From contig NC_072791.1 of NCBI RefSeq assembly GCF_028583425.1, positions 17,875,868 through 17,939,867 of the forward strand: a DNA stretch of 64,000 nt, given 5' to 3'. Both the position numbers and the translations under genes were made by a program. Below are positions 1 through 64,000 of this stretch, one piece after another. A model generated the notes under the pieces. That model saw only the letters and a program-made list of their open reading frames with translations, made no database searches and was not told where the DNA came from. Within the stretch, counting starts at the first letter, position 1; each line of letters starts with the position of its first letter. This DNA comes from Eublepharis macularius (lineage: Eukaryota > Chordata > Lepidosauria > Squamata > Eublepharidae).

Positions 1-100
1 TACAAGTGACGAATGACACTTGAACGGCAAGTGGATCGAGTGGAGCGCAAGTGAACAGGGAGAAATACACTTGCCATTCAAGTGTCATTCGTCACTTGTA
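1..100. mobile_element. Palindromic MITE, cut by window start
   Basis: Bases 1-20 and 81-100 are perfect 20-bp inverted arms, followed by GCTTGGCCCT. The arm core (ACAAGTGACG) and the AGCTTGGC end match the palindromic elements at 654-883 and 62584-62787. The true left end lies outside the window. It is non-coding and non-autonomous. The superfamily is not proven; the 654-883 copy points to hAT. Confidence 0.6.
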
Positions 101-530
101 GCTTGGCCCTAAATGTCTAGTTTGGCGCTGAGCAGTACAAAAGGGCTATAGTATGGAACCAGCCAGTGTCTACCTCCAGTGCCCCGCCCCACCATCACCA
201 CGAGCAGAAAACACTTTGGAAAAGGGATCTGGAATATATACACTCCATCTACCACCTCTGATTAACAGAGGCTGCAATTTTTGTGTTATTTTTCTGGAAT
301 TATGCTGACTGTACAGACAGGAGACTGTTCTCAAATCCTGACGACAAAAAACTCCCTTTTGCTTACTACAATGTTGATGGTTTCTAGTCTGCAATTCATG
401 TTTTTCTTTTTCTTTTTAAACTTATCTTTCCCACTGGCACAAGTTAAGATACGCTTTGGGTATGTTAGGATGTAGGAGTTTTCTACACTCTAATATGGGG
501 ACTATTTGTAATTATTATCTGGAGAGGAGA
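101..530. other. No gene seen
   Basis: Apart from the MITE end at 101-110, I recognise no repeat, RNA or coding signal. The short open frames here are uninformative. Confidence 0.4.
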
Positions 531-985
531 GGGACCGTGGCTCAGTGGTAGAGCCTCTGCTTGGTATACGGAAGGTCCCAGGTTCAATCACTGGCAGCTC
601 TAATTTTGAAAAAGGCTCAGGTAGTCAGTGATGTGAAAGAACTTTACCTGAGAGCGGGACCACAAGTGACGCCTGACACAGATTGGACACTTGCCAGCTT
701 CCCTCAAGTTTTGGCGGGAAATGTAGGCAGCTTGGCGGAATGTTGGACAAGTGACAGTTGAAAAGTCCATTGGACAGCAGTCGGAGAGCCAAGCTGCAAG
801 ACCAGGACGCCTACATTTCCCATCAAAGCTTGAGGGAAGCTGACTAGTGTCCAACCTGTGTCAGGCGTCACTTGTGGTCCCGCTCTGAGACCCTGAAGAG
901 ATGCTGCCAGTCTGAGTAGGCAACACTGACCTTCACAGATCAATAGTCTGATTCAGTATACAGCTGCTTCATGTGTCCATGTGAG
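531..985 (+). mobile_element. tRNA-derived SINE split by a MITE
   Basis: The left half (531-653) begins with a tRNA-like A box (GTGGCTCAGTGGTAGAGC) and B box (GGTTCAATC). The right half (885-985) carries the SINE body and ends with TGATTCAGTATACAGCTGCTT-like sequence. This lizard SINE type also appears at 12412-12585 (minus), 20018-20080 (minus) and 36560-36700 (plus). The tRNA-like head is a Pol III promoter relic, not a tRNA gene. Confidence 0.8.
654..883. mobile_element. Palindromic MITE inside a SINE
   Basis: A 230-bp element with ends GCGGGACCACAAGTGACG and its inverse. It sits in the SINE body, and CTGAGA is repeated at both borders (648-653 and 885-890), consistent with a 7-8 bp hAT-like duplication that has drifted. 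Its internal arms, such as ATTTCCCATCAAA, match the 62584-62787 copy. It has no coding capacity. Confidence 0.7.
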
Positions 986-1544
986 ATGATAATTACGTTT
1001 TTAAACCTCATAAATATAACAAGCTGCACACTTGTATGGGCTAACCAATTCAAATACATACACAATTCTTGTACGCTCTTAAATTAAATTTGTACCTTCA
1101 GATCCGCCTTGAGTCTCAGTGGGAAAGGCGAACTATAAATAGCCAATTTGGTGTAGTGGTTAAGAGAAGCAGGACTCTAAATCTGGAGAGATTCCCCACT
1201 GCATCAAATTTACAATGCTTGAGGTTCTTCCTTTACATTAAAAAAAAGCCATTACTTCAATGACTGTGGGCCAAGTTACATTAAAACTCAGGTTTCAGTT
1301 TAAAGCAGGTTAAAAGTATGTTCTGGTAACCACATAAAATGCACTGTATAAAGGAAAATGAGAGATACTGAAGCTTTTTAAAAACTACCATTTCAGTAAA
1401 TACTCAATTTAAAAATCAAGAAACTCAACTTTTCATTTTTTTAATTTTAATACACAACCTAAAGTGGCAGTTTCCACTCAATCTGTCTTCCCACTGCAGA
1501 CACACACCCCTCACTATTCCTCAGGGTCGCCTTTCCACCAGGAG
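986..1544. other. Decayed LINE/SINE fragments, no gene
   Basis: A LINE-tail fragment lies near 1098-1145 (CTTGAGTCTCAGTGGGAAAG). A SINE head fragment lies at 1150-1215 (TTGGTGTAGTGGTTAAGAG). The rest is AT-rich and unrecognised. Confidence 0.45.
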
Positions 1545-1806
1545 TCAGTTTCGTGTAATGGTTAAGAGCGGCAGGAGTCTAATCTGGAGAGCTGGGTTTG
1601 ATTCCCCACTCTTCCGCTTGAAGCCAGCTGGGTGACCTTGGGTCAGTCACAGCTCTCTCAGAGATCTCTCAGCCCTACCCACCTCACAGGGTGATTGTCG
1701 TGAGGATAACAACAACACACTTTGTAAACCACTGAATGGGCATTAAGTTGTCTTGAAGGGCACTATACAAATCAAATGTTATTATTACTATTATTATAAA
1801 CAGCCT
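1545..1806 (+). mobile_element. tRNA-derived SINE (Sauria-like)
   Basis: The head has GTAATGGTTAAGAGCGGCAG and a B-box-like GGTTTGATTCCCCACTC. The body is the usual GTGACCTTGGGTCAGTCACAG...CACCTCACAGGGTG. The tail has TTGTAAACCACTGAATGGGC and a TTATTATTA run, and leads straight into the (AAAG)n tract. It is non-coding. The family name is from memory and should be checked against a repeat library. Confidence 0.75.
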
Positions 1807-1978
<172 letters not shown>

Positions 1979-2031
1979 ATATTGTATTTAAATCTTCTCA
2001 GAAACTTAAATTGTTGCTCCACGGATTTTCT

Positions 2032-2524
2032 ATCACTGGTGACAGAGCTATCAGTAGCAGCTGGCTTACCATGAAATTGGAACGGGTGCAGAGGAGAGCA
2101 ACCAGGATGATCAGGGGCCTGGAGACCAAGCCTTATGAGGAAAGACTGAGGGACCTGGGAACTTTGGAGAAGAGGGGGTTGAGGGGAGACATGATTGCTC
2201 TCTTTAAGTATTGAAAAGACTGTCACTTAGGGAAGGGAGCTATTCCTGTTGGCAACAGAGGATAGGACTTGAAACATGTTTGTTTGTTTTTAAACTACCA
2301 GAAGGAAGATACCTGCTGGACATTAGGAAAAACTTCTTCATATAAAGAGAAGTTCAACACTGGAATCAGCTGCCCAGGGATGTGGTAGGTTATCATTCAC
2401 TGGCAGTCTTCAAGGAGTGGCTGGACAAATACTTGTCAGGGATGCTTTAGGCTGTTCCTGTATTAGGCAGGGGGTTGGAATCGACAGTCTGTTAAAGCCC
2501 CTTCCAGCTCTATGATTCTATGAA
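2032..2524 (+). mobile_element. CR1 LINE 3' end (5'-truncated)
   Basis: The C-terminal CR1 ORF2 signature is readable: [11 protein letters not shown] then [19 protein letters not shown], followed by frameshifted LDIRKNFF-like sequence. The copy ends in the CR1-type ATTCTATGA tail. It is a dead fragment of the reverse-transcriptase ORF plus 3' UTR. Confidence 0.85.
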
Positions 2525-2635
2525 GTAAGAGATTTTTGTTTTTGCATGAAATGATTTTTCTTTGACATGAAACATCTCACTTCTGAAGCCAAACACACTC
2601 AACTACGAACCACTTAGTAAAGAAGGAGATGCATA

Positions 2636-3045
2636 CTTATTTATTTACGTCATTTATAGTCTGCCTTTCTCACTAAGACTCAAGGCGGATTACATAGCAT
2701 AGGTCGAACGTTCAAAAACAATGCAAGAGGGTACACACTGCAGAAATCTGAAGGCAAGCACAACCCGATACAGAACTGAAAACAATGCCGAAACAATGCA
2801 TAAGCAGTTGAACACGACGTATTAAACAATGTAGAAACTACTCAGTAGTTAACAGTAACGTAGTCCACAGTCCCTGTCGCTTTACCTGTCGCTACACCAT
2901 TTCCTTACAGTACAGCCCTCCTACCTGAGCAAACAAGGATTCCTGAATAAATCAGTTTTGCATTGTTTTTGGAAAGGCAGAAGAAAAGGGCCCTCCTCGC
3001 CTCATCAGGCAGGCCATGCCAGAAGTTACATTCGTGGAGGCTTGT
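2636..3045 (-). mobile_element. LINE 3'-UTR fragment (CR1/L2-like)
   Basis: This is the reverse strand of a recurrent LINE tail, with the markers TTTATAGTCTGCCTTTCTCAC, GACTCAAGGCGGATTACA and TACAGCCCTCCTACCTGAG. The same sequence returns at 32936-33755, where an hAT MITE interrupts it. It is non-coding. The family is not certain. Confidence 0.6.
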
Positions 3046-3144
3046 AGTTAGCCAGCTGGAAGTTGCAACACCCTTCTGTGTAGCTGGGCTCCGACCCTCT
3101 GCAAAATTCCAAGCACGCTAGGCTGGTCTCTGTTGCAGGGCTTG

Positions 3145-3233
3145 CTTCCTCTTCCACTAAAACTTCCATTTGCACAAAGGCCCACTGGAAACCAGTGACC
3201 TCAGCCAAGTGGAGGTTTCAGTGGAAGAGGAAG
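3145..3233. repeat. Imperfect inverted repeat
   Basis: Arms at 3145-3167 and 3211-3233 match at 21 of 23 positions (TTCCTCTTCCACT against AGTGGAAGAGGAA), with a 43-bp loop. It may be a small MITE remnant. I see no flanking duplication. Confidence 0.5.
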
Positions 3234-4887
3234 CGTGTTCCGAAGGAGACGCTACTTTGTGCGCACAAAACTCATTCATGGGATCCGAGCCAAAGTGCGG
3301 TCAACCTAAAAATTACATCACGCATGTACTGTTTTGGCACTTGAAAAGGTGCACACATGCGGGGCGGGGGGGAGGAGAACATTTTGTGCCACTGTGCTGT
3401 GGACCTGATCAGGATGAGGTCTTGGTGGCATTTTTAAAACTGCTCATTTTAGGCTTTCCAATGGTGGTGGCTCCTTGTTGGACACGAGGACACCAATTTT
3501 GGCCCAGTTTGTGAAGCGGTACAATTAAGGGTGTGCGGCCCCCAAATTTTTGCCTTAATCTGGACCTAGGTATCAGGGATGCCATAAAAATTCTGTATCC
3601 CTGAAATCCAGGACAAATTCTATACTCCAGTTCGTTAGGATTAAAGAATCTGAATTTATCCGGGTATTATTCCCTATGGGGAAAATTATTCACGGAGTTG
3701 GGGCGGGGTGCATTTTTCAAGCAAACTTCATCAAATCTGCAGGGAACCTACCCCTTCCTGTCCACTAAAGACCCCCCAAGTTTCAGGAAAGCTGGACCCC
3801 AGAGAACAATTCTATGGACCTCTGAGCAAGGTGTCCCCAGCCACTCTTCATTGTTTCCTATGGGGGAAGCATTTCCGAGGCTTTTCAAGCAAAGAGAAAC
3901 CTTAAGCAAAGGCAGTCCCCGGCTAATTGCCAATCCTAATGTAAGCTGAACCAACAAAGCCCAACAGAAACCAACTACAGCAAAGGAACTGATGTCAAAC
4001 CAGACAACTGCAAACTGAAGCAAGAGGGGGTGAAGGTGAGTTGAGAATCGACGACCCTTGCTTTGCAGAGAAAAGCAGGCAGCCGAGGCAGAGCAGCAGT
4101 CAGTGAGAGCAGCTACACAAAGTGGTCTGAAGTGCCTCAGCAAGCTCCATGGCAGGAGAGCAGCGTGAGGCCAGGCAGCAGGTAGAGCGGCTAGGAGAGG
4201 AGCCAGCCAGGAGCACGGGGAGCCATAAGGGCATGTGCCAAAGGAGATGGTCTTGCCTTCCCCGTCCCATGCCTAAATAAAATAATAAGAAATAAAAGCT
4301 TGGAGAAGCCAGGCTGCAGCGTTTGCTGGATTAAACCAAATAAACTCCGTTTAATCTGACCGTTAGTATACGGCTTTCCAGATCCGATCCGCGATCCTCT
4401 ATTTTGAAGTGGCATAGCCGGGTTTTTCCAGATCGCCATAATTAACCAATATACAAACACCAGATCGCATACCCCCGAGTACCAATGAAACTGGCCAGAT
4501 GGCAAAAGCATTTGAAAGAAATGGAAGATTTTATTTGCAGAGAGAGATGCCACAAAACGGGTTCCCTGGCCGTTTTCCCAGCTGATATCTGAAAGACATG
4601 GGAGAACATTTACTCAGAAAAGTCACTGAAAGGAAGTGGGGGTGGGGGGAATGGTGGCATTCCCACCACAGCATATGACTTTTGACTGAATAAAAACATA
4701 AGAAAATATTAACAGCAGAAGATATGGATATTGCAGGGCATGCTTCCTTGACTCATTTTTACCAGAGGCTACATACTTATTTACAGGGAAAACGTAGCAC
4801 ATTTTAGCCTTCTCCCCCTCCATCCATCTTCCACGGAACTCAAAGAGGCCTGCATTGGGCATACATCCAGAGGAGATAGCGATGTTT
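3234..4887. other. Unrecognised, probably old repeats; no gene
   Basis: 3530-3930 reads like an old interspersed repeat (GTTTCCTATGGGGGAAGC, AATTCTATGGACCTC), but I cannot name it. 3950-4880 shows no convincing gene. The frames of 110-130 codons have no recognisable domains and lie on both strands. Confidence 0.35.
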
Positions 4888-5040
4888 GTCTGTAGCTGCA
4901 AAATAGTAAAGAGTCCAGTAGCACCTTTAAGACTAACAGCTCTCTTCGTCATCTGATAAAGAGAGCTGTGGTTCTCAAAAGCTTACGCTACAATAAAGTT
5001 GGTTAGTCTTAAAGGGGCTACTGGACTCTTTACTATTTTA
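4888..5040. mobile_element. Penelope-like tail, inverted pair
   Basis: A short reversed copy (4901-4938, AGAGTCCAGTAGCACCTTTAA) faces a longer forward copy (4952-5036) ending GCTACTGGACTCTTTAC. Between them is a degenerate hairpin, CTGATAA plus GAGAGC...GTTCTC plus AAAA. This is the decayed hammerhead-like motif described in the findings. Confidence 0.65.
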
Positions 5041-5059
5041 CATTGGGTATGTCATTTTT

Positions 5060-5245
5060 ATCCCCACATCCACCTTTCCCCACTCCGCCACAGAAGTTTG
5101 CTGGGTGACCTTGGGCCAGTCACTCAACCTCAGCCTAACCTACCTCACTGGGCTGTTGTGAGGATAAAATGGAGAAGGGGTGAATGCTGTAAGCCACTCT
5201 GGGTCCCCATTGTGGGAAAAAGCAGGGTATAAATTAGGTCAATAA
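5060..5245 (+). mobile_element. SINE fragment
   Basis: Contains GGGTGACCTTGGGCCAGTCA, CTACCTCACTGGGCTGTTGT and TAAGCCACTCTGGGTCCCC, the body and tail of a common tRNA-derived lizard SINE. The head is missing. Confidence 0.7.
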
Positions 5246-5689
5246 ACACATTGAAAAATCATAGCTTGGATCCACCAAAGTTTTGCACAGAAAGATGGGA
5301 CATCTGTCCACACAGCATGACTTACTCCGCCCCCCTCACAATGCAGCCCCAAATTCTCCCTGAAATGCTGCTCCTGGGGGACATGGAACTGCTAAGAACT
5401 CCTCATGGTAACGGAGAGTCAGAAGTGTGCAGCAGACATCAAGAAAACTGGCCCCCTCCCCTCTATCTGCTGAATCCAAACCCATGATCTGACCTAGCCC
5501 ACCCAAAACATGAACCCAAGTCTAACAGATCTAATAGCATACCCCCCGGACAATGCCAATGCCTGTAAATTAGTTTAGTGACTTTATTGGATTTTAAATA
5601 TTTACTTCCTGTACTCTCAGGGCAGCTTACAGCAAAACCACAGATTACAATAAATCAAGAATTAAACACAAGAAAGCAAATATGTTTCT

Positions 5690-6191
5690 ATTTATTTATT
5701 TCATTTAAACCCTGCTTTTCTCCCTGATGGGCACTCTGTGTGTTATGTGCTGTCCAGTCACCTCTGACCTATGGTGACTCTATGAAGGAAAGACCTCCAA
5801 AACATCCTCTCATTAACAGACTTGCTCAGATCCTGCAAACTGGAGGACGTGGCTTCTTTTATTGAGTCAAGCCACCTTGTTTTAGGTCTTCCTCTTTTCT
5901 TACTGCCTCCTACTTTTCCTAGAATGATTGACTTTTCCAGAGAATCTTGTCTTATGATGTGACCAAAGTATGATAAGCCTTAGTTTCGTTATTTTCGCTC
6001 CTAGGGAGAATTCAGGCTTGATTTGATCTGGTGCCCACTTATTGGTCTTTTTGGCTGTCCATGGTATCCGCAAAACAATGGGAATCCTAAATGGCTTGTA
6101 TCTTCACCCAGGCTATCCTCATAAAAACCGCGTAAGGTAGGTTAGGCTGATTGTGAGAGCGGTCCAAGGGAACCCAGCAAAGCTTCCATGG
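5690..6191 (-). mobile_element. Reversed SINE split by BovB
   Basis: The SINE tail (5690-5735) and body (6110-6191, ending GCAAAGCTTCCATGG) are on the minus strand. They are separated by a reversed BovB fragment, and the SINE is cut on the right by an hAT-like MITE at 6193. This gives an order of insertion: SINE first, then BovB and the MITE. Confidence 0.6.
5736..6090 (-). mobile_element. BovB (RTE) 3' end
   Basis: On the minus strand it encodes the C-terminus of BovB ORF2: FGHI-like residues, lysine/arginine-rich GRPKTRWLD-like residues and a stop near the CACATAACACAC tail. It matches the better-preserved plus-strand copy at 25690-26516 and the minus-strand copy at 50083-50400. It is 5'-truncated and inactive. 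Confidence 0.8.
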
Positions 6192-6192
6192 C

Positions 6193-6400
6193 TAGGGTTG
6201 CCAATCTGGGCTGGGAGATTTCTGGAGGTAGAGCTTAGCAATGGCAGGGTTTGGGGAGGACTTCAGTGGGTTATAACGTCATAGAGGCCACACTCCAAAA
6301 CAGCCATTTTCTCCAGGGGAATTGACCTCTGTAGCCTGGAGATCAGCTGTAATTCTAGAAAATCTCTAGGATCTACATGGAGGTTGGTATCAGGTGTTGG
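6193..6400. mobile_element. hAT-like MITE (TAGGGTTGCC family)
   Basis: Begins TAGGGTTGCCAATCTGG and contains the AACAGCCATTTTCTCCAGGG core shared with 10968-11168, 21866-22084, 33214-33447, 59075-59330 and 59990-60262. The right end is eroded. Confidence 0.7.
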
Positions 6401-6837
6401 GAGGGAATTCCACAACCAGAGTGCTACTACCAAGAAGTCCACTGCACTTTGAAGGGGAGGGGAAAATGAACTCAAGCTCTGCACCAAGAAAAGCAAGAAA
6501 TAAAACTTATAAAACATGCAGACTTCGCACATTTGCTCATGGTGTTTCATTTATTCGGGTTTTGTTACTCATGGGGCAACAGGGGGTGCTGTCTCCAGTC
6601 CTGAACATTAGTTGCTGAAATGCAGGCTAGGAAAGCAAGCTAGGAAGTTCCAAGTTCAAATTTTTCTGCTACCAAATCCGCATGCTGCCTTTAGGCAAGC
6701 TACTGTTCTAGGGACTGCCCCCTCCCCATCAAAAAGAGAGAGATTTGGCCTAAGAACACAAGAGTAACTGCTGGTTCAGAGCCATGGTCCTTCTATTCTA
6801 GCACTCTGTTTCCCACATTAGCATGACTACGTATTTA

Positions 6838-7258
6838 AAACATGCATTAGCCACCTTTCTATCTTACAGCGCAACAGACAGCTTGCAATGGACATAAACA
6901 TACATAAAAAGACCTCAGTTTAAAATCACAATCTAAAACTACCAAACAGCAAGTTAATCAAATGTAATTCTAAATAAAGCTTCCTTCAGGTGCCTCCTAA
7001 AGATCGAAAGGGAATGACCTGGAAGAGGATGTTTCATAATCGTGGGGCTGCCACCAAAAAGGCCCTTTCTTAGGTTCCTACCAAGATGAGTTTCTTTGGT
7101 CAATAGGACGGTCAGGAGGGCCTCCTAGAAGGCTTACAAGCAAGGGCCAAAGTCTCCCCAATTGGTCCCCTCAAAAACTAGTATTCAGAAGTACACTGCC
7201 CCTGAACATGGAAGTTCCAAGCAGTCATCACAGCTAAGAGTCATTGATGGGTCTATTA
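6838..7258 (-). mobile_element. Reversed LINE tail fragments
   Basis: 6838-7135 holds a LINE 3' UTR (GGGGCTGCCACCAAAAAGGC, GACGGTCAGGAGGGCC). 7185-7258 is a piece of the CR1-like element seen better at 21270-21560 (CCTGAACATGGAAGTTCCAA). Both are non-coding and inactive. Confidence 0.55.
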
Positions 7259-7765
7259 TCATTATTTATTATTTATCTGATTTATAGCCCACCCTTCCCA
7301 CAAGCAGGCTCAGGGTAGGTTACAAGGAAAAAGATAAAATACAAGAATACAATAAAATCACAGAATTCACAACACAAACACAACATTTCAAGAAATTCAC
7401 CTGCTCAGCGTATATAGAAAAGGTGAAGGTCTGGATCAATATCTTGTGGCTGCTCATGCACTGGGGTGGGGGGCAGGTGGCCATATAGCTCCCCCTCCAG
7501 TAGGAGACCAGCAGGGAGATTCATTTGATGGATTTAATGTTGGCCTCGACCACATGCCTGGCGGAACATCTCCGTCTTGCAGGCCCGCCGAAAGGATGGA
7601 AGATCTTGGTGGGCCTGAGTATCTTCCGACAGAGAGTTCCACCAGGTCGGGCCCAGGACTGAAAATGCCTTGGCCCTGGTCGAGGCCAGTCAAGCCTCCC
7701 TGGGGCCAGGGACCACCAGTAGGTGTTTACCTGCTGATTCCCAGCATCCTCCGGAGCATATTCTT
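7259..7765 (-). mobile_element. L2 LINE 3' end
   Basis: The reversed tail has CCCACAAGCAGGCTCAGGG. The 3' part of L2 matches 32290-32540 in reverse: CCTGGCGGAACATCTCCGTC, GAGAGTTCCACCAGGTCGGG, CCCTGGGGCCAGGGACCACC. The open frames here are remnants of the L2 terminal region on the minus strand. Confidence 0.75.
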
Positions 7766-8140
7766 CAAACAATGTGATTAAAGGATTAGACTGCTTTTCT
7801 AAGAACAGAGGAGGAAGTAACTGGAGCTTATCAGCTGAGTGGGAGGAGGGGGAAGGAGACTGACAGTATAGGTTTATAAAATTAAGCATGTAGTGGAGAA
7901 AGTGAACGGCGAGACACTTTTCTCGGAAGTTGATTAAGCAATAGACACAGGATGGACAAAAGGAAGTAATTTTTTACTCAGAGTAATTACATTGCGGGAT
8001 CCACGGCCAGTTGAAGCAGCGAAAGCCACGAGCACATCTCGCTGGATGCAAAAGGGGATTTGACAAGTTTGTGGAGGACTGGTCCATCAGTGACTACCAT
8101 CCATGATGACTAAAGGAAACTTCCACAATCAACATAGTAG
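7766..8140. other. No gene seen; CR1-like trace
   Basis: 7905-8100 contains CTTTTCTCGGAAGTTGATT and TACTCAGAGTAATTACATT, which may be an old CR1 3' region. Nothing firm. Confidence 0.3.
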
Positions 8141-8345
8141 TAGAAGAGAGCAAGAGTCCAGTAGCACCTATAAGACTAACAAAATTAGTGGTATGGTATG
8201 AGCTTCTGTGAGTCACTGAAGAAGTGAGCTGTGGCTTGTGAAAGCTCACACCCTACCACTAATTTTTTTAGTCTTATAGGTGCTACTGGACTCTTGCTCT
8301 CTTCAACTGCTACAGACAGACTAATTCGGCTACCCATCTTGATCA
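8141..8345. mobile_element. Penelope-like tail, inverted pair
   Basis: A reversed arm (8147-8217) faces a forward arm (8216-8300). Both share AAGACTAACAAAATTAGTGG or its inverse. The centre holds CTGAAGA, then GTGAGCTGTGGCTTGT, then GAAAGC, the hammerhead-like hairpin. The forward copy continues into the usual ACAGACAGACTAATTCGGC end and TACCCATCTTGATC. Confidence 0.75.
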
Positions 8346-8544
8346 ACCAACATGGTAGAATTCTTGGCTTCATGGAACATTTCACCGTGACCAGACAGGA
8401 GACAGTCGGTTGAAAACTGAATCGCCCACTGCCCAGGACACACCACGTTTTCATTAGTACCTATGACTGAGCCGATGCCACCACTTCTGTGCATATCCAC
8501 TGTGAGCATCCCAACACGGGCCTCTCTTAAGAGGGATGGTGTAG

Positions 8545-8748
8545 ATTAGAGATCATTTATTTAGATATTTATACTCAACTTTTCTCCCCAGTGCAGACCT
8601 AAAGCCACTTACAACATTGTTCTGCCCTCCTATGAAGCAGGCCAACTGGCCCAAAGTCGCCCAAGTTCCATGGCAGAGAGAGGATTCGAACCTGCGTCTC
8701 CCTGATTGTGGTCTGACACTCTAGCCACTGCACTATTGCAGATTACCC
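8545..8748 (-). mobile_element. SINE, reversed
   Basis: Reversed tRNA-derived SINE: tail (CAACTTTTCTCCCCAGTGC), body, then the B box (GGATTCGAACCTGCGTCTCC) and A-box region (CACTCTAGCCACTGCAC). Confidence 0.75.
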
Positions 8749-8882
8749 GAAGCCCTCTTAATAAATAAAATTGCCTCAGGTAAATGAAAATACTGATATC
8801 CTATCTTTTCCTTGGGGGAACCTGAGGTGGCGAATAAATGCTATCAGGCAAAGAATACAACATTCGTTTGAAAAAAGGGGAA

Positions 8883-8904
8883 CACACACACACACACACA
8901 CACC
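8883..8904. repeat. (CA)n microsatellite
   Basis: About 11 CA units immediately left of a Harbinger-like MITE. Confidence 0.95.
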
Positions 8905-8912
8905 CAAACAAT

Positions 8913-9015
8913 GGCTGATTCCACACACGTTGGATAATGAACTTTCAATGCACTTTATCAATCGTTTGAGGTGGATTTTTTGGAAGTGCATTATCCAACG
9001 TGTGCGGAATCACTC
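8913..9015. mobile_element. Harbinger-like MITE (GGCTGATTCC), deleted copy
   Basis: Left end GGCTGATTCCACACACGTTG; right end CAACGTGTGCGGAATCACTC. AAT occurs just outside both ends (8910-8912 and 9016-9018), a 3-bp duplication. The interior is shorter than in the 11298-11457 copy, with which it shares AATCGTTTGAGGTGGATTTT. Confidence 0.7.
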
Positions 9016-9039
9016 AATGTATCTACAAATGCAAATCCA

Positions 9040-9350
9040 AACTATCAAACGCATCTACTGTCTTGGCTTTGCCCTTAATAAACTCACAGAACCAGCAACC
9101 TCAACTAAATGCTCAATGAAGGAAGGTAGTTTTGTGTGCCTTCCTAAAAGTAGACTCTGGAGACTTTCTCTAGCAGGCCATTCCATAGAATCCATCCGTT
9201 CATTGACTGAGAAGTTACTAGATTAGGCCAAGAGGAAGCATACAATTGTATCAAGAGGGCACAGAGTTGTATTGCCAACTGCAAGAACAGACTGACTTGA
9301 CTAAGACTAGCCCAGTATCTTGTTTCTAGCGGCAGCTGGTTAGATCTTGC
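9040..9350 (-). mobile_element. Probable reversed LINE tail
   Basis: Contains GGCCATTCCATAGAATCC and related text resembling the reversed LINE tails elsewhere in the window (AGGCCATTCCATAATGTGGG at 33550). The assignment is weak. Confidence 0.35.
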
Positions 9351-10967
9351 CACCAGTGAGGCACAAAAACACCAGCACCAACGGCCCTCCCCTTGCTGAC
9401 TCCCCAGAATCTGATTTCAAGGCAAACTGCACCAGCACATGGAGGCTCCATTCAGCTGTCACAGCAAACACCTGTTGATTAGCTTACCCTCCGTGAATTC
9501 TTCTGCTCCTTTTAAAAGCCACCTACTGCTGTGGTCGACACCACATCCTGCGGCAGCCAAGTTACAGAATTATGCATTGCCTGTCGAAGAACTTCCTTCT
9601 GTCCATCTTGAAACTGCTGCCGATTAATTCTACCGGGTGACTTCAAGAAGTACTGGTATGAGACTGAGGGCGCGCTAAAAAAAAATATCCTTGCTATCTG
9701 TTCTTTGGACCACCATTATCCGCCGCTCTGCTGTTTTCTCCCTGTCAGTCCAGCTTCAGGGATTTTACCAGGCAGAAGTTATGTGCACTGAAGCCTTTTA
9801 CATCTGCCAAAGGTAGAATTTTGCTTTTAGCATTAATAGTAAGGTTCTTCAGATAATGAAATCTGCAAACGGTACCGCTTTCTGCACACATACAACCCTA
9901 GCATAACCTAAAAGGAGTGGGGGATACAAAAGAAAAAACAGAACTTTCTGTTTGCATCAGAGAGGCCAGCCAGCTGAGTTTTTGACCAGAGGACTGGGAA
10001 AAACAAATGAAGAATGAATAACGACCCACTGGACTCTTTGTAAAACATTCAAGAATGTTGTTAAAGTATCTGTACCCTCATCTCTCCCACCCTCACAAAG
10101 GAGGGAAAGGCTTCTAAACAACAGCACTGCAGGAGTAGTGCAAGACTCTAGGAGGAAAAAAATACTGAAGCTTGGCTGCACAACTCACAATGTTCTTTTC
10201 ACACAACCTGGGAAGGGGGGAGGCCAAGTACGCTTCCACCCCCATCATTTACTCCAAACGTGCTAAACGAGCGATGGGAAAATTACAATAATTTTTCTTT
10301 AAAAAAATAAAGCAAACTGGACCAGCGTGACCTTGTTTGGGAAGCATTCCTAAAGTTCCGGCTAAGAGAGGTCATCCGAGGTGACCGAGGCCTGCTTGTC
10401 TAGCCGGTGGCCGTGTGACAGAACAGTGCCAAAAGATGAACACTGGTCGTACTTTGCTCTCTGATTTATAATGGGGAGGAGGGGATGCAGTGAGGGGGGG
10501 GGGAGAAAGAACTATCGGCTTGGCTTGTATGGTCTGTACCAAAACGCCACCACTCTCTCCCCCCGCCATTCCCCCCTGCCGCTGCCGAGCCTCACAGTTT
10601 AATAAAGCACAGTCAGTACTAAGTGGCGCTTATGCTTCACTGCAGTTTATGTGTGGCGTTAATTTATTCATGCGTTGACCAAGATATTCAAAGCTGCAAG
10701 TACACTGCAGAACCTTATCTGGGAAAGACTCCCCCGATTTAAGTGGCTCGGAAGGATGGAGAGAAGGAGAATTCTATGGGGCAATGCAACCGATTGCATT
10801 CCAACTGCAGCAGATTTTAAAAAAAAAATCTAGGATATTTTATCCCATTCTTGCTCCAAAAAGGCTTACCTGGTTGCAGGTGGATGAGGAAGCAGCATTG
10901 ACACGACTACTGAATGGTAATAGCGCATGCTTTCTGCTCCAAGCTTGTCCCACCCTCTCTTTACACA
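9351..10967. other. No gene or known repeat recognised
   Basis: Ordinary-composition DNA with short purine or pyrimidine runs, including a G-run near 10490. No exon with both splice sites and a coherent frame was seen. It could be intron of the gene suggested by the CpG island at 24.3-25.2 kb. Confidence 0.35.
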
Positions 10968-11168
10968 GAATTACCAACTCTAGCTTGGGAAATTCCTGAT
11001 ATTTGGGAACTGCACCTGGCTAGGGCAGAAAGCTCAGCGGGGATGTGATGCAATGCCGTCCACCTTCCAAAGCTGCCATTTCCTCCAGGGGAACCAATTT
11101 CTGTAATCTGCAGATCTCTTGTCATCCTGGGAGAACTCCAGGCCCCACCGGGAGGCTGGCAACCCTAT
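10968..11168. mobile_element. hAT-like MITE (TAGGGTTGCC family)
   Basis: Ends in GGAGGCTGGCAACCCTA and contains TGCCATTTCCTCCAGGGGAA. The left end (CCAACTCTAGCTTGGGAAAT) is diverged. Confidence 0.7.
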
Positions 11169-11297
11169 CACCAGCTGATTTCAACAGAAAGCTGACACCT
11201 GGCCAGCTGGCCAAAAGAGAGATGACAGCATGCCGTGCCCCAATCCTTTATGCATTTCTAGTTCAGCAAGTGGGGGAGGTCTTATTGTGGTGACGAA

Positions 11298-11457
11298 GGC
11301 CGATTCCGCATACGTTGGATAATGCACTTTCAATGCACTTTATCAATCGTTTGAGGTGGATTTTTTGTTCCGCACACGAAAAAATCCGTTCCAAATTATG
11401 TATAAAGAGGATTGGAAGTGCATTATCCAACGTGTGCAGAATGGAATGTCTTCGGCC
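11298..11457. mobile_element. Harbinger-like MITE (GGCCGATTCC)
   Basis: Left end GGCCGATTCCGCATACGTTG; near the right end CAACGTGTGCAGAATGG, then GGCC. This is the longest-interior copy of the family also found at 8913 and 55778. I cannot define a target duplication. Confidence 0.65.
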
Positions 11458-12411
11458 CTATGCAAAGCGTGTATTAACTGCAGACCAAGTTTAGTTGTAT
11501 TTAAATGAAACCCCTTGGAAATATATTGTATAAGTTGGGGGCAGGGTTATTTAAATACAACCAAACTGGGTCCACAATCAACATTCTCTGTGTGCACGTG
11601 CGTGTTAAAAATATGTTGTTGAAGGTTTGGTATGTTCTATTTTGTAAATTCAATTATCTAATTCTGCTAGTATTTAATGGTATGACTGTACAAAGACCGT
11701 TTCTAAACCCAAATTAGAAACCTCCTTTTGTTTATAACAAAACATACAGTTTCCATTCCAACTTTTATTCTTATTTCTCAAGACAGTAAGAATAAAAATA
11801 TATGTGCTTAAGATAGCATGGGGTGAAGCATTTTGCAGCTCTCTCTAGTATTAATTTGAACAAAACTATGGCATTTTATACTTTGCAACGGCATAAATAT
11901 ACCAACTAGCACAAGCTTATATTCTAACAAAAGTTATGAATGTCACAGTTTATGTTCTTAAAGCAGTAAACTAAGTTTAGGTTTGATTTTTAAAAGTATT
12001 GTATACATGTCCCCCTCCCCAATTCACTGTTCCCCTACAAAGGTAGGGGAGAAAAATAGTTTCTCCATAAAGCTCTAACCACATTATCTAATCAGATTCT
12101 CTCTCTCTCCTTTGCTCTCATTAAATCTGCTTTTTTAGGGAATATCTTCAGAGGGGGGGAGGGGGGGCGGGCAGGTGAACTGTTAGATCTTTTGGCTGCT
12201 GGTACTACAATTAGCAGCATATTATACAGCATAATAAATAAGACCATTACAGAGAAAAACTATTATTACTGGCATCGATACTGTCTTCTCACTACTCAGA
12301 TAAATGATTGTTTTCCTGAAAATTATCCTAACATGACCATTTTTTAAAACGGCATTCTGCATTTTTCTACATTCCCGTATCTAAAACGGCCACAAACATA
12401 ATCGTGACAGT
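11458..12411. other. AT-rich, no gene recognised
   Basis: No repeat I can name; the only peculiar feature is a G-rich run near 12153-12172. Confidence 0.35.
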
Positions 12412-12585
12412 GGGCCATCCGACTCAGTATTCTGGCCGGCAACAGCTCTCCAAGGGCTCAGCCAACGAAAGGGCCTTCCCAACACTTGCTACCCGAAATC
12501 CTTTTTAACTGGAGATGCTGAGGGTTGAACATGGGACCTTCTGTGGTCAAAACATACGCTCTGTCCTTGAGCTACCCATCCTTCC
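12412..12585 (-). mobile_element. SINE, reversed
   Basis: Reversed copy of the 531-985 type: GACTCAGTATTCTGGCC, then GAGATGCTGAGGGTTGAAC and GAGCTACCC (B and A boxes inverted). Confidence 0.65.
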
Positions 12586-12659
12586 ATGGCTACTGATAGC
12601 ACTGACAGTCTCTCTGCATGAGACATCTGACACGTGAAGAGCACGTGTCAGGAGATGCA

Positions 12660-12950
12660 ATGGTAGCTGGGAAGGGTAGTTTTAAAAGACAGAGCTGGCG
12701 GCAGGGCAAAGGCTTTGCTGTACACTGTAGCTGTGTGAAGGGGCTGTGAAATATCAGAAGGGAAACTTCAGCCCATTATAACCTCTCCAGGTCCAAGCCC
12801 AGCTCTGGAAGGCAGCTCCAGCCCATTTCCATTCCTGGCTGCCCTCTGGTTGCCATCCCACTCTGTTTTAGACTGCAGAGGTGAAATTGACAGATCCTTC
12901 AGGGAGGAGAAGATGAAATTGACAAACCCTCTGCAGGAGACTCTGTTTTT
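12660..12950. mobile_element. Degraded palindromic MITE
   Basis: AGCTGGGAAGGGTAGTTTTA with AAGACAGAGC at the left, and GAGGTGAAATTGACAGATCC and GATGAAATTGACAAACCCTC at the right, match the arms of the palindrome at 54040-54225. The copy is rearranged. Confidence 0.45.
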
Positions 12951-13129
12951 CCCTGTCAAAACGCACCACAGCCGTTCCCCACTCCCCATATGTCACACTA
13001 GGCCCACCCACACAACTTATGCCCACTGTCTGATTCTGCAGCCCCTATCAAGGGTATGTTTACCATGCCCTTCCTTCAAACACCTTAGAGCAGACAACAC
13101 AGTTCTTTCCTACTCTATTTTTCCCAAAT

Positions 13130-13255
13130 GACGCTCACAGCATGCAACTGGACCAAAGCCACTCAGTGCGTTTCACGGCAGAGTAGAGATTTGAACCAGG
13201 GTCTCAGAGCCTAGTCCTGGCACTTTAACCACTACACCACACTGGCATAACCTGT
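13130..13255 (-). mobile_element. SINE fragment, reversed
   Basis: GGCAGAGTAGAGATTTGAAC, CCTAGTCCTGGCACTTTAAC and CACTACACCACACTGGC are the inverted head of the common tRNA-derived SINE. Confidence 0.7.
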
Positions 13256-14465
13256 GCTCTGTGGGCTAGATTGTCTTGGCGGGTCACAAACTTTCATCAT
13301 GCCGGCCGCACCATACTACTGCTCCTCTTTGGTTAGAAGAGTCACAGAGCGCCATACCCAACAGAGGTTTTCCTGTATCGAGGATAACGATGCATACACA
13401 CAGCTAGTCAATCACTAATAGTTAACCCCTGAAACGCTGAAGCACGTATTTGCGCTGTTCCTTCCAACATGACAAATCCACGGAGGAGAATATCAACAGC
13501 CATCCACCATGATTAGACAGCATCTCCATGCCCAGAGGCCACATGCTGCCAAATATCAGAGGCTGAACACAAACAGATAGAAGGTCACTTGGCCTCATCA
13601 CTTACTGCCCGCTGCTTATCTAGATCAACAAACCCCAGTGCAGTACACACGGGCGCCACAGTGCCTGCTGCTGTTTTTCCTGATGCGCGCTTGCTGGTAA
13701 GGGAAGACTTGAAGCTCCCCCAGCCCACTCCGGTTCCATTCAAGATACTTTGGGTTTTACCTCCAAATGGGAGGAAGGCCTCTCCTATGCTCCATTAGGA
13801 CAGCTTCACTCCTCTGAGCAAGGCATTCCTTCAGATCCCACCCTGCAGACGGACAAGATCGACAACTACCCGTACATTGACATTCTCTGTTGTGGCCCCC
13901 CCACCTTGAGGAATGGACTGCCTGAGATGGTCGGGAAGGTGCCTACTCCTTTGGCATTCCACAAAGGAGAGCATTTCTATAAAGGTAGTAGGGCTCTATT
14001 ATAGCAAAACAGTTTATTTGCTTATTTAAAGTCCACCTTTCTCACTGTGGGCCAAGGCAAATTACACAGCGCAAGTGAAATACAATATAATCAATTGCTA
14101 GGACATTGACTGAGCAAAGTACAATAATGAAGAACAGTTAGGACATTCAGTGAAGCTGATAAAATAGTTCAGGAAGGCATTTTTATAAAAGGAACAGCCG
14201 TCTATCCCACTGTGTATAATGCCTTATCGGTTTGTTGTACTATTATCCCACTGCCTTTGCATTATTTTCTCCTGATACAATGCAGAGAAATGGTGTTCAA
14301 TCTGCATTTAGAATGACGTCTAATATTCTATGCTTGTTTCAGATTCCTGCTCCTAGGATGTTGCTTCTCAGATATCTCATCCTATCGACTGCATCGAATT
14401 TACACCAAGTAATCTGCCCTGAGTCTCAATGAGAAGGGTGGACTATAAAAATAGTAAATAAGAGG
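13256..14465. other. No gene; LINE tail fragments
   Basis: 14015-14200 is a reversed LINE tail (TAAAGTCCACCTTTCTCACTG) and 14390-14460 is a forward one (CCCTGAGTCTCAATGAGAAG). The rest is unrecognised. Confidence 0.4.
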
Positions 14466-15675
14466 GGAGTCCAGGGGCACCCATCACCAGCTGACTAGCA
14501 AAGCGCTGAACTTATTTTGGGCAGGTCTGACACACGGCCCTAAGAACACAGCCTCGGAAAACTCTACGGCCACATGGGGAGCAAACCCTTCCCTTTCGTT
14601 TAAAATGGAATGAAACAGCATCTCTTCCCCCAAACCAAAGACCTGATCCTGCCGCTCGCGGCAGCCATTTTGTGATCAGTCCCGTCCCCATGACAGCAAT
14701 TGTGTTATCGGCTACACAACTGACAGGGGTCATTTTGTGGTGGTGCTTCTACCCTATCTCAAAACTCCAGAAGTGCCCGTGGTCCCTGAAAGCACAAGGG
14801 AGTTGCTTTGAGCTGTGGGGGGAAGAATATAAATATTTCTAAAATTAAGCAAATATATATATAGTTATTATGCGTAAGTGTCTATTACAACTTGAATGTT
14901 TGTATTCTATTGCATTATATAGTTATCATGCATCAACGCCTATAACAATTTTAATGTTTGTATTTGATTGTATTATTTGTTGTTAATGTTTGTATTTATA
15001 TTATTTTAATGTTTTTCTATATATGCTGTAAACCAGCTCGAGCACCAGATATGGTGGAGAAGCAGTATATATGTTAAATAAATATATCATGCACTACTGA
15101 AAATCAGAAACCCAGTAAGAATGCTTACAGTATATTTGGCAGCTGGGTTCCTTATTTTCTGTAGAGAAACGTCGGCTTATCCCCCACCTGCCCCCCACAA
15201 TATCGCTGCATGAGAAAGAACTGTATGGTATCAATTTTTCTCTGCAGAATAACACTTCTGGAACGAAGTGAGTTCAGAAAAAGTGACAAATGTAAAGGAT
15301 AAACCCCCCCCCCTCCCCCAGCAACTCTGATCCAAAACAGTTCTACCTTCCATGGTTGCTTTTACCTTAAAAATGGAAGACACACAGACCACCACCAATC
15401 ACAGCTCCTTGGCTTCATGCACATCTCTGTCCTGAAACCCCTTTTAAAAAGAGATACTGGGACTTTTAAAACACCAAGCAAGCCTTCTCTCCCCAAGCTA
15501 TAACCCCGCCAAGATCCCACTGGTATAAAAAGAATATTTCAGGAGGACATTTTTATAAAGGTAATAGATCTATAGTACGACAACGGTTCAGGAAGGCACT
15601 TTTTAAAAAAGGTAACAGGATTATAGTCTACGTCACTGCGTATGGTATGTATTCCCCTGCTTCTGTGCGCGTGCG
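14466..15675. other. No gene recognised
   Basis: 14830-15090 is AT-rich with repeated TTGTTAATGTTTGTATTT-like phrases and a LINE/SINE-like end (TAAACCAGCTCGAGC...TTAAATAAA). No coding signal. Confidence 0.35.
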
Positions 15676-15790
15676 CGCACCGCCAACTTCCTCTGCGGAG
15701 TATTTCTTGGTAGTCGCCCGTCCAAGTACTGACCCTTCTTAGCTTCCGAGATCTGACAAGATCAGGATATACCATGCCATGGATATACCA
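15676..15790 (-). mobile_element. 5S rRNA-headed SINE fragment
   Basis: On the minus strand, GATCTTGTCAGATCTCGGAA, GCTAAGAAGGGTCAGTACTT and GGACGGGCGACTACC follow the internal promoter region of 5S rRNA. It is a retroposed SINE head, not a 5S gene; the rest of the SINE is missing or unrecognised. Confidence 0.7.
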
Positions 15791-15959
15791 TACCCCTGCT
15801 CCTACTTCATTATTTTCTACTTTTGTAAGTTCATTTTCTGCTGCAGTGTTTTCAGCATCTGCAATTCCACTTTCTGCATCACCACAACATATCACATCTG
15901 ATACTGTTTGAGTCTCTCTAATTTTTGTAATCTAAGCCCTCTTGCAATGCTTATTAGAT

Positions 15960-18169
15960 CTCCCATGCTATCCAACCTGTTGTTTTACACCGTGTAATCT
16001 CCCTTGAGTCTCAGCGAGAATGGTGGGTGGCAAATTTTATTTTTATTTAAGAGCTGAGGATGACATGCCATGAGGGTTATGCTGCACAATAACCCTGCGA
16101 GGTAGTTTAGGGCACAATGTGCCTTTCCAGAGTATACCAAACCTCTCTTGGGTCCAAGTCCAGCAATCTAGCAGTTGCGGCGTACTCACGGTTACACAAG
16201 AAATGCATTCAAACGACAGGGAATAGCCACCAAAAACCTCTTTTCATATACCCCACCAGGGACTTCCATTCAGCAGAGGAAAGAAAGAAATCTTGTGAAC
16301 CTCCCTGCTCAACTAGGACAGAAGTAAGAATTCCCTAGGCTCTAAGGGATAGCATTCTGGGAGGACGGGAACCTCCATCTTTGCACTATAGCATGGGCAG
16401 CGCTCCACAACCGAGTAAATATTAACTAACAGAAGCGTCAGCTCCTATTCACAGAGTATACGAGTCTCAGGAGGTTTGCTTTCAAGAAAGCCAAGCTTAA
16501 TTGGAACCACTGGATTGTTCTGCCTGTTTAAGCTATCAAAAGCCCATCAATTAAACATGGTAATTAATGTAGCTTCTAGGCGGGAGGAATAAGTCCACCC
16601 CCAAAAATAGTTCCAGCATAAAGTATAACATGAAAAAAAACACATGGTAAACATTGTGTTTTAAGGATTCCCCCCCCCCCCCATGCAACAAAAAAGCTTG
16701 CAAACAGTCATTTCTGTTTGGTCGCCAGCTGCAAGTCGGATTCACAAAAACCGGTTGCCGTTTTCTTTTAGGCCTTGGATGAAATGTGCTTGGGCTACTA
16801 AAAACAAAACGGTACGGGCCATTAATTTTAGCAGCTTGTTTACGAGGGTGTAATAAAACATTTACCTAAGGCTTTAAGGTCAACAACTAGTTTTATGGCC
16901 ACTTTTAGTGGGTTCAGGCCCCTCTGCTACTCACCGCACCCTTCACGTATCCCCCTCTGAGCTAACCACCAGCAGGGCCACGTAGTACTCCTCGGAGTAC
17001 TGCCCCCCCCCGTAAAAAATCTAGCTGCTGATCCTTATCGGGGAAGACAATGAGAGATAAAATCAGATACAACTGGAAAAGAGCCTGCACAAATGAACAA
17101 CACGCAGCTGAACTAGGAACACACTGTTCAGATAAGGAGAAGGGTTCAGGTAAGTAAAAGGCGCCGACCCTTGCAAGGGGAGTGCATCTGTCTAGTACAA
17201 GCAACGACACAGCTAAAAGGGACCAGGATCTCGGCGCACTCAAACACTTCTACTATAGTTTTTATTAGCGCTATTAAGAGATAATTGATGGCTTTGAAGG
17301 TAATGCCAGGAAATTAAAGAGATCTGTGCTTTCAATCACATTTCAGTTACATTGCCGGTGCCAATGCGTACAATATTAGCATCCCAGAGACCCCTGGCTT
17401 AGTAACGTGTCATATTGGTGTGCTAATGCACCATGTGCTAGAGCCAGCAACTCAATCTGAACATGACAGAGAGAACAGAGGACCATTCACCCGTTTTCTC
17501 ACCACCACGCCCAGCATCCTATTTAAGCCAGCACCAAATTACATGGAATGAGATCATAGACTTGAGGCAACAGGAATCCTAGACTGCACCTCTGAAGAGC
17601 CAGGGTTATCTTCTTGTAGAAATCTAAGCTGTCTCAGAAAGAAGCAGGTCATGCCTCCTGCATGCTCGCTGCCCACATCTCTTCCGCAACAATCAGGCAT
17701 TCAAAGAGATTATTAGTATCTCCAGAAGCCCATTCTCCTCCAAGAACGAACGGAGATTGACTCTAAAAAGTAATCTATCGTGTAAGGCCATGATTAGCCT
17801 GTTACACGTTGATGCACCTCTGGTATGAGGCAATACCACTTCTGAGGCTGCTCAGTCAAAAGCACAGAGAACACTCCTTTTATGCTTGCATTTTACCAGT
17901 CCACTCTGGGGAGAGGAGAGGGGGCACTATGTTCCAAAATGGTGCCTTCTCTTTCGGTTAGTGCCTTTGGAAAGCCTAAGATTGCAAGCAAGGGGAGAGC
18001 ACACTGACTCCTGGTGGGGTAAGAAAGAAACATAACTGGGTCAAGCTACCAGTACTAGAATACATCTGGACTCCTTACATGCTCAGGGTGGTGCCGATTG
18101 CCACCTTGGGGTCGGGTGGCAGTTTTCCACAGGTGGGTTTGGCTAGGGATCCTGGAGGTGTTTCGCCAT
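15960..18169. other. LINE tail remnant, then no gene recognised
   Basis: 15985-16050 is a forward LINE tail (CCCTTGAGTCTCAGCGAGAA). 16050-18169 shows no repeat or exon I can defend. Long C runs occur near 16671-16682 and 17004-17012. Confidence 0.35.
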
Positions 18170-18290
18170 CCTCTGGGCATGGGGTAGGGATCACTGGGGC
18201 CGTTGGGGGTATTTGTGAATTTCCTGCAGTGTGCAGGGGGTTGGACTAGATGACCCTGGAGGTACCTTCCAACCCTATGATTCTATGTTC
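18170..18290 (+). mobile_element. CR1 3' tail
   Basis: GTGAATTTCCTGCAGTGTGC, AGGGGGTTGGACTAGATGAC and CCTTCCAACCCTATGATTCT are the diagnostic CR1 3' end, finishing with the ATTCTATG octamer. Confidence 0.85.
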
Positions 18291-18539
18291 ACAGTGATGC
18301 AGCTTCGACAAAGGCCCTACAAATCCCAACGTCGCCGCAATGACGTGTATTATCACATGAACTTTCTCAGCATAAAAACAGTCTAGTTGGATCAAATCAA
18401 TGGTCCATCTACTCCAACTCACAGTGGCTGGCCAAGACAGTTCACTAGTTGGGCAAGCTATCCTAAGCCTCCCCCCGATTGCCCTGCCATAACTGGTATT
18501 CCAAGACACACTAACTTCAAGGCATAGAGGTTACATTTA

Positions 18540-18745
18540 ATTACATGTTTAGATGTTTATAGTCTGTTTTTCTCCCCCGTGGAGACTCAGAGGGGCTTAC
18601 AACATCTTTCTTCCTTCTTCCACAACAACCCCCTGAGGAACATTAGATGGAAAGTGAGTGACCACCCCATATTCACCCAGCGAGCTTTCATAACAGAGTG
18701 GGGATTCGAACCTTGGTCACCCAGATCCAAAGCCACTGACAGAAC
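18540..18745 (-). mobile_element. SINE, reversed
   Basis: Reversed tail (TAGTCTGTTTTTCTCCCCCG), body (CAGCGAGCTTTCATAACAGA) and inverted B box (GGGGATTCGAACCTTGGTCA). Confidence 0.65.
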
Positions 18746-19302
18746 ACTTCTCCACAAACTTTTCTAGTCTTTTATTAGAGCTATCTAAACTAGCAGCCAT
18801 TACCGCATATGTTAGCTAGGAATTCCATATATTATTGCATTATGTGAAGAACGACTTCTTTTCATCCACCCTGAATTTGTCCCTCACTGCATGCAGAAAC
18901 CTAGCATATCAGGATAAGAAAGCCCCCTCTGCAATGTGCTGGTTTCCCTCATGCCGAAAAGCCTTTTTTCATATGGAGAATAGATTCAAAGACTCTCATG
19001 CACACAGACACACGCCCCCTTGCTATCGGAAGCGATACATTCCATTCCACTTCCTCATAACTCTAGCATTTCATTCCCACTGCATTCTGCTGTGTGCGTA
19101 TTTCAGGCCTTGTACAACCATTTTTCACAACACAGCACCAGTAACGGGAGTGAGGAAGAGGGCTGACAGACTGTTGAATCAGACACAACAAAACCCCAAA
19201 ATGGTTTAGGAAAGGCTTGCTAATGTGTGCACGGTTAGACCTCCCCCCACCCCACCCTTACGTAAGGACTTGGAAGTTGGGGAGGAGAAAGAAGTTTGAC
19301 AC

Positions 19303-19367
<65 letters not shown>

Positions 19368-20940
19368 ACGCCATCTTAAATACACTGGAGTTCTACTGAA
19401 CTCAATAGGATATTCTTGCACGTAAATCTATTTAACTACAGTTAGGTTTGCCAACGCATGTATGCATAGGACAATGCACAGCAAGTGCTGCTCTAGTACA
19501 TCACCAACCATGGCATCACGCCAGCACTGCAGTGGCCCTTTAGAAGTGTTACAGATGCGCTAGCGCCGGTCTGCAATCTCCAAGCATCAAATTTGGCTGG
19601 CGAAACCGCAGCCGGGGGAAGGAAGAAAGACGCAGCACGTTTTACATCGGCACAGACAGACACAACTTATTTCAATGACACGCCGGGAGAGTGTGTTCCA
19701 AGCTGAAAGACTGTGTAAGAAAATCAAACAGGGCTGACAACGAGCCTCGGGGGGGGGGGGAGTCTCATCCCTTTAACAGTAGCTTAGTGGGATATTATTT
19801 TTTAACCAGGGGATGTTATTTACCTCCATGTCATGTAAAGCTTCAGCTGCCCATTTCCACACATTACTCCTCTCTGAAAGGAACAGGACATTTTTATCCA
19901 GTCCTGTTGGCAACCCTAAATCCAAGGGTGAAGGCCGAATGGAAGGGGGGAAAGGAACTTTCCAAACTCTGCAAAATCCCTCATTTAAATGTTTTTTTTT
20001 AGTGTTACCAGTTTATGAAGTTGCCTTATACAGAGTCAGGCCGCTGGTCCATTTAGCATAGTCTGTGCCTATGGGGAGCAATTCTCCTAGATCTCGAGTG
20101 GACGCTTTATCAACCCAGTTGGAAGAGTTGCTTTTTTCTAAAGATCTGAGGGACGAAACCTACAATCTTTTATCACATGGGGCACAGGTCATTAGAAGAC
20201 AGCATTTTCCCTTAAGAACATACAAGAAACTCTCGTGAATTCCCTAGTCTTTCACCAAAAAGAATGAGCCGCCTCCAAACTCACACACAAAATATACATG
20301 GAGTCTTAAACTGAATCAGTTTACATGAAATCTTAAGCCAAATCAGCATATGATTAGATAATATCCTTATTTTCTTTCCTGCGTGGAATGAAAGACAATT
20401 CTCATGAACGAATTTCTAAAAGCAATCACTCCCAGTAAATGGCTCTATCTTGCAAGTGCGCTACGAGTAGAAAACATTAAGCATCAATTCACACACTTTT
20501 GCTAAAGCTCATTAGACGTACTCGGCTTTAAACAGCAAAATATACTCACAGTGGCAGTCAATGGAGAGTGGCGATAATATCTTCAGACGGCCAAGATCCC
20601 ATACTCTACACAGGGAATCAACTGCCCAGTCCTTTCCCCATTGGCGGCCCCTGTGCATTTTGCAGTGAAGCGTGGGCTCTTAAGTGCATGCATGCCATTC
20701 ACAGCTAAGTATGCCATGCGGTTATCATCTGAACTCTGGTATTTGTCATAACTCAGCGGAAATGGCAAGATGTAAATAGACTGGACTTCTGAGAAACAAA
20801 CCCCTAATCCTGAGTGAGCAAGCTTTCTCATTCAGTCTGGGTGCATATCTCTATGGGAGTAAATGGAAAGCAGTTCCGCTTGCATGTAAGAGAACTGTCA
20901 ACACCACCACGGTGAACAAAGCATCAGATAAGAATTGGGA
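18746..20940. other. No gene; one SINE fragment
   Basis: 20018-20080 is a reversed SINE piece (GTTGCCTTATACAGAGTCAG). Otherwise unrecognised, apart from the (GA)n tract listed separately and a G-run at about 19749. Confidence 0.35.
19306..19362. repeat. (GA)n microsatellite
   Basis: About 28 uninterrupted GA units. Confidence 0.98.
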
Positions 20941-21760
20941 GAGACTTCAATTCAAACCCCTGTGTGGATGTGCAACCGGTTGAGTGATCTTCAGCCAAGC
21001 CCTTTCCCTTGGCCTAGTCTACCTCACAGGGTTGTTGAGAAGATAAAATGAGTGTGTGCGCGTTTACAAATACTAAGCACACTGTTCTATCCTCCTTGGA
21101 AGGATGGTGGGATTAAAATTAGTTAGGGGCAGACGGAATAGAAACACTTCTTTAAATTAATTTAGTTAACTCCTTGTGGACTGCTCGATGGAGAGGTCAG
21201 ATCATCTGATCTGGAATTCTGTCACATACAACGAAGAGGTCGTAAAGGCATTTATGCCTTCCCCCCGTGTTGCCTCCTAGCACTGGCGTTCAGAGATTTG
21301 CTGCTTCTGAACATGGAAGCTCCAACTGGTCATTATGGCTAGTAGCCACTGATGGATCTGTCTAACCCCCTTTTAAAGCCATCTACACTCAAGGCCATCA
21401 CTGCTTCCACGGGCAGTGAATTCCACAATTCAAATCACTCATTGAGTAAAAGAAGCGTTTCCATTTCTCTGTCCTGAATATACAGTGCATCAACTTCGTT
21501 TGGTGCCTCAAAGTTCTCGTATTATGGAAGAGAGAGAAAATAGCTCTCGGATTCTACGCAAAACGGCTCAAAAATGTATCGACAGTGCGTCATCTTAGCC
21601 CTCACTCCAAGGGGCTTGTAGCAGTAAACATTGTGCTCCCTTTTAGCCTCACAATAAACCTGTGAGGTAAATTAGGCAGAGACAGAATAGCAGGCCCAAA
21701 GTCACCCCAATGCATTTTTCATGCATTCATCCTCCACTGACCACCACACTGGATCGAGGC
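20941..21760. mobile_element. SINE and reversed CR1-like fragments
   Basis: 20941-21130: forward MIR-like/tRNA SINE body (CTACCTCACAGGGTTGTTGA). 21270-21560: reversed CR1-like LINE (GAACATGGAAGCTCCAACTG, GGATCTGTCTAACCCCCTTT, GCAGTGAATTCCACAATTC), the family also at 28350-29790. 21600-21760: reversed SINE body. Confidence 0.6.
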
Positions 21761-21865
21761 TTTTAATCCATTTCCAGTAGATAACTTTGTATGTGGCATG
21801 TGTGTGTGGGTGTGTGGGGGGGGGGTTGTTTATTTGGCCTTTGTGACCTCTGAAACACCTCACAC

Positions 21866-22084
21866 TAGGGTTGTCAGCTCCAAGTTGGGAAATTCCTGGA
21901 GATCTAGGGGGTGAAACCTAGAGAAAGTGGGGTTTGGGGAGGGAAAGGACCTTGGCATGGCATAATTCCATAGAGTCCACCCCCCAAAGTAGCCATTTTC
22001 TCCAGGTGAACTGATCTCTGTGGCCTGGAGACCTGTTGTAATTCCAGGAGATCTCCAGCCACTACCTGGAGGCTGACAACCCTA
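21866..22084. mobile_element. hAT-like MITE with perfect 8-bp TSD
   Basis: A 219-bp element with ends TAGGGTTGTCAGC and GCTGACAACCCTA. CCTCACAC flanks both sides (21858-21865 and 22085-22092). The 8-bp duplication and short inverted ends fit hAT. It is non-coding. Confidence 0.88.
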
Positions 22085-22689
22085 CCTCACACATTTCAAA
22101 AAGCACACCTCTTTGGTACAAAGGCCTCAAACTACTCAAAATACTATTGGCTTCAAACTACTCAATATACTACTGCCTCTGAAGTAGGAAATAACAGCAA
22201 CTACTTTCTGCCGGGGAGACCATTCAGTGCATTTATCTGTACACAAATATGAGGGTAATAATTAACCTGGCCCGCCCTTTTAAAAAACAAGGAGGAGGGG
22301 AGACACACTGCATTTTAAGTGATGCCACACAAACGCAGCACCTGCTCTAGGCAGTTTCAGGACAGGGAAGCAGACACAGACACAGGTCCCTAAATAAAAA
22401 CACTAAAGAGGATTTGACAGCAGTCAGATCCTGTTCAGGCACCATGGCTTTTTGCCAAAGACGCCGGGACCGTCTCTGGGCATGACATGAACAAGCATAA
22501 CATGAGAAACAGGTAGCCACAGACAGCATGTCCCAGTATCACCGCGGCGCTTTCTTGTCATGTTCAACTCAGCTGCCCGCACAAATTTATTCCCAGAGAT
22601 TATCAGGACCGAGACATGTGGTGAAGAGCACAAAACCTGAACATTAAAGCAGAGGCTCTGAACAATTATGCCAACTCATTTAATTAGGT

Positions 22690-22905
22690 CATTTTTCTTC
22701 AACTCTTCGTTGAAATATCTGAGGGTGGTATCCATGGTTCTGCCCCCTCCCATTTTATTCTCACAACAGCCCTGTGAAGTAGGCAAGACTGTGAGAGAGT
22801 AAGCGGCCCAAAGTAACCCAGTTAAGTTTCCAACAGCAAAGTGAGGACTTGAACTCGGGTCTCTCAGGTCCTAAGCGGATACTCTAATTTCTAACACTCT
22901 GCTGG
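22690..22905 (-). mobile_element. SINE, reversed
   Basis: CAACAGCCCTGTGAAGTAGG, AAGCGGCCCAAAGTAACCC and GAGGACTTGAACTCGGGTCT form an inverted tRNA-derived SINE. Confidence 0.7.
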
Positions 22906-23375
22906 CAAAGTAAGTTTTCTGGAAGTCAGCAGGGTATACTTCTATACAATTGAGGCAGTGGGAGGCGGGGGGAGATACACCATCTCTCCAAAAATACATA
23001 CACACACTACATTTCCTGAGGAACAGAATACTTTAAAAAAATCTTTTTCATTATCATATTTGATTTTCTTTGCAAATACTATTCTAGAGAGTTTTCTAAA
23101 ATAGAAAACTAGGCTATTTCAGCGGGGCAGCCCAATTCGTCTGTCAGCAGCTTAAAACATGACATGTCTTCTTCTAGTAGAATCAAGTCTTCAAGGTGCT
23201 ACCAGCCTCCTATTTATTATTCTAGCTGTTTCTCAATCCCCAGAGGCTGTGGGACCATTGTATACATTACACAGCAGCCAACTCAGGTGGCATACAGTTC
23301 ACAGGGAGTGGATGTCAGCCCTGGCTCTCCAAAGAACATCTCTTTCATATTTACCCATTACTTTTTTAGGGTGGA

Positions 23376-23465
23376 AAAGAGCAAGAGTCCAGTACCACCT
23401 ATAAGACTAACAAAATTAGTGGTAGGGTATGAGCTTTCGTGAGCCACAGCTCACTTCTTCAGAAC
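23376..23465 (-). mobile_element. Penelope-like tail with intact hairpin core
   Basis: On the minus strand the order is CTGAAGA, a stem (GTGAGC/GCTCAC) with loop TGTG, then GAAAGC, then the conserved TAAGACTAAC-type tail, here inverted. It is the best-preserved hammerhead-like core in the window. Confidence 0.75.
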
Positions 23466-23739
23466 TGGTCTCCTTTATAGGGTGGGAATTATAACACATC
23501 CAGATAATTCCAGATGAGCAACCATTAGCCTGTTAGCAGAAGAATAAAATAGGAGTCATGGGGCACCTTAAGAGACTGCGCACTGTCACAAGCAGCACTG
23601 CTCCAATCAAAGCCATTGATATGAAAGGGTTTAGACTGGAGTAACTTTTGCACAAGATTGCACTGCTGGGCACATGGCCCTCCTGATCTGCGTGTGGTCA
23701 GGGCAGTGACCCAAGTTGCCTAGCCGGAAAGGAGCACAG

Positions 23740-24255
23740 CGCCAACCTCCTTTTTTCTACAGTAGACCAGTGGCACCTTAGAGACCAACGAGATTCTCAG
23801 GGTAGAAGCCGTCGAGAGTCACAGCTGCCTTCTTCAGATGTTTTCAGGCGGGCAGCCGTGTTGGTCTGCAGTTGAACTGGATGCAACAGCGCCTTAAAGA
23901 CCAACTCCACTGCCAGGGGTATGAGCTTCTGAGAGTCACAGTCCAAGAGAGCTTTGACTGGCGGAAGCTCATCGCTTGGAAATCTTGTTAGCCTTTACGG
24001 TGCGATCGGATATGGATGTGGTTCTTCTTCAGATGGTATCTGAAGAATGGAACTTTGACTCACTCTGATCCTTCAGTTTTCAGGACAGGTCATAGGCGTT
24101 ATTTTTGCACCGGCACTAACGCATACACTCGCATAATTAGGAACACCTAAAAACATCAGATCAATCAGGAAATATGTAGCATTAGTATTTGAAAACTCAG
24201 CTTCCACCCTGGAAATCTTGTTGGTCTCTGGACTCATATCCTGCTGCTCCACTGC
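23740..24255. mobile_element. Degraded Penelope-like tails
   Basis: Several overlapping partial copies: GTGGCACCTTAGAGACCAAC, GCGCCTTAAAGACCAACTCC, TGAGAGTCACAG and TCTTGTTGGTCTCTGGACTC. They lie in both orientations and abut the CpG island. Confidence 0.6.
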
Positions 24256-24259
24256 AAAC

Positions 24260-25240
24260 CGACCCGGCTACCCCCACCCCCGCCCCCGAAACTTCCTTCT
24301 CCGGCTGCTGCGGGTTGCAAACAGGGAAAAGCAAAAAGGTAAACACACACACACCGCAGAGGGGCACGGGAGAGTAACTGCAAAGCCCCGGAGGGTGCCA
24401 GCCCGCCCCTCCAAAGCCTCCCGGGGTGCAAAGGCTGACCCCCCCCCTCACAAACATTTGCCAGCAGTTAAAGGAGAAGCAAAAGAGAGAGAGAGACGCC
24501 AGCCAGACAGGGACACACAAAAGAGCTAGTCCTTTTCTCTGGCGGGGGGGGGGGGGGGCGTTGCTAAAGCTGCATCCGCAAGAGCCGCAATGCACTAAAA
24601 CCGGGAGGGGAGAGAGCCCCGTTTTGCAAAATACTCGCGAGCAAGGCCTGCGTGGAGGAGGGCTGGCTTTGCACGGGGGGGCTTTGCAAAGGAGGCGCTC
24701 CACACAATGCACCAAAGGGCGGGGGGGGGGGGCTCCCGAACGGGAAGCGGCGGCAGCAGCCCGGAGCCGGGGAGCAGCCGCGCGGGGAAGGAGCGACTTA
24801 CATGCCCGGAGCTGGCGAGGGGAGCGGCGGGCTGCAGAGCGGCGGGCTGGAGCCGCGGCCTAGGCGGGCTGGGGCAGGCGCCTCCTCCTCCGGCTGCTCC
24901 GGCAGGACTCAGCCCATGGAGCGCCTGCCCGCCTGGGCGATGAATGGAGGGCCGGCCGCTGCCCGCGCGCGCTCTTCCAGGCACAGCCACGCCGGGGCGG
25001 ACGGGCCGGGCAGCGGGGCGCGCGGCGGCTCCCGGGTCCTCTCCGGCTTCCCTTCCCTTTCCCTTCTTTGAGTCACTCGCACAGACGCGCCCGCGGTCTC
25101 CGGCGGGGGCGCCCGCGGGGTCCTACCGCCCGGCCGGCTCCTGGCCACTCCCCCCCCCTTTAAATCCTTGCGATGGAACGAGGCAAAAGCCGGCTACAGC
25201 GCTCCGTTGCGCGCGGGGAGCTCTCTGGCGCACGGAATCT
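24260..25240. promoter_or_regulatory. CpG island, candidate host promoter
   Basis: About 1 kb of very GC- and CpG-rich sequence between repeat-rich flanks (CGCGCGCGCTC, GGGGCGGACGGGCCGGGCAG, CCGCCCGGCCGG), with G/C homopolymers near 24545 and 24721. In a vertebrate such an island is normally the promoter and first exon of a gene. The open frames through it run on both strands and are typical of stop-poor GC-rich DNA, so I do not call a protein. The gene is not recognised. Confidence 0.6.
24802..25100 (-). other. Candidate first exon of a host gene
   Basis: On the minus strand the sequence ...CTCCGGGCAT is followed at 24801-24796 by GTAAGT, a near-ideal splice donor. The exon would start somewhere in the CpG island; its 5' end is a guess. 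One open frame starts with ATG at 24990 and reads through the donor, but it is alanine/proline/glycine-rich and may be untranslated. If real, the gene runs leftward and 1-24.8 kb is its first intron. Confidence 0.35.
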
Positions 25241-25261
25241 GCTCCCTTGCAGTGCAATCCT

Positions 25262-25450
25262 AAACGGAATAGTCAAGAGTCCCGTATCACCTTTAAGACT
25301 AACCAACTTTATTGTCGCCTAAGCTTTCGAGAGCCACAGCTCTCTTCCTCAGATGCACTCTAACCATACAATAAAGTTGGTTAGTCGTAAAGGTGCTACT
25401 GGACTCTTTACTATTTTGCAACTGCAGACTAACACGGCTAACTCCTCTGG
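25262..25450. mobile_element. Penelope-like tail, inverted pair
   Basis: A reversed arm (25272-25350) contains on its minus strand CTGAGGA, a GAGAGC/GCTCTC stem with loop TGTG, then GAAAGC. A forward arm (25365-25450) has AATAAAGTTGGTTAGTCGTA and CTACTGGACTCTTTAC, then ACTAACACGGCTAACTCC. Confidence 0.75.
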
Positions 25451-25689
25451 ATCCTAAACGGAGTTACTCCGGTCTAAGCCCATGGAGGTACTCCAGTCTC
25501 TGCTTAGGATCGCACTGTTGGTGCCTGAAGAAGGAAGCTGTGACTCTCAAAAGCTTACACTCTGGAAATCGTGTGGGCCTCATTGGTGCCCCCAGACTCC
25601 AATCCTGCTGCTTTCTTCCAATACACTCTCTGCTTGGATGATGGGTTTATCTGCAGGTCCGGTGGCACCTTAGAGACCAGCAAGTGTCT
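25451..25689 (+). mobile_element. Further Penelope-like tail
   Basis: CCTGAAGAAGGAAGCTGTGA, CTCTCAAAAGCTTACACTCT and GGAAATCGTG form a diverged forward copy. A fragment of the AATCCTAAACGGAGTTACTC repeat precedes it. Confidence 0.5.
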
Positions 25690-26516
25690 AAGCTTTGGAG
25701 ATCTAGAAGGAGGAGGAGTGCAAATTGGTGGGAGGAACATTAACAATTTGAGATATGCTGATGACACCACATTACTAGCGGAAAATAGTGAAGACTTGAA
25801 ACAACTACTGATGAAGGTTAAAGGGGAAAGCACCAAAGCAGGATTACAACTGAACATCAAAAAGACAAAAGTGATGACTACCGAGGAACTACACAATTTT
25901 AAAGTTAACAATGAGGAAATTGAAGTTGTTCAAGATTTTCTGTTCCTTGGCTCAATCATCAACCAAAAGGGAAATCAAAAGAAGATTGAGACTCGGAAGA
26001 GCAGCTGTGAGGGAGCTAGAGAAGATCCTTAAAGATAAAGATGTCTCTCTGGGAACCAAGATCAAGATAATACAAAGGATGGTATTCCCCACTGCCATGT
26101 ATGGATGTGAAAGTTGGACGGTAAAGAAAGCTGACAGGAAAAAAATTGATTCATTTGAAATGTGGCGCTGGAGGAGAGTTTTGCAGATACCACGGACAGC
26201 CAAAAAGACAAATAAGTGGGTACTAGATCAAATTAAGCCAGAATTCTCCTTAGAAGCTAAAATGACAAGACTAAAGCTATCGTACTTTGGTCACATCATG
26301 AGAAGACAAGATTCTCTGGAAAAGTCAATAATGCAAGGAAAAGCGGAAGGCGGCAGGAAAAGAGGAAGACCTAAAACGAGGTGGCTTGACTCAATAAAGA
26401 AAACCACGTCCTCCAGTTTGCAGGATCTGAGTAGGTCTGTCAGAGATAGAGCGTTTTGGAGGTCTTTCATTCATAGGGTCGCCATAGGTTGGAAACGACT
26501 TGATGGCACATAACAC
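25690..26516 (+). pseudogene. BovB (RTE) LINE ORF2, 5'-truncated, one frameshift
   Basis: The retrotransposon reverse transcriptase C-terminal half. Reading starts just upstream of the catalytic motif YADDTTLL (about 25754-25777) and continues through LNIKKTKVM. Near 25980 the frame shifts and then runs open to a stop at 26511-26513, through MVFPTAMYGCESWTVKKA, YFGHIMRRQDSLEK, KRGRPKTRWLD and AIGWKRLDGT. The 3' end has the BovB-like GGCACATAACACACAC tail. Only one frame break in about 800 bp suggests a fairly recent insertion. Older reversed copies are at 5736-6090 and 50083-50400. Confidence 0.92.
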
Positions 26517-27010
26517 ACACGAGCTTTCCAGAGTCAGAGCTCCCTTCTTCACATACAAGGAAGCGTGGAGATCCTTGAGCCTTTATATACCTTTATATCC
26601 CTGAAACTTCATATATTCTGACTTCAGTTTTAACTTGTCATTCAGACTTTGAGTCCAGCGGCACCTTACAAGCCAACAAAATTTTTCAAGGGTTTGAGCT
26701 TTTGAGAGTCCAAGCTCCCTTCTTTCAGACCTTTGAAAGCTCATATCCTGAAAATCTTGTTCATCTCTAAGGTGCCACTGGACTCAAATCCTGCTGTTCT
26801 ACTGCAGATCCACAGGGGTACCCACCTGAAACTATAATGGGATTATGATGCTGTATCTGAAGAAAGGAGCTTTGATTCTCAAAAGCTTCTACCATGGAAA
26901 TTTTGTTGGTCTCTAAGGTGCCACTGGACTCAAAGCCTACTGTTCTACTAGCAAGGCTACGTACTTGAAACTATGATGGGATTAACTCTCTAGCCGCTAT
27001 AAATTTCATT
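26517..27010. mobile_element. Cluster of Penelope-like tails
   Basis: Fragments in both orientations: reversed at 26520-26735 (TCCAGCGGCACCTTACAAGC) and forward at 26735-26970, with CTAAGGTGCCACTGGACTC repeated at 26777 and 26917. CTGAAGAAAGGAGC then ATTCTCAAAAGC at 26859-26888 is a decayed hairpin core. Confidence 0.6.
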
Positions 27011-27139
27011 TCTTACATTGCTTTGACCTGGTCTCTGTTTAGCTAATGCGTTGTACAGTGCTGTGCCCTGTGGCACTTTCGGCAGAGTTCCAGAGGCTGA
27101 AATTGGGACTCGGGCTCCAAGGAACCGGATACAACCACC

Positions 27140-27168
27140 ACACTTGATCTTAGCCAAAAGGCCAAGAA
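27140..27168 (-). ncRNA. U2 snRNA 5'-end-like segment
   Basis: On the minus strand, TTCTTGGCCTTTTGG followed by CTAAGATCAAGTGT matches the conserved 5' region of U2 snRNA (around nucleotides 6-34) with one difference. The similarity stops after GTGT and unrelated sequence follows (GGTGGTTGTATCCGG). No U2 branch-recognition or Sm-site region follows, so it is not a functional U2 gene. It is a truncated pseudogene or the head of an snRNA-derived retroposon. Confidence 0.6.
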
Positions 27169-27661
27169 TTAATATGAACTTAAATACAACAGGGGTTAGA
27201 AACTACCAAAAATTGTTCCAGCGTGCTCTTTCGTGGATCATAATTCACTTTGAAAGTTTATGCTGGAATATATTTTTGTTAGTCTTTCAGGCGCCCAGCT
27301 TTAACATTTATTCCAAAAGGCATTCGTTTTATTATTTATTCCAGATGCATCTGATATATGTGAGCTCTGACCCACATGGAAGCTGATGCTGGAATAAATT
27401 TTGTTTGCCCTTAAGGTGTCTCTTGGACTCCTGTTTTATTTAGCTGTTACAGGCCAACAGGGCTACCCAGCTGGAACTATCCCCAGAGTTTTGCAATCCA
27501 GCAACAACAATGGAAGTGGTGGGGGAAGGGGATAGAAAGGCAGAGAGGAATATAAGCCTGTTTATTTATTTAGCGGATGTACATGCTGCCTCTGAGACCA
27601 GCTTGAGCTGGCTCACAAAATAAAAACAATACATGGAATCATTTTTTTAAAATATTAATAC
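27169..27661. other. Penelope-like and LINE tail remnants
   Basis: 27220-27480 has degraded Penelope-like phrases (TTGTTAGTCTTTCAGGCGCC, TACAGGCCAACAGGGCTACC). 27555-27625 is a LINE tail (TGCCTCTGAGACCAGCTTGA). No gene. Confidence 0.45.
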
Positions 27662-27830
27662 CAGGGCTCATTTTGAGGGGGAACGCGCCGGAACACAGTT
27701 CCGGCAGTTCCTCAAAGAGGTCACATGTCAGGCGGCCCCTCCCACCTGACTCTTGGCCATTTTGGGCCCATTTTGTCCTGGATTGGGGCCGAAACGGCCT
27801 GGATCGGGCCTCTGGCAGGTGGTGGATCAC
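27662..27830. mobile_element. hAT MITE fragment
   Basis: Left end CAGGGCTCATTTTGAGGGGG and interior (GTTCCGGCAGTTCC, TTGGCCATTTTGGGCCC) are the reverse of the 56190-56639 element. The other end is lost at the border with a reversed SINE. Confidence 0.7.
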
Positions 27831-27930
27831 CCAAGTTCACCCAGCAAGCTTCCATGGCAGAGCAGAGATTCGAACCTGGGTCTCCCCAATCCTAGTCCAA
27901 TTATTACACCACACTGGATCTCCAATGAGA
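27831..27930 (-). mobile_element. SINE fragment, reversed
   Basis: CAGCAAGCTTCCATGGCAGA, GCAGAGATTCGAACCTGGGT and ATTACACCACACTGG form an inverted SINE head. Confidence 0.75.
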
Positions 27931-28249
27931 TTCCAGCTTTAGATGTTATTTCCATTGGTAGGAGGGGATTGCCTGTGAATACAAAACCAGCACAGCGGGG
28001 AGAACGGATCTGATTAGTAATCTCTGTTTGTTACACTAACTTTCTATTTGTATGGGCTGTTTAACATCAGGGAACATTCTGAGATGCGATCCTTCATCTG
28101 TAGTCTGAAGTGGTAGATGCTTCCCCCTCATTCTCCTGCCTCCATGAACAATTCACGCCGTTGAATTAGTTGCCATTTATTTGTTCAGAACAGAGAGATC
28201 CAACAGTAGTGACAGAGAAAATGGCATCTTTGCTGGGTTGCCCACCTTT

Positions 28250-28345
28250 CATAAAATCATAGGGTTGGAAGGGATCTCCAGGGTCATCTAGTCCAACCCC
28301 CTGCACAATGCAGGAAATTCACAACTACTTCCCCTCCCACACACC
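28250..28345 (-). mobile_element. CR1 3' tail
   Basis: AAAATCATAGGGTTGGAAGG, CAGGGTCATCTAGTCCAACC and CAATGCAGGAAATTCACAAC form an inverted CR1 end. Confidence 0.85.
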
Positions 28346-28646
28346 CAGCGACCCTTCAGTCGTAAGAACATCAGAGCTCTCTTGGATCAGGCCAGGAGTC
28401 CATCTAGTCTACATCTTGTCTCATACAGAGGCCAAAAAGTTGTCTTAAAGAGCCAACAAATAGAGCATGGACATCAAAGCCCTCTTCCCCTGAAGTTGCC
28501 TCCTGGCACTGGTATACAAAGGCTTGCTTCTTCGGAAAATGGAAGCTCTCTTTAGTTGCTACAGCTACTAGTTACCGATGGACCTTTTCTCCATGAATCT
28601 GTCTAATCCCCTTCTAAAGCCATCTGTGCTCATTGGCGTCACTGCT

Positions 28647-29063
28647 GAAGAAGTGATCTGTGACTCACAAAAGCTCATAGAATCATTGGAAGGGACCTCC
28701 AGGGTTATCTAGTCCAACCCCCTGCACAATGCAGGAAATTCACAGCTACCCTGCCCTCCCACACACCCAGTGACCCCGGCTCCAGGTCTAGAACCTGGCA
28801 AAACACCATCAGGATCCCTTGCCAAACTGGCCTGGGGAAAATTGCCTCCTGACCCCAAACTGATGACTGGCCTTACCCTGGGCGTGTAAGAAGGGGCCAC
28901 GAGAACTAAACACTGATGCGTCCCTTCCTGCCTTCCCTCTCATGATCTTCCTAGGTTCACAGAATCATACCCTACCACAAACTGTGTTAGTCTTATAGGT
29001 GCTACTGGACTCTTGCTCTTTTCAGCTGCTACAGACTGACTAACACAGCTACCCATCTTGATC
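28647..29063 (+). mobile_element. Penelope-like tail with nested CR1
   Basis: TCACTGCT flanks both sides (28639-28646 and 29064-29071). The left part has GAAGAAGTGATCTGTGACTC then ACAAAAGCTCAT. A reversed CR1 tail (about 28678-28970) then interrupts it, and ACCCTACCACAAACTGTG resumes the Penelope-like tail to CTACCCATCTTGATC. Confidence 0.8.
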
Positions 29064-29395
29064 TCACTGCTTCCACTGGCAGTGGGTTCCACGATTTACT
29101 CACTGAGTAAAGAATTGTTTCCTTTTGCCTCTCTTACATCTATTGCCCATCAACTTCATTGGGTGCCCTTGAGATCTAGTCTTTTGAAAGAGGGAGAAAA
29201 AGCTCTCTGTCCACTACCCCATGCATAATTTTATAAACCTCTTTCATGTACCTTCTTAGCCGTCTTTTCTAAACTGAAAACTCCTAGACTGCTGCTAGCC
29301 TTATCTCCTAGGGAAAGTGTTCCAACCCCCTAATCATCTTGGTTGCCCTCATATTTACTTTTTCCAGCTCTGCAAGATATTTTTAATGATTTTTA

Positions 29396-29624
29396 TGTTT
29401 TTTAATGATTTTTATGATTTTTATGTTTTTTAATGATTTTTATGATTTTTATAATGTTTTGAATGATTGTATGTAATTTTGTATGCACTGTAATTATAGA
29501 TGGTTGTATGTAATTATGTTACTGTTTTTTTAAATGATGTGATCCCCCCTGGGCCCGCTTGCAGGGAGGGCAGGATAGAAATCCAATAAAATAAATTTTA
29601 AAAATAAATAAATAATTTTTTGGA
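29396..29624 (+). mobile_element. L2-type LINE 3' end
   Basis: AT-rich TTTTTAATGATTTTTATG repeats lead to TGGGCCCGCTTGCAGGGAGG, GCAGGATAGAAATCC and an AAATAAATAAATAA end, the usual lizard L2 terminus. Confidence 0.7.
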
Positions 29625-29794
29625 CATAGAGTTACTAGAACTGTATGCAGCATCTCAAAAGAGGCCGAACCATACAAGGGCCGTGCAATATTGCCTCCAT
29701 GTTAGACTTTCCTGCCATACACTGAGTTGACATTTTCATTGAACTATCCACATCTACCAACATTTCACTGTAGAAAACGGACATATTGGGATAT

Positions 29795-29930
29795 TCATGA
29801 AGAAGAAGAATGCGCTGTTGAGTTGTAGTCAGCTTATGGTAACCTCAGCCCAGGCATGTTCTAGACAACAGATAAGCAGAGATGGTTTGCTATTGTCTTA
29901 CTCAGCATAGGAAACTGTTTTCCTTACCAA
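29795..29930 (-). mobile_element. 5S-headed SINE body fragment
   Basis: GCGCTGTTGAGTTGTAGTCA and ATAAGCAGAGATGGTTTGCT resemble the inverted body of the SINE at 54960-55140. The 5S head is absent. Confidence 0.5.
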
Positions 29931-30079
29931 CATAATTTTCATTACCTTTGCATATTCTCCACCTTCCATTACATATTGCTAAATGGTGCTTCTCTGCCTC
30001 CTGCATGCTGTCTTTCTTTACCTTGCAAAACTGTCCCTACCGTCTTCTGAAGCCAGATGTAACCTTCAAAGTTCTCTTG

Positions 30080-30339
30080 ATGGATTATTTATTTATTTGT
30101 GTTATTATAGTTCACCTTTCTCACTGAGACTCAAGGCGGTTTGTACAGTGTGAGTTAGTTTGGTGTAGTGGTTCAGAGCAGCAGGACTCGAATCTGGAGA
30201 ATCGGGTTTGATTTCCCCACTCCTCCGCGTGAACCTAGCTGGGTGACCTTGGGTCAATCACAGCTTCTTGGAGCTCTCCCAGCCCCGCCCACCTCACAGG
30301 GTGATTGTTGTGAGAATAATAGGCCTGCATAGGTGGTGA
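30080..30339 (+). mobile_element. LINE tail (reversed) and forward SINE
   Basis: 30085-30150 is a reversed LINE tail (CACTGAGACTCAAGGCGG). 30155-30335 is a forward SINE: TTGGTGTAGTGGTTCAGAGC, GGGTTTGATTTCCCCACTCC, TGGGTGACCTTGGGTCAATC. Confidence 0.7.
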
Positions 30340-32740
30340 GCTAATTTATGCTTGCCCGCGGAGACTAATGGATCCAATTGGTTTCCAGAATTTTCTGCGG
30401 GATCTGATGTCCCCTGGTGGTTTGTTGGATGAGCTGGTAAGGGACTGGTATGACCGTCTCTCTGAAGCCATCAACAAAATAACTCCTGGTTGCCCTCTCC
30501 ATTCCTGTGCTAGACGGGCTCCCTGGCATACGGAGGAACTACGTTAGATAAAGCGGAAACTGAGATGGCTTGAGCAAGTGTGGCGGCAGAATCAGAGAGA
30601 AGAGACAAGATCATCTTATAGAGTGTTAATGAAAGCCTATGAGGTGGCTGTGAAGGCAGCAAAGAAGGATTTCCATGCCGCCTCCACAGCGTCTGTAAGC
30701 TCACGCCCGGCAAAAATGTTTCACGCTGTTCAATCCTTGGTCTCTGTTTCTCAGGGAGACCGCCAAATTAAAAAATTGGCTATTGGCTGCGAGGCTTTGG
30801 GGAGCTTTTTAGAGATAAAATTTTGTCTCTCCGCCGTGATCTGCCAGCCACAGTTGATACAGTAAGGGAACTGGAGGCCCCCTGGCTGCCCTCCGGCCCT
30901 TATTTAGATCACTTCAGTCTGGTGTCCCAGGAGGAAGTTGACAGGATCCTGCAGCGGGTGAGGCCCACCACATGCTCCCTGGAGCCCTGCCCTCCGTGGC
31001 TCGTGATGGGCAGTAGGAACGGGTTGGGGGCCCAATTGGAGGCTATTATTAATCAATCACTGAGTTCTGGGGTTTTCCCTGGAGTGTTGAAGGAAGTTGT
31101 GGTGAGCCCTCTCCTGAAAAAAACAACTTTGGACCCCACCGATCCATCCAGTTACTGACCAGTCTCGAACCTCCCGTTTCTGGGGAAGGTGATTGAGCGG
31201 GTGGTGGCAGAACAGCTGCAGCTTTTCCTGAAGGATTCTTCCATCCTGGACCCATTCCAGTCTGGTTTCTGCCTGGGACACAGGACAGAGACAGTGCTGG
31301 TCACCCTCACGGATGAGCTTTGCAGACACATGGATCGAAGCGGGGCAGCACTGCTGATTTTATTGGATCTTTCAGCAGCGTTTGACACAGTTGACTATGA
31401 ACTGTCGACCCACTGCCTCGCCGAGGTGGGGATCCGAGGGACTGCCTTGCAGTGGCTTGTCTCCTTTCTCCACGGTCAGGGACAGAGGGTGGCTCTTGGG
31501 GAGAGCTTATCCGCACACCAGCCTTTGGTGTGCAGTGTTCCACAAGGAGCGATACTTTCCCCTTTGTTATTCAACCTGTACATGTGCCCCCTTGCCCAGT
31601 TGCTGTGAAGTTTCGGACTGGGTTGTCACCAACATGCAGATGACACCCAATTGTAACTGCTGATGGGTGGCTGGCCTGACTCTGCCCCTGATGTCCTAGT
31701 AAAAGCTTTGGAGGCTGTAGCTGGATGGGTAAAGCAGAGCTGGCTGAAGTTGAACCCGGTAAAGATGGAGATCCTGTACTTGGGCTGGGGGTTGCCAGAT
31801 TTGGGAATCCAGCTCCCGACCTTTGATGGGGCGCAATTAGTGCCTGTCTCATTGGTCCCGAGTCTCAGAGTGATACTGGATTCCTCCTTATCGATGGAAG
31901 GTCAGGTCACAGCAGCTGCCCAATCTGTGTTTTCCCATCTTTGACAGGCCAGGCAGCTTGCGCCTCATCTGTCAACCCACAACCTAACTACAGTGATCCA
32001 TGCAACAGTCACCTCCAGAACAGACTACTGTAACTCGCTTTAAGCAGGGCTTCCCTTGGGTCTAACCCGGAAATTACAGCGGGTGCAGAATGCTGCTGCA
32101 TGTGTCCTGATGGGCACACCATACAGGCAACATATTACTCCCATCCTGCAGCCGCTGCACTGGCTCCCCATCGAATTCCAGATTAGGTTCAAGGTTTTGG
32201 TTTTAACCTTTAAAGCCCTAAACGGACTGGGACCAGCATACCTGCCGGACTGTCTGTGTACCCCGGAGAGCATTAAGATCAACAAATAAGAACTTACTGG
32301 TGGTCTCTGGCCCCAGGGAGGCCTAGCTGGCCTCGACCACAGCCAGGGCATTTTCAGTCCTGGCTCCAACCTGGTGGAACTCTCTGTCGGAGGGCATCCG
32401 GGCCTGCCAGGATCTTATATCCTTTTGGCAGGCCTATAAGACAGAGACGTTCTGCCAGGCATATGGTTGAGGCCAGTCTTTGATCGTTTAGGAGCCTTCC
32501 TACTGGTCTCCCACCAGGGGGGCAACGTAATCATCTGCCTCCCTATAAGCACAGTCACCAGATTATTATAAACTGTGCCCCCACCCCACTCCTTTGTTCT
32601 GCTTTGTTTCTATCATGATTGGGGAAATGGGAGGGGGCCTGCCATCTGTTTTTGTATGCATTTGTGGTGTTTTTTGGATTTAATTGTATTTTATATGTTT
32701 TAATGCTCATTGAGCATTTTATTGTAACCCTCCCTGAGCC
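30340..32740 (+). pseudogene. L2 LINE ORF2, 5'-truncated, many frameshifts
   Basis: A decayed L2 reverse transcriptase. Successive frames give RRAPWHTEELR, then KAYEVAVKAAKKDFH, the linker LEPCPPWLV and the thumb-proximal VVSPLLKK. RT blocks follow: FLGKVIERVVAEQL, DPFQSGFCLGHRTE, LLILLDLSAAFDTVD and VPQGAILSPLLFNLY. The catalytic box reads HADDTQL, so the usual Y/F of YADD is H. Then come VKQSWLKLNPVKMEI and QLAPHLSTHNL, and the C-terminal HWLPIEFQIRFKVLVLTFKA. Stops and frame changes occur throughout, and the endonuclease half is missing. It ends at CCCTGAGCCCG, joined to microsatellites. Confidence 0.88.
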
Positions 32741-32803
32741 CGTTCGTTCGTTCGTTCGTTCGTTCGTTCGTTCGTTCGTTCACTCACTCACTCACTCACT
32801 CAC

Positions 32804-32838
<35 letters not shown>

Positions 32839-32856
32839 CAACAACAACAACAACAT
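32741..32856. repeat. Compound microsatellite (CGTT)(CACT)(CAAT)(AAC)
   Basis: About ten CGTT units, six CACT, eight CAAT and six to seven AAC, at the junction between the L2 3' end and a SINE tail. L2 elements commonly end in short tandem repeats; later slippage mutations could give the changing unit. Confidence 0.95.
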
Positions 32857-32935
32857 ACTTTGTAAACCTCTCTGAGTGGGCGTTAAGTTGTCCTGAAGGG
32901 CGATATATAAATAGAATGTTATTACGTTATTATTA
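32857..32935 (+). mobile_element. SINE 3' tail
   Basis: TACTTTGTAAACCTCTCTGA and AAGTTGTCCTGAAGGGCGAT are the 3' tail of the SINE at 1545-1806. The head is missing. Confidence 0.7.
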
Positions 32936-33755
32936 GTACAGTCAATTTCAAGGACATTTCAATAAACAATGTAATAGGATACATGAGTGCAACTATGCAA
33001 AGATTTAAAACTAGCAGAAATCCAATACAGAGCTGAGGAAATGCTGAAACAGAGCATAAGCAATTCTCAGACTGACACATTAAACAACATAAAACTACCC
33101 AGTAGGATCATACCCCAAACAATAGACAGCACACAGTAGCACAGAGTAGTAAAGTCTATGGTACCTGTCCTTTTATTAATGCATCACTCTGAGACCACAT
33201 CCTTACCGTACAGTAGGGTTGCCAGCCTCCAGGTAGTGGCTGGAGATCTCTCGGAATTACAGCTGGTCTCCAGGCCACAGAAATCAGTTCACCTGGAGAA
33301 AATGGCTACTTTGGGGGGTGGACTCTATGGAATTATGCCATGCCAAGGTCCTTTCCCTCCCCAAACCCCACTTTCTCCAGGTTTCTCTAGGTTTCACCCC
33401 CCCCCCCAGATCTCCAGGAATTTCGCAACTTGGAGCTGGCAACCCTACCGTACAGCCCTCCTATCTGAGTAAAAAGCCCTCATGAATAATTCAGTTTCGC
33501 ATCATTTACAGAAAACCAAGAGAATGGGAGCTTTGCTGACCCCTTCAGGTAGGCCATTCCATAATGTGGGGGCCACAATAGAGAATTCATGTGTACAGCC
33601 AGCTGTTGATTTCGTTCATGTGCAAGGCGGCTCCTGCAGAAGGCCTTGTTCAGATGAGCAAAGCTGCTGTGGTGGAATATAGGGAGAGAGGCAGTCCTGT
33701 AGATATGCTGGACCAAGGCCATGAAGAATTTTGTATATGTAATCTTATAGTGCCC
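32936..33755 (-). mobile_element. Reversed LINE tail split by an hAT MITE
   Basis: Same LINE 3' region as 2636-3045. The left part ends CATCCTTACCGTACAG and the right part resumes CCGTACAGCCCTCCTATCTG. Removing the MITE and one duplication restores continuity, which confirms the insertion. Confidence 0.75.
33214..33447. mobile_element. hAT-like MITE with perfect 8-bp TSD
   Basis: Ends TAGGGTTGCCAGC and GCTGGCAACCCTA. CCGTACAG is duplicated at 33206-33213 and 33448-33455. 234 bp, non-coding. The host LINE sequence gives the empty site at 2900-2920. Confidence 0.92.
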
Positions 33756-33967
33756 TGACCTGAAGAGCCTAGGAGAGCCTGATCTTGTCAGATCTTAGAA
33801 GCTAAGCAGGGTCGGCCTTGGTTAGTATTTGGATGGGAGACCTCCAACAAAGACCAGGGTTGCAGAGACAGGCAATGGCAAACCACCTGTGATAGTTTTT
33901 TGCCATGAAAACCCCACCGGGGGTCACCAAAAGTCAACTCTGACTTGAGGGCACCACACACACACAA
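33756..33967 (+). mobile_element. 5S rRNA-headed SINE with BovB-like tail
   Basis: The head (33778-33845) follows 5S rRNA: GATCTTGTCAGATCTTAGAA, GCTAAGCAGGGTCGGCCTTG, GTTAGTATTTGGATGGGAGA. The tail (GGGTCACCAAAAG, GACTTGAGGGCACCACAC) resembles the BovB 3' end at 26475-26516, which suggests BovB supplied the retroposition machinery. Other copies: 15676-15790, 54960-55140 and 57930-58145 (minus). Confidence 0.85.
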
Positions 33968-34086
33968 TCTCATAGTAGTTCTGATTTTTATTTATGGCAG
34001 AATAATTTCAAAATGGACACATTCAAGAACAGGTCTGAATAGGACAGGCACACCAATGAAGTCCGTCTCCTAATCATACTTACACC

Positions 34087-34255
34087 CGGCCTAACAGTGA
34101 AATGCTAAGCAGAGTTACTCTGAGTAATTCTGCTTAGGATTTCACTGTAAGCTACCGCACAAGGTTGTTGTGAGCATACAAAGGAAGACAGGAGAATGAT
34201 GTAAGCCACATTGGGTCCCCCTTGGGGAGGAAGATGGGATATAAATGAAGTAAAT
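34087..34255. repeat. Palindrome and SINE tail
   Basis: 34096-34148: AGTGAAATGCTAAGCAG faces CTGCTTAGGATTTCACT around a short AGTTACTCTGAGTAA centre. 34150-34255 is a SINE tail (TAAGCCACATTGGGTCCCCC). Short forms of the CTAAGCAG unit occur near 25440-25515 and 55430-55470. Confidence 0.6.
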
Positions 34256-34960
34256 AAATAGATAGAAAAAGAAGATAGATATAAAAGGAAACCAATATAA
34301 AGATGGTGTTTTACCTGAAAATAGGAACGCCCCTGAGAAATAAGGATGGTTGCAGCAGATGCTGGGCTTAGAAATGATCAGCAATGGATTAGCAAGTGAT
34401 ATGGTTTGTGCTATGCAACAAAAAGTTTCACCTGCTGGTTTCTGCCAATCTAAACACTATAAATGATGTAAAACTGGGCCCCAGTGGGTTTTTCCTTTCT
34501 ACTCAGCAAGAAGCCCCGAGGGACAATTTCATTCAAGTACTTAGGTCAACTGTAAACAGCAGTCACGTGGCACCATAAAGAGCAGTCCGTTTTGATCCTA
34601 CCTTAAAACTGTTGTGAACTAGAGCCCTCTTGGTCAGATGCAAGCGGTGACTCCTTCCTTTCCAGTCAATATTATATACGCAATATGTATACAAGGTTAA
34701 AAGGGGGGAAAGTTGTAAATGCAACCTCAAAGGGCCATGGCACGCAGGGAGTAGAGGGTTACATAAAATCCAAATGTGATCAGGAATAATACAGAGAACA
34801 TTTGAGACAGCAGTAATAAGTGATAAGGCAATTTCCTGAGAGCTTCACTACATTTTTTAAATTGGAGAATGGTGACATTCAGATCAGCAATAGAGGGTCC
34901 CGAGAGGCTGGGCGGTCCTCAAATTCATTTCCAAATATTCTCATTTTTAAATCAAATTAG
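34256..34960. other. No gene recognised
   Basis: No repeat or coding signal that I can name. Confidence 0.35.
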
Positions 34961-35198
34961 CAGGGCTTTTTTTCAGCTGGAACGCGGTGGAACGGAGTTC
35001 CGGAACCTCTTGAAAATGGTCACATGGCTGGTGGCCCCGCCCCCTGATCTCCAGACAGAGGGGAGCTTAGATTGCCCTCCGCACCGCTCAGCTCCCCTCT
35101 GTCTGGAGATCAGGGGGCAGGGCCACCAGCCATGTGACCATTTTCTCCAAGGGCAACCCACTGAGTTCCACCACCTCTTTTCCCAGAAAAAAGCCCTG
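34961..35198. mobile_element. hAT MITE (CAGGGCTTTTTTTC) with 8-bp TSD
   Basis: Palindromic 238-bp element; CAAATTAG at 34953-34960 and 35199-35206. Arms carry GGAACGGAGTTCCGGAACC and GGTCACATGGCTGGTGGCC. Same family as 37154, 52488/53152, 58289 and 61662. Confidence 0.93.
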
Positions 35199-35209
35199 CA
35201 AATTAGTGT

Positions 35210-35440
35210 CCATTTAGTCTTATTTATTTATTTACTTCCTTTACACTCTGCCTTTCTTCCCGACAGGGACCCAAAGCAGTTTACATCATTCTCCTCTCCT
35301 CCGTTTTATCAGACCAATCTTTGGAGGTAGGTTAGGCTGAGAGTGTGTGACTGGCCCAAGGCCACCCAGAAAACTTCCACGGCGAAGCAAACCTGGGTCT
35401 CCCAGTTAGACTTCTATTTGAAGGGAATTTTTTATGCAAA
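35210..35440 (-). mobile_element. SINE, reversed
   Basis: CTCTGCCTTTCTTCCCGACA, GTAGGTTAGGCTGAGAGTGT and CTGGCCCAAGGCCACCCAG form an inverted SINE tail and body. Confidence 0.7.
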
Positions 35441-36122
35441 CGAACAAAGATGGAACCAGCCACCTACAACAGGAAGTGGGGTAATCCATTTTCTCACTTT
35501 ACTATCTTCTTCTTCTGCATTTGTTAACCACATCTGAAGCACCCCCCCCCCCATGTAGCTATCCTAGACCTAATGGGCAGCCCCTGGCAAATAGGGGGCA
35601 TCTGATACCATCTGATAGCAAGAAACAGCTGGTACTACGTATGTTCTCATCTAGTGTTTCATAAAGTAAAATAGATGCGAAAGTTCAAGATAGTTTAGAG
35701 AAACCTAGGGGCTTTCCTGAATATTAGGCTGATTGCCTTTAAAAGGATAATTATATTTCAGTTGTTAAAACCCTCTTGTGGTTTAAATGATCCAAGAAAA
35801 AAGAAGCCATTCTTCAGTTTTATTTTTTTTTAAATGTCTCTCCCAGCTATAAAGCCGGCTCATCTCTAACCCTTTGATAGGAAAACATACATAAAGTGAT
35901 GTTCATGACAAAGTCTGAGCTTACTGTGACTCTCTAGGAAAGAGATCTTGGAGTCTTGGTAGATAGCTAAATGAAAACATCAAAAAGCATTGGAAACAAG
36001 ACGGCCTGTATTGTAAATGTAGTGTACAGTTTAGGGGAAAAGACAACTAAGCAGGGAATATGAGAAATGTTTATAACACACTGCGTAAGTTGGGAAACGG
36101 GGATGGGAAGAACTTCCCCGTT
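35441..36122. other. No gene recognised
   Basis: Unrecognised, AT-rich, with a C-run at about 35542. Confidence 0.35.
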
Positions 36123-36125
36123 TCC

Positions 36126-36157
<32 letters not shown>

Positions 36158-36400
36158 CAACAACAACAACAGTAATAACTGCCCTTATATACCACTCTTC
36201 TAGACAGAAGAGTGGCTCACCCAGAGTGGTGAACAAGTTCATGTTATTATTATCCCCGCAATACAGCTGGGGAGCTGGGGCTGAGAGGAGGGGCTTACCC
36301 AAAGCCACCTACTGAGCTCATGGCAGTAGGGGGATTTGAACCAGTAGAGTGCTGATTCATAGCCAAACGACTTAACCACTGTGCTACAGCAGCTCTCTAG
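36123..36400 (-). mobile_element. (CAT)n tract and reversed SINE
   Basis: 36127-36156 is (CAT)n followed by (CAA)n, the expanded 3' tail of a reversed SINE at 36170-36400. The SINE has GATTTGAACCAGTAGAGTGC and CTTAACCACTGTGCTACAGC. Confidence 0.75.
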
Positions 36401-36419
36401 AATTCAGGGGCACCCAATG

Positions 36420-36722
36420 AAGACAGTTTCAGTTGGGTAGCCATATTGGTCTTCAGTAGAAGAGGAAAAGAGCAAGAGACCAGCAGCACCCATAAGACTA
36501 ACAAAATTTATTTAATGTATGAGCATTTGTGAGACTCAGCTCACTTCTTCAGTTACCTGTATAAGGTACCAGGTGATGTGAAAGTCCTCTGCAAAGACTG
36601 CAGAGAGTCACTGATGGTCAAAGTATAAAAACTGACCTTGAAAGACCAATGGCTGGAGTCAGTATATGGCAGCTCCACATGCATATGAGACTGGGACACA
36701 TTCCATAAGCAAAGGTTTACAC
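36420..36722. mobile_element. Penelope-like tail (minus) and SINE piece (plus)
   Basis: 36430-36560: GAGCAAGAGACCAGCAGCAC and TGAGACTCAGCTCACTTCTTCAG, the inverted hairpin core. 36563-36700: the 3' part of the 531-985 type SINE (CAGGTGATGTGAAAGTCCTC, AGTCAGTATATGGCAGCTCC). Confidence 0.65.
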
Positions 36723-37147
36723 TGTCAGGATCTGTTTGTATGTTGCCTGACAGGAAGCGACCTGACTAACGCCATGTTTAATTCTTTAGTTGGTTAGTCT
36801 TCTTTTCCCTTTAGGCCCCACCTGCGAGGAGCCGATTCCGTGGGAGAAGACACTATCTTATCTTTTCTGCAAGCTGAGTCGACCTTGACTAGTGTTCCCA
36901 CTGAGAACTCTCCTGCTATGTGAACTCTGGAGGGAGGCTGGGCTCTGAGAGGGTGAAATGTAACAACCTCTATTCTGTATCTCATTCCTAACAATGCCTT
37001 GTTCAGCCAGGGTCTCAAATCCTGGAATATGGTTGTCTGGGCCTGAATGCTGTCTTTCAAAATAAAACCTTTTAAAACCAAAAGACCTTGTCTTCTTGCA
37101 GGAGGGAGTTAGACAGACTATCGTGTCTGGAATGCCATAGTCTGACA
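36723..37147 (+). mobile_element. Solo LTR, 5-bp TSD
   Basis: A 425-bp unit that starts TGTCAGGATC and ends GTCTGACA. TACAC is duplicated at 36718-36722 and 37148-37152. An AATAAA signal is present near 37060. No internal region, primer-binding site or coding sequence is attached, so it arose by recombination between two LTRs. Retroviral-like or Ty3-type origin cannot be decided from the LTR alone. Confidence 0.8.
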
Positions 37148-37153
37148 TACACC

Positions 37154-37411
37154 TAGGGCTTTTTTTCTGGGAAAAGAGGTGGTGGAACTCAGGACCACAC
37201 AATGACATCACTTTCGGTCAGCTGGAACAAGGGGGAGTTTTTTAAAGTTTAAATCGCCTTTGGTGAAAATGGTCACATGGCTGGTGGCCCTGCCCCCTGA
37301 TCTCCCAACAGAGGGGAGTGTAGATCAGGGGGCGGGGCCACCGGCCATGTGACCATTTTTAAGAGGTGCCGGAATTCCATTCCACCGTGTTCCAGCTGAA
37401 AAAAAGCCCTG
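37154..37411. mobile_element. hAT MITE abutting the solo LTR
   Basis: Starts (T)AGGGCTTTTTTTCTGGG and ends AAAAAAAGCCCTG. CATACACC (37146-37153) and CTTACACC (37412-37419) form an 8-bp duplication with one change. It inserted across the junction of the solo LTR and its right target duplication. Confidence 0.85.
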
Positions 37412-37930
37412 CTTACACCTGATTAGCTCCAGTCCTTCATGGGAACCCACCTCACTAGGCAGAGACATGTGAAACAATGCCTCCATTGCAAACCTTAACT
37501 GCAGAGCAGACTTATGGGAGGAGCCCAGTTTAACCCCACCCAGATCAGCTCATTGCTCATAAATACAGGATGTGCTTCAATCTACAACATGCTAATTTGT
37601 AGATATCCAGACTTCTAGGGTTGCTGCTTTCTTTCTTTTTTTTCTTTTTTCATTTATTTATAAAAAAATACAACAGGATCAGTTTATGATGAGAAATGTG
37701 GCAATAAATACAATTAAAAGAAAAGGCAATTCTACATGGATATATTATGGCACAGAAAATTTTTAAAAATGCACCATCAAAACATGGGGGACTTCTGTGG
37801 GCTCAGAACTCTGCACACGCTCCTTTTTAGGAGAGGCAGCTCTCTCTATAAGTTTGGTCAATTTAGAGGTGGGAATGGATCACACACAATCACAAATGCA
37901 TGCTTATTGTATCTAATGTGACCTCAAGAC
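37412..37930. other. No gene; possible LINE tail
   Basis: 37630-37700 contains a T-rich run then CATTTATTTATAAAAAAATA, possibly a reversed LINE 3' end. Otherwise unrecognised. Confidence 0.3.
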
Positions 37931-37933
37931 TAG

Positions 37934-37951
37934 GGTTGAATCCACATTACC
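37934..37951. repeat. Left terminal inverted repeat
   Basis: GGTTGAATCCACATTACC, paired with 49860-49878. GG...TGAATCCACATT is shared; the pair differs at the third base and by one inserted C. Confidence 0.75.
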
Positions 37952-40260
37952 TCTTTTTTCCCGGTTGTTCTCCACATGAAATCCGCATTTCAGAGTGCCG
38001 GTCACATTACCCAATCCTCGACACGCATCTCTCTCGGATTTCCATCGAATTACTAGTAGCGGTTTTCTTGCGGGAGTTTCACGATGGACGTGAACGCTTG
38101 CGAGCGCAATTTTCGCGCTCCTTTTTTAAACAGCCGTCAATCAAGTCTCCCCTTCCTTTCCTTGCGTTCCCATTGGCCGATTCCACCAGAGATGGCTCGT
38201 GAGCGATTTCTCCTATATTTCCCCTTTATTTGCTTTCGTTGCTTGGTTCAGCAACATTCGATTTCTCAAAAGCCAAACTTTTTCCTCATTAACATCTTTT
38301 TAGTGGCCCAACCACCCGAATATCCTCTTCCCCCCCCTCCTCTTTTAATTTTTTTTTTAAATTGATCTGTCATAGCGAAATTTCGTAGTGTGTTCCAGCG
38401 CAACAAAGATCACATTTAACTGCCGTCCTAACGCCTCCTGCCTCGGCCCATGTATACAGTGCTCTAGAATGATACCACAAACAAGTTTTTAAAATCAGCT
38501 GTGTTTCTTGTTCCTTGAGAAATGTCTCTTTTAATTTTTTTGCCTTTTTTAAAACTTAAGTCATCGTGACGCAGTGACGATTGATCAAAATAAAAAGCTT
38601 TGGAAGTCCAACCCGGAATTATTTTGTTGGAATGTTATTAAATCGTTTGGTCAGGGTGCGTCTCGTGGCTGGCGCCTGTCACGACCGAAGGTTGAGCACC
38701 ACGGGGACACTTGGCTAGGGTGCCTTTTCTGGGCGCAATACTTTTTTTATTCCCACATAACAAAATATCGCTATTCCAAAGATTCATTAAAAAAAAAAAT
38801 TAGAAAAAAAAAGGATCAGAGAATCGAGGGAAGATTTACGTGCCGCAGAGACAGAATAGGAATCAATTGTGTTCCTGGCAAAAATATTAGTAGATAAAGA
38901 AAGTTTGTCAATCTTGGATTAACGTGGGAAATGCTGTCCAAAAACATGCAGAAAACATTTTGAAAATCGAACACCTTTCTGTTGCTCTTAAAGAAACGCT
39001 TCTTATTTCTGGTGACCCAATTTTTTAGTTCCACATTGACATCCATGAACTTAAAATACATTCCCTTGAAATCTTATCTGTATTTCCATTCCTGTTTTGC
39101 TGTAAAATTTGGTGTTATGCCTGGGGACACAATGGAGAAAGCATTCTGAAGATACAGTGAATACAGACAGAATGCTAAATTTAAAGTTGTGATGTGGCGT
39201 TCTGTGGGTTCTTTGTGGTTCTTCGTGTTTGGAACCCATCTCAAACCTGTGTGCCAACCAGGCTGGAGACTACGACGTTTGGCCCCCCGATTGGAGTGAT
39301 GAATGGGAAACCTAGGATATCAGCAGAATCATTCTGGACATAATATTCTAAGTGTCGTTCGGCATCCTCCACTTTTAAACAGCTCCTTTTGTTCCACGCC
39401 AGTAAAAGAAAAAACACATCTGGATATCCAGCACAGATAGGGGCCCGCCTGTAAATTCTGTTACTTGGCGTCACGTGTGGTTCATTTCCATCACACCCAA
39501 TCTAAAACACTGGGGACTGATTGATTCAGCACTCCATTCAGAAAATCATGCATTCAATGCCAGTTTCACCCATTGATTTCATCTCCCACATTAATGGACT
39601 GTGCTTTTGAGAGGGAAGAACGGGTAACACCAGGAGCGGCACATTCCAGACGAATCAGAATTGGTATTTTTGTATTACGCTGTGCCAACAAATTTCAGCT
39701 TGATGTCTCCATGTGATGTGGTGGAACAACCAGTTTCTTGGGCCATTTAAAGTACAGGTCATATCACATTATTTCTCAACATCAGCAATTTAGAGCCCAA
39801 TTATGCCATTGGGGTGATGCTCCTTAAATTGTCAGTGCTTCCCTCGTCTGGAAAACTGAGTCTGGTGACATGATGACAGGGGGGATGCTTGTGAGGTGCT
39901 TGTAGAACAGTATAATCCACCATTTGCCACTTATATACCATGTCCCAAAAAACCTACAATTGTGTCAAGTCAACTGTGGCAATCAGAATGTGACACATGA
40001 GACTAAACTTTGGCAGGTAAGGCTAATGAAGTTCGAGGTCACAATAAATACAAACACTTCACGTGTTTGCCGGGGATGCGGGAAATTAGAAAAAAGGGGG
40101 TGCAGAGAACACCTATGATGATGTGGGACATTGCACCAACAGGGGGTGGGCATTGATTGTTATTTGGGAAATCTAGTGGACAGTCCAGAAAGCCATTACA
40201 CCTATCTTTTTGATGCATAGACATGGACCACGTACAGAGAAAATATCACTGTGACATCAT
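37952..40260. other. Left arm of the Harbinger element, function unknown
   Basis: About 2.3 kb of AT-rich sequence. On the minus strand 39450-39249 is open across a possible exon: acceptor TTTACAG before GCGGGCCC, donor CACAG|GTTTGAG, with readable KVEDAERHLEYYVQND. Another open stretch, 39061-38870, reads MDVNVELKNWVTRNKKRFF. I could not join these into one gene and no domain is recognised. They may be a decayed third accessory gene or chance frames. Confidence 0.35.
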
Positions 40261-40403
40261 GGAAAATATTTTTTTAATTTAAGGAAAAAATTAAGCAAAA
40301 GAGAACCACCAAAAAAAATTTTTTTTTTAAATGAACAGCACAACAATAAACTGTGGGGGAAGGGGAAGAAAACTTGGGTAACTATATACAGTGGTGAGAA
40401 CAA

Positions 40404-42073
40404 TCAGGGTGCATCCCCAGAGGCAGAGGGACGATGTCTCCTTCTCTCACGGCGCTCCATCACATTGACTCGCCGCCCCAGGCGTGCTAGTCGGTCCTCC
40501 ACGCTGCTCAACCTCTCTTGCACATTTGAGACTGAATTTGGGAAAGAAAAGTGTCTTTGAGAGACGGCACCCAAAAAAAGGGTGACAGCACCATTCAGAG
40601 CAAAAACTTACTGGATGATCCTAGCCTCTCCTCCATCCTCTCCATGGCCGTGAACAGATCTCCTATCCCTCTGCGTTGGGCTCTTCCTGGGGGAGCAGAC
40701 CTTCTGCTGGTTGAGGGACCCTCCTCCGACCGTTCCAGTTGGCTTTCCTGTGCACTAGCTTCAGAAATGAAAGGAAGAAATCAAAATCTTGTAAAACGGT
40801 TTGGCCACAGCAGTCATAACATCCTGGCTGATCCACTGTGGCATCAACCTCCAGATTCTCTGATTTCATTTCAATGATTACAGAAAAATGGGAACTCTGT
40901 TATAGCACCAGCAAATAAAACATCGGAAAGCATTAATTTTTTTTTCTTGCTGTTACAAAGGAGATAAAAAAAGGCTGGCAATTATTTTTTTTCACAGCAC
41001 ACTTTTGAAATCGTGGAAAAGCCTGGTGGGTGGTGATGCTCCGTGCTTGGGGCACCACTGTCATATACAACTTCCCCTCCATCCATGGAAGTGTGGAAGC
41101 GAATGTGGTCCCACTCATCCATGGACACATTCTATGAAGGTTGATGGTCAAGTGCACGGTGTGGGAAAGCATCAGTTGCTGGTCTGCCTGATTTTAGGTG
41201 GGGAAGAATATATTAGGCAAATACATGCTTACCAGGGGGTGCCTGTTGTGATCCCTGTGCAGGGTCCTCAGAGGAAGCTTGCTCCCCAGCCACCTCAAGC
41301 GCCTCCTGCTCCTCGTCTGCTCTTGCCTCCCCCACGGCAGCGGTGGGAGCTCTACCACGGAGAAGGGCTGCAAAGTGAAGAAGAAATGTTGGCACACTCC
41401 ATCAAACCATTGCAATCGGAACATTCATGACAAAAAGGTGCAACAAAGATAACACCAGCAACTGTGCACCGTGATGAACACAGCGGCTCGACACATGCCA
41501 CATTCCCAAACTTGGGGTCCCTCACGCCGAGCAGAAAAAAAAAAAGGTTTCTTTGTAGGAGAAAAAAAAACCGCTATTGCAATAAAACGGCGTTGTGCGA
41601 CGATTACGGGGGGTGGGAATGGAATCTCAGCTCTCCCCCCACCATCTAACTTTTTGCCTAGTTTCTCCACATTGACGTGCACTTAACAGCGTTGTTAATT
41701 TAAAATTAAATGCTTTTAAGAGGTTCTTACCAGCATGATGACGGGATTGCCAGCTTGGCCTTCCGGCGAGATCCCAGAGGTTCATCATGGACGCAAAGTA
41801 CGGGGGCTTTCCACTCTGGCGAGGGATCCCCTGCCAGGCTTCCAGCGCCCCGTAGAAGTCCCCCTTCACCCTCTTGAACTTCGATCTGCACTGTTCGGGG
41901 GTCCTGCTGTGACCACGGGCACACATCTGCCTCGACAGCTTGTGAAATATAAGCTTCGTGGGCAGATGTGTGCTCCTCATTACACGCGCCGCTTTTCCGG
42001 AGCGTGCAACGAGGTCCAGCAGGGTCTCCACCTCTTCATCCCGCCAGAAGACTCCTTTTGCCGCTGCTGCCAT
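40404..42073 (-). CDS. Myb/SANT-like (trihelix) protein A, 250 aa, 4 exons
   Basis: Probably the DNA-binding partner of the transposase: Harbinger elements usually encode a Myb-like protein that binds the element and helps bring the transposase to the nucleus and target. Exons on the minus strand are 42073-41731, 41367-41233, 40758-40612 and 40531-40404. All junctions have GT..AG and the phases fit (753 nt including stop). Exon 1 holds the SANT/Myb-like domain (about residues 8-95): FWRDEEVETLLDL, then RGHSRTPEQCRSKFKRVKGDFY. Exon 2 is an acidic, alanine/glutamate-rich linker. Exons 3-4 give a probable coiled coil (FTAMERMEERL, VQERLSSVEDRLARL) and a basic end (MERRERRRHRP). The ATG follows CTAAACGAAATA-side promoter sequence shared with gene B. 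A weak ATTAAA signal lies at 40278-40273. It is a different gene from B, not a tandem copy. Confidence 0.82.
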
Positions 42074-42672
42074 ACTTGTTCCTAAACGAAATACCGAAAA
42101 TGTGCTGTTACATAAATTAGCATGCCCTCATAACGGCTCCATAAAGGCGCGGAAAAAAAGGCTGCTGATTGGACGCGCTTGAACAGGATGACCAATCGGT
42201 GTTGAGGATTTGATTTCGGCGCCAAATGCTGTTGAATGAACACTATGTTCTCCCACACTCATGGGAAGGCCCTTTCAGGCCAATAATTTTTATTTCTGCT
42301 ACTTGAGTTCCAGTGAAGCATGAGAAAGCATTGTTAACAAGAACAGGGGTTGATTTCTTATCAACAAATTGGTTCACTTTTCACATCGCATTACAGTCCT
42401 TTTAACGAAACATCTTCCTGGCGTGCCAATGCATCCACGAAAATTCGTCATAGCGTTATTTTGTCACATTAAAATTAATTAGGCAAAGGAACGGGTGGTG
42501 GCTACAGCGCATGCGCAATTAACGGCTTGGATTTCCGGCGGGAGAACAGTGCTTGGTCGACGGATCACAGTGCAGTGGACTGCCCTCCATTTGCTTTCTT
42601 GCAGACGTGGGGAGAGAAGAGCGACCGACACTCTGATCTGCGGACACCATCATAAACAATTGTTTTTTGAAA
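42074..42672. promoter_or_regulatory. Divergent promoter region between the two SANT genes
   Basis: About 600 bp separates the two start codons. It holds CCAAT boxes on both strands (ATTGG at 42168-42172, CCAAT at 42192-42196), a perfect NRF1-type palindrome GCGCATGCGC (42507-42516) and an ETS-like TTTCCGGCGGGA close to gene B. No clear TATA box. The likely reading is a housekeeping-type bidirectional promoter. Confidence 0.55.
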
Positions 42673-45600
42673 ATGTCGGCCACTGCTCCTGTGGCTCCAC
42701 GATCAGCGACATGGAGGGAAAAAGAGGTATTGGACCTCCTTTCTTTCTGGGGGGAGGACAAGATACAGGAAGCCCTTAGAAGCTCCCACAGGAACTTAGA
42801 CAACTTTGAAAAAATTTCCAAAATGATGTCCTCGCGTGGTCATCGGCGCACTGCATTGGAATGCAGGAACAAAACAAAAAGTATGCGGTTGGAGTACAAG
42901 CGCGTCATGGCACACAATTCCACTTCTGGAAACGGCCCCATTACATGTCCTTTTTTTCGTGAGCTGGACAGTATTCTAAGAGGGGACGCAAGTGTTAAAC
43001 CTAAACGGATAGCGCGAAGCATTTCTTTTGCCCAAGGACCCCCGCAGATAAGCGCCCCCAGGGAAGTGATGGAGGGATCGGAGGAACTCTTCTCGCACGA
43101 CATGCAGACGATAGATGCTGCACCGCTGTGGTGCTCTTCTCCAAATCCCATGGCAGCACGTGAGTGATGGAGCGTTGATTATTCTAGTTCAGAGCTATGA
43201 TTTTTCTTCCTTTTCACATTTCCCTGTCTATGAAATCGTAACACCTTTATTGATTTCACGTTTATAGCGCAGAACTCGTCATCATCCACCGATGCCAGTG
43301 AAGAGGATCTTGACCGCACCATAGATGGACTTGCTGACAAGGGTGAGCATTTTTTTGACAGGTTGCTCCAATGGTGGCCCACCCAAAAACAGTCCCTGGA
43401 AAGGCTGAAGACATCTCGAGAGTGGGAACGCCAAGATGAGAGTGCCTGTTTTAGGGGAAAAGAGGGGCACGACCTCAGGTTTGCAAGATATGGGAAAGTC
43501 TGTCAGTGATGGGATGGTTTGGAGGTCTGTCAGTTATGGGGATGATGTGACATCATCGGCCACACCGTGGAGGTTGTCTTAGACTTATGGTTTCAAATGT
43601 TCAACTGTTCACTCCTGCCCAGCCCATCCATGCAAGCAACACCACGGTTTATCCGTTCTATATTTACCAAAATGCATGGATGGAGTTGGCTCTGGATTCA
43701 AATATATTTTTGATCAGTCTCCTTTTCATTAATGGATGCCTGACTTGAACTCCAATCTCTACACTCGAAGCATATAAACCCAGTGCCCAGCTTCAGGGAC
43801 AGATGAACACAGGAATATGAGACCGTGGACGGGTGCATGGACTGGTGCAATTTTCTGTGTGAGACATTCCGGTCCACTAAAAGGCTGAATAAGGGGTAGA
43901 TGACAGAGGGCACATTCAAAATCTGTTTCAGGTTTTCAGGGCCACCTCTTAGTCATTATAGTGGTGCAAAAAAAAACCAGACGTCCCATTACAGCTCCTA
44001 TCATCTCTTATATATTGATAGTGGCACAGATACAAATAAGAAAAGAGGACAACGCAGAAGACAGTGCCTGCGAAGTGAATGTTTGAATTGTATTTATCTA
44101 TATCACATCCCCGTGTTTTTCAAACCAATCACATTTAAAACCTATAAATTTTCAGAAAACGACACTACAGGTGCAAACGCAATGGAGGACGACGACAGTG
44201 ATTCAGACCTTCCCCTGGGGCATCGTTCACGCTATAACACGGGTAAGCTTAGTTGATCTGCAGAATCTAAAAGAGTCCAGTTGCACCTATGAGAAGAGAC
44301 AATTGCAGAGTGGCATAAGCTCTCCTGAATCACGTTATCTTTGTCTGACATATGAAACAGAGCATGGTCAAATATAGAGGGGGGGAGAGAAGTGGAGGAG
44401 AGAGCAGAGTCATCTTGGGAGGCCGGAGGGTGCCTCACAATCGTTCCTTTTATGTCACATGTCCAAAATCTCCATTCTTTGTGTGCGACTGTTGGCCTCC
44501 AAGGCAGTTGCCCTGTTAGTTTCTGTAAGCCCAACAGCAAGACCATAATATCCCCTTGGCGTGTGACCCTCCTATGGACACAGACCTACCTGCAAGATGA
44601 ATTAAAAAAACAAAAATTTTGTTCCCAGAAGCCCACGCCAGGTGTCACCGAGCTCACCCAGACCCCACCTGGTGCAATAAAATCTGTCACCTGTTTCACT
44701 GTGAACAGCATGCATAGTCCCCATTCTGAACCAAATGGAACGTATGAAATTTTCATGTGTGTTGCAATTCATCGGCCACGCAGGGTGCATAGGTTAGAAA
44801 AAAAAATTTTTGGGACAAACTACGGCTACCTTACAGTCTGCATTGGATTTTCCCAGAACAGTGTAGTGTTCTCCCACTGGTAGCTGAAATTTCCCATTTA
44901 TCATGTGAGATTTTTGTCAATGTAATTTTTATTGCATTTGTTGGCTGGTTTCTCAGATCTGCAGCGCACATTGAACCGCACCTTGCACCCCTCAATTGAT
45001 AATGCCAACACTGTTGATGTGATCTGCACTGACATGAATCACGGTTCCAAAAATTAATTCTGAGGGACACCCAGACACCGTCTTGGATCACCTATCCTCT
45101 TTAATGGTTGCTCCCACCACATATGTTCTGATGTTGTCAGGATTTCAAGGAAATTCTTGATTTGGCATAACATTGAAAATGGTCAGAATGTGCTCACTGT
45201 GGAACATTGCAAGAGCAACGTTGGTCAGCATTGGTGTAAAAGGCAGATCCGGACACAGCACGTCTCCTCGCTATCTAAAGCAGATAAATTGGTCTCTCTC
45301 ACTAACGCAGTTTTAAACATAATAGCTTTGACTGCTGCCAGTATGTCCTCCATGTTATTTCTGCACAACCCATATGGCAAGTGGCATTGTAAAAGCCTTC
45401 CCGTTATGGAAAAACCTTGATGCTTGTGCATGCATGGTTATCAAAAAATGTGCAACACATTGGCCTCGGCGGGGGCGACGGGATGAACTAGGCCAGAATC
45501 TGTTATGTGGGTTTTGGAAGTCATGGGGAAGAGCCCAAACTATGAAGCCTGCTGCTGGCCAACCAAAAAACATGTTGCATCCTTTTCTTCAGGATAAGAT

Positions 45601-46126
45601 TTCTGAATAATGTCTGAGATGTTAACAATTTATTGATCTGTTGCTCTGACTTACATCCACAGCAGACGGGGCAGATAACAGATGCCTAGCAGAAGTTTCA
45701 CCGGGAACAAGACTATTCCAACTAAGAAACAGGAGACGCAGAAACGCAGCACTCTATGGAGTAGCCGATGATATGATGCGCCGTTCTCGAGAGGAGCACA
45801 ATGCCCAGGTTTCCCAATGGCGAACGGACAGAGAGATGCTGTGCAGTTGGAAGGCTGATGAGAACAAGATTCAGAGGGAATTCTTGGATCACACTAAAAT
45901 GGAGAGTGAGAAGTTTGCCGAGGCCTGGAAACAGAACATTTCGGTGATGTCTGATGCTGTGAACACTTTGAAGTCATTGGGACAGATGCTCGCCCAACAG
46001 CGTCAAATCATCCCCCCAACACACGATTATGGGCAAACCGCCCTACCTGCCTCACAGGCAACCCCGAAGAAGGCAGCAGCGAGGCGTTCCTGTGTTGGCA
46101 AAGCCAGGGAGAGGCTGACGCTTTGA
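42673..46126 (+). CDS. Myb/SANT-like (trihelix) protein B, 370 aa, 4 exons
   Basis: A second probable DNA-binding accessory protein of the Harbinger element. Exons are 42673-43159, 43268-43342, 44156-44242 and 45663-46126. GT..AG borders and phases fit, giving 1113 nt including stop. The start is the ATG at 42673, because the upstream in-frame TTG is not a eukaryotic start. Exon 1 carries the SANT-like domain (about residues 12-100): ATWREKEVLDLLSFW, then RGHRRTALECRNKTKSMRLEY and PFFRELDSIL. Exons 2-3 are serine/aspartate-rich and acidic (SSSSTDASEEDLD, EDDDSDSDLP). Exon 4 is basic then long-helical (RNRRRRNAALYG, REEHNAQVSQWRTDREML), a probable coiled coil. An AATAAA at 46248-46253 with GT-rich sequence after it is a good polyadenylation site. 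The domain layout parallels gene A but the sequences differ widely. Confidence 0.85.
44262..44375 (-). mobile_element. Old Penelope-like scrap in intron 3 of gene B
   Basis: AAAAGAGTCCAGTTGCACCT at the left, then GCATAAGCTCTCCTGAATCA and TTGTCTGAC at the right, resemble a reversed Penelope-like tail with its hairpin. It is diverged; the match is by eye. Confidence 0.4.
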
Positions 46127-46247
46127 GGAGCTATGTTCTGCGTTGCCCTCCTTATTTGCCACATACCATGGTTTTTGGCAGCAAAATTCATTTGACAGAT
46201 TCCATTGCTCTGGTGACCCCTTAATGGTCTTTATCTATTGTATTTGA

Positions 46248-46253
46248 AATAAA
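46248..46253 (+). terminator. Polyadenylation signal of gene B
   Basis: AATAAA 122 bp after the stop, followed by TGTGTGTT. Confidence 0.75.
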
Positions 46254-46818
46254 TGTGTGTTAAGGAGTTGTCGCCCCAGTCATGTATGTCTGTTTTAAAA
46301 TTCTTAACTTTCTGGGATCAAATGGAATCATCAGGGTATAAGATGATGGCCAATCGTTTCCAATGTTGACTCCCTTTTTTTTTTCACCGCAATCCCCAAA
46401 GTTTAGGAATATTTAACATCAGACAATACAATGAAATCACAGTAAGAATCACATTTGTGTTTCTTTGTGTAAGTGGCATCACTCATGTAGTGACCATTCT
46501 AAACAGCCTTCCTGCAAAAAGTGAAACGCAGCAGTTACCAATCAAGTGGCGCTTCCCCCCCCCCCTGATTGCAACATGCGGCTAAGTTGTATCTTTGGGA
46601 GGAGCACTTGCAGTCCAAATTGGAAATTTGGGGGGGGGGCGGATTCCAGACTTGGCCAAAAATACCCTGACAAACTGTGAACGATGTATGCGGGGGACCA
46701 CTCAGCTGTGTGGGAATGTATTGTCTGCATGTGCCAGGACTTGATTTCACATCCACCGCTTGTCTGACAGCACCCCAATAATCAATAGTCTTTTGAGTTC
46801 AGTTAACCAAATTTTTTT

Positions 46819-46824
46819 TTTATT
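46819..46824 (-). terminator. Polyadenylation signal of the transposase gene
   Basis: AATAAA on the minus strand, about 110 bp past the stop at 46934. It faces the gene B signal, so the two transcripts converge without overlap of coding sequence. Confidence 0.65.
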
Positions 46825-46933
46825 TACACAGATTAGAGTTGCTGGTTGAGACCATTTATGTTCCCCTTGGTTTAGCAGCTTTTCGAAGCAGGTTAGCCGA
46901 TGTCCATCACTTGCCGCACCGAGGGAGGCAACA

Positions 46934-49515
46934 TCAACTTGTGGAATCTAGGCCCATATACTTGGCCAGGGCATCCCTAACCACCTTTCCTTCGGCAAGA
47001 TGCCTGTGATGGGTGGTCAACTCTTGTCCCTCTCCATGTGAAACAAGTATTGTCTCTGGGGCTGCTCCGCGGCCAGTGATGGGATGTCCCCGGCTTTCAC
47101 AGAGGTTGTGCAAAACAACACATGCTGTCACCACAGCGATGACGTTGTGCTCCCTAACTTGGAGGCGGTGTGACAGACACCTCCACCTGGCCTTCAGTCT
47201 TCCAAAACAACATTCCACCACGTTCCTGGCTCGCGATAGGCGGGTGTCAAACATTTTCTGAGCTTGTGTGGTTGCCGTTCTCCCGTAGGGCTTCATAAGC
47301 CACCTACGCATGGGGTAGGCTCCATCGGCGATGACCACCGGGGGTATTCTTACACCGTCCACCACCATGAAAGGGTTTCCCGGAATTAGTGAGCCACTAT
47401 CCATGGCAACACAGAAGGCGGAGTGGGCGAACACGAAGGCATCGTGGTTCTTCCCACTCCACCCCACCTCGGCGTCCACAAATCTTCCGCGGTGATCAAC
47501 TGTGCCTTGGAGCAGAATCGAGGAATAGTTCTTGCGGTTGCCGTACTGATCTGGGCGGCCTCCAGGAGCGCAGATCGGGATATGCGTTCCATCAATAGCT
47601 CCCACACAGTGCGGGAAACCCAATCTACGGAAACCGTCCATTATCTGGGAGAAAGAAAAAAGAAAGGAAAAAAAAAGTCATAGTGCTATCAGGCAAACTG
47701 TGCATCAAATAATCATCATCACTCAGCGATGTCTAGTTCTTAAACACCCTGAAAGGGATTATTTTTGTAAATTGAATTTAGGATTTTTTTGCATTCTGAA
47801 ATGTTGGGTGGAGGTTCTCTTATGTTTGGTGTAATTTAAATTGAATGATCCACATATCCACACAAGTCTCTCTCTTCTCACCCTTTGGCAATAAAGGTGA
47901 CCGTTGGTGGTTTAAAAATCAGCATCTTTTTGAGGCCACTAAGTGGCCCACCAAATTGGGATCGTCTTGTGCCTCGCTAGAGGGAACGAGAACGGGTGTG
48001 AGACGGGCCCATGACAATTGGGTCCATACTGGACTCAAAATTCCACCCCGGGCCACAGAGGCCTCTATTTTTTCTAACCCTGGAGACAGGTGTTTGGCGG
48101 TGTATGAGGCACTGTTTTTCGGGGTAAACCAAAACATCCCCCCAGGTAACAAATTAACTAGAAATTGTTGGAGAGTGGGATAACAGGTCGGATAAGGTGC
48201 CTTGCACGTTGTGTTTACTTTGCTTTCACAATGCCACCCAGAGCCACCATGAAGGGAGACGTTTCTCCCCATAGAGAACCATGGAGATTTTAGGAGGATT
48301 CGTGAAGAATTGGATGGGAGGGGGGGTAAACTTGTATCCCCATATTTCACAGTATTCCTAAATTTGGAGGTTTGACAAAGTAGGGTTAGGAGAAGGTGTT
48401 CAACAACTGTGCAACGATTAGGGTCACACAGTAGGGGGAAATACCAAACTGCATTCCTGCACACCACCCCACCTATGTAAACCAAATGTTTATATCACAG
48501 AGGCAAAAAAGGCAATTCCTCTCCAAGACAGTTCTTTTTGTTACCTGCTTCAGATCACACGGCGAGGGGTGTGTGTGTGTGTCAGTTGTTGCCCCTCTTT
48601 TTCTTAAAAAAAAAGGATTTGTGTGGTGGAAGAACACACTATGAGGGTTTAATGCCATTGCATGCTCAAGGTGTCTGTGGGCAATGTTCACTCACACTCA
48701 AACAAACACATAGCGTTGTAGATTTTGAGAGGGTTTCAAAATTACCTTTAAAATGACTGGGAGAGGGGGATGATGTACACACCAGAGTGTTGTGTACTGG
48801 TCGTTCCGTTAATGTCACAATTTTTTTTTAAACGATAAATTGTAATAGCGAAATTTTGATATTTCAAAATAAAAATTACCTGTCCAATCCCACTTCCGAA
48901 GGAGACAGTCTTCGATAGAAGTTCCACCTCGACCGCGAGGCAGAACTCGACCACCGCGGAGGCTACCGTTGACTTCCCAATCCCGAACAGATCGCTCGCC
49001 ACCTGGTAGCTTGTTCCGCTGGCCAGCCACCAAATTGCAACCGCGACTCGTCTCTCCACCGATATTGCAGAGCGAAGGGAGGTGTTTTGACGCTGCAGCC
49101 TTGGACGCAGGGCTTCCACCAAGTCGATGAAGGTCCTCTTGGACATCCGGAAGCGGCGCATCCACCGACGGTCATCCCAGTGCACCAACACGATATTCTC
49201 CCACCAGTCGGTGCTTCTCGGGTATACCCAGTGCTGCCGTGGCTCCTCCATCTGCGCAAGCAGGAACCAATGTTGGAAGCGCTGCCGGCGCCGAATTCTG
49301 GAGCGCGTCCAGGCGACGGTGGAGACTGAATCCTGGAACAGAATCCTGGCTGCAGCTCTGCGGCGTTGGGCTGAATAGCGCCGGTAAGCGAGAAGCAGCT
49401 GCGTCTGGCAAGCCAGCAACGTAAACATCAGCTGTCCGATGAGGGCGACTATAGGATCCATACCCACAACCGAATCGGCAACAGTAACCACAACGACACC
49501 AAGCACACCAACCAT
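46934..49515 (-). CDS. PIF/Harbinger DDE transposase, 448 aa, 2 exons
   Basis: Cuts and joins the element at its ends; same family as the domesticated vertebrate gene HARBI1. Exon 1 is 49515-48880 (donor CAG|GTAATT) and exon 2 is 47644-46934 (acceptor CTCCCAG|ATAATGG). The junction is in phase 0 and the whole frame is open. Residues 100-190 include a helix-turn-helix-like segment (VAVAIWWLASGTSYQVAS, FGIGKSTV). The catalytic core in exon 2 shows the DDE triad: D230 in GAIDGTH, D319 in IADGAYP and E356 in ARNVVECCFGRLKARW. The last two are 36 residues apart. The GKNHDAF and NRKNYSSI family motifs are present. The first 18 residues are unusually hydrophobic; M19 (MDPIVALIG) is an alternative start. 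No premature stop, so the enzyme could be functional. Confidence 0.92.
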
Positions 49516-49556
49516 CCGCTCACACCCACAAATAGATTTTGCCGAGAACCTTCCCT

Positions 49557-49563
49557 TTTATAG
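49557..49563 (-). promoter_or_regulatory. TATA box of the transposase gene
   Basis: TATAAAA on the minus strand 42-48 bp upstream of the ATG at 49515. It would give a very short 5' UTR; its distance to the right end of the transposon is about 315 bp. Confidence 0.5.
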
Positions 49564-49859
49564 ACCATTCGAATCGCCCGCCCAAAAAAGTTAACCAGTG
49601 GCTATCGAGATGTTCACGTGATTTGTCGCTTTGTTGATGTTTCCTCATTTCGATAAAACGAAATAACGGAAAAGTGTTTTCAAAAAAAATAAAAAAAAAG
49701 GGAGGGAAAAAAGGTACCGCCCACAAAAGCGGTTGGCGAGCGGACGTGTGACCGGAGGCTCGCGCGAGAAAGCCGGATGGGGAGCCTGAATGTGAACGGA
49801 GAAGGAAAAGTTGCGGGTTGGAGGAAACCGAAAGAAAAGCGATTTATAAGCGGGTAATG

Positions 49860-49878
49860 GGTGAATGTGGATTCAGCC
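49860..49878. repeat. Right terminal inverted repeat
   Basis: Read inward: GGCTGAATCCACATTCACC. TAG follows at 49879-49881. Confidence 0.75.
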
Positions 49879-50082
49879 TAGGTTGCTGCTCTTTTTATTG
49901 CAGTCTGTGCGTCATGACTCACAAACCCTTAGGAGATGAAGCCCTCCCCCTCACGCACTTGTTTCAATGCCAGGAAAAGCTTCACCTACTTTTATTTTTG
50001 GTTTTGACCCTGAAGGCAGGGCCTGTCCTTCTTTGCTAAGTTCTTACTTGGACTTCCTCCCATTCCAACCTCCTCACCTTGA

Positions 50083-50400
50083 AGTGCTGTGCGTGTTATG
50101 TGCTGTCAAGTCACCTCCAACCTACAGCAACCCTATGAATGAAAGACCTCCAGAACGTCCTATCGTTAACAGACTTGCTCAGACTGGAGGACATGGCTTC
50201 TTTGACTCAGTCAAGCCATCTCATTTTGGGTCTTCCTCTTTTCCTACTGCCTTCCACTTTTCCTAGCATTATTGACTTTTCCAGAGAATCTTGTCTTTTC
50301 ATGATGTGACCAAAGTACGATAGCCTTAGTTCTGTCATTTTAGCTTCCAGGGAGAATTCAGGCTTGATTTGATCTAGTACCTACTTTTTTGTCTTTATTA
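50083..50400 (-). mobile_element. BovB (RTE) 3' end
   Basis: Reversed copy of the last ~300 bp of BovB ORF2 and its tail (GCGTGTTATGTGCTGTCAAG at the left, CAGAGAATCTTGTCTTTTCA inside). The right side runs into a (TTATTATTGCTG)-like triplet stretch at 50395-50433. Confidence 0.82.
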
Positions 50401-50433
50401 TTATTGCTGTTGTTGCTGCTGCTGCTGCTGCTG

Positions 50434-51489
50434 TGGCTGTTAGTCTAGCTGCTAGCATAGGGATTTTCTTAAAAGGTGGCCACCTTTAAACCTGCCTACC
50501 CTTTAAATAAATTCTGCCATTGATTAATTGCTTCTTTGCCACGCCAGCTAGATCAAGACATACTTCCCTGTGCAGAATGCTGCACAGTGATTTCCAGTTG
50601 AGATCATCAGTACCAGTGTGCATGGTAGGGCAGCCTTTTTAAAAAATGAGAACCTTTTTCTATAGGTACATTTGGGGGGGGGGGATGATTGCTTGCTATC
50701 AAATGCTATTATGTTCAAATTAATGGGTAATCCAAATATCTACTGGGGTACCACAATTCCAGGGGGCTGAAGGCTGAGGACCCCCCTCTCCCAGTATAAA
50801 AGGGTCAATGGTTTCAGGTGGGGTTCTGGAGTTATTTCAGAATTATAATTAATATCCAGCCTACAGAGTGGACTCTACAGCACAGGTCTCCATCTTCGTT
50901 GAACCTCTGGGCACATTTGAAATTTCAAGAGCAGGTACTGGGCATCACAACAAAATGGCTGCCATAGGAGGGGGTAAGACCAATTACAAAATGGCTGCCA
51001 TGGCATTTGAGTCCAATCTCTGAATGTGATGAGGTCCCACAAAAGGTTAGGAGATTCCCATTCCAAGCATCTTCCTATCATGGAGGCAGTTGCTTCTGAA
51101 TGCATGTTCTTTAAAGACACAAAGATGAAACCGCCTGGGCTCTTTTGAAGCGACTTCTGCTCCAATGAGGTGGAAGAAAGACTGGATATGGTATTTACTT
51201 TGATGTTGAGAAGCTTTGGAAAAACAGCAAGTGGGAACCAAGAAACACATTGGCAGGCACCCACAGGCACCATGTTAGGGATCATTGCTCTAAGGTGTGT
51301 CAGAGTCTAGGATAAAAGGAAGTACCATCACATTCCCACCTTCCCTAGGCACTGCTCCCAGATATTCAAAAACATCTCAAGCTGGAATCAACACAGCCCT
51401 CCTTTTCAAATTACAAAATTAAAAATTCAATATCCTTTCCAAATTCAACCTCCATGCATTCTCTTATGCCTTTGTATGGAACCTTCTTT
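50434..51489. other. No gene recognised
   Basis: Includes a GGGGGGGGG run near 50671 and unrecognised text with repeated AAAATGGCTGCCAT phrases at 50951-51004. No coding signal. Confidence 0.35.
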
Positions 51490-51955
51490 TTAAAAACGTT
51501 CATATCCTGTCTTTCCGCCAGTGGGGACCCAAAGTACCTTATATAGTTCTCCTCTCTGTCTTTTAATCCTCACAACAACCCTTTTAGGTAGGTTAGTCTG
51601 AGAGAGTGTGACTGGCCCAAGGTCACACATTGCAAAATAGGGATTTGAACTGGGTATCTTACTTCCTAGTCTAATGCTCTAGCCACTACACCATGCTGGC
51701 TCTCAAATGAGACTGACTTGGACCAAACCCCCATAGGGAACACAATGACAAGCCAGTGAGGTGTAGTGGTTAGAGTATCAGACTAGGATCTGGGAGATCC
51801 AGGTTCAATTCCCCTTTTTGCCATGAAAGCTTGTTGGGTGACCTTGAGCCAGTCACATACTCGCAGCCTACCCTACCTCATAGGATTGTTGTGGTGATAA
51901 AATTGTGGAGAAGGGAATTGTGTAAGCCACCTTGAGTTCCCATTGGGACTCAAGG
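51490..51955. mobile_element. Two facing SINEs (minus then plus)
   Basis: 51490-51705 is reversed (CCTGTCTTTCCGCCAGTGGG, TAATGCTCTAGCCACTACAC). 51748-51955 is forward (AGTGAGGTGTAGTGGTTAG, CCAGGTTCAATTCCCC, TAAGCCACCTTGAG). They form a head-to-head pair. Confidence 0.8.
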
Positions 51956-51973
51956 CCTTCCTGCCAGCTCCTG

Positions 51974-52479
51974 TCTGAGGGGTGGGTATCGTGACCCACC
52001 CCTCCAAGCTTTATGTCATGTATGCCCGCATACCTGCCATGTTTGTATTCTGCATTTTGTACTGGTTAATGCTGTTTGCCTGAGTTATACACTGTATTCT
52101 GTGTCGACCATCTGAGAGTGCCTTAACTGCTAATATTAATTGCAGAAGGGCCAGTGGGCCTCTCCGTTATCTGTTGAAAATATGTACCTTCACTTCTTCC
52201 AGCAAGTGTCCTTGGAAGAGAGCTGCTAGCAGCACACATTGTATCTTTTCCCAAAGACTGGGATATTTTGCTTTGTACTTCATGTAGTCTAAACTAATCT
52301 GTTCCCATGCAACCTCTTGGGGGTTTCGCGCCAGAATGTCAACGGATCCAGGAGGGTGAGAAGTTTCCCTATAATTAGTTATGCCTTTGTTTGAATCGTC
52401 ACTTCTGCCAATTGCCACCTTCGGGTGAACACCTGTACTGTATGGATCTCAATAAAGCTACTTCAACTGGAACACCTAC
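51974..52479 (+). mobile_element. Possible LTR fragment
   Basis: Begins TGTCTGAGGG and carries CTCAATAAAGCTACTTC near its right side, a typical LTR polyadenylation region. The right end is masked by the hAT insertion at 52488. I find no flanking duplication and no internal coding, so this is tentative. Confidence 0.35.
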
Positions 52480-52487
52480 GTGTTAAC

Positions 52488-53413
52488 CAGGGCCGTCATC
52501 ACACGGGCTTTTATTTAGCGCTAAAATGGCGCAATTTCCCAGCAAACACCCACCTTATTCCAACACTGTAGCGATTTTCTCTCTTCTGCTTTGTGCTTGA
52601 TAGTCGTGCTATTTTGTGCCTCAGTGTGAATGCCTCACATCGATGTATTTCACCTCGCAACGTCCTATGCCCTCCCTTCAATCCCAGAATCCATTTCTTC
52701 CTGCGACTCCCCCTTTTTTAATTTTATTATGTCCTTATAACGCCATAACGACATAAGACAATGCAAACTTTCTGCTGAAGTAAAAATGACTCAATCGCCA
52801 TGGCAGAGTCTTCAGCAATGGGGATCACGTTGGACAGGGAGTTTTCTGTGGGCAAAGGGCTATTTATATAATTTCAAAGTTGGAAAAACAAAAGGGTCAT
52901 AATGTTTTGCTCTAACGGAATGTTTATATGCTGTTATTCCGTTATAGTGGAATTAAACGCCAGAATAATTTAAAAAAGGGGGGAGGAGCAGCTTCTGCGC
53001 GGTTAGAGAGAACAGAACAGAGTGCTTCGGTGTGGACAGCTGGTGGCGCAAAGAGCCGTTAGGTGACCCAAAGAAATGTTACTGTGCCGATAACAGGTAG
53101 GACGCTATATGCTGTAAATTTAACGGAAGAGATGCCCATGTGACGACGGCCCAGGGCTTTTTTTCAGCAGGAACGTGGGGGAACGGAGTTCCGGAACCTC
53201 TTGAAAATGGTCACATGGCCGGTGGCCCCACCCCCTGATCTCCAGACAGAGGGGAGTTTAGATTGCCCTCCGCGCTGCTCCAGTGGCGCGGAGGGCAATA
53301 TAAACTCCCCTCTGTCTGGAGATCAGGGGGAGGGGCCACCAGCCATGTGACCATTTTCTCCGAGGGCAAACCACTGAGTTCCACCACCTCTTTTCCCAGA
53401 AAAAAAAGCCCTG
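52488..53413. mobile_element. hAT MITE carrying a nested Harbinger-like element
   Basis: GTGTTAAC flanks the whole unit (52480-52487 and 53414-53421). The hAT element consists of CAG (52488-52490) plus 53155-53413; the CAG at 53152-53154 is the duplicate made by the inner insertion. It is the CAGGGCTTTTTTTC family with the usual palindromic arms (GAACGGAGTTCCGG, GGTCACATGGCCGGTGGCC). Confidence 0.88.
52491..53151. mobile_element. Harbinger-like element in the hAT terminal CAG
   Basis: 661 bp; ends GGCCGTCATCACACGGGC and, inverted, GGCCGTCGTCACATGGGC. CAG occurs on both sides (52488-52490 and 53152-53154), a 3-bp duplication. It is non-coding. Confidence 0.8.
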
Positions 53414-53421
53414 GTGTTAAC

Positions 53422-54039
53422 TGTGGAGGGCTTGCGGGACCTAACTGCCAGGAACTGACACTTTTCATCAGTGCGATCAGTTGCTCTCTCCACCTCCAGC
53501 CCTTTGAAGGTTGTCGAGGTTTTATTATTGTACGAACTGAGTTTTATGATTGTATGAAACCTGTATTTTATGTACGTTTTATTGTACTTTTAACTGTTGT
53601 TACTTCGCTCTGAGCTCATAGTGGGGAGAGCGGATTAAAATCGAAAAAATGAAATGAAATGAATGAAAAGGTGGGGCTTACAATACACTGAGGTGGTTAT
53701 GTGATCGTTTCACTTGAAACCACAAAATAGTTCAAGATGTCATTGGCTATCCTCAGCAAGTTTTTAAAAATGTTACCTAGCTATTTGATGACAAATCCCA
53801 CAATTTCTTTTCTCCCCGCTAGGTAAGAGCACTGGCCCACTACAGCAACAAACTACAATGATCTTGCCACTGATCACAATAAAAGCACCAGCTCAATAAT
53901 ATGAGGTTGTTCTCATTCTCACTGGGTCTCTGTGGCTCCTCTTCCACTTCATCAGGTCCCTGTGCACAGAAACGCATCCATGCAGTCTCCTTTGGACACA
54001 GTTCTCAGAAACCAGTTGTTGGAGGGCTCTTGGATTACT
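53422..54039. other. No gene recognised
   Basis: 53540-53650 looks like an L2-type LINE 3' end (CTCTGAGCTCATAGTGGGGA, ATTAAAATCG) with an AAATGAAATGAA end. The rest is unrecognised. Confidence 0.4.
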
Positions 54040-54225
54040 ACTGTTAGCCGGGAGGTATAGTTTAAAAAGACAGAGAGAAAGATTCTGTCAATTTCACAGA
54101 GCCAGCGGAGATCACTCCTCAGAGGGTTTGTTAATTTCACCTTTGCCTCCCTGCAAGATGAAATTAACAAACTCTCTGAGGAGCAATCTCCGCCGGCTCT
54201 GTCTTTTTAAACTATGCTTCCCAGC
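54040..54225. mobile_element. Palindromic MITE
   Basis: Arms GGAGGTATAGTTTAAAAAGA and TCTTTTTAAACTATGCTTCC, with inner arms AGAGGGTTTGTTAATTTCA and TGAAATTAACAAACTCTCT. Related to 12660-12950. The target duplication is not resolved. Confidence 0.7.
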
Positions 54226-54959
54226 TAATGTTGCATCTCTAGACACTTGAGCATCCCCTTGTAAAATGTCCCGTATAGAGAGATTCATAGTTACTATCCT
54301 GAGCAAACCATTTCAGATTTCTTGGTACAACAGTCAGTGACTGTGTAAAATGACCAAACATAACAGCCCTACACTAATGCCCCCCGAATACTAATGAAAC
54401 ATAAAAATACCCAGATGCCTTACTTTTTTCTTTTTTTTGCATGCAAAGTTCTCTATAGTATTCCAAATGCTTCCCCTTACACCAGTTGCCGAATCATTAT
54501 AGTGAGTTATGCTGAATTAGTTGTCCCCCTCTGCCAATTGTGATGTCCTTGGGAAATTCCCCCTCCCTTCACACGTTGTTTGAAAGAACTAATCAGCATT
54601 CAGATCTTCTTCTGCCAAGTGCTGAGAAAGTCTAAACTTGCAAAGCTATAATTCCCCAGCCATATCTGCCTGTCAATAGTGCATTGAAGCCATCCGGTCT
54701 GGATCTACTAAAGGGATACACCGAGCATGAATTTTTTGATTAGTTAACATTTAAAAACAAAGGAAGGAAGAATCTCAGGAACTTGGGGAAACTTCACATT
54801 ATGCAGGAAATCTATGATGGGATCACCTGATGTAAATTAAAAAAAACAACCTTAAAAGGCAGCCACGGTGGAGGCAATGTGGGTTGAACCACTGTACAGG
54901 GAGACGGCATTAACCCTTTCTCCACCACAGATGCTAGTAGAGACGGGCGCTCCTGAACT
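54226..54959. other. No gene recognised
   Basis: AT-rich, unrecognised sequence. Confidence 0.35.
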
Positions 54960-55140
54960 CCTATTGGTGATGGAAAGTGCTGTCAAGTCATAGCTGATTT
55001 ATTCAGCTTCTGCTAGGGTTTTGACAGGAGACTAGCAGAGGTAATTTGCCATTGGCTACCTCTGCTTAGCGAACTTGGTCTTCTTTGGAGGTCTCCCATC
55101 CAATTACTAACCAAGGCCAACCCTGGTTAGGGACAGGGAC
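54960..55140 (-). mobile_element. 5S rRNA-headed SINE, reversed
   Basis: The inverted 5S head is at 55083-55130 (GGTCTCCCATCCAATTACTA, ACCAAGGCCAACCCTG). The body (GGTAATTTGCCATTGGCTAC) and BovB-like tail (GTGCTGTCAAGTCATAGCTG) lie to the left. Confidence 0.75.
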
Positions 55141-55224
55141 TATATGCTATGCTCTTGGGTACAGTCTGCTGATGCAGATATGGACCTACTTGGGAGTGTC
55201 CATAGTGTAATTCTGGGTCTCAGT

Positions 55225-55348
55225 GAAGAAGAAGAAGAAGAAGAAGAAGAAGAAGAAGAAGAAGAAGAAGAAGAAGAAGAAGAAGAAGAAGAAGAAGAAG
55301 AAGAAGAAGAAGAAGAAGAAGAAGAAGAAGAAGAAGAAGAAGAAGAAG
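55225..55348. repeat. (GAA)n, pure, about 41 units
   Basis: An uninterrupted GAA/TTC tract of 124 bp. Such long purine tracts can form triplex or sticky DNA and are unstable. A 5S-SINE-like fragment follows (TTCAAGATCTGATAGGACTG). Confidence 0.98.
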
Positions 55349-55674
55349 GTTTTCAAGATCTGATAGGACTGGGCTTGCCTGGGCTATCCAGGTCAGGGTG
55401 AAATCCTATTAGCCTGATTTTTAAAAAAGGGAGCAATCCTAAGCAGGTCTACTCAGAAGTAAATCCCATCACGCCCTGAAACATCCCTCTCTTTGGTTTT
55501 GGACTAAACATATAGTCCAGTGAAGGATTCTGGAAAGTTGGAAAACTCGGTCATAATTTAGTGGTATTTCAATGGCTATTTAATGGTGTTTAGTGGTATT
55601 TCAATAGGTCAAAAGGCAATATGCTACTATAGTTGCTGGGATTATTTGATGGACCAATGGAGCAGGGGTCACTA

Positions 55675-55777
55675 GAGGTATGTGTGTGGGGGAGGTAGTT
55701 GTGAATTTCCTGCATTGTGCAAGGGGTTGGTCTAGATGACCCTGGAGATACCTTCCAACCCTATGATTCTATGATTC
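55675..55777 (+). mobile_element. CR1 3' tail
   Basis: TTGTGAATTTCCTGCATTGT, GGTTGGTCTAGATGACCCTG and the terminal ATTCTATGATTC. Confidence 0.85.
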
Positions 55778-55928
55778 GGCTGATTCCGCACACGTTGGAT
55801 AATGCACTTCCAATCCTCTTTAGAGATCATTTGGAACTGAATTTTTCAAGTGTGGAACAAAAAATCCACTTCCAAACGATAGCTAAAGTGCATTGAACGT
55901 GCATTATCCAACGTACGCGGAATCATTT
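55778..55928. mobile_element. Harbinger-like MITE (GGCTGATTCC)
   Basis: Left GGCTGATTCCGCACACGTTG; right CAACGTACGCGGAATCA. It inserted at the end of a CR1 tail. No clear 3-bp duplication remains. Confidence 0.7.
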
Positions 55929-56189
55929 GAAGATGCAGTTACATTTTTGAGTGTGCACTCAGGTGGCCAAATGCAAAGGAAAATGGGGACTTGTGTCTTT
56001 ACTAGTTATGCATAAGACAGAATTTCAGCAGGTAAAGCTTGACTTACCTGTGAAGGACTTGCTCTACCTGCTGAAATCTTGTTACTCTCATATGTGGTAC
56101 TGGATTTAGATTTTATCCCGTTTTTAACCTATCCTTCCTCTGAGGAGGTTATGCTGTATTCGTGGGTTCTCTGATTTTATTGTCAGAAC

Positions 56190-56639
56190 CAGGAGTCATT
56201 TCGTAGAAAAAGAGCTGGAGGAACTCATTAACATAGCTCATTAGCACAACTCATTAGCATATGCCACACCCCCTTGAAATCACCAGGAACGTGTCATTAG
56301 CATAACTGATTTGCATATGCCACACCCCCTGATAGCACCTATCCTGGCTGTTTTGGACCCAATCCTGGCCATTCAGGGCTGACATTGGGCCCAAAATGGC
56401 AAAAAGGGGCTGAAAATGGCTGAAAAGTGGCCCCAAATTGTTCAGGATCGGGCCGCTACTGAGTGGGAGAGCGATCCACCACCTGTCAGAGGCCCGAACC
56501 GGGCCATTTTGGCCCCAATCCAGGCTGAAACAGGCCCAAAATGGCCAAGAGTCAGGTGGGCGGGGCCACCTGACATGTGACCTCTTTGGGGAACTGCCGG
56601 AACTGAATTCCTGCGCGTTCCCCCTCGAAATGAGCCCTG
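56190..56639. mobile_element. hAT MITE, 450 bp, perfect 8-bp TSD
   Basis: GTCAGAAC at 56182-56189 and 56640-56647. Ends CAGGAGTCATTTCGTAGAAA and TTTCCAGGGCTCATTTCGAG-like (inverted). Repeated CTCATTAGCATA units lie inside the left arm. Family also at 27662. Confidence 0.88.
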
Positions 56640-56647
56640 GTCAGAAC

Positions 56648-57179
56648 AACCTTGCGAGACGGTGGCAGCAACTGGGTTAAGCTCACAAAATGAGCTCTCT
56701 GACTAAACAAGAATTTGAACCCAGACCTCAAAGATTAACAGCCTATTCCAAGGACGGCCAAGTGGTAGTTCTCAGGTGCTCTGGCCTCTGAATCAATTTT
56801 ATTTGGCACTGGGGAGGCCCACCAAATTTTAAGAAGAGTGCAGTACAATTTGCTGTAAAGGAAAAGATTTTCTTGGCAGTAGTCTCTCTACCCATTGGCC
56901 TGTGACCAGCTTACCTGTTCCACCAGCCTCCAAAAGTTTCAGCCAGCCTTGTGTAGGAGTTGTTGTGGACGGTATTTGCAAGACCAAGGAAGTGAGAGGG
57001 GCAGAAGAAAAGGCAAGCCCAGGCGGCTTTGCATGATCTAATTTTAGTCATGAAAGAACAATACCTGTATTACCTGATGCGGGCAAGGTGACTTGTGGCT
57101 CAATGGAAAACCCAGAGAGAAACTGACCCCATTACACATGGCCATATTTGCTATTATCATTCTAAGTTTCAGGCAGTAG
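56648..57179. other. No gene recognised
   Basis: Possibly a SINE head remnant at 56700-56745 (AAGAATTTGAACCCAGACCT). Otherwise nothing. Confidence 0.35.
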
Positions 57180-57260
57180 AACAGCAAGATTTGAATCCAG
57201 TAGCACCTTAAAGACCAACAAAATTTTCAGGGTATAAGCTTTCAAGAGTCAACGCTGTCT
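57180..57260 (-). mobile_element. Penelope-like tail fragment
   Basis: ACAGCAAGATTTGAATCCAG, TAGCACCTTAAAGACCAAC and AGCTTTCAAGAGTC are inverted tail text, cut by the MITE at 57263. Confidence 0.6.
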
Positions 57261-57262
57261 TT

Positions 57263-57484
57263 GGCCATTTCCATACGTCTTCTCTTCCTCCCGAAAAATG
57301 GCGTAAAACTTACGGAACGGTGTGCCTCCATGGCACGATTTCCCGACATGACTTTGCTTCATGGCGCGATGATGTCAGAAAATGCGCCACAAAGTGAATT
57401 CATGATGGAAAGTCGTGCTATGAAGGCATGCCATTCCGTAAGTTTTGCGCCATTTGAGGGGGGGGGGGACGTGTGAAAACAGCC
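57263..57484. mobile_element. Harbinger-like MITE (GGCCATTTCC), TTT TSD
   Basis: 222 bp; GGCCATTTCCATACGTC against an inverted GGCTGTTTTCACACGTC. TTT on both sides (57260-57262 and 57485-57487). Inner arms include AAAACTTACGGAACGGTG. Confidence 0.7.
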
Positions 57485-57489
57485 TTTGT

Positions 57490-57775
57490 CAGATCCAGAG
57501 CAGTTAGCTGTGTTAGTCTGTAGTTGCAAAATAGTAAAGAGTCCAGTAGCACCTTTAAGACTAACCAACTTTATTGTTGCATAGGCTTTCGAGAAACACA
57601 GCTCTCTTCTTCAGAAGCATCATCTGACAAAGCAAGCGGTGATTCTCGAAAGCTTATGCTACAATAAAGTTGGTTAGTCTTAAAGGTGCTACTGGACTCT
57701 TTACTGTTTTGTTAGATAGGAAAGCTTATTCCCTGAAAATCGTGTTGGTCTTTAAGGTACTATGAATCTTGCTAG
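57490..57775. mobile_element. Penelope-like tail, inverted pair
   Basis: The reversed arm is 57503-57620; on its minus strand CTGAAGA is followed by GAGAGC...TTCTC and GAAAGC. The forward arm is 57623-57710, with CTGACAA, GTGATTCTCGAAAGC and AATAAAGTTGGTTAGTCTTA. A second forward scrap is at 57722-57770. Confidence 0.78.
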
Positions 57776-57929
57776 ATTACACATGGTAACAATACATTTT
57801 CATTTTCTAGTCAATTGGATTATTTGTATTGATTTTTTTGTCATTTTGTTCAGGAAAGTTATTAATACAATTATCTGAACTATTTACAGAGCTGTATTAA
57901 TTCATTTTAACCTTTATTAATTAATAAGC

Positions 57930-58145
57930 ATTGTATGCGCCATCAAGTTGCAACCAACTCATTGCAACATCAGGACCATGGCGGGGGCAGGGGGGGGAGG
58001 TGGTTTCAAGGGAAGAGATGAGCAGAGTGGTTTGCACGGCCTGCATAGCAACTGCAGTCTCCGATCCAAATACTAACCATGTGCAATGCTGTTTAGCTAC
58101 CTGGCCCTGATGAGATCAGGCTATTCAGGCTCCTATAGAGCTATA
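57930..58145 (-). mobile_element. 5S rRNA-headed SINE, reversed
   Basis: Head near 58050-58130 inverted (AGTCTCCGATCCAAATACTA, GATGAGATCAGGC); tail ATGCGCCATCAAGTTGCAAC. More diverged than 33756-33967. Confidence 0.6.
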
Positions 58146-58288
58146 TTATAGTTAGCTATAAAAAACAGCTACCCATCTCTTCTCCTCCTCCTCCCCTTCC
58201 CAGAAAATGCTTTGACAGAATTCTCTTGGAGCAGATCTGTAACAACCCGTTTTGTAAAACGTTTGTTCAAACTGCTGATGAACTTAAG

Positions 58289-58535
58289 CAGGGCTTTTTT
58301 CCAGCAGGAACGTGGTGGAACGGAGTTCCGGAACCTCTTGAAAATGGTCACATGGCTGGTGGCACCGCCCCCTGATCTCCAGACAGAGGGGAGTTGAGAT
58401 TGCCCTCCGCACTGCTCAGCAATCTAAACTCCCCTCTGTCTGGAGATCAGGGACGGGGGCCACCAGCCATGTGACCATTTTCTCCAAGGGCAACCCACTG
58501 AGTTCCACCACCTCTTTTCCCAGAATAAAGTCCTG
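58289..58535. mobile_element. hAT MITE (CAGGGCTTTTTTCC) with 8-bp TSD
   Basis: AACTTAAG at 58281-58288 and 58536-58543; palindromic with GGAACGGAGTTCCGG-type arm. Confidence 0.92.
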
Positions 58536-59074
58536 AACTTAAGCATCTCAGTTTTAGTTCTGGATGAAAAATCAGCGGCTGCAGATCGGCAGTGGCAACC
58601 AGTGAGCTTTGATTCTCACCAGCAACCAGGGAATAAACACCCACGGTGGCCATAAAATAGATGGAGAGCCACATTCTCACAGGCTGAGTCACATGACAGC
58701 ATCCACCTGGCAAATCAAGTTCATGAGTGGGGGACCCACAAGGACTTGGGCGGGGGGGGGGGGACATTTCATTGTCACCTACCCTGCTATTTCCTCTTTT
58801 CCTTCCCGGAAAGGCCCCATAGCCTCTCCCTTTTCCCTGCCTTCTTCTGTCCTCCCCACACACCAGACAATCTACATCTATCTGTTCCCCTATTTTTAGC
58901 GTCCCCCCTTCCCTCCCCGTGCCAGCCTCTACCTGGGAAAACTATGGCCTAGTTGCCTGGTGCTGGCTTCTGGCTTGGGTCCCGTTGTGCAGTGGGGAGC
59001 TGCAAGGGCTTCTGTGGGGCACCTCATTTTCTCCTGCATCCCCTTTCACACACTATTTCCTCTTTCCTTCCTAG
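58536..59074. other. No gene recognised
   Basis: Unrecognised; a G-run at about 58751 and pyrimidine-rich stretches. No coding signal. Confidence 0.35.
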
Positions 59075-59330
59075 GATTGCCAGGTCCCCCAGTGGGGGCA
59101 GGGGATCCTAAGGTTCCCAGGTCCAGGTTGGGAGATTCTGGGAGATTTTGGAGGTGGAGCCTGAAGAGGGTGGGGTTTGGGGAGGGGAGGGGCCTCACTG
59201 CACTATGATTCCATAGAGTTCATTCTTCAGAGCAGCCATTTTCTCTAGGAGAACTGGTCTCTGTTGCCTGGAGATCAGTTGTAATTCCGGGAGAGCTCCA
59301 GCTACCACCTGGAGGCTGGCAGCCCTAGAT
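59075..59330. mobile_element. hAT-like MITE (TAGGGTTGCC family)
   Basis: AGGATTGCCAGGTC at the left and GAGGCTGGCAGCCCTAG at the right, with the usual GCAGCCATTTTCTC core. Confidence 0.7.
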
Positions 59331-59405
59331 CCTTTGCTCCCAATTTCCAATTTCCACCTCCCGCCACTACTCACCTGGCTGGGGTAGGGGGGAGGCGGAA
59401 GAACA

Positions 59406-59581
59406 GGGCCGTTTCCACACTACTCACCTTCATCTGGAATGCTGCGGAATGTCACGAGAAAAACGCGGAAGATAGCATCTTCTTGCGCGATGTCACGCAC
59501 GATGTCACGCAAAACTTGCGCAAGAAGACGCTATCTTCCGTATTTTCCTCACGAATGAAGATGAGTAGTGTGGAAACGGCC
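59406..59581. mobile_element. Harbinger-like MITE (GGCCGTTTCC), CAG TSD
   Basis: 176 bp; ends GGCCGTTTCCACACTACT and the near-perfect inverse. CAG on both sides (59403-59405 and 59582-59584). Long inner arms include GGAAGATAGC/GCTATCTTCC. Confidence 0.85.
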
Positions 59582-59989
59582 CAGGCCTCCTGGGTGTGCT
59601 CCTGAGGCAGCGCGACAATGTCATCTCGCAGGGTTCGGGAGCACTCGGGGGCATCGCACTGAGCTGATTTGGCCAGTTTGGGGCCGAAATCGGCCTGCTG
59701 CGTACGGGAGCGCTCCCGTTGTGGCGCGACAACATCACTCCCGGAAGTGACATTGTCTTGCTGCACTGGGAGCGTGCATGTGCAAGGGGAGAAGAGAGGC
59801 GAGTGCCAGGTTCCCCCCCCCCACGCCCCACCCCCAGGAGGGAAAGGGGACCTGGCAACTCTATTCTTTCCTCCCGGCAGCTCCTAGATTCTCACCTTTC
59901 CCTGCTTCCTTCCCATCTACGAGCTCTCTGCCCCCAAGTCTTTAACTATACTTATTATTTTATGCCTATCTCACCTTTCTCCCCAATGG
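59582..59989. other. GC-rich repeat, no gene
   Basis: 59582-59790 is CpG-rich (GCGCGACAATGTCATC, GTGGCGCGACAACATCAC, GAAGTGACATTGTCTTG) with internal direct and inverted similarity, probably another MITE. No gene. Confidence 0.4.
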
Positions 59990-60262
59990 CGACCGGGATT
60001 GCCAACCTCCAAATGCAAAATGGGTAACACTAGAGCTGTAATACTAAGGGGGAAACCTCCAGGAAGGGTCTGGAGATCTCCCAGAATTCCTACTCATCTC
60101 CTGGCTACAGAAATCAGTTTCCCTGGAGAAAATGGCTGCTTTGGAGGGACACTCTATGGCATTATACCTAAGCTGAGCTCCCTCCCCTCCCCAGACTCTC
60201 CCCTCTCCAGGCTCCACCCCCAGATTCTCCAGAGATTTCCCAACCCAGAGCTGACAACCCTA
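59990..60262. mobile_element. hAT-like MITE (TAGGGTTGCC family)
   Basis: GGATTGCCAACCTCC at the left, GAGCTGACAACCCTAA at the right, and the GGAGAAAATGGCTGCTTTGG core. Confidence 0.75.
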
Positions 60263-60450
60263 ACGCAGACCCAAAGCAGCTTACATCGTTCTCCTCCATT
60301 TTTTCCTCACAACAACCCTGTGAGGTAGGTTCAACTGAAAGTATACAACTGGCCCAAGCTCAAACAGCGAGCTTCCGTGGCAGAGTAGCAATTTGAACCT
60401 GGCTCTCCCAGAGCATGGTCTGAAACTTTAATCACTATATTACATTGGCT
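60263..60450 (-). mobile_element. SINE, reversed
   Basis: CCAAAGCAGCTTACATCGTT, CAACCCTGTGAGGTAGGTTC and GCAATTTGAACCTGGCTCTC. Confidence 0.75.
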
Positions 60451-60709
60451 TGGGGGATGTGCGCTGTTGAATAGTAGCAAGTAGCTGGGCTTGGAGAGAG
60501 TCATGCAAATCATGCGGGAGCGAGTTGCCTGGTGTTTGCTGCCAGGCCTGGCCACAATTCTTCCTCCATAGACAGATAGGTCATTATGAGCAACAGGAAG
60601 CATCCAGGTGGGTCGATGGCCTCCTCCTCTCACTCAGGCCAGCCCTGTGGCAAAAGGTCTGAGCGCCACACAGCGTGGGGGGAAGTAGTACCCAAGCCTC
60701 AGTGCCCAG

Positions 60710-60925
60710 CCTATGCCAAGTGAGGGAGGCATCTGGCCCACTCAAACCCCACACAAGGCAAGGGAGGCACCCAGCATGCTGAAACCCTGAACAAGGTGAG
60801 ATAAGGGAGACACCGGGCCCACCCAAGCCCCATATAAGGCAAGTCACCTGTCCCTGTGCTAGGTGAGGAAGGTGGCACCTGGCCCAGCTCCACCCAAAGT
60901 GAGGGAGGTGGCACCTGACCAATTG
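60710..60925. repeat. Degenerate tandem repeat
   Basis: Recurring GAGGGAGGCATCTGGCCCA, GGGAGGCACCCAGC, GGGAGACACCGGGCCCACC and GAGGGAGGTGGCACCTGACC units of roughly 50-60 bp with ACACAAGGCAAG-like spacers. An old minisatellite; the open minus-strand frame across it is not a gene. Confidence 0.55.
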
Positions 60926-61661
60926 GGCAAAGGCAGGTGGACCACCTCTTCCTCCTTCCTCTGGAGGGTTGGTTGGTGGAGCCCTTTTCACTCCAGTTTG
61001 CCCCGCCCCCTCCCTCAAAGGCCAAAACAACCATGAAAAGAGTCCTGCCTCTGCCCCCACTTTTAATGACAGAAATTAAGGCTGGAGATGCTATTGTAGT
61101 TGACTAACAACAGCCACAGAAAAAGGTTGTTTTTTAAAGCTACAGGCACTGCTTCTATTATTTGGGTTGGATGACCCCCCCCCAAGACTTTAAAAAAAAG
61201 AATTCAGATTTTTCTGCAAACCTGAGATGTTTTTCAGGTTTGTAGAAAGATCTGTTGTCTGTTCAAAGGTCTCTGAATTAAGGTATCCACAGATTTGGCC
61301 ACGTTCAGAATGAGATATTCTGATTTTACAGGCTGCCTCTTTAGTGACCTGCTTGAGGCTGCTCACAAAATGAAACTAGGCAAAATCGTGGGAACACAAA
61401 ATCATGTAAACACAAAATCATTAAAAAAAAATTAAAAACCAGCCAAGAAAACCCAGAGCATAAAAGCAAATAAAAACCGAGAGCACAAAATACTTGGCAT
61501 TCATTGGAACTATGCCCCGTTTTTTCATCAAGGTCACAATGGGGTGGTTTCTAACAGTTGTTTATAATGTCAGATAAATCTTTGAATGACCTGCCAATGC
61601 TTCTGTTAGGATGACCAGTTGTAAAACAGCACTGGGGTTCTGCACCTTTATTAATTACACA
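60926..61661. other. No gene; LINE tail trace
   Basis: 61320-61450 resembles a LINE tail (GGCTGCCTCTTTAGTGACCT) with AAATCATG repeats. The rest is unrecognised. Confidence 0.35.
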
Positions 61662-61921
61662 CAGGGCTTTTTTTCTGGGAAAAGAGGTGGTGGAACTCAG
61701 TGGGTTGCCCTCGGAGAAAATGGTCACATGGCTGGTGGCCACGCTCCCTGATCTCCGGACAGAGGGGAGTTGAGATTGCTCTATGCACCACTGAGCGGCG
61801 CGGAGGGCAGTCTCAACTCCCCTCTGTCTGGAGATCAGGGGGTGGGGCCACCAGCCATGTGACCATTTTCGAGAAGTTCCGGAACTCCGTTCCCCCGCGT
61901 TCCTGCTGAAAAAAAGCCCTG
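61662..61921. mobile_element. hAT MITE (CAGGGCTTTTTTTC) with 8-bp TSD
   Basis: ATTACACA at 61654-61661 and 61922-61929. 260 bp, palindromic (GTCACATGGCTGGTGGCC and inverse). Confidence 0.93.
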
Positions 61922-61929
61922 ATTACACA

Positions 61930-62583
61930 GAAGAAGGAACTGTGATGGGACACTTTCTTATGCCAAGGAGGAGGGGGGCGGCAGCATTTGGTAAAAAGTG
62001 GCACCTAGTAAAATTCTCTTTCTCGTGTTTCTTAGTCCTGTCCTTGAATTCAGTCCACCTTAATCTGTCTTCCGTGGAGAGCATTCTTCAACCAACATGC
62101 ATAATCTTGAGATGGATTTTTCATTTCCAGGTTTTCTGAAAAGCAAAACGGCATGTCTGTGGGGATCCGTGCTTTTTCTCAAAGAGACATTGACTTGTTT
62201 TACCCTACATGAAGATCAAGCTGATTTCTGCGCACACACAAAAATCCACCCGGTGTAGATTTTTGGTGCAGCCGTACAACCCTCTTGCCATTTCTCTGTC
62301 ATGTGAATTCAAGCTTCATTAAGAAAAAAAAAGCCTGGCACATTCTCATTAGCAACCAGCTATTTATGCTGGAACAACGCCACGGTTTGTGACACTGCAC
62401 AAATGCAAGAGTAAATACCGGCTGATTCTTCTGTTCTAATCTTTGTACAGATCTTGGGCCTGCCTGGTGCATTACTGGAGGCCCTGATTCTGGAAGCACT
62501 TAAGTCAGACGCTCCTCTTCTCAAAGAGGGTTTCTGGATGGGAATTGCAAAGTGAGCCCTCGAATGTCATGAGAGCCATCTCA
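61930..62583. other. No gene recognised
   Basis: Unrecognised sequence without coding or repeat signal. Confidence 0.35.
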
Positions 62584-62787
62584 AGAGCCAAGCTACAAGT
62601 GGCGCCTGACACAGGTTGGACACTTGTCAGCTTCCCTCGAGTTTTGATGGGAAATGTAGGCGTCCTGGTCTTGCAGCTGCAAGGGAGAGCCAAGCTGTAA
62701 AACCAGGATGCCTACATTTCCCATCAAAACTTGAGGGAAGCTGACAAGTGTTCAACCTGTGTAAGGCATCACTTGTAGCTTGGCTCT
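62584..62787. mobile_element. Palindromic MITE (AGAGCCAAGC family)
   Basis: Ends AGAGCCAAGCTACAAGTGGC and the inverse. Two arms of about 80 bp (ATGGGAAATGTAGGC / GCCTACATTTCCCAT) around a short centre (GGTCTTGCAGCTGCAAGGGA). Same family as 1-100 and 654-883. Confidence 0.8.
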
Positions 62788-62879
62788 CAGTGTAGGTTCT
62801 GCCCTCAAGGGGAATCTGAATTTTCCTGGGTAGATGCATTAGGAGCCACACTGCGTTTCCTCTTCTTCTGAAGATGTTC

Positions 62880-63200
62880 CCTCAGGTCAGGGCGCTGTCA
62901 GGTCCCCGATATTTGGAAGGATTATTAAAGTTTCCAGGCTAGCTTGGGACTTGGTGTGAACAACAATCTCTACTATTCCTGGCTCCGATCAGTATCCACC
63001 CAAAGGCTATCTAGGCTTACCAAAGTTCTCCAGGAATTACAGCAGACCTCCAGAGATCACTTCCTGATAAGAAACGGCAGGTTGAGAGGGTGGACTCTAT
63101 AATATCCCATCCCCTTAAGACCCCCCCCCGCTCTCCAAATGTTGCCCTCCCCAGACACCAGTCCTCCTAACTCTCTGGGAATGTCTCAAGGTGGAGTGGG
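62880..63200. mobile_element. Degraded hAT-like MITE remnants
   Basis: TCTCCAGGAATTACAGCAGA and GGTGGACTCTATAATATCC recall the TAGGGTTGCC family, but the ends are not definable. Confidence 0.4.
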
Positions 63201-63207
63201 CAGTTCT

Positions 63208-63880
63208 TTTTTTTTAATTTTTATTTTATTTTCAGAACAAAGAAGGGTACAAAAGAAGAAAAGGGAAAAACAGGGTCAGAGGAACGTTAAGATTTTGCAC
63301 TACAAGAGTTGTAATAATAAAACACAGAGTACACAGAACATACCTGAAGCAGAGTTCATCAATATTATATCTCCTATTCCAACTCCTGTGTGTCTTCTCA
63401 AACTAAATACGATCTTTTCCCCAACACAATATCCAATTTTAGATCAACTAAAGCTCAAAGCAAGTGGTCTCCCTGTCCATTCTAACTGCTATATCTTAGT
63501 ATGGTCTAATACCTCTATACAGATCGTTGCTGTCTAGCTTGACTATTTTGCCAAAGTTCCATATCATGCATTCTGCCTCATCACTGATATTTAACCAATT
63601 TCATCTTATCAAAATGTATCCAATCTATAACAATATATCAGTTTACTATCCTATTCTGGTTAAAACTAAGACATTTTATGCATTTTATCCTTTGTAAGCA
63701 AAATAATTTCCCCTTTTCTCCGAATTCTCTCATTGGTCTTCTGTTTAAATAGCTTGTTAATTTTGCCATCGCTGCGTATTCTGCCATTTTATCTCTCCAG
63801 ATTTCCTTAGCTGGGCATTCATCTTCCTTCCATCTGGTTGCAAATACCACCCTTGCCGCCGTCAGTAAATATCTGAATAA
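63208..63880 (-). pseudogene. L1 LINE 3' end, 5'-truncated
   Basis: On the minus strand, ORF2 C-terminal residues read YLLTAARVVFATRWK, then EIWRDKMAEYAAMAKLTSYL and RRPMREF, with a stop after a short frame. A long 3' UTR follows to an A-rich end (T-run at 63208-63235 on the plus strand). This is the typical L1 C-terminus. Confidence 0.75.
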
Positions 63881-63881
63881 T

Positions 63882-64000
63882 GGTTGTTGTGGGTTTTCCG
63901 GGCTGTATTAGGGTGGGTCTGAATACTGCTTGAAGGTTATGCTTTTTCATAGGCTTTCCCATCTGATCAGTAATTCCTTTGATATATGGCAAAAACACTT
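63882..64000 (-). pseudogene. Penelope-like reverse transcriptase, C-terminal part, cut by window edge
   Basis: On the minus strand one frame reads VFLPYIKGITDQMGKPMKK, then HNLQAVFRPTLIQPGKP. The LPYIKGITD...VFRPT pattern fits the segment after the RT core in Penelope-like elements. The frame is open to the window end, where the rest of the RT should lie. The L1 3' fragment abuts its downstream side. Confidence 0.65.

What the first reader, a model, noticed from the sequence alone, without database searches (positions are those of the whole stretch)
37934..49878. An 11.9-kb Harbinger transposon with an intact transposase and two different SANT-like genes
Seen directly: matched short inverted ends, TAG on both sides and three complete spliced open frames. 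Established: PIF/Harbinger elements generally encode one DDE transposase and one Myb/SANT-like partner in roughly 3-8 kb. Inference: this element uses two specialised partners, or one partner has acquired another job such as regulation or target choice. Size, gene number and intactness make it the most promising undescribed system in the window.
Basis: partly seen in the sequence, partly recalled or inferred. Interest (0 to 1): 0.88.

Follow-up and report, generated by a model that had tools for sequence, protein, structure and literature searches.

The report
Three-gene gecko jumping gene
A leopard gecko genome carries dozens of nearly identical 12-kilobase Harbinger transposons that encode a transposase plus two different DNA-binding partner proteins, where the described relatives have one partner.

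Summary
It has matched ends, a TAG duplication and three intact spliced genes: a DDE transposase and two SANT/Myb genes, B and C.

It is one unit. Of 40 scored left ends, 38 pair with a right end; 32 of these span 11,935-11,952 bp and all 38 hold B and C. All 11 copies read in full keep the three frames and splice sites, at up to 99.97% identity.

B and C separate into two clades. 109 of 150 scored C hits have a B within 15 kb (chance about 0.28), in two gene orders. Against the sister family all three genes show purifying selection. A distant family, one copy measured at 17.1 kb, also holds B-like and C-like genes. The end 15-mer occurs 2,941 times, often in short elements.

Papers seen describe one Myb-like partner; none listed in ten searches names two. 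Function is untested. Best reading: transposition machinery with two non-redundant SANT subunits.

The parts
37934..49878 (.). complete Harbinger-type transposon, 11,945 bp
37931..37933 (+). target site duplication TAG, left
49879..49881 (+). target site duplication TAG, right
37934..37948 (+). left terminal inverted repeat GGTTGAATCCACATT
   Evidence: the 15-mer GGYYGAATCCACATT has 2,941 matches genome-wide, reversed control 3
49864..49878 (-). right terminal inverted repeat GGCTGAATCCACATT
37934..38209 (.). left terminal region: 86-98% identical to sister family L035 in 8 of the 10 listed 50-column steps, lowest 78%; CpG-rich; partly shared with 0.87-kb short relatives
48880..49515 (-). transposase exon 1 (HTH match below Pfam's cut-off)
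46934..47644 (-). transposase exon 2 (DDE_Tnp_4, PF13359)
41731..42073 (-). SANT gene B exon 1 (PF13837 domain)
41233..41367 (-). SANT gene B exon 2
40612..40758 (-). SANT gene B exon 3
40404..40531 (-). SANT gene B exon 4 with stop (C-terminal helix region)
   Evidence: helix predicted on relative P0001
42673..43159 (+). SANT gene C exon 1 (PF13837 domain)
43268..43342 (+). SANT gene C exon 2
44156..44242 (+). SANT gene C exon 3
45663..46126 (+). SANT gene C exon 4 (long helix and conserved C-terminal tail)
42074..42672 (.). 599-bp divergent intergenic region between B and C, presumed shared promoter
   Evidence: layout; all 93 paired C hits of at least 70% identity are divergent from their B; promoter role inferred
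38372..38383 (+). motif ATAGCGWWATTT, one of four in the window, all in the element (others 38763-38774 -, 42450-42461 +, 48845-48856 +)
   Evidence: motif chosen after the fact, one exact site in sister family L035

Best explanation
This is an autonomous, recently active cut-and-paste transposon of the PIF/Harbinger (PHIS) superfamily that encodes a DDE transposase and two long-diverged SANT/trihelix proteins. Shown: one mobile unit, three intact conserved genes, a 3-bp duplication, and the same gene trio in diverged families of the same genome. Inferred: recent activity (from near-identity of copies), and that both SANT proteins are non-redundant subunits of the transposition machinery. In zebrafish Harbinger3_DR the Myb-like protein binds a subterminal motif and is needed for both proteins to reach the nucleus. 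Here that job would be split between B and C, which would have different DNA specificities and pair through their helical C-terminal parts.
For: Single unit. Three genes intact in 11 of 11 copies. Purifying selection: omega 0.09 (transposase exon 2, 219 codons), 0.19 (B, 249), 0.18 (C, 367) against sister family L035; fixed subfamily differences 0.3-0.6% in coding against 1.57% in non-coding sequence. Gene trio elsewhere: of 10 DDE loci sampled, 8 (L029-L036) have transposase, B and C homologies within 10 kb downstream; of the other two, L038 has B-like and C-like genes upstream in one repeated unit and L037 is unresolved. B and C split at 100/99 support. B-C linkage: 109 of 150 C hits. Profiles of both SANT groups match the plant GT-1 DNA-binding domain weakly, E 0.0024 and 0.0037. 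Models of both have a long helix in the C-terminal half. Harbinger3_DR: PMC9710019, passages.
Against: No expression, binding or excision data. The SANT domains of B and C match each other at only 29-36% identity, so one may serve regulation. Between the two young subfamilies the counts are too small to show constraint on B and C amino acids: omega of the subfamily majorities is 0.09 for transposase, 0.32 for B (1 silent, 1 replacement) and 0.58 for C (2 silent, 4 replacement). Against more distant families silent sites are saturated in most comparisons. The motif ATAGCGWWATTT has one exact site in the sister family. Models: mean pLDDT 61.8 (C, on P0005) and 68.2 (B, on relative P0001 from 4 sequences). 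Transposon proteins act in trans, so retention shows a need at lineage level.
Confidence: 0.6

Rival explanations
1. Only one SANT protein (B or C) is the transposition partner; the other regulates the element, for example by binding the region between B and C and setting expression. (The rivals are not all mutually exclusive.)
For: B and C start back to back across 599 bp; all 93 paired C hits of at least 70% identity are divergent; one copy of motif ATAGCGWWATTT lies there. The SANT domains are far apart in the tree.
Against: In another set of families all 16 paired hits are convergent, median 5.6 kb apart, so a shared promoter is not essential. The motif is not exact at that place in the sister family.
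Confidence: 0.3
2. Two older elements, each with one SANT gene, fused or nested, and the second SANT gene is a passenger.
For: Gene order differs between families; the L037/L039 stretch looks like elements nested in one another (my reading).
Against: End pairs span at least 11.9 kb with B and C inside in 38 of 38 units. Both SANT genes show purifying selection against the sister family and have homologues beside transposases of 52-56% (L029, L030) and about 41-45% identity (L038).
Confidence: 0.05
3. One SANT protein steers target choice or chromatin state (for example counter-silencing) rather than excision.
For: Target duplications are relaxed, 3 bp of mixed sequence, not the classical TWA (PMC4482050, passages). 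C-like SANT domains occur in squamate proteins with RING or KRAB domains.
Against: No direct evidence; non-TWA 3-bp duplications are also known in Nuwa groups described with one SANT gene.
Confidence: 0.15

Closest known systems
PIF/Harbinger transposons (e.g. zebrafish Harbinger3_DR; teleost Harbinger)
   Same: DDE_Tnp_4 transposase, SANT/Myb partner gene, short inverted ends, 3-bp duplication, short non-autonomous relatives
   Different: Described with one Myb-like gene and, for autonomous candidates, about 4.1 kb average length (PMC4482050, passages; PMC9179366, abstract, sections 3 and 20; PMC9710019, passages). Here two SANT genes, 11.9 kb, and 17.1 kb in one distant copy.
NuwaI/NuwaII groups of the PHIS superfamily
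   Same: 3-bp non-TWA duplications; CAG in 3 of the 9 copies with an exact duplication; DDE plus Myb/SANT
   Different: NuwaI duplications are CWG, here mixed; one Myb/SANT ORF described (PMC4482050, passages). Phylogenetic placement against Nuwa not tested.
Harbinger-Snek of sea kraits
   Same: Recent Harbinger expansion in a squamate, with short non-autonomous copies
   Different: Two proteins (PMC8437027, first of four text parts and passages)
TET-positive PHISTA Harbingers of rust fungi
   Same: Harbinger-type elements with three proteins
   Different: Besides the transposase they encode a TET/JBP dioxygenase and a third protein without a Myb/SANT domain, with TA duplications (PMC12730594, passages)

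Membership tests
PIF/Harbinger (PHIS) superfamily | DDE_Tnp_4 transposase | tested here: met
   PF13359 E 2.2e-33; frame intact in 11 of 11 copies
PIF/Harbinger (PHIS) superfamily | SANT/Myb partner gene | tested here: met
   two genes, PF13837 E 3.4e-11 (B) and 1.3e-17 (C)
PIF/Harbinger (PHIS) superfamily | terminal inverted repeats and 3-bp duplication | tested here: met
   15-bp inverted repeats; exact 3-bp duplication in 9 of 11 copies, 2 of 11 differ; empty site
PIF/Harbinger group in the narrow sense | TWA target duplication | tested here: not met
   0 of 9 exact duplications are TWA; definition from PMC4482050
PIF/Harbinger group in the narrow sense | two genes, one Myb-like | tested here: not met
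   three genes, two Myb-like; PMC4482050 says most, not all, candidates have two ORFs
NuwaI | CWG target duplication | tested here: not met
   3 of 9 are CAG, the other 6 differ
NuwaI/NuwaII | transposase groups with the Nuwa clade | not tested
   no Nuwa reference sequences were put into a tree
ISL2EU | YqaJ exonuclease as second gene | tested here: not met
   no YqaJ match in the five exon frames scanned or in P0035, P0005 and P0001
Harbinger3_DR-like mechanism | Myb protein binds a subterminal 9-bp motif and is needed for nuclear entry of the transposase | not testable with these tools
   needs binding and localisation assays

The most novel reading that the evidence does not exclude
The transposition complex is a true three-protein machine. 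B and C recognise different DNA sites, for instance one at each end, giving directional end recognition, and excision needs both. This would be a second-subunit branch of Harbinger biology that has persisted across many families in this gecko.
Probability: 0.3. Interest if true: 0.82.

Novelty: new variant of a known kind. Interest (0 to 1): 0.62.

Why it matters
The papers seen here treat PIF/Harbinger elements as two-gene systems, and explain domesticated pairs such as HARBI1/NAIF1 and ALP1/ALP2 by that pairing (PMC9710019, passages). A lineage that keeps two diverged SANT paralogues together with the transposase, in dozens of young copies, makes the question of what the partner protein does directly testable by drop-out. 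It also offers an apparently intact vertebrate transposon with many short relatives.

Tried and rejected
Two side-by-side elements: rejected, since end pairs span the whole unit. Chance frames: rejected by intactness in 11 copies and exon-shaped conservation peaks. A binding-site argument from ATAGCGWWATTT: kept only as an observation, because the motif was picked from the same sequence and has one exact site in the sister family. Shared 8-mers between the two ends: 14 positions against 3.0 in base-shuffled controls, but half or more are the inverted repeat and T-runs, so no claim. Structure search of the B model: 169 matches at E <= 10, none at E <= 0.001; best a Sap1-DNA model at 0.019, GT-1 third at 0.6. 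Solved-structure search with the transposase: no hit at E <= 0.1. Four own-family C hits without a DDE partner are not taken as deleted copies, since one search scored 150 of 1334 candidates; one search shows both ends at all four. Paper search used a phrase that cannot match the usual slash spelling, so its zero is not evidence; one search also returned zero.

Sampling: L029-L038 are 10 of the 150 DDE places, chosen by open-frame length class; they are not ten families (L032/L034 98-99%, L029/L033 about 86-87% alike). In L037 and L038 the 10 kb downstream showed C only and neither gene; the upstream stretches were then fetched for these two, plus both sides of one 502-class copy. The 11 full copies are the window plus 10 of the same class. 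The 33 DDE hits used were chosen by me by score and frame class. No row of 150 was dropped from the C-B counts; the B list ends at about 64% identity, so the weakest C class (16 of 54 paired) is undercounted. The chance value 0.28 comes from 200 crude random shifts of the B positions that ignore contig lengths.
Full report
The window lies at C2:17875868-17939867 of a 2.24-Gb animal assembly. Database proteins of Eublepharis macularius come from contigs with exactly the lengths of C5, C6 and C3 (175,518,112; 145,573,841; 189,624,839), so the source is taken to be the leopard gecko; this is an inference.

Anatomy. The element runs from 37934 to 49878 (11,945 bp), with ends GGTTGAATCCACATT and GGCTGAATCCACATT and TAG on both sides. 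The transposase (minus strand, two exons, 448 aa) matches DDE_Tnp_4 at E 2.2e-33. Gene B (minus, four exons, 250 aa) and gene C (plus, four exons, 370 aa) each carry a PF13837 SANT/trihelix domain. B and C start back to back across 599 bp.

One mobile unit. Ten further copies were fetched; all ten align over the full length at 98.0-99.4%, one with about 130 extra bases some 2 kb from the left end. All 11 copies keep the three frames and every GT..AG junction, and pairs reach 99.97% identity. The ten were picked by their transposase frame, so its intactness is partly selected; B and C were not. Exact 3-bp duplications are present in 9 of 11 copies: CAG three times, CAT, ATA, ACT, ATC, TTT, TAG; two copies do not match (CAG/CTG, CTT/CAT). 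For the CTT/CAT copy the uninterrupted target is seen in a related repeat, about 75% identical, at about 30.7-31.0 kb of the window; the alignment is best when 3 bases of the filled site are left out. This was the only spanning match for the 11 joined flanks, which were compared only with the 0.36 Mb then held.

Genome-wide. The left 260 bp gave 40 scored hits of 172 candidates and the right 160 bp 40 of 1046. 38 of 40 left ends pair with a right end; 37 of the 38 have left ends of at least 97% identity and one belongs to a sister family. 32 of 38 span 11,935-11,952 bp; the six longer ones (12,079-18,857 bp) probably hold insertions. All 38 contain a C and a B exon. 37 places carry C exon 1 at 95% identity or more, none with a stop. 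33 of these 37 have a DDE hit within 15 kb, 32 of them at 4,430-4,443 bp, and each of the 33 DDE hits I had assigned to the family has such a C.

The trio is old and selected. Against sister family L035 (76-81% DNA identity over aligned parts), dN/dS is 0.09 for transposase exon 2, 0.19 for B and 0.18 for C; against more distant families silent sites are mostly saturated. Between the two young subfamilies, fixed differences are 0.6%, 0.3% and 0.4% in transposase, B and C and 1.57% outside them; the replacement/silent counts there are small (transposase 2/7, B 1/1, C 4/2) and do not by themselves show amino-acid constraint on B or C. Of ten DDE loci sampled from other classes, eight (L029-L036, about five or six families) have transposase, B and C homologies within 10 kb downstream, in two orders; this is homology, not proof of intact genes (L030 has a stop in its transposase). 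L031/L032/L034 share one block that ends at the inverted repeat, and L029/L033 share one block with all three genes; ends were not checked for L030 and L036. In L037 the downstream 10 kb showed only C and in L038 neither. Upstream of L038, of the most distant class (about 41-45% transposase identity), lie a C-like gene (E 2.5e-22) and a B-like gene (E 9.4e-10; E-values for a small six-frame set). A 502-class locus shows the same pair, and the two loci share one repeated unit. The L038 copy has matching ends 17.1 kb apart and AAA on both sides. L037/L039 holds one B-type and two C-type matches, looks nested and was not resolved. In the SANT tree all 13 B rows separate from the 15 C-side rows at 100/99. 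The pairings win+L035 and L031+L032 recur in the transposase, B and C trees, with moderate support for win+L035; the rows of the most distant family are long branches and their place is unsure. Across the scored hits 109 of 150 C have a B within 15 kb, against a mean of 0.28 (maximum 2) in 200 crude position shifts. At C identity of 70% or more, 93 of 95 are paired, all divergent; at 63-69%, 16 of 54, all convergent; the one weaker hit is unpaired.

Short relatives. The 15-base end GGYYGAATCCACATT has 2,941 matches, against 3 for the reversed pattern. Among the first 100 listed sites, all on C1, 34 inverted pairs lie within 13 kb: 16 of 171 or 180 bp, 16 of 683-1,503 bp and two of 11.94 kb. 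Six short ones were read; 5 of 6 have an exact 3-bp duplication (CAT, CTG, CAA, TGT, CAG). Two 0.87-kb elements share about 180-217 bp of the right end at 82% and about 105-115 bp of the left end at 74-75% with the window element, so they come from a sibling family. The three of 171-180 bp share only the outermost 15-21 bases. That these are moved by this machinery is inference.

Mechanism. For zebrafish Harbinger3_DR the Myb-like protein binds a subterminal 9-bp motif and its contact with the transposase is needed for both to be in the nucleus (PMC9710019, passages). Here two SANT proteins with a similar predicted plan (SANT domain, disordered linker, long helix in the C-terminal half, on P0005 and on P0001, a 64% relative of B) are kept together. 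I take both to be needed for transposition with different DNA sites, at about 0.6. A regulator role for one of them is the main rival. The motif ATAGCGWWATTT (four in the window, all in the element, 0.02 expected in shuffles) is a lead only.

Novelty. Han et al. 2015 (PMC4482050, passages) give two ORFs for most candidates and an average of about 4.1 kb for PIF/Harbinger, and two-ORF Nuwa groups. Etchegaray et al. 2022 (PMC9179366, abstract, sections 3 and 20, a term search) describe one Myb-like gene. The abstract of the insect co-domestication paper (PMC9710019, passages) says all known PIF elements have two genes. Harbinger-like elements with other extra genes exist in rust fungi (PMC12730594, passages). 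In ten library searches no listed title or abstract start names a Harbinger with two Myb genes. Two of these returned nothing, six of the other eight listed only part of the matching papers, and I did not read most of them. Only open-licence papers are held and Repbase could not be consulted, so a description elsewhere is possible.

Homologues by protein. B: four hits among 4,516 candidates, all Eublepharis. C: 30 hits among 2,913 candidates, 16 Eublepharis, 13 other squamates, one turtle. Transposase: 244 at E <= 1e-20, of which 120 were listed. The library depends on deposited gene models, so absence of B elsewhere is weak evidence.

Noticed in passing
L040 + L038 (C6 about 4984408-5001506): A 17.1-kb Harbinger-type element with ends GAGCCGAAACAGACG, AAA on both sides, a distant transposase, B-like and C-like SANT genes and tandem arrays of about 250 and 212 bp.
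   Followed up: partly
P0021-P0025, P0032, P0072, P0080: Squamate proteins that join a C-like SANT domain to a RING finger (Elgaria, Liasis, Varanus, Anolis) or to a KRAB domain (Rhineura), and KRAB/SCAN joined to a Harbinger transposase (Python, Anolis): possible domesticated host genes (P0021).
   Followed up: partly
L043-L048 and the C1 sites: Abundant short relatives with the same 15-base ends, including near-palindromic elements of 171/180 bp and others of about 0.87 kb.
   Followed up: partly
C7:125752989-125778052: Two full-length copies of the family in inverted orientation about 1.2 kb apart.
   Followed up: no
window 30782-30983: A dispersed repeat that also flanks copy C2:144 and served as the empty site.
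   Followed up: yes
window 37934-40403: The leftmost 2.5 kb holds no gene that I recognised, yet its outer 276 bp are nearly as conserved with L035 as the exons, and the outer 300 bp are CpG-rich.
   Followed up: partly
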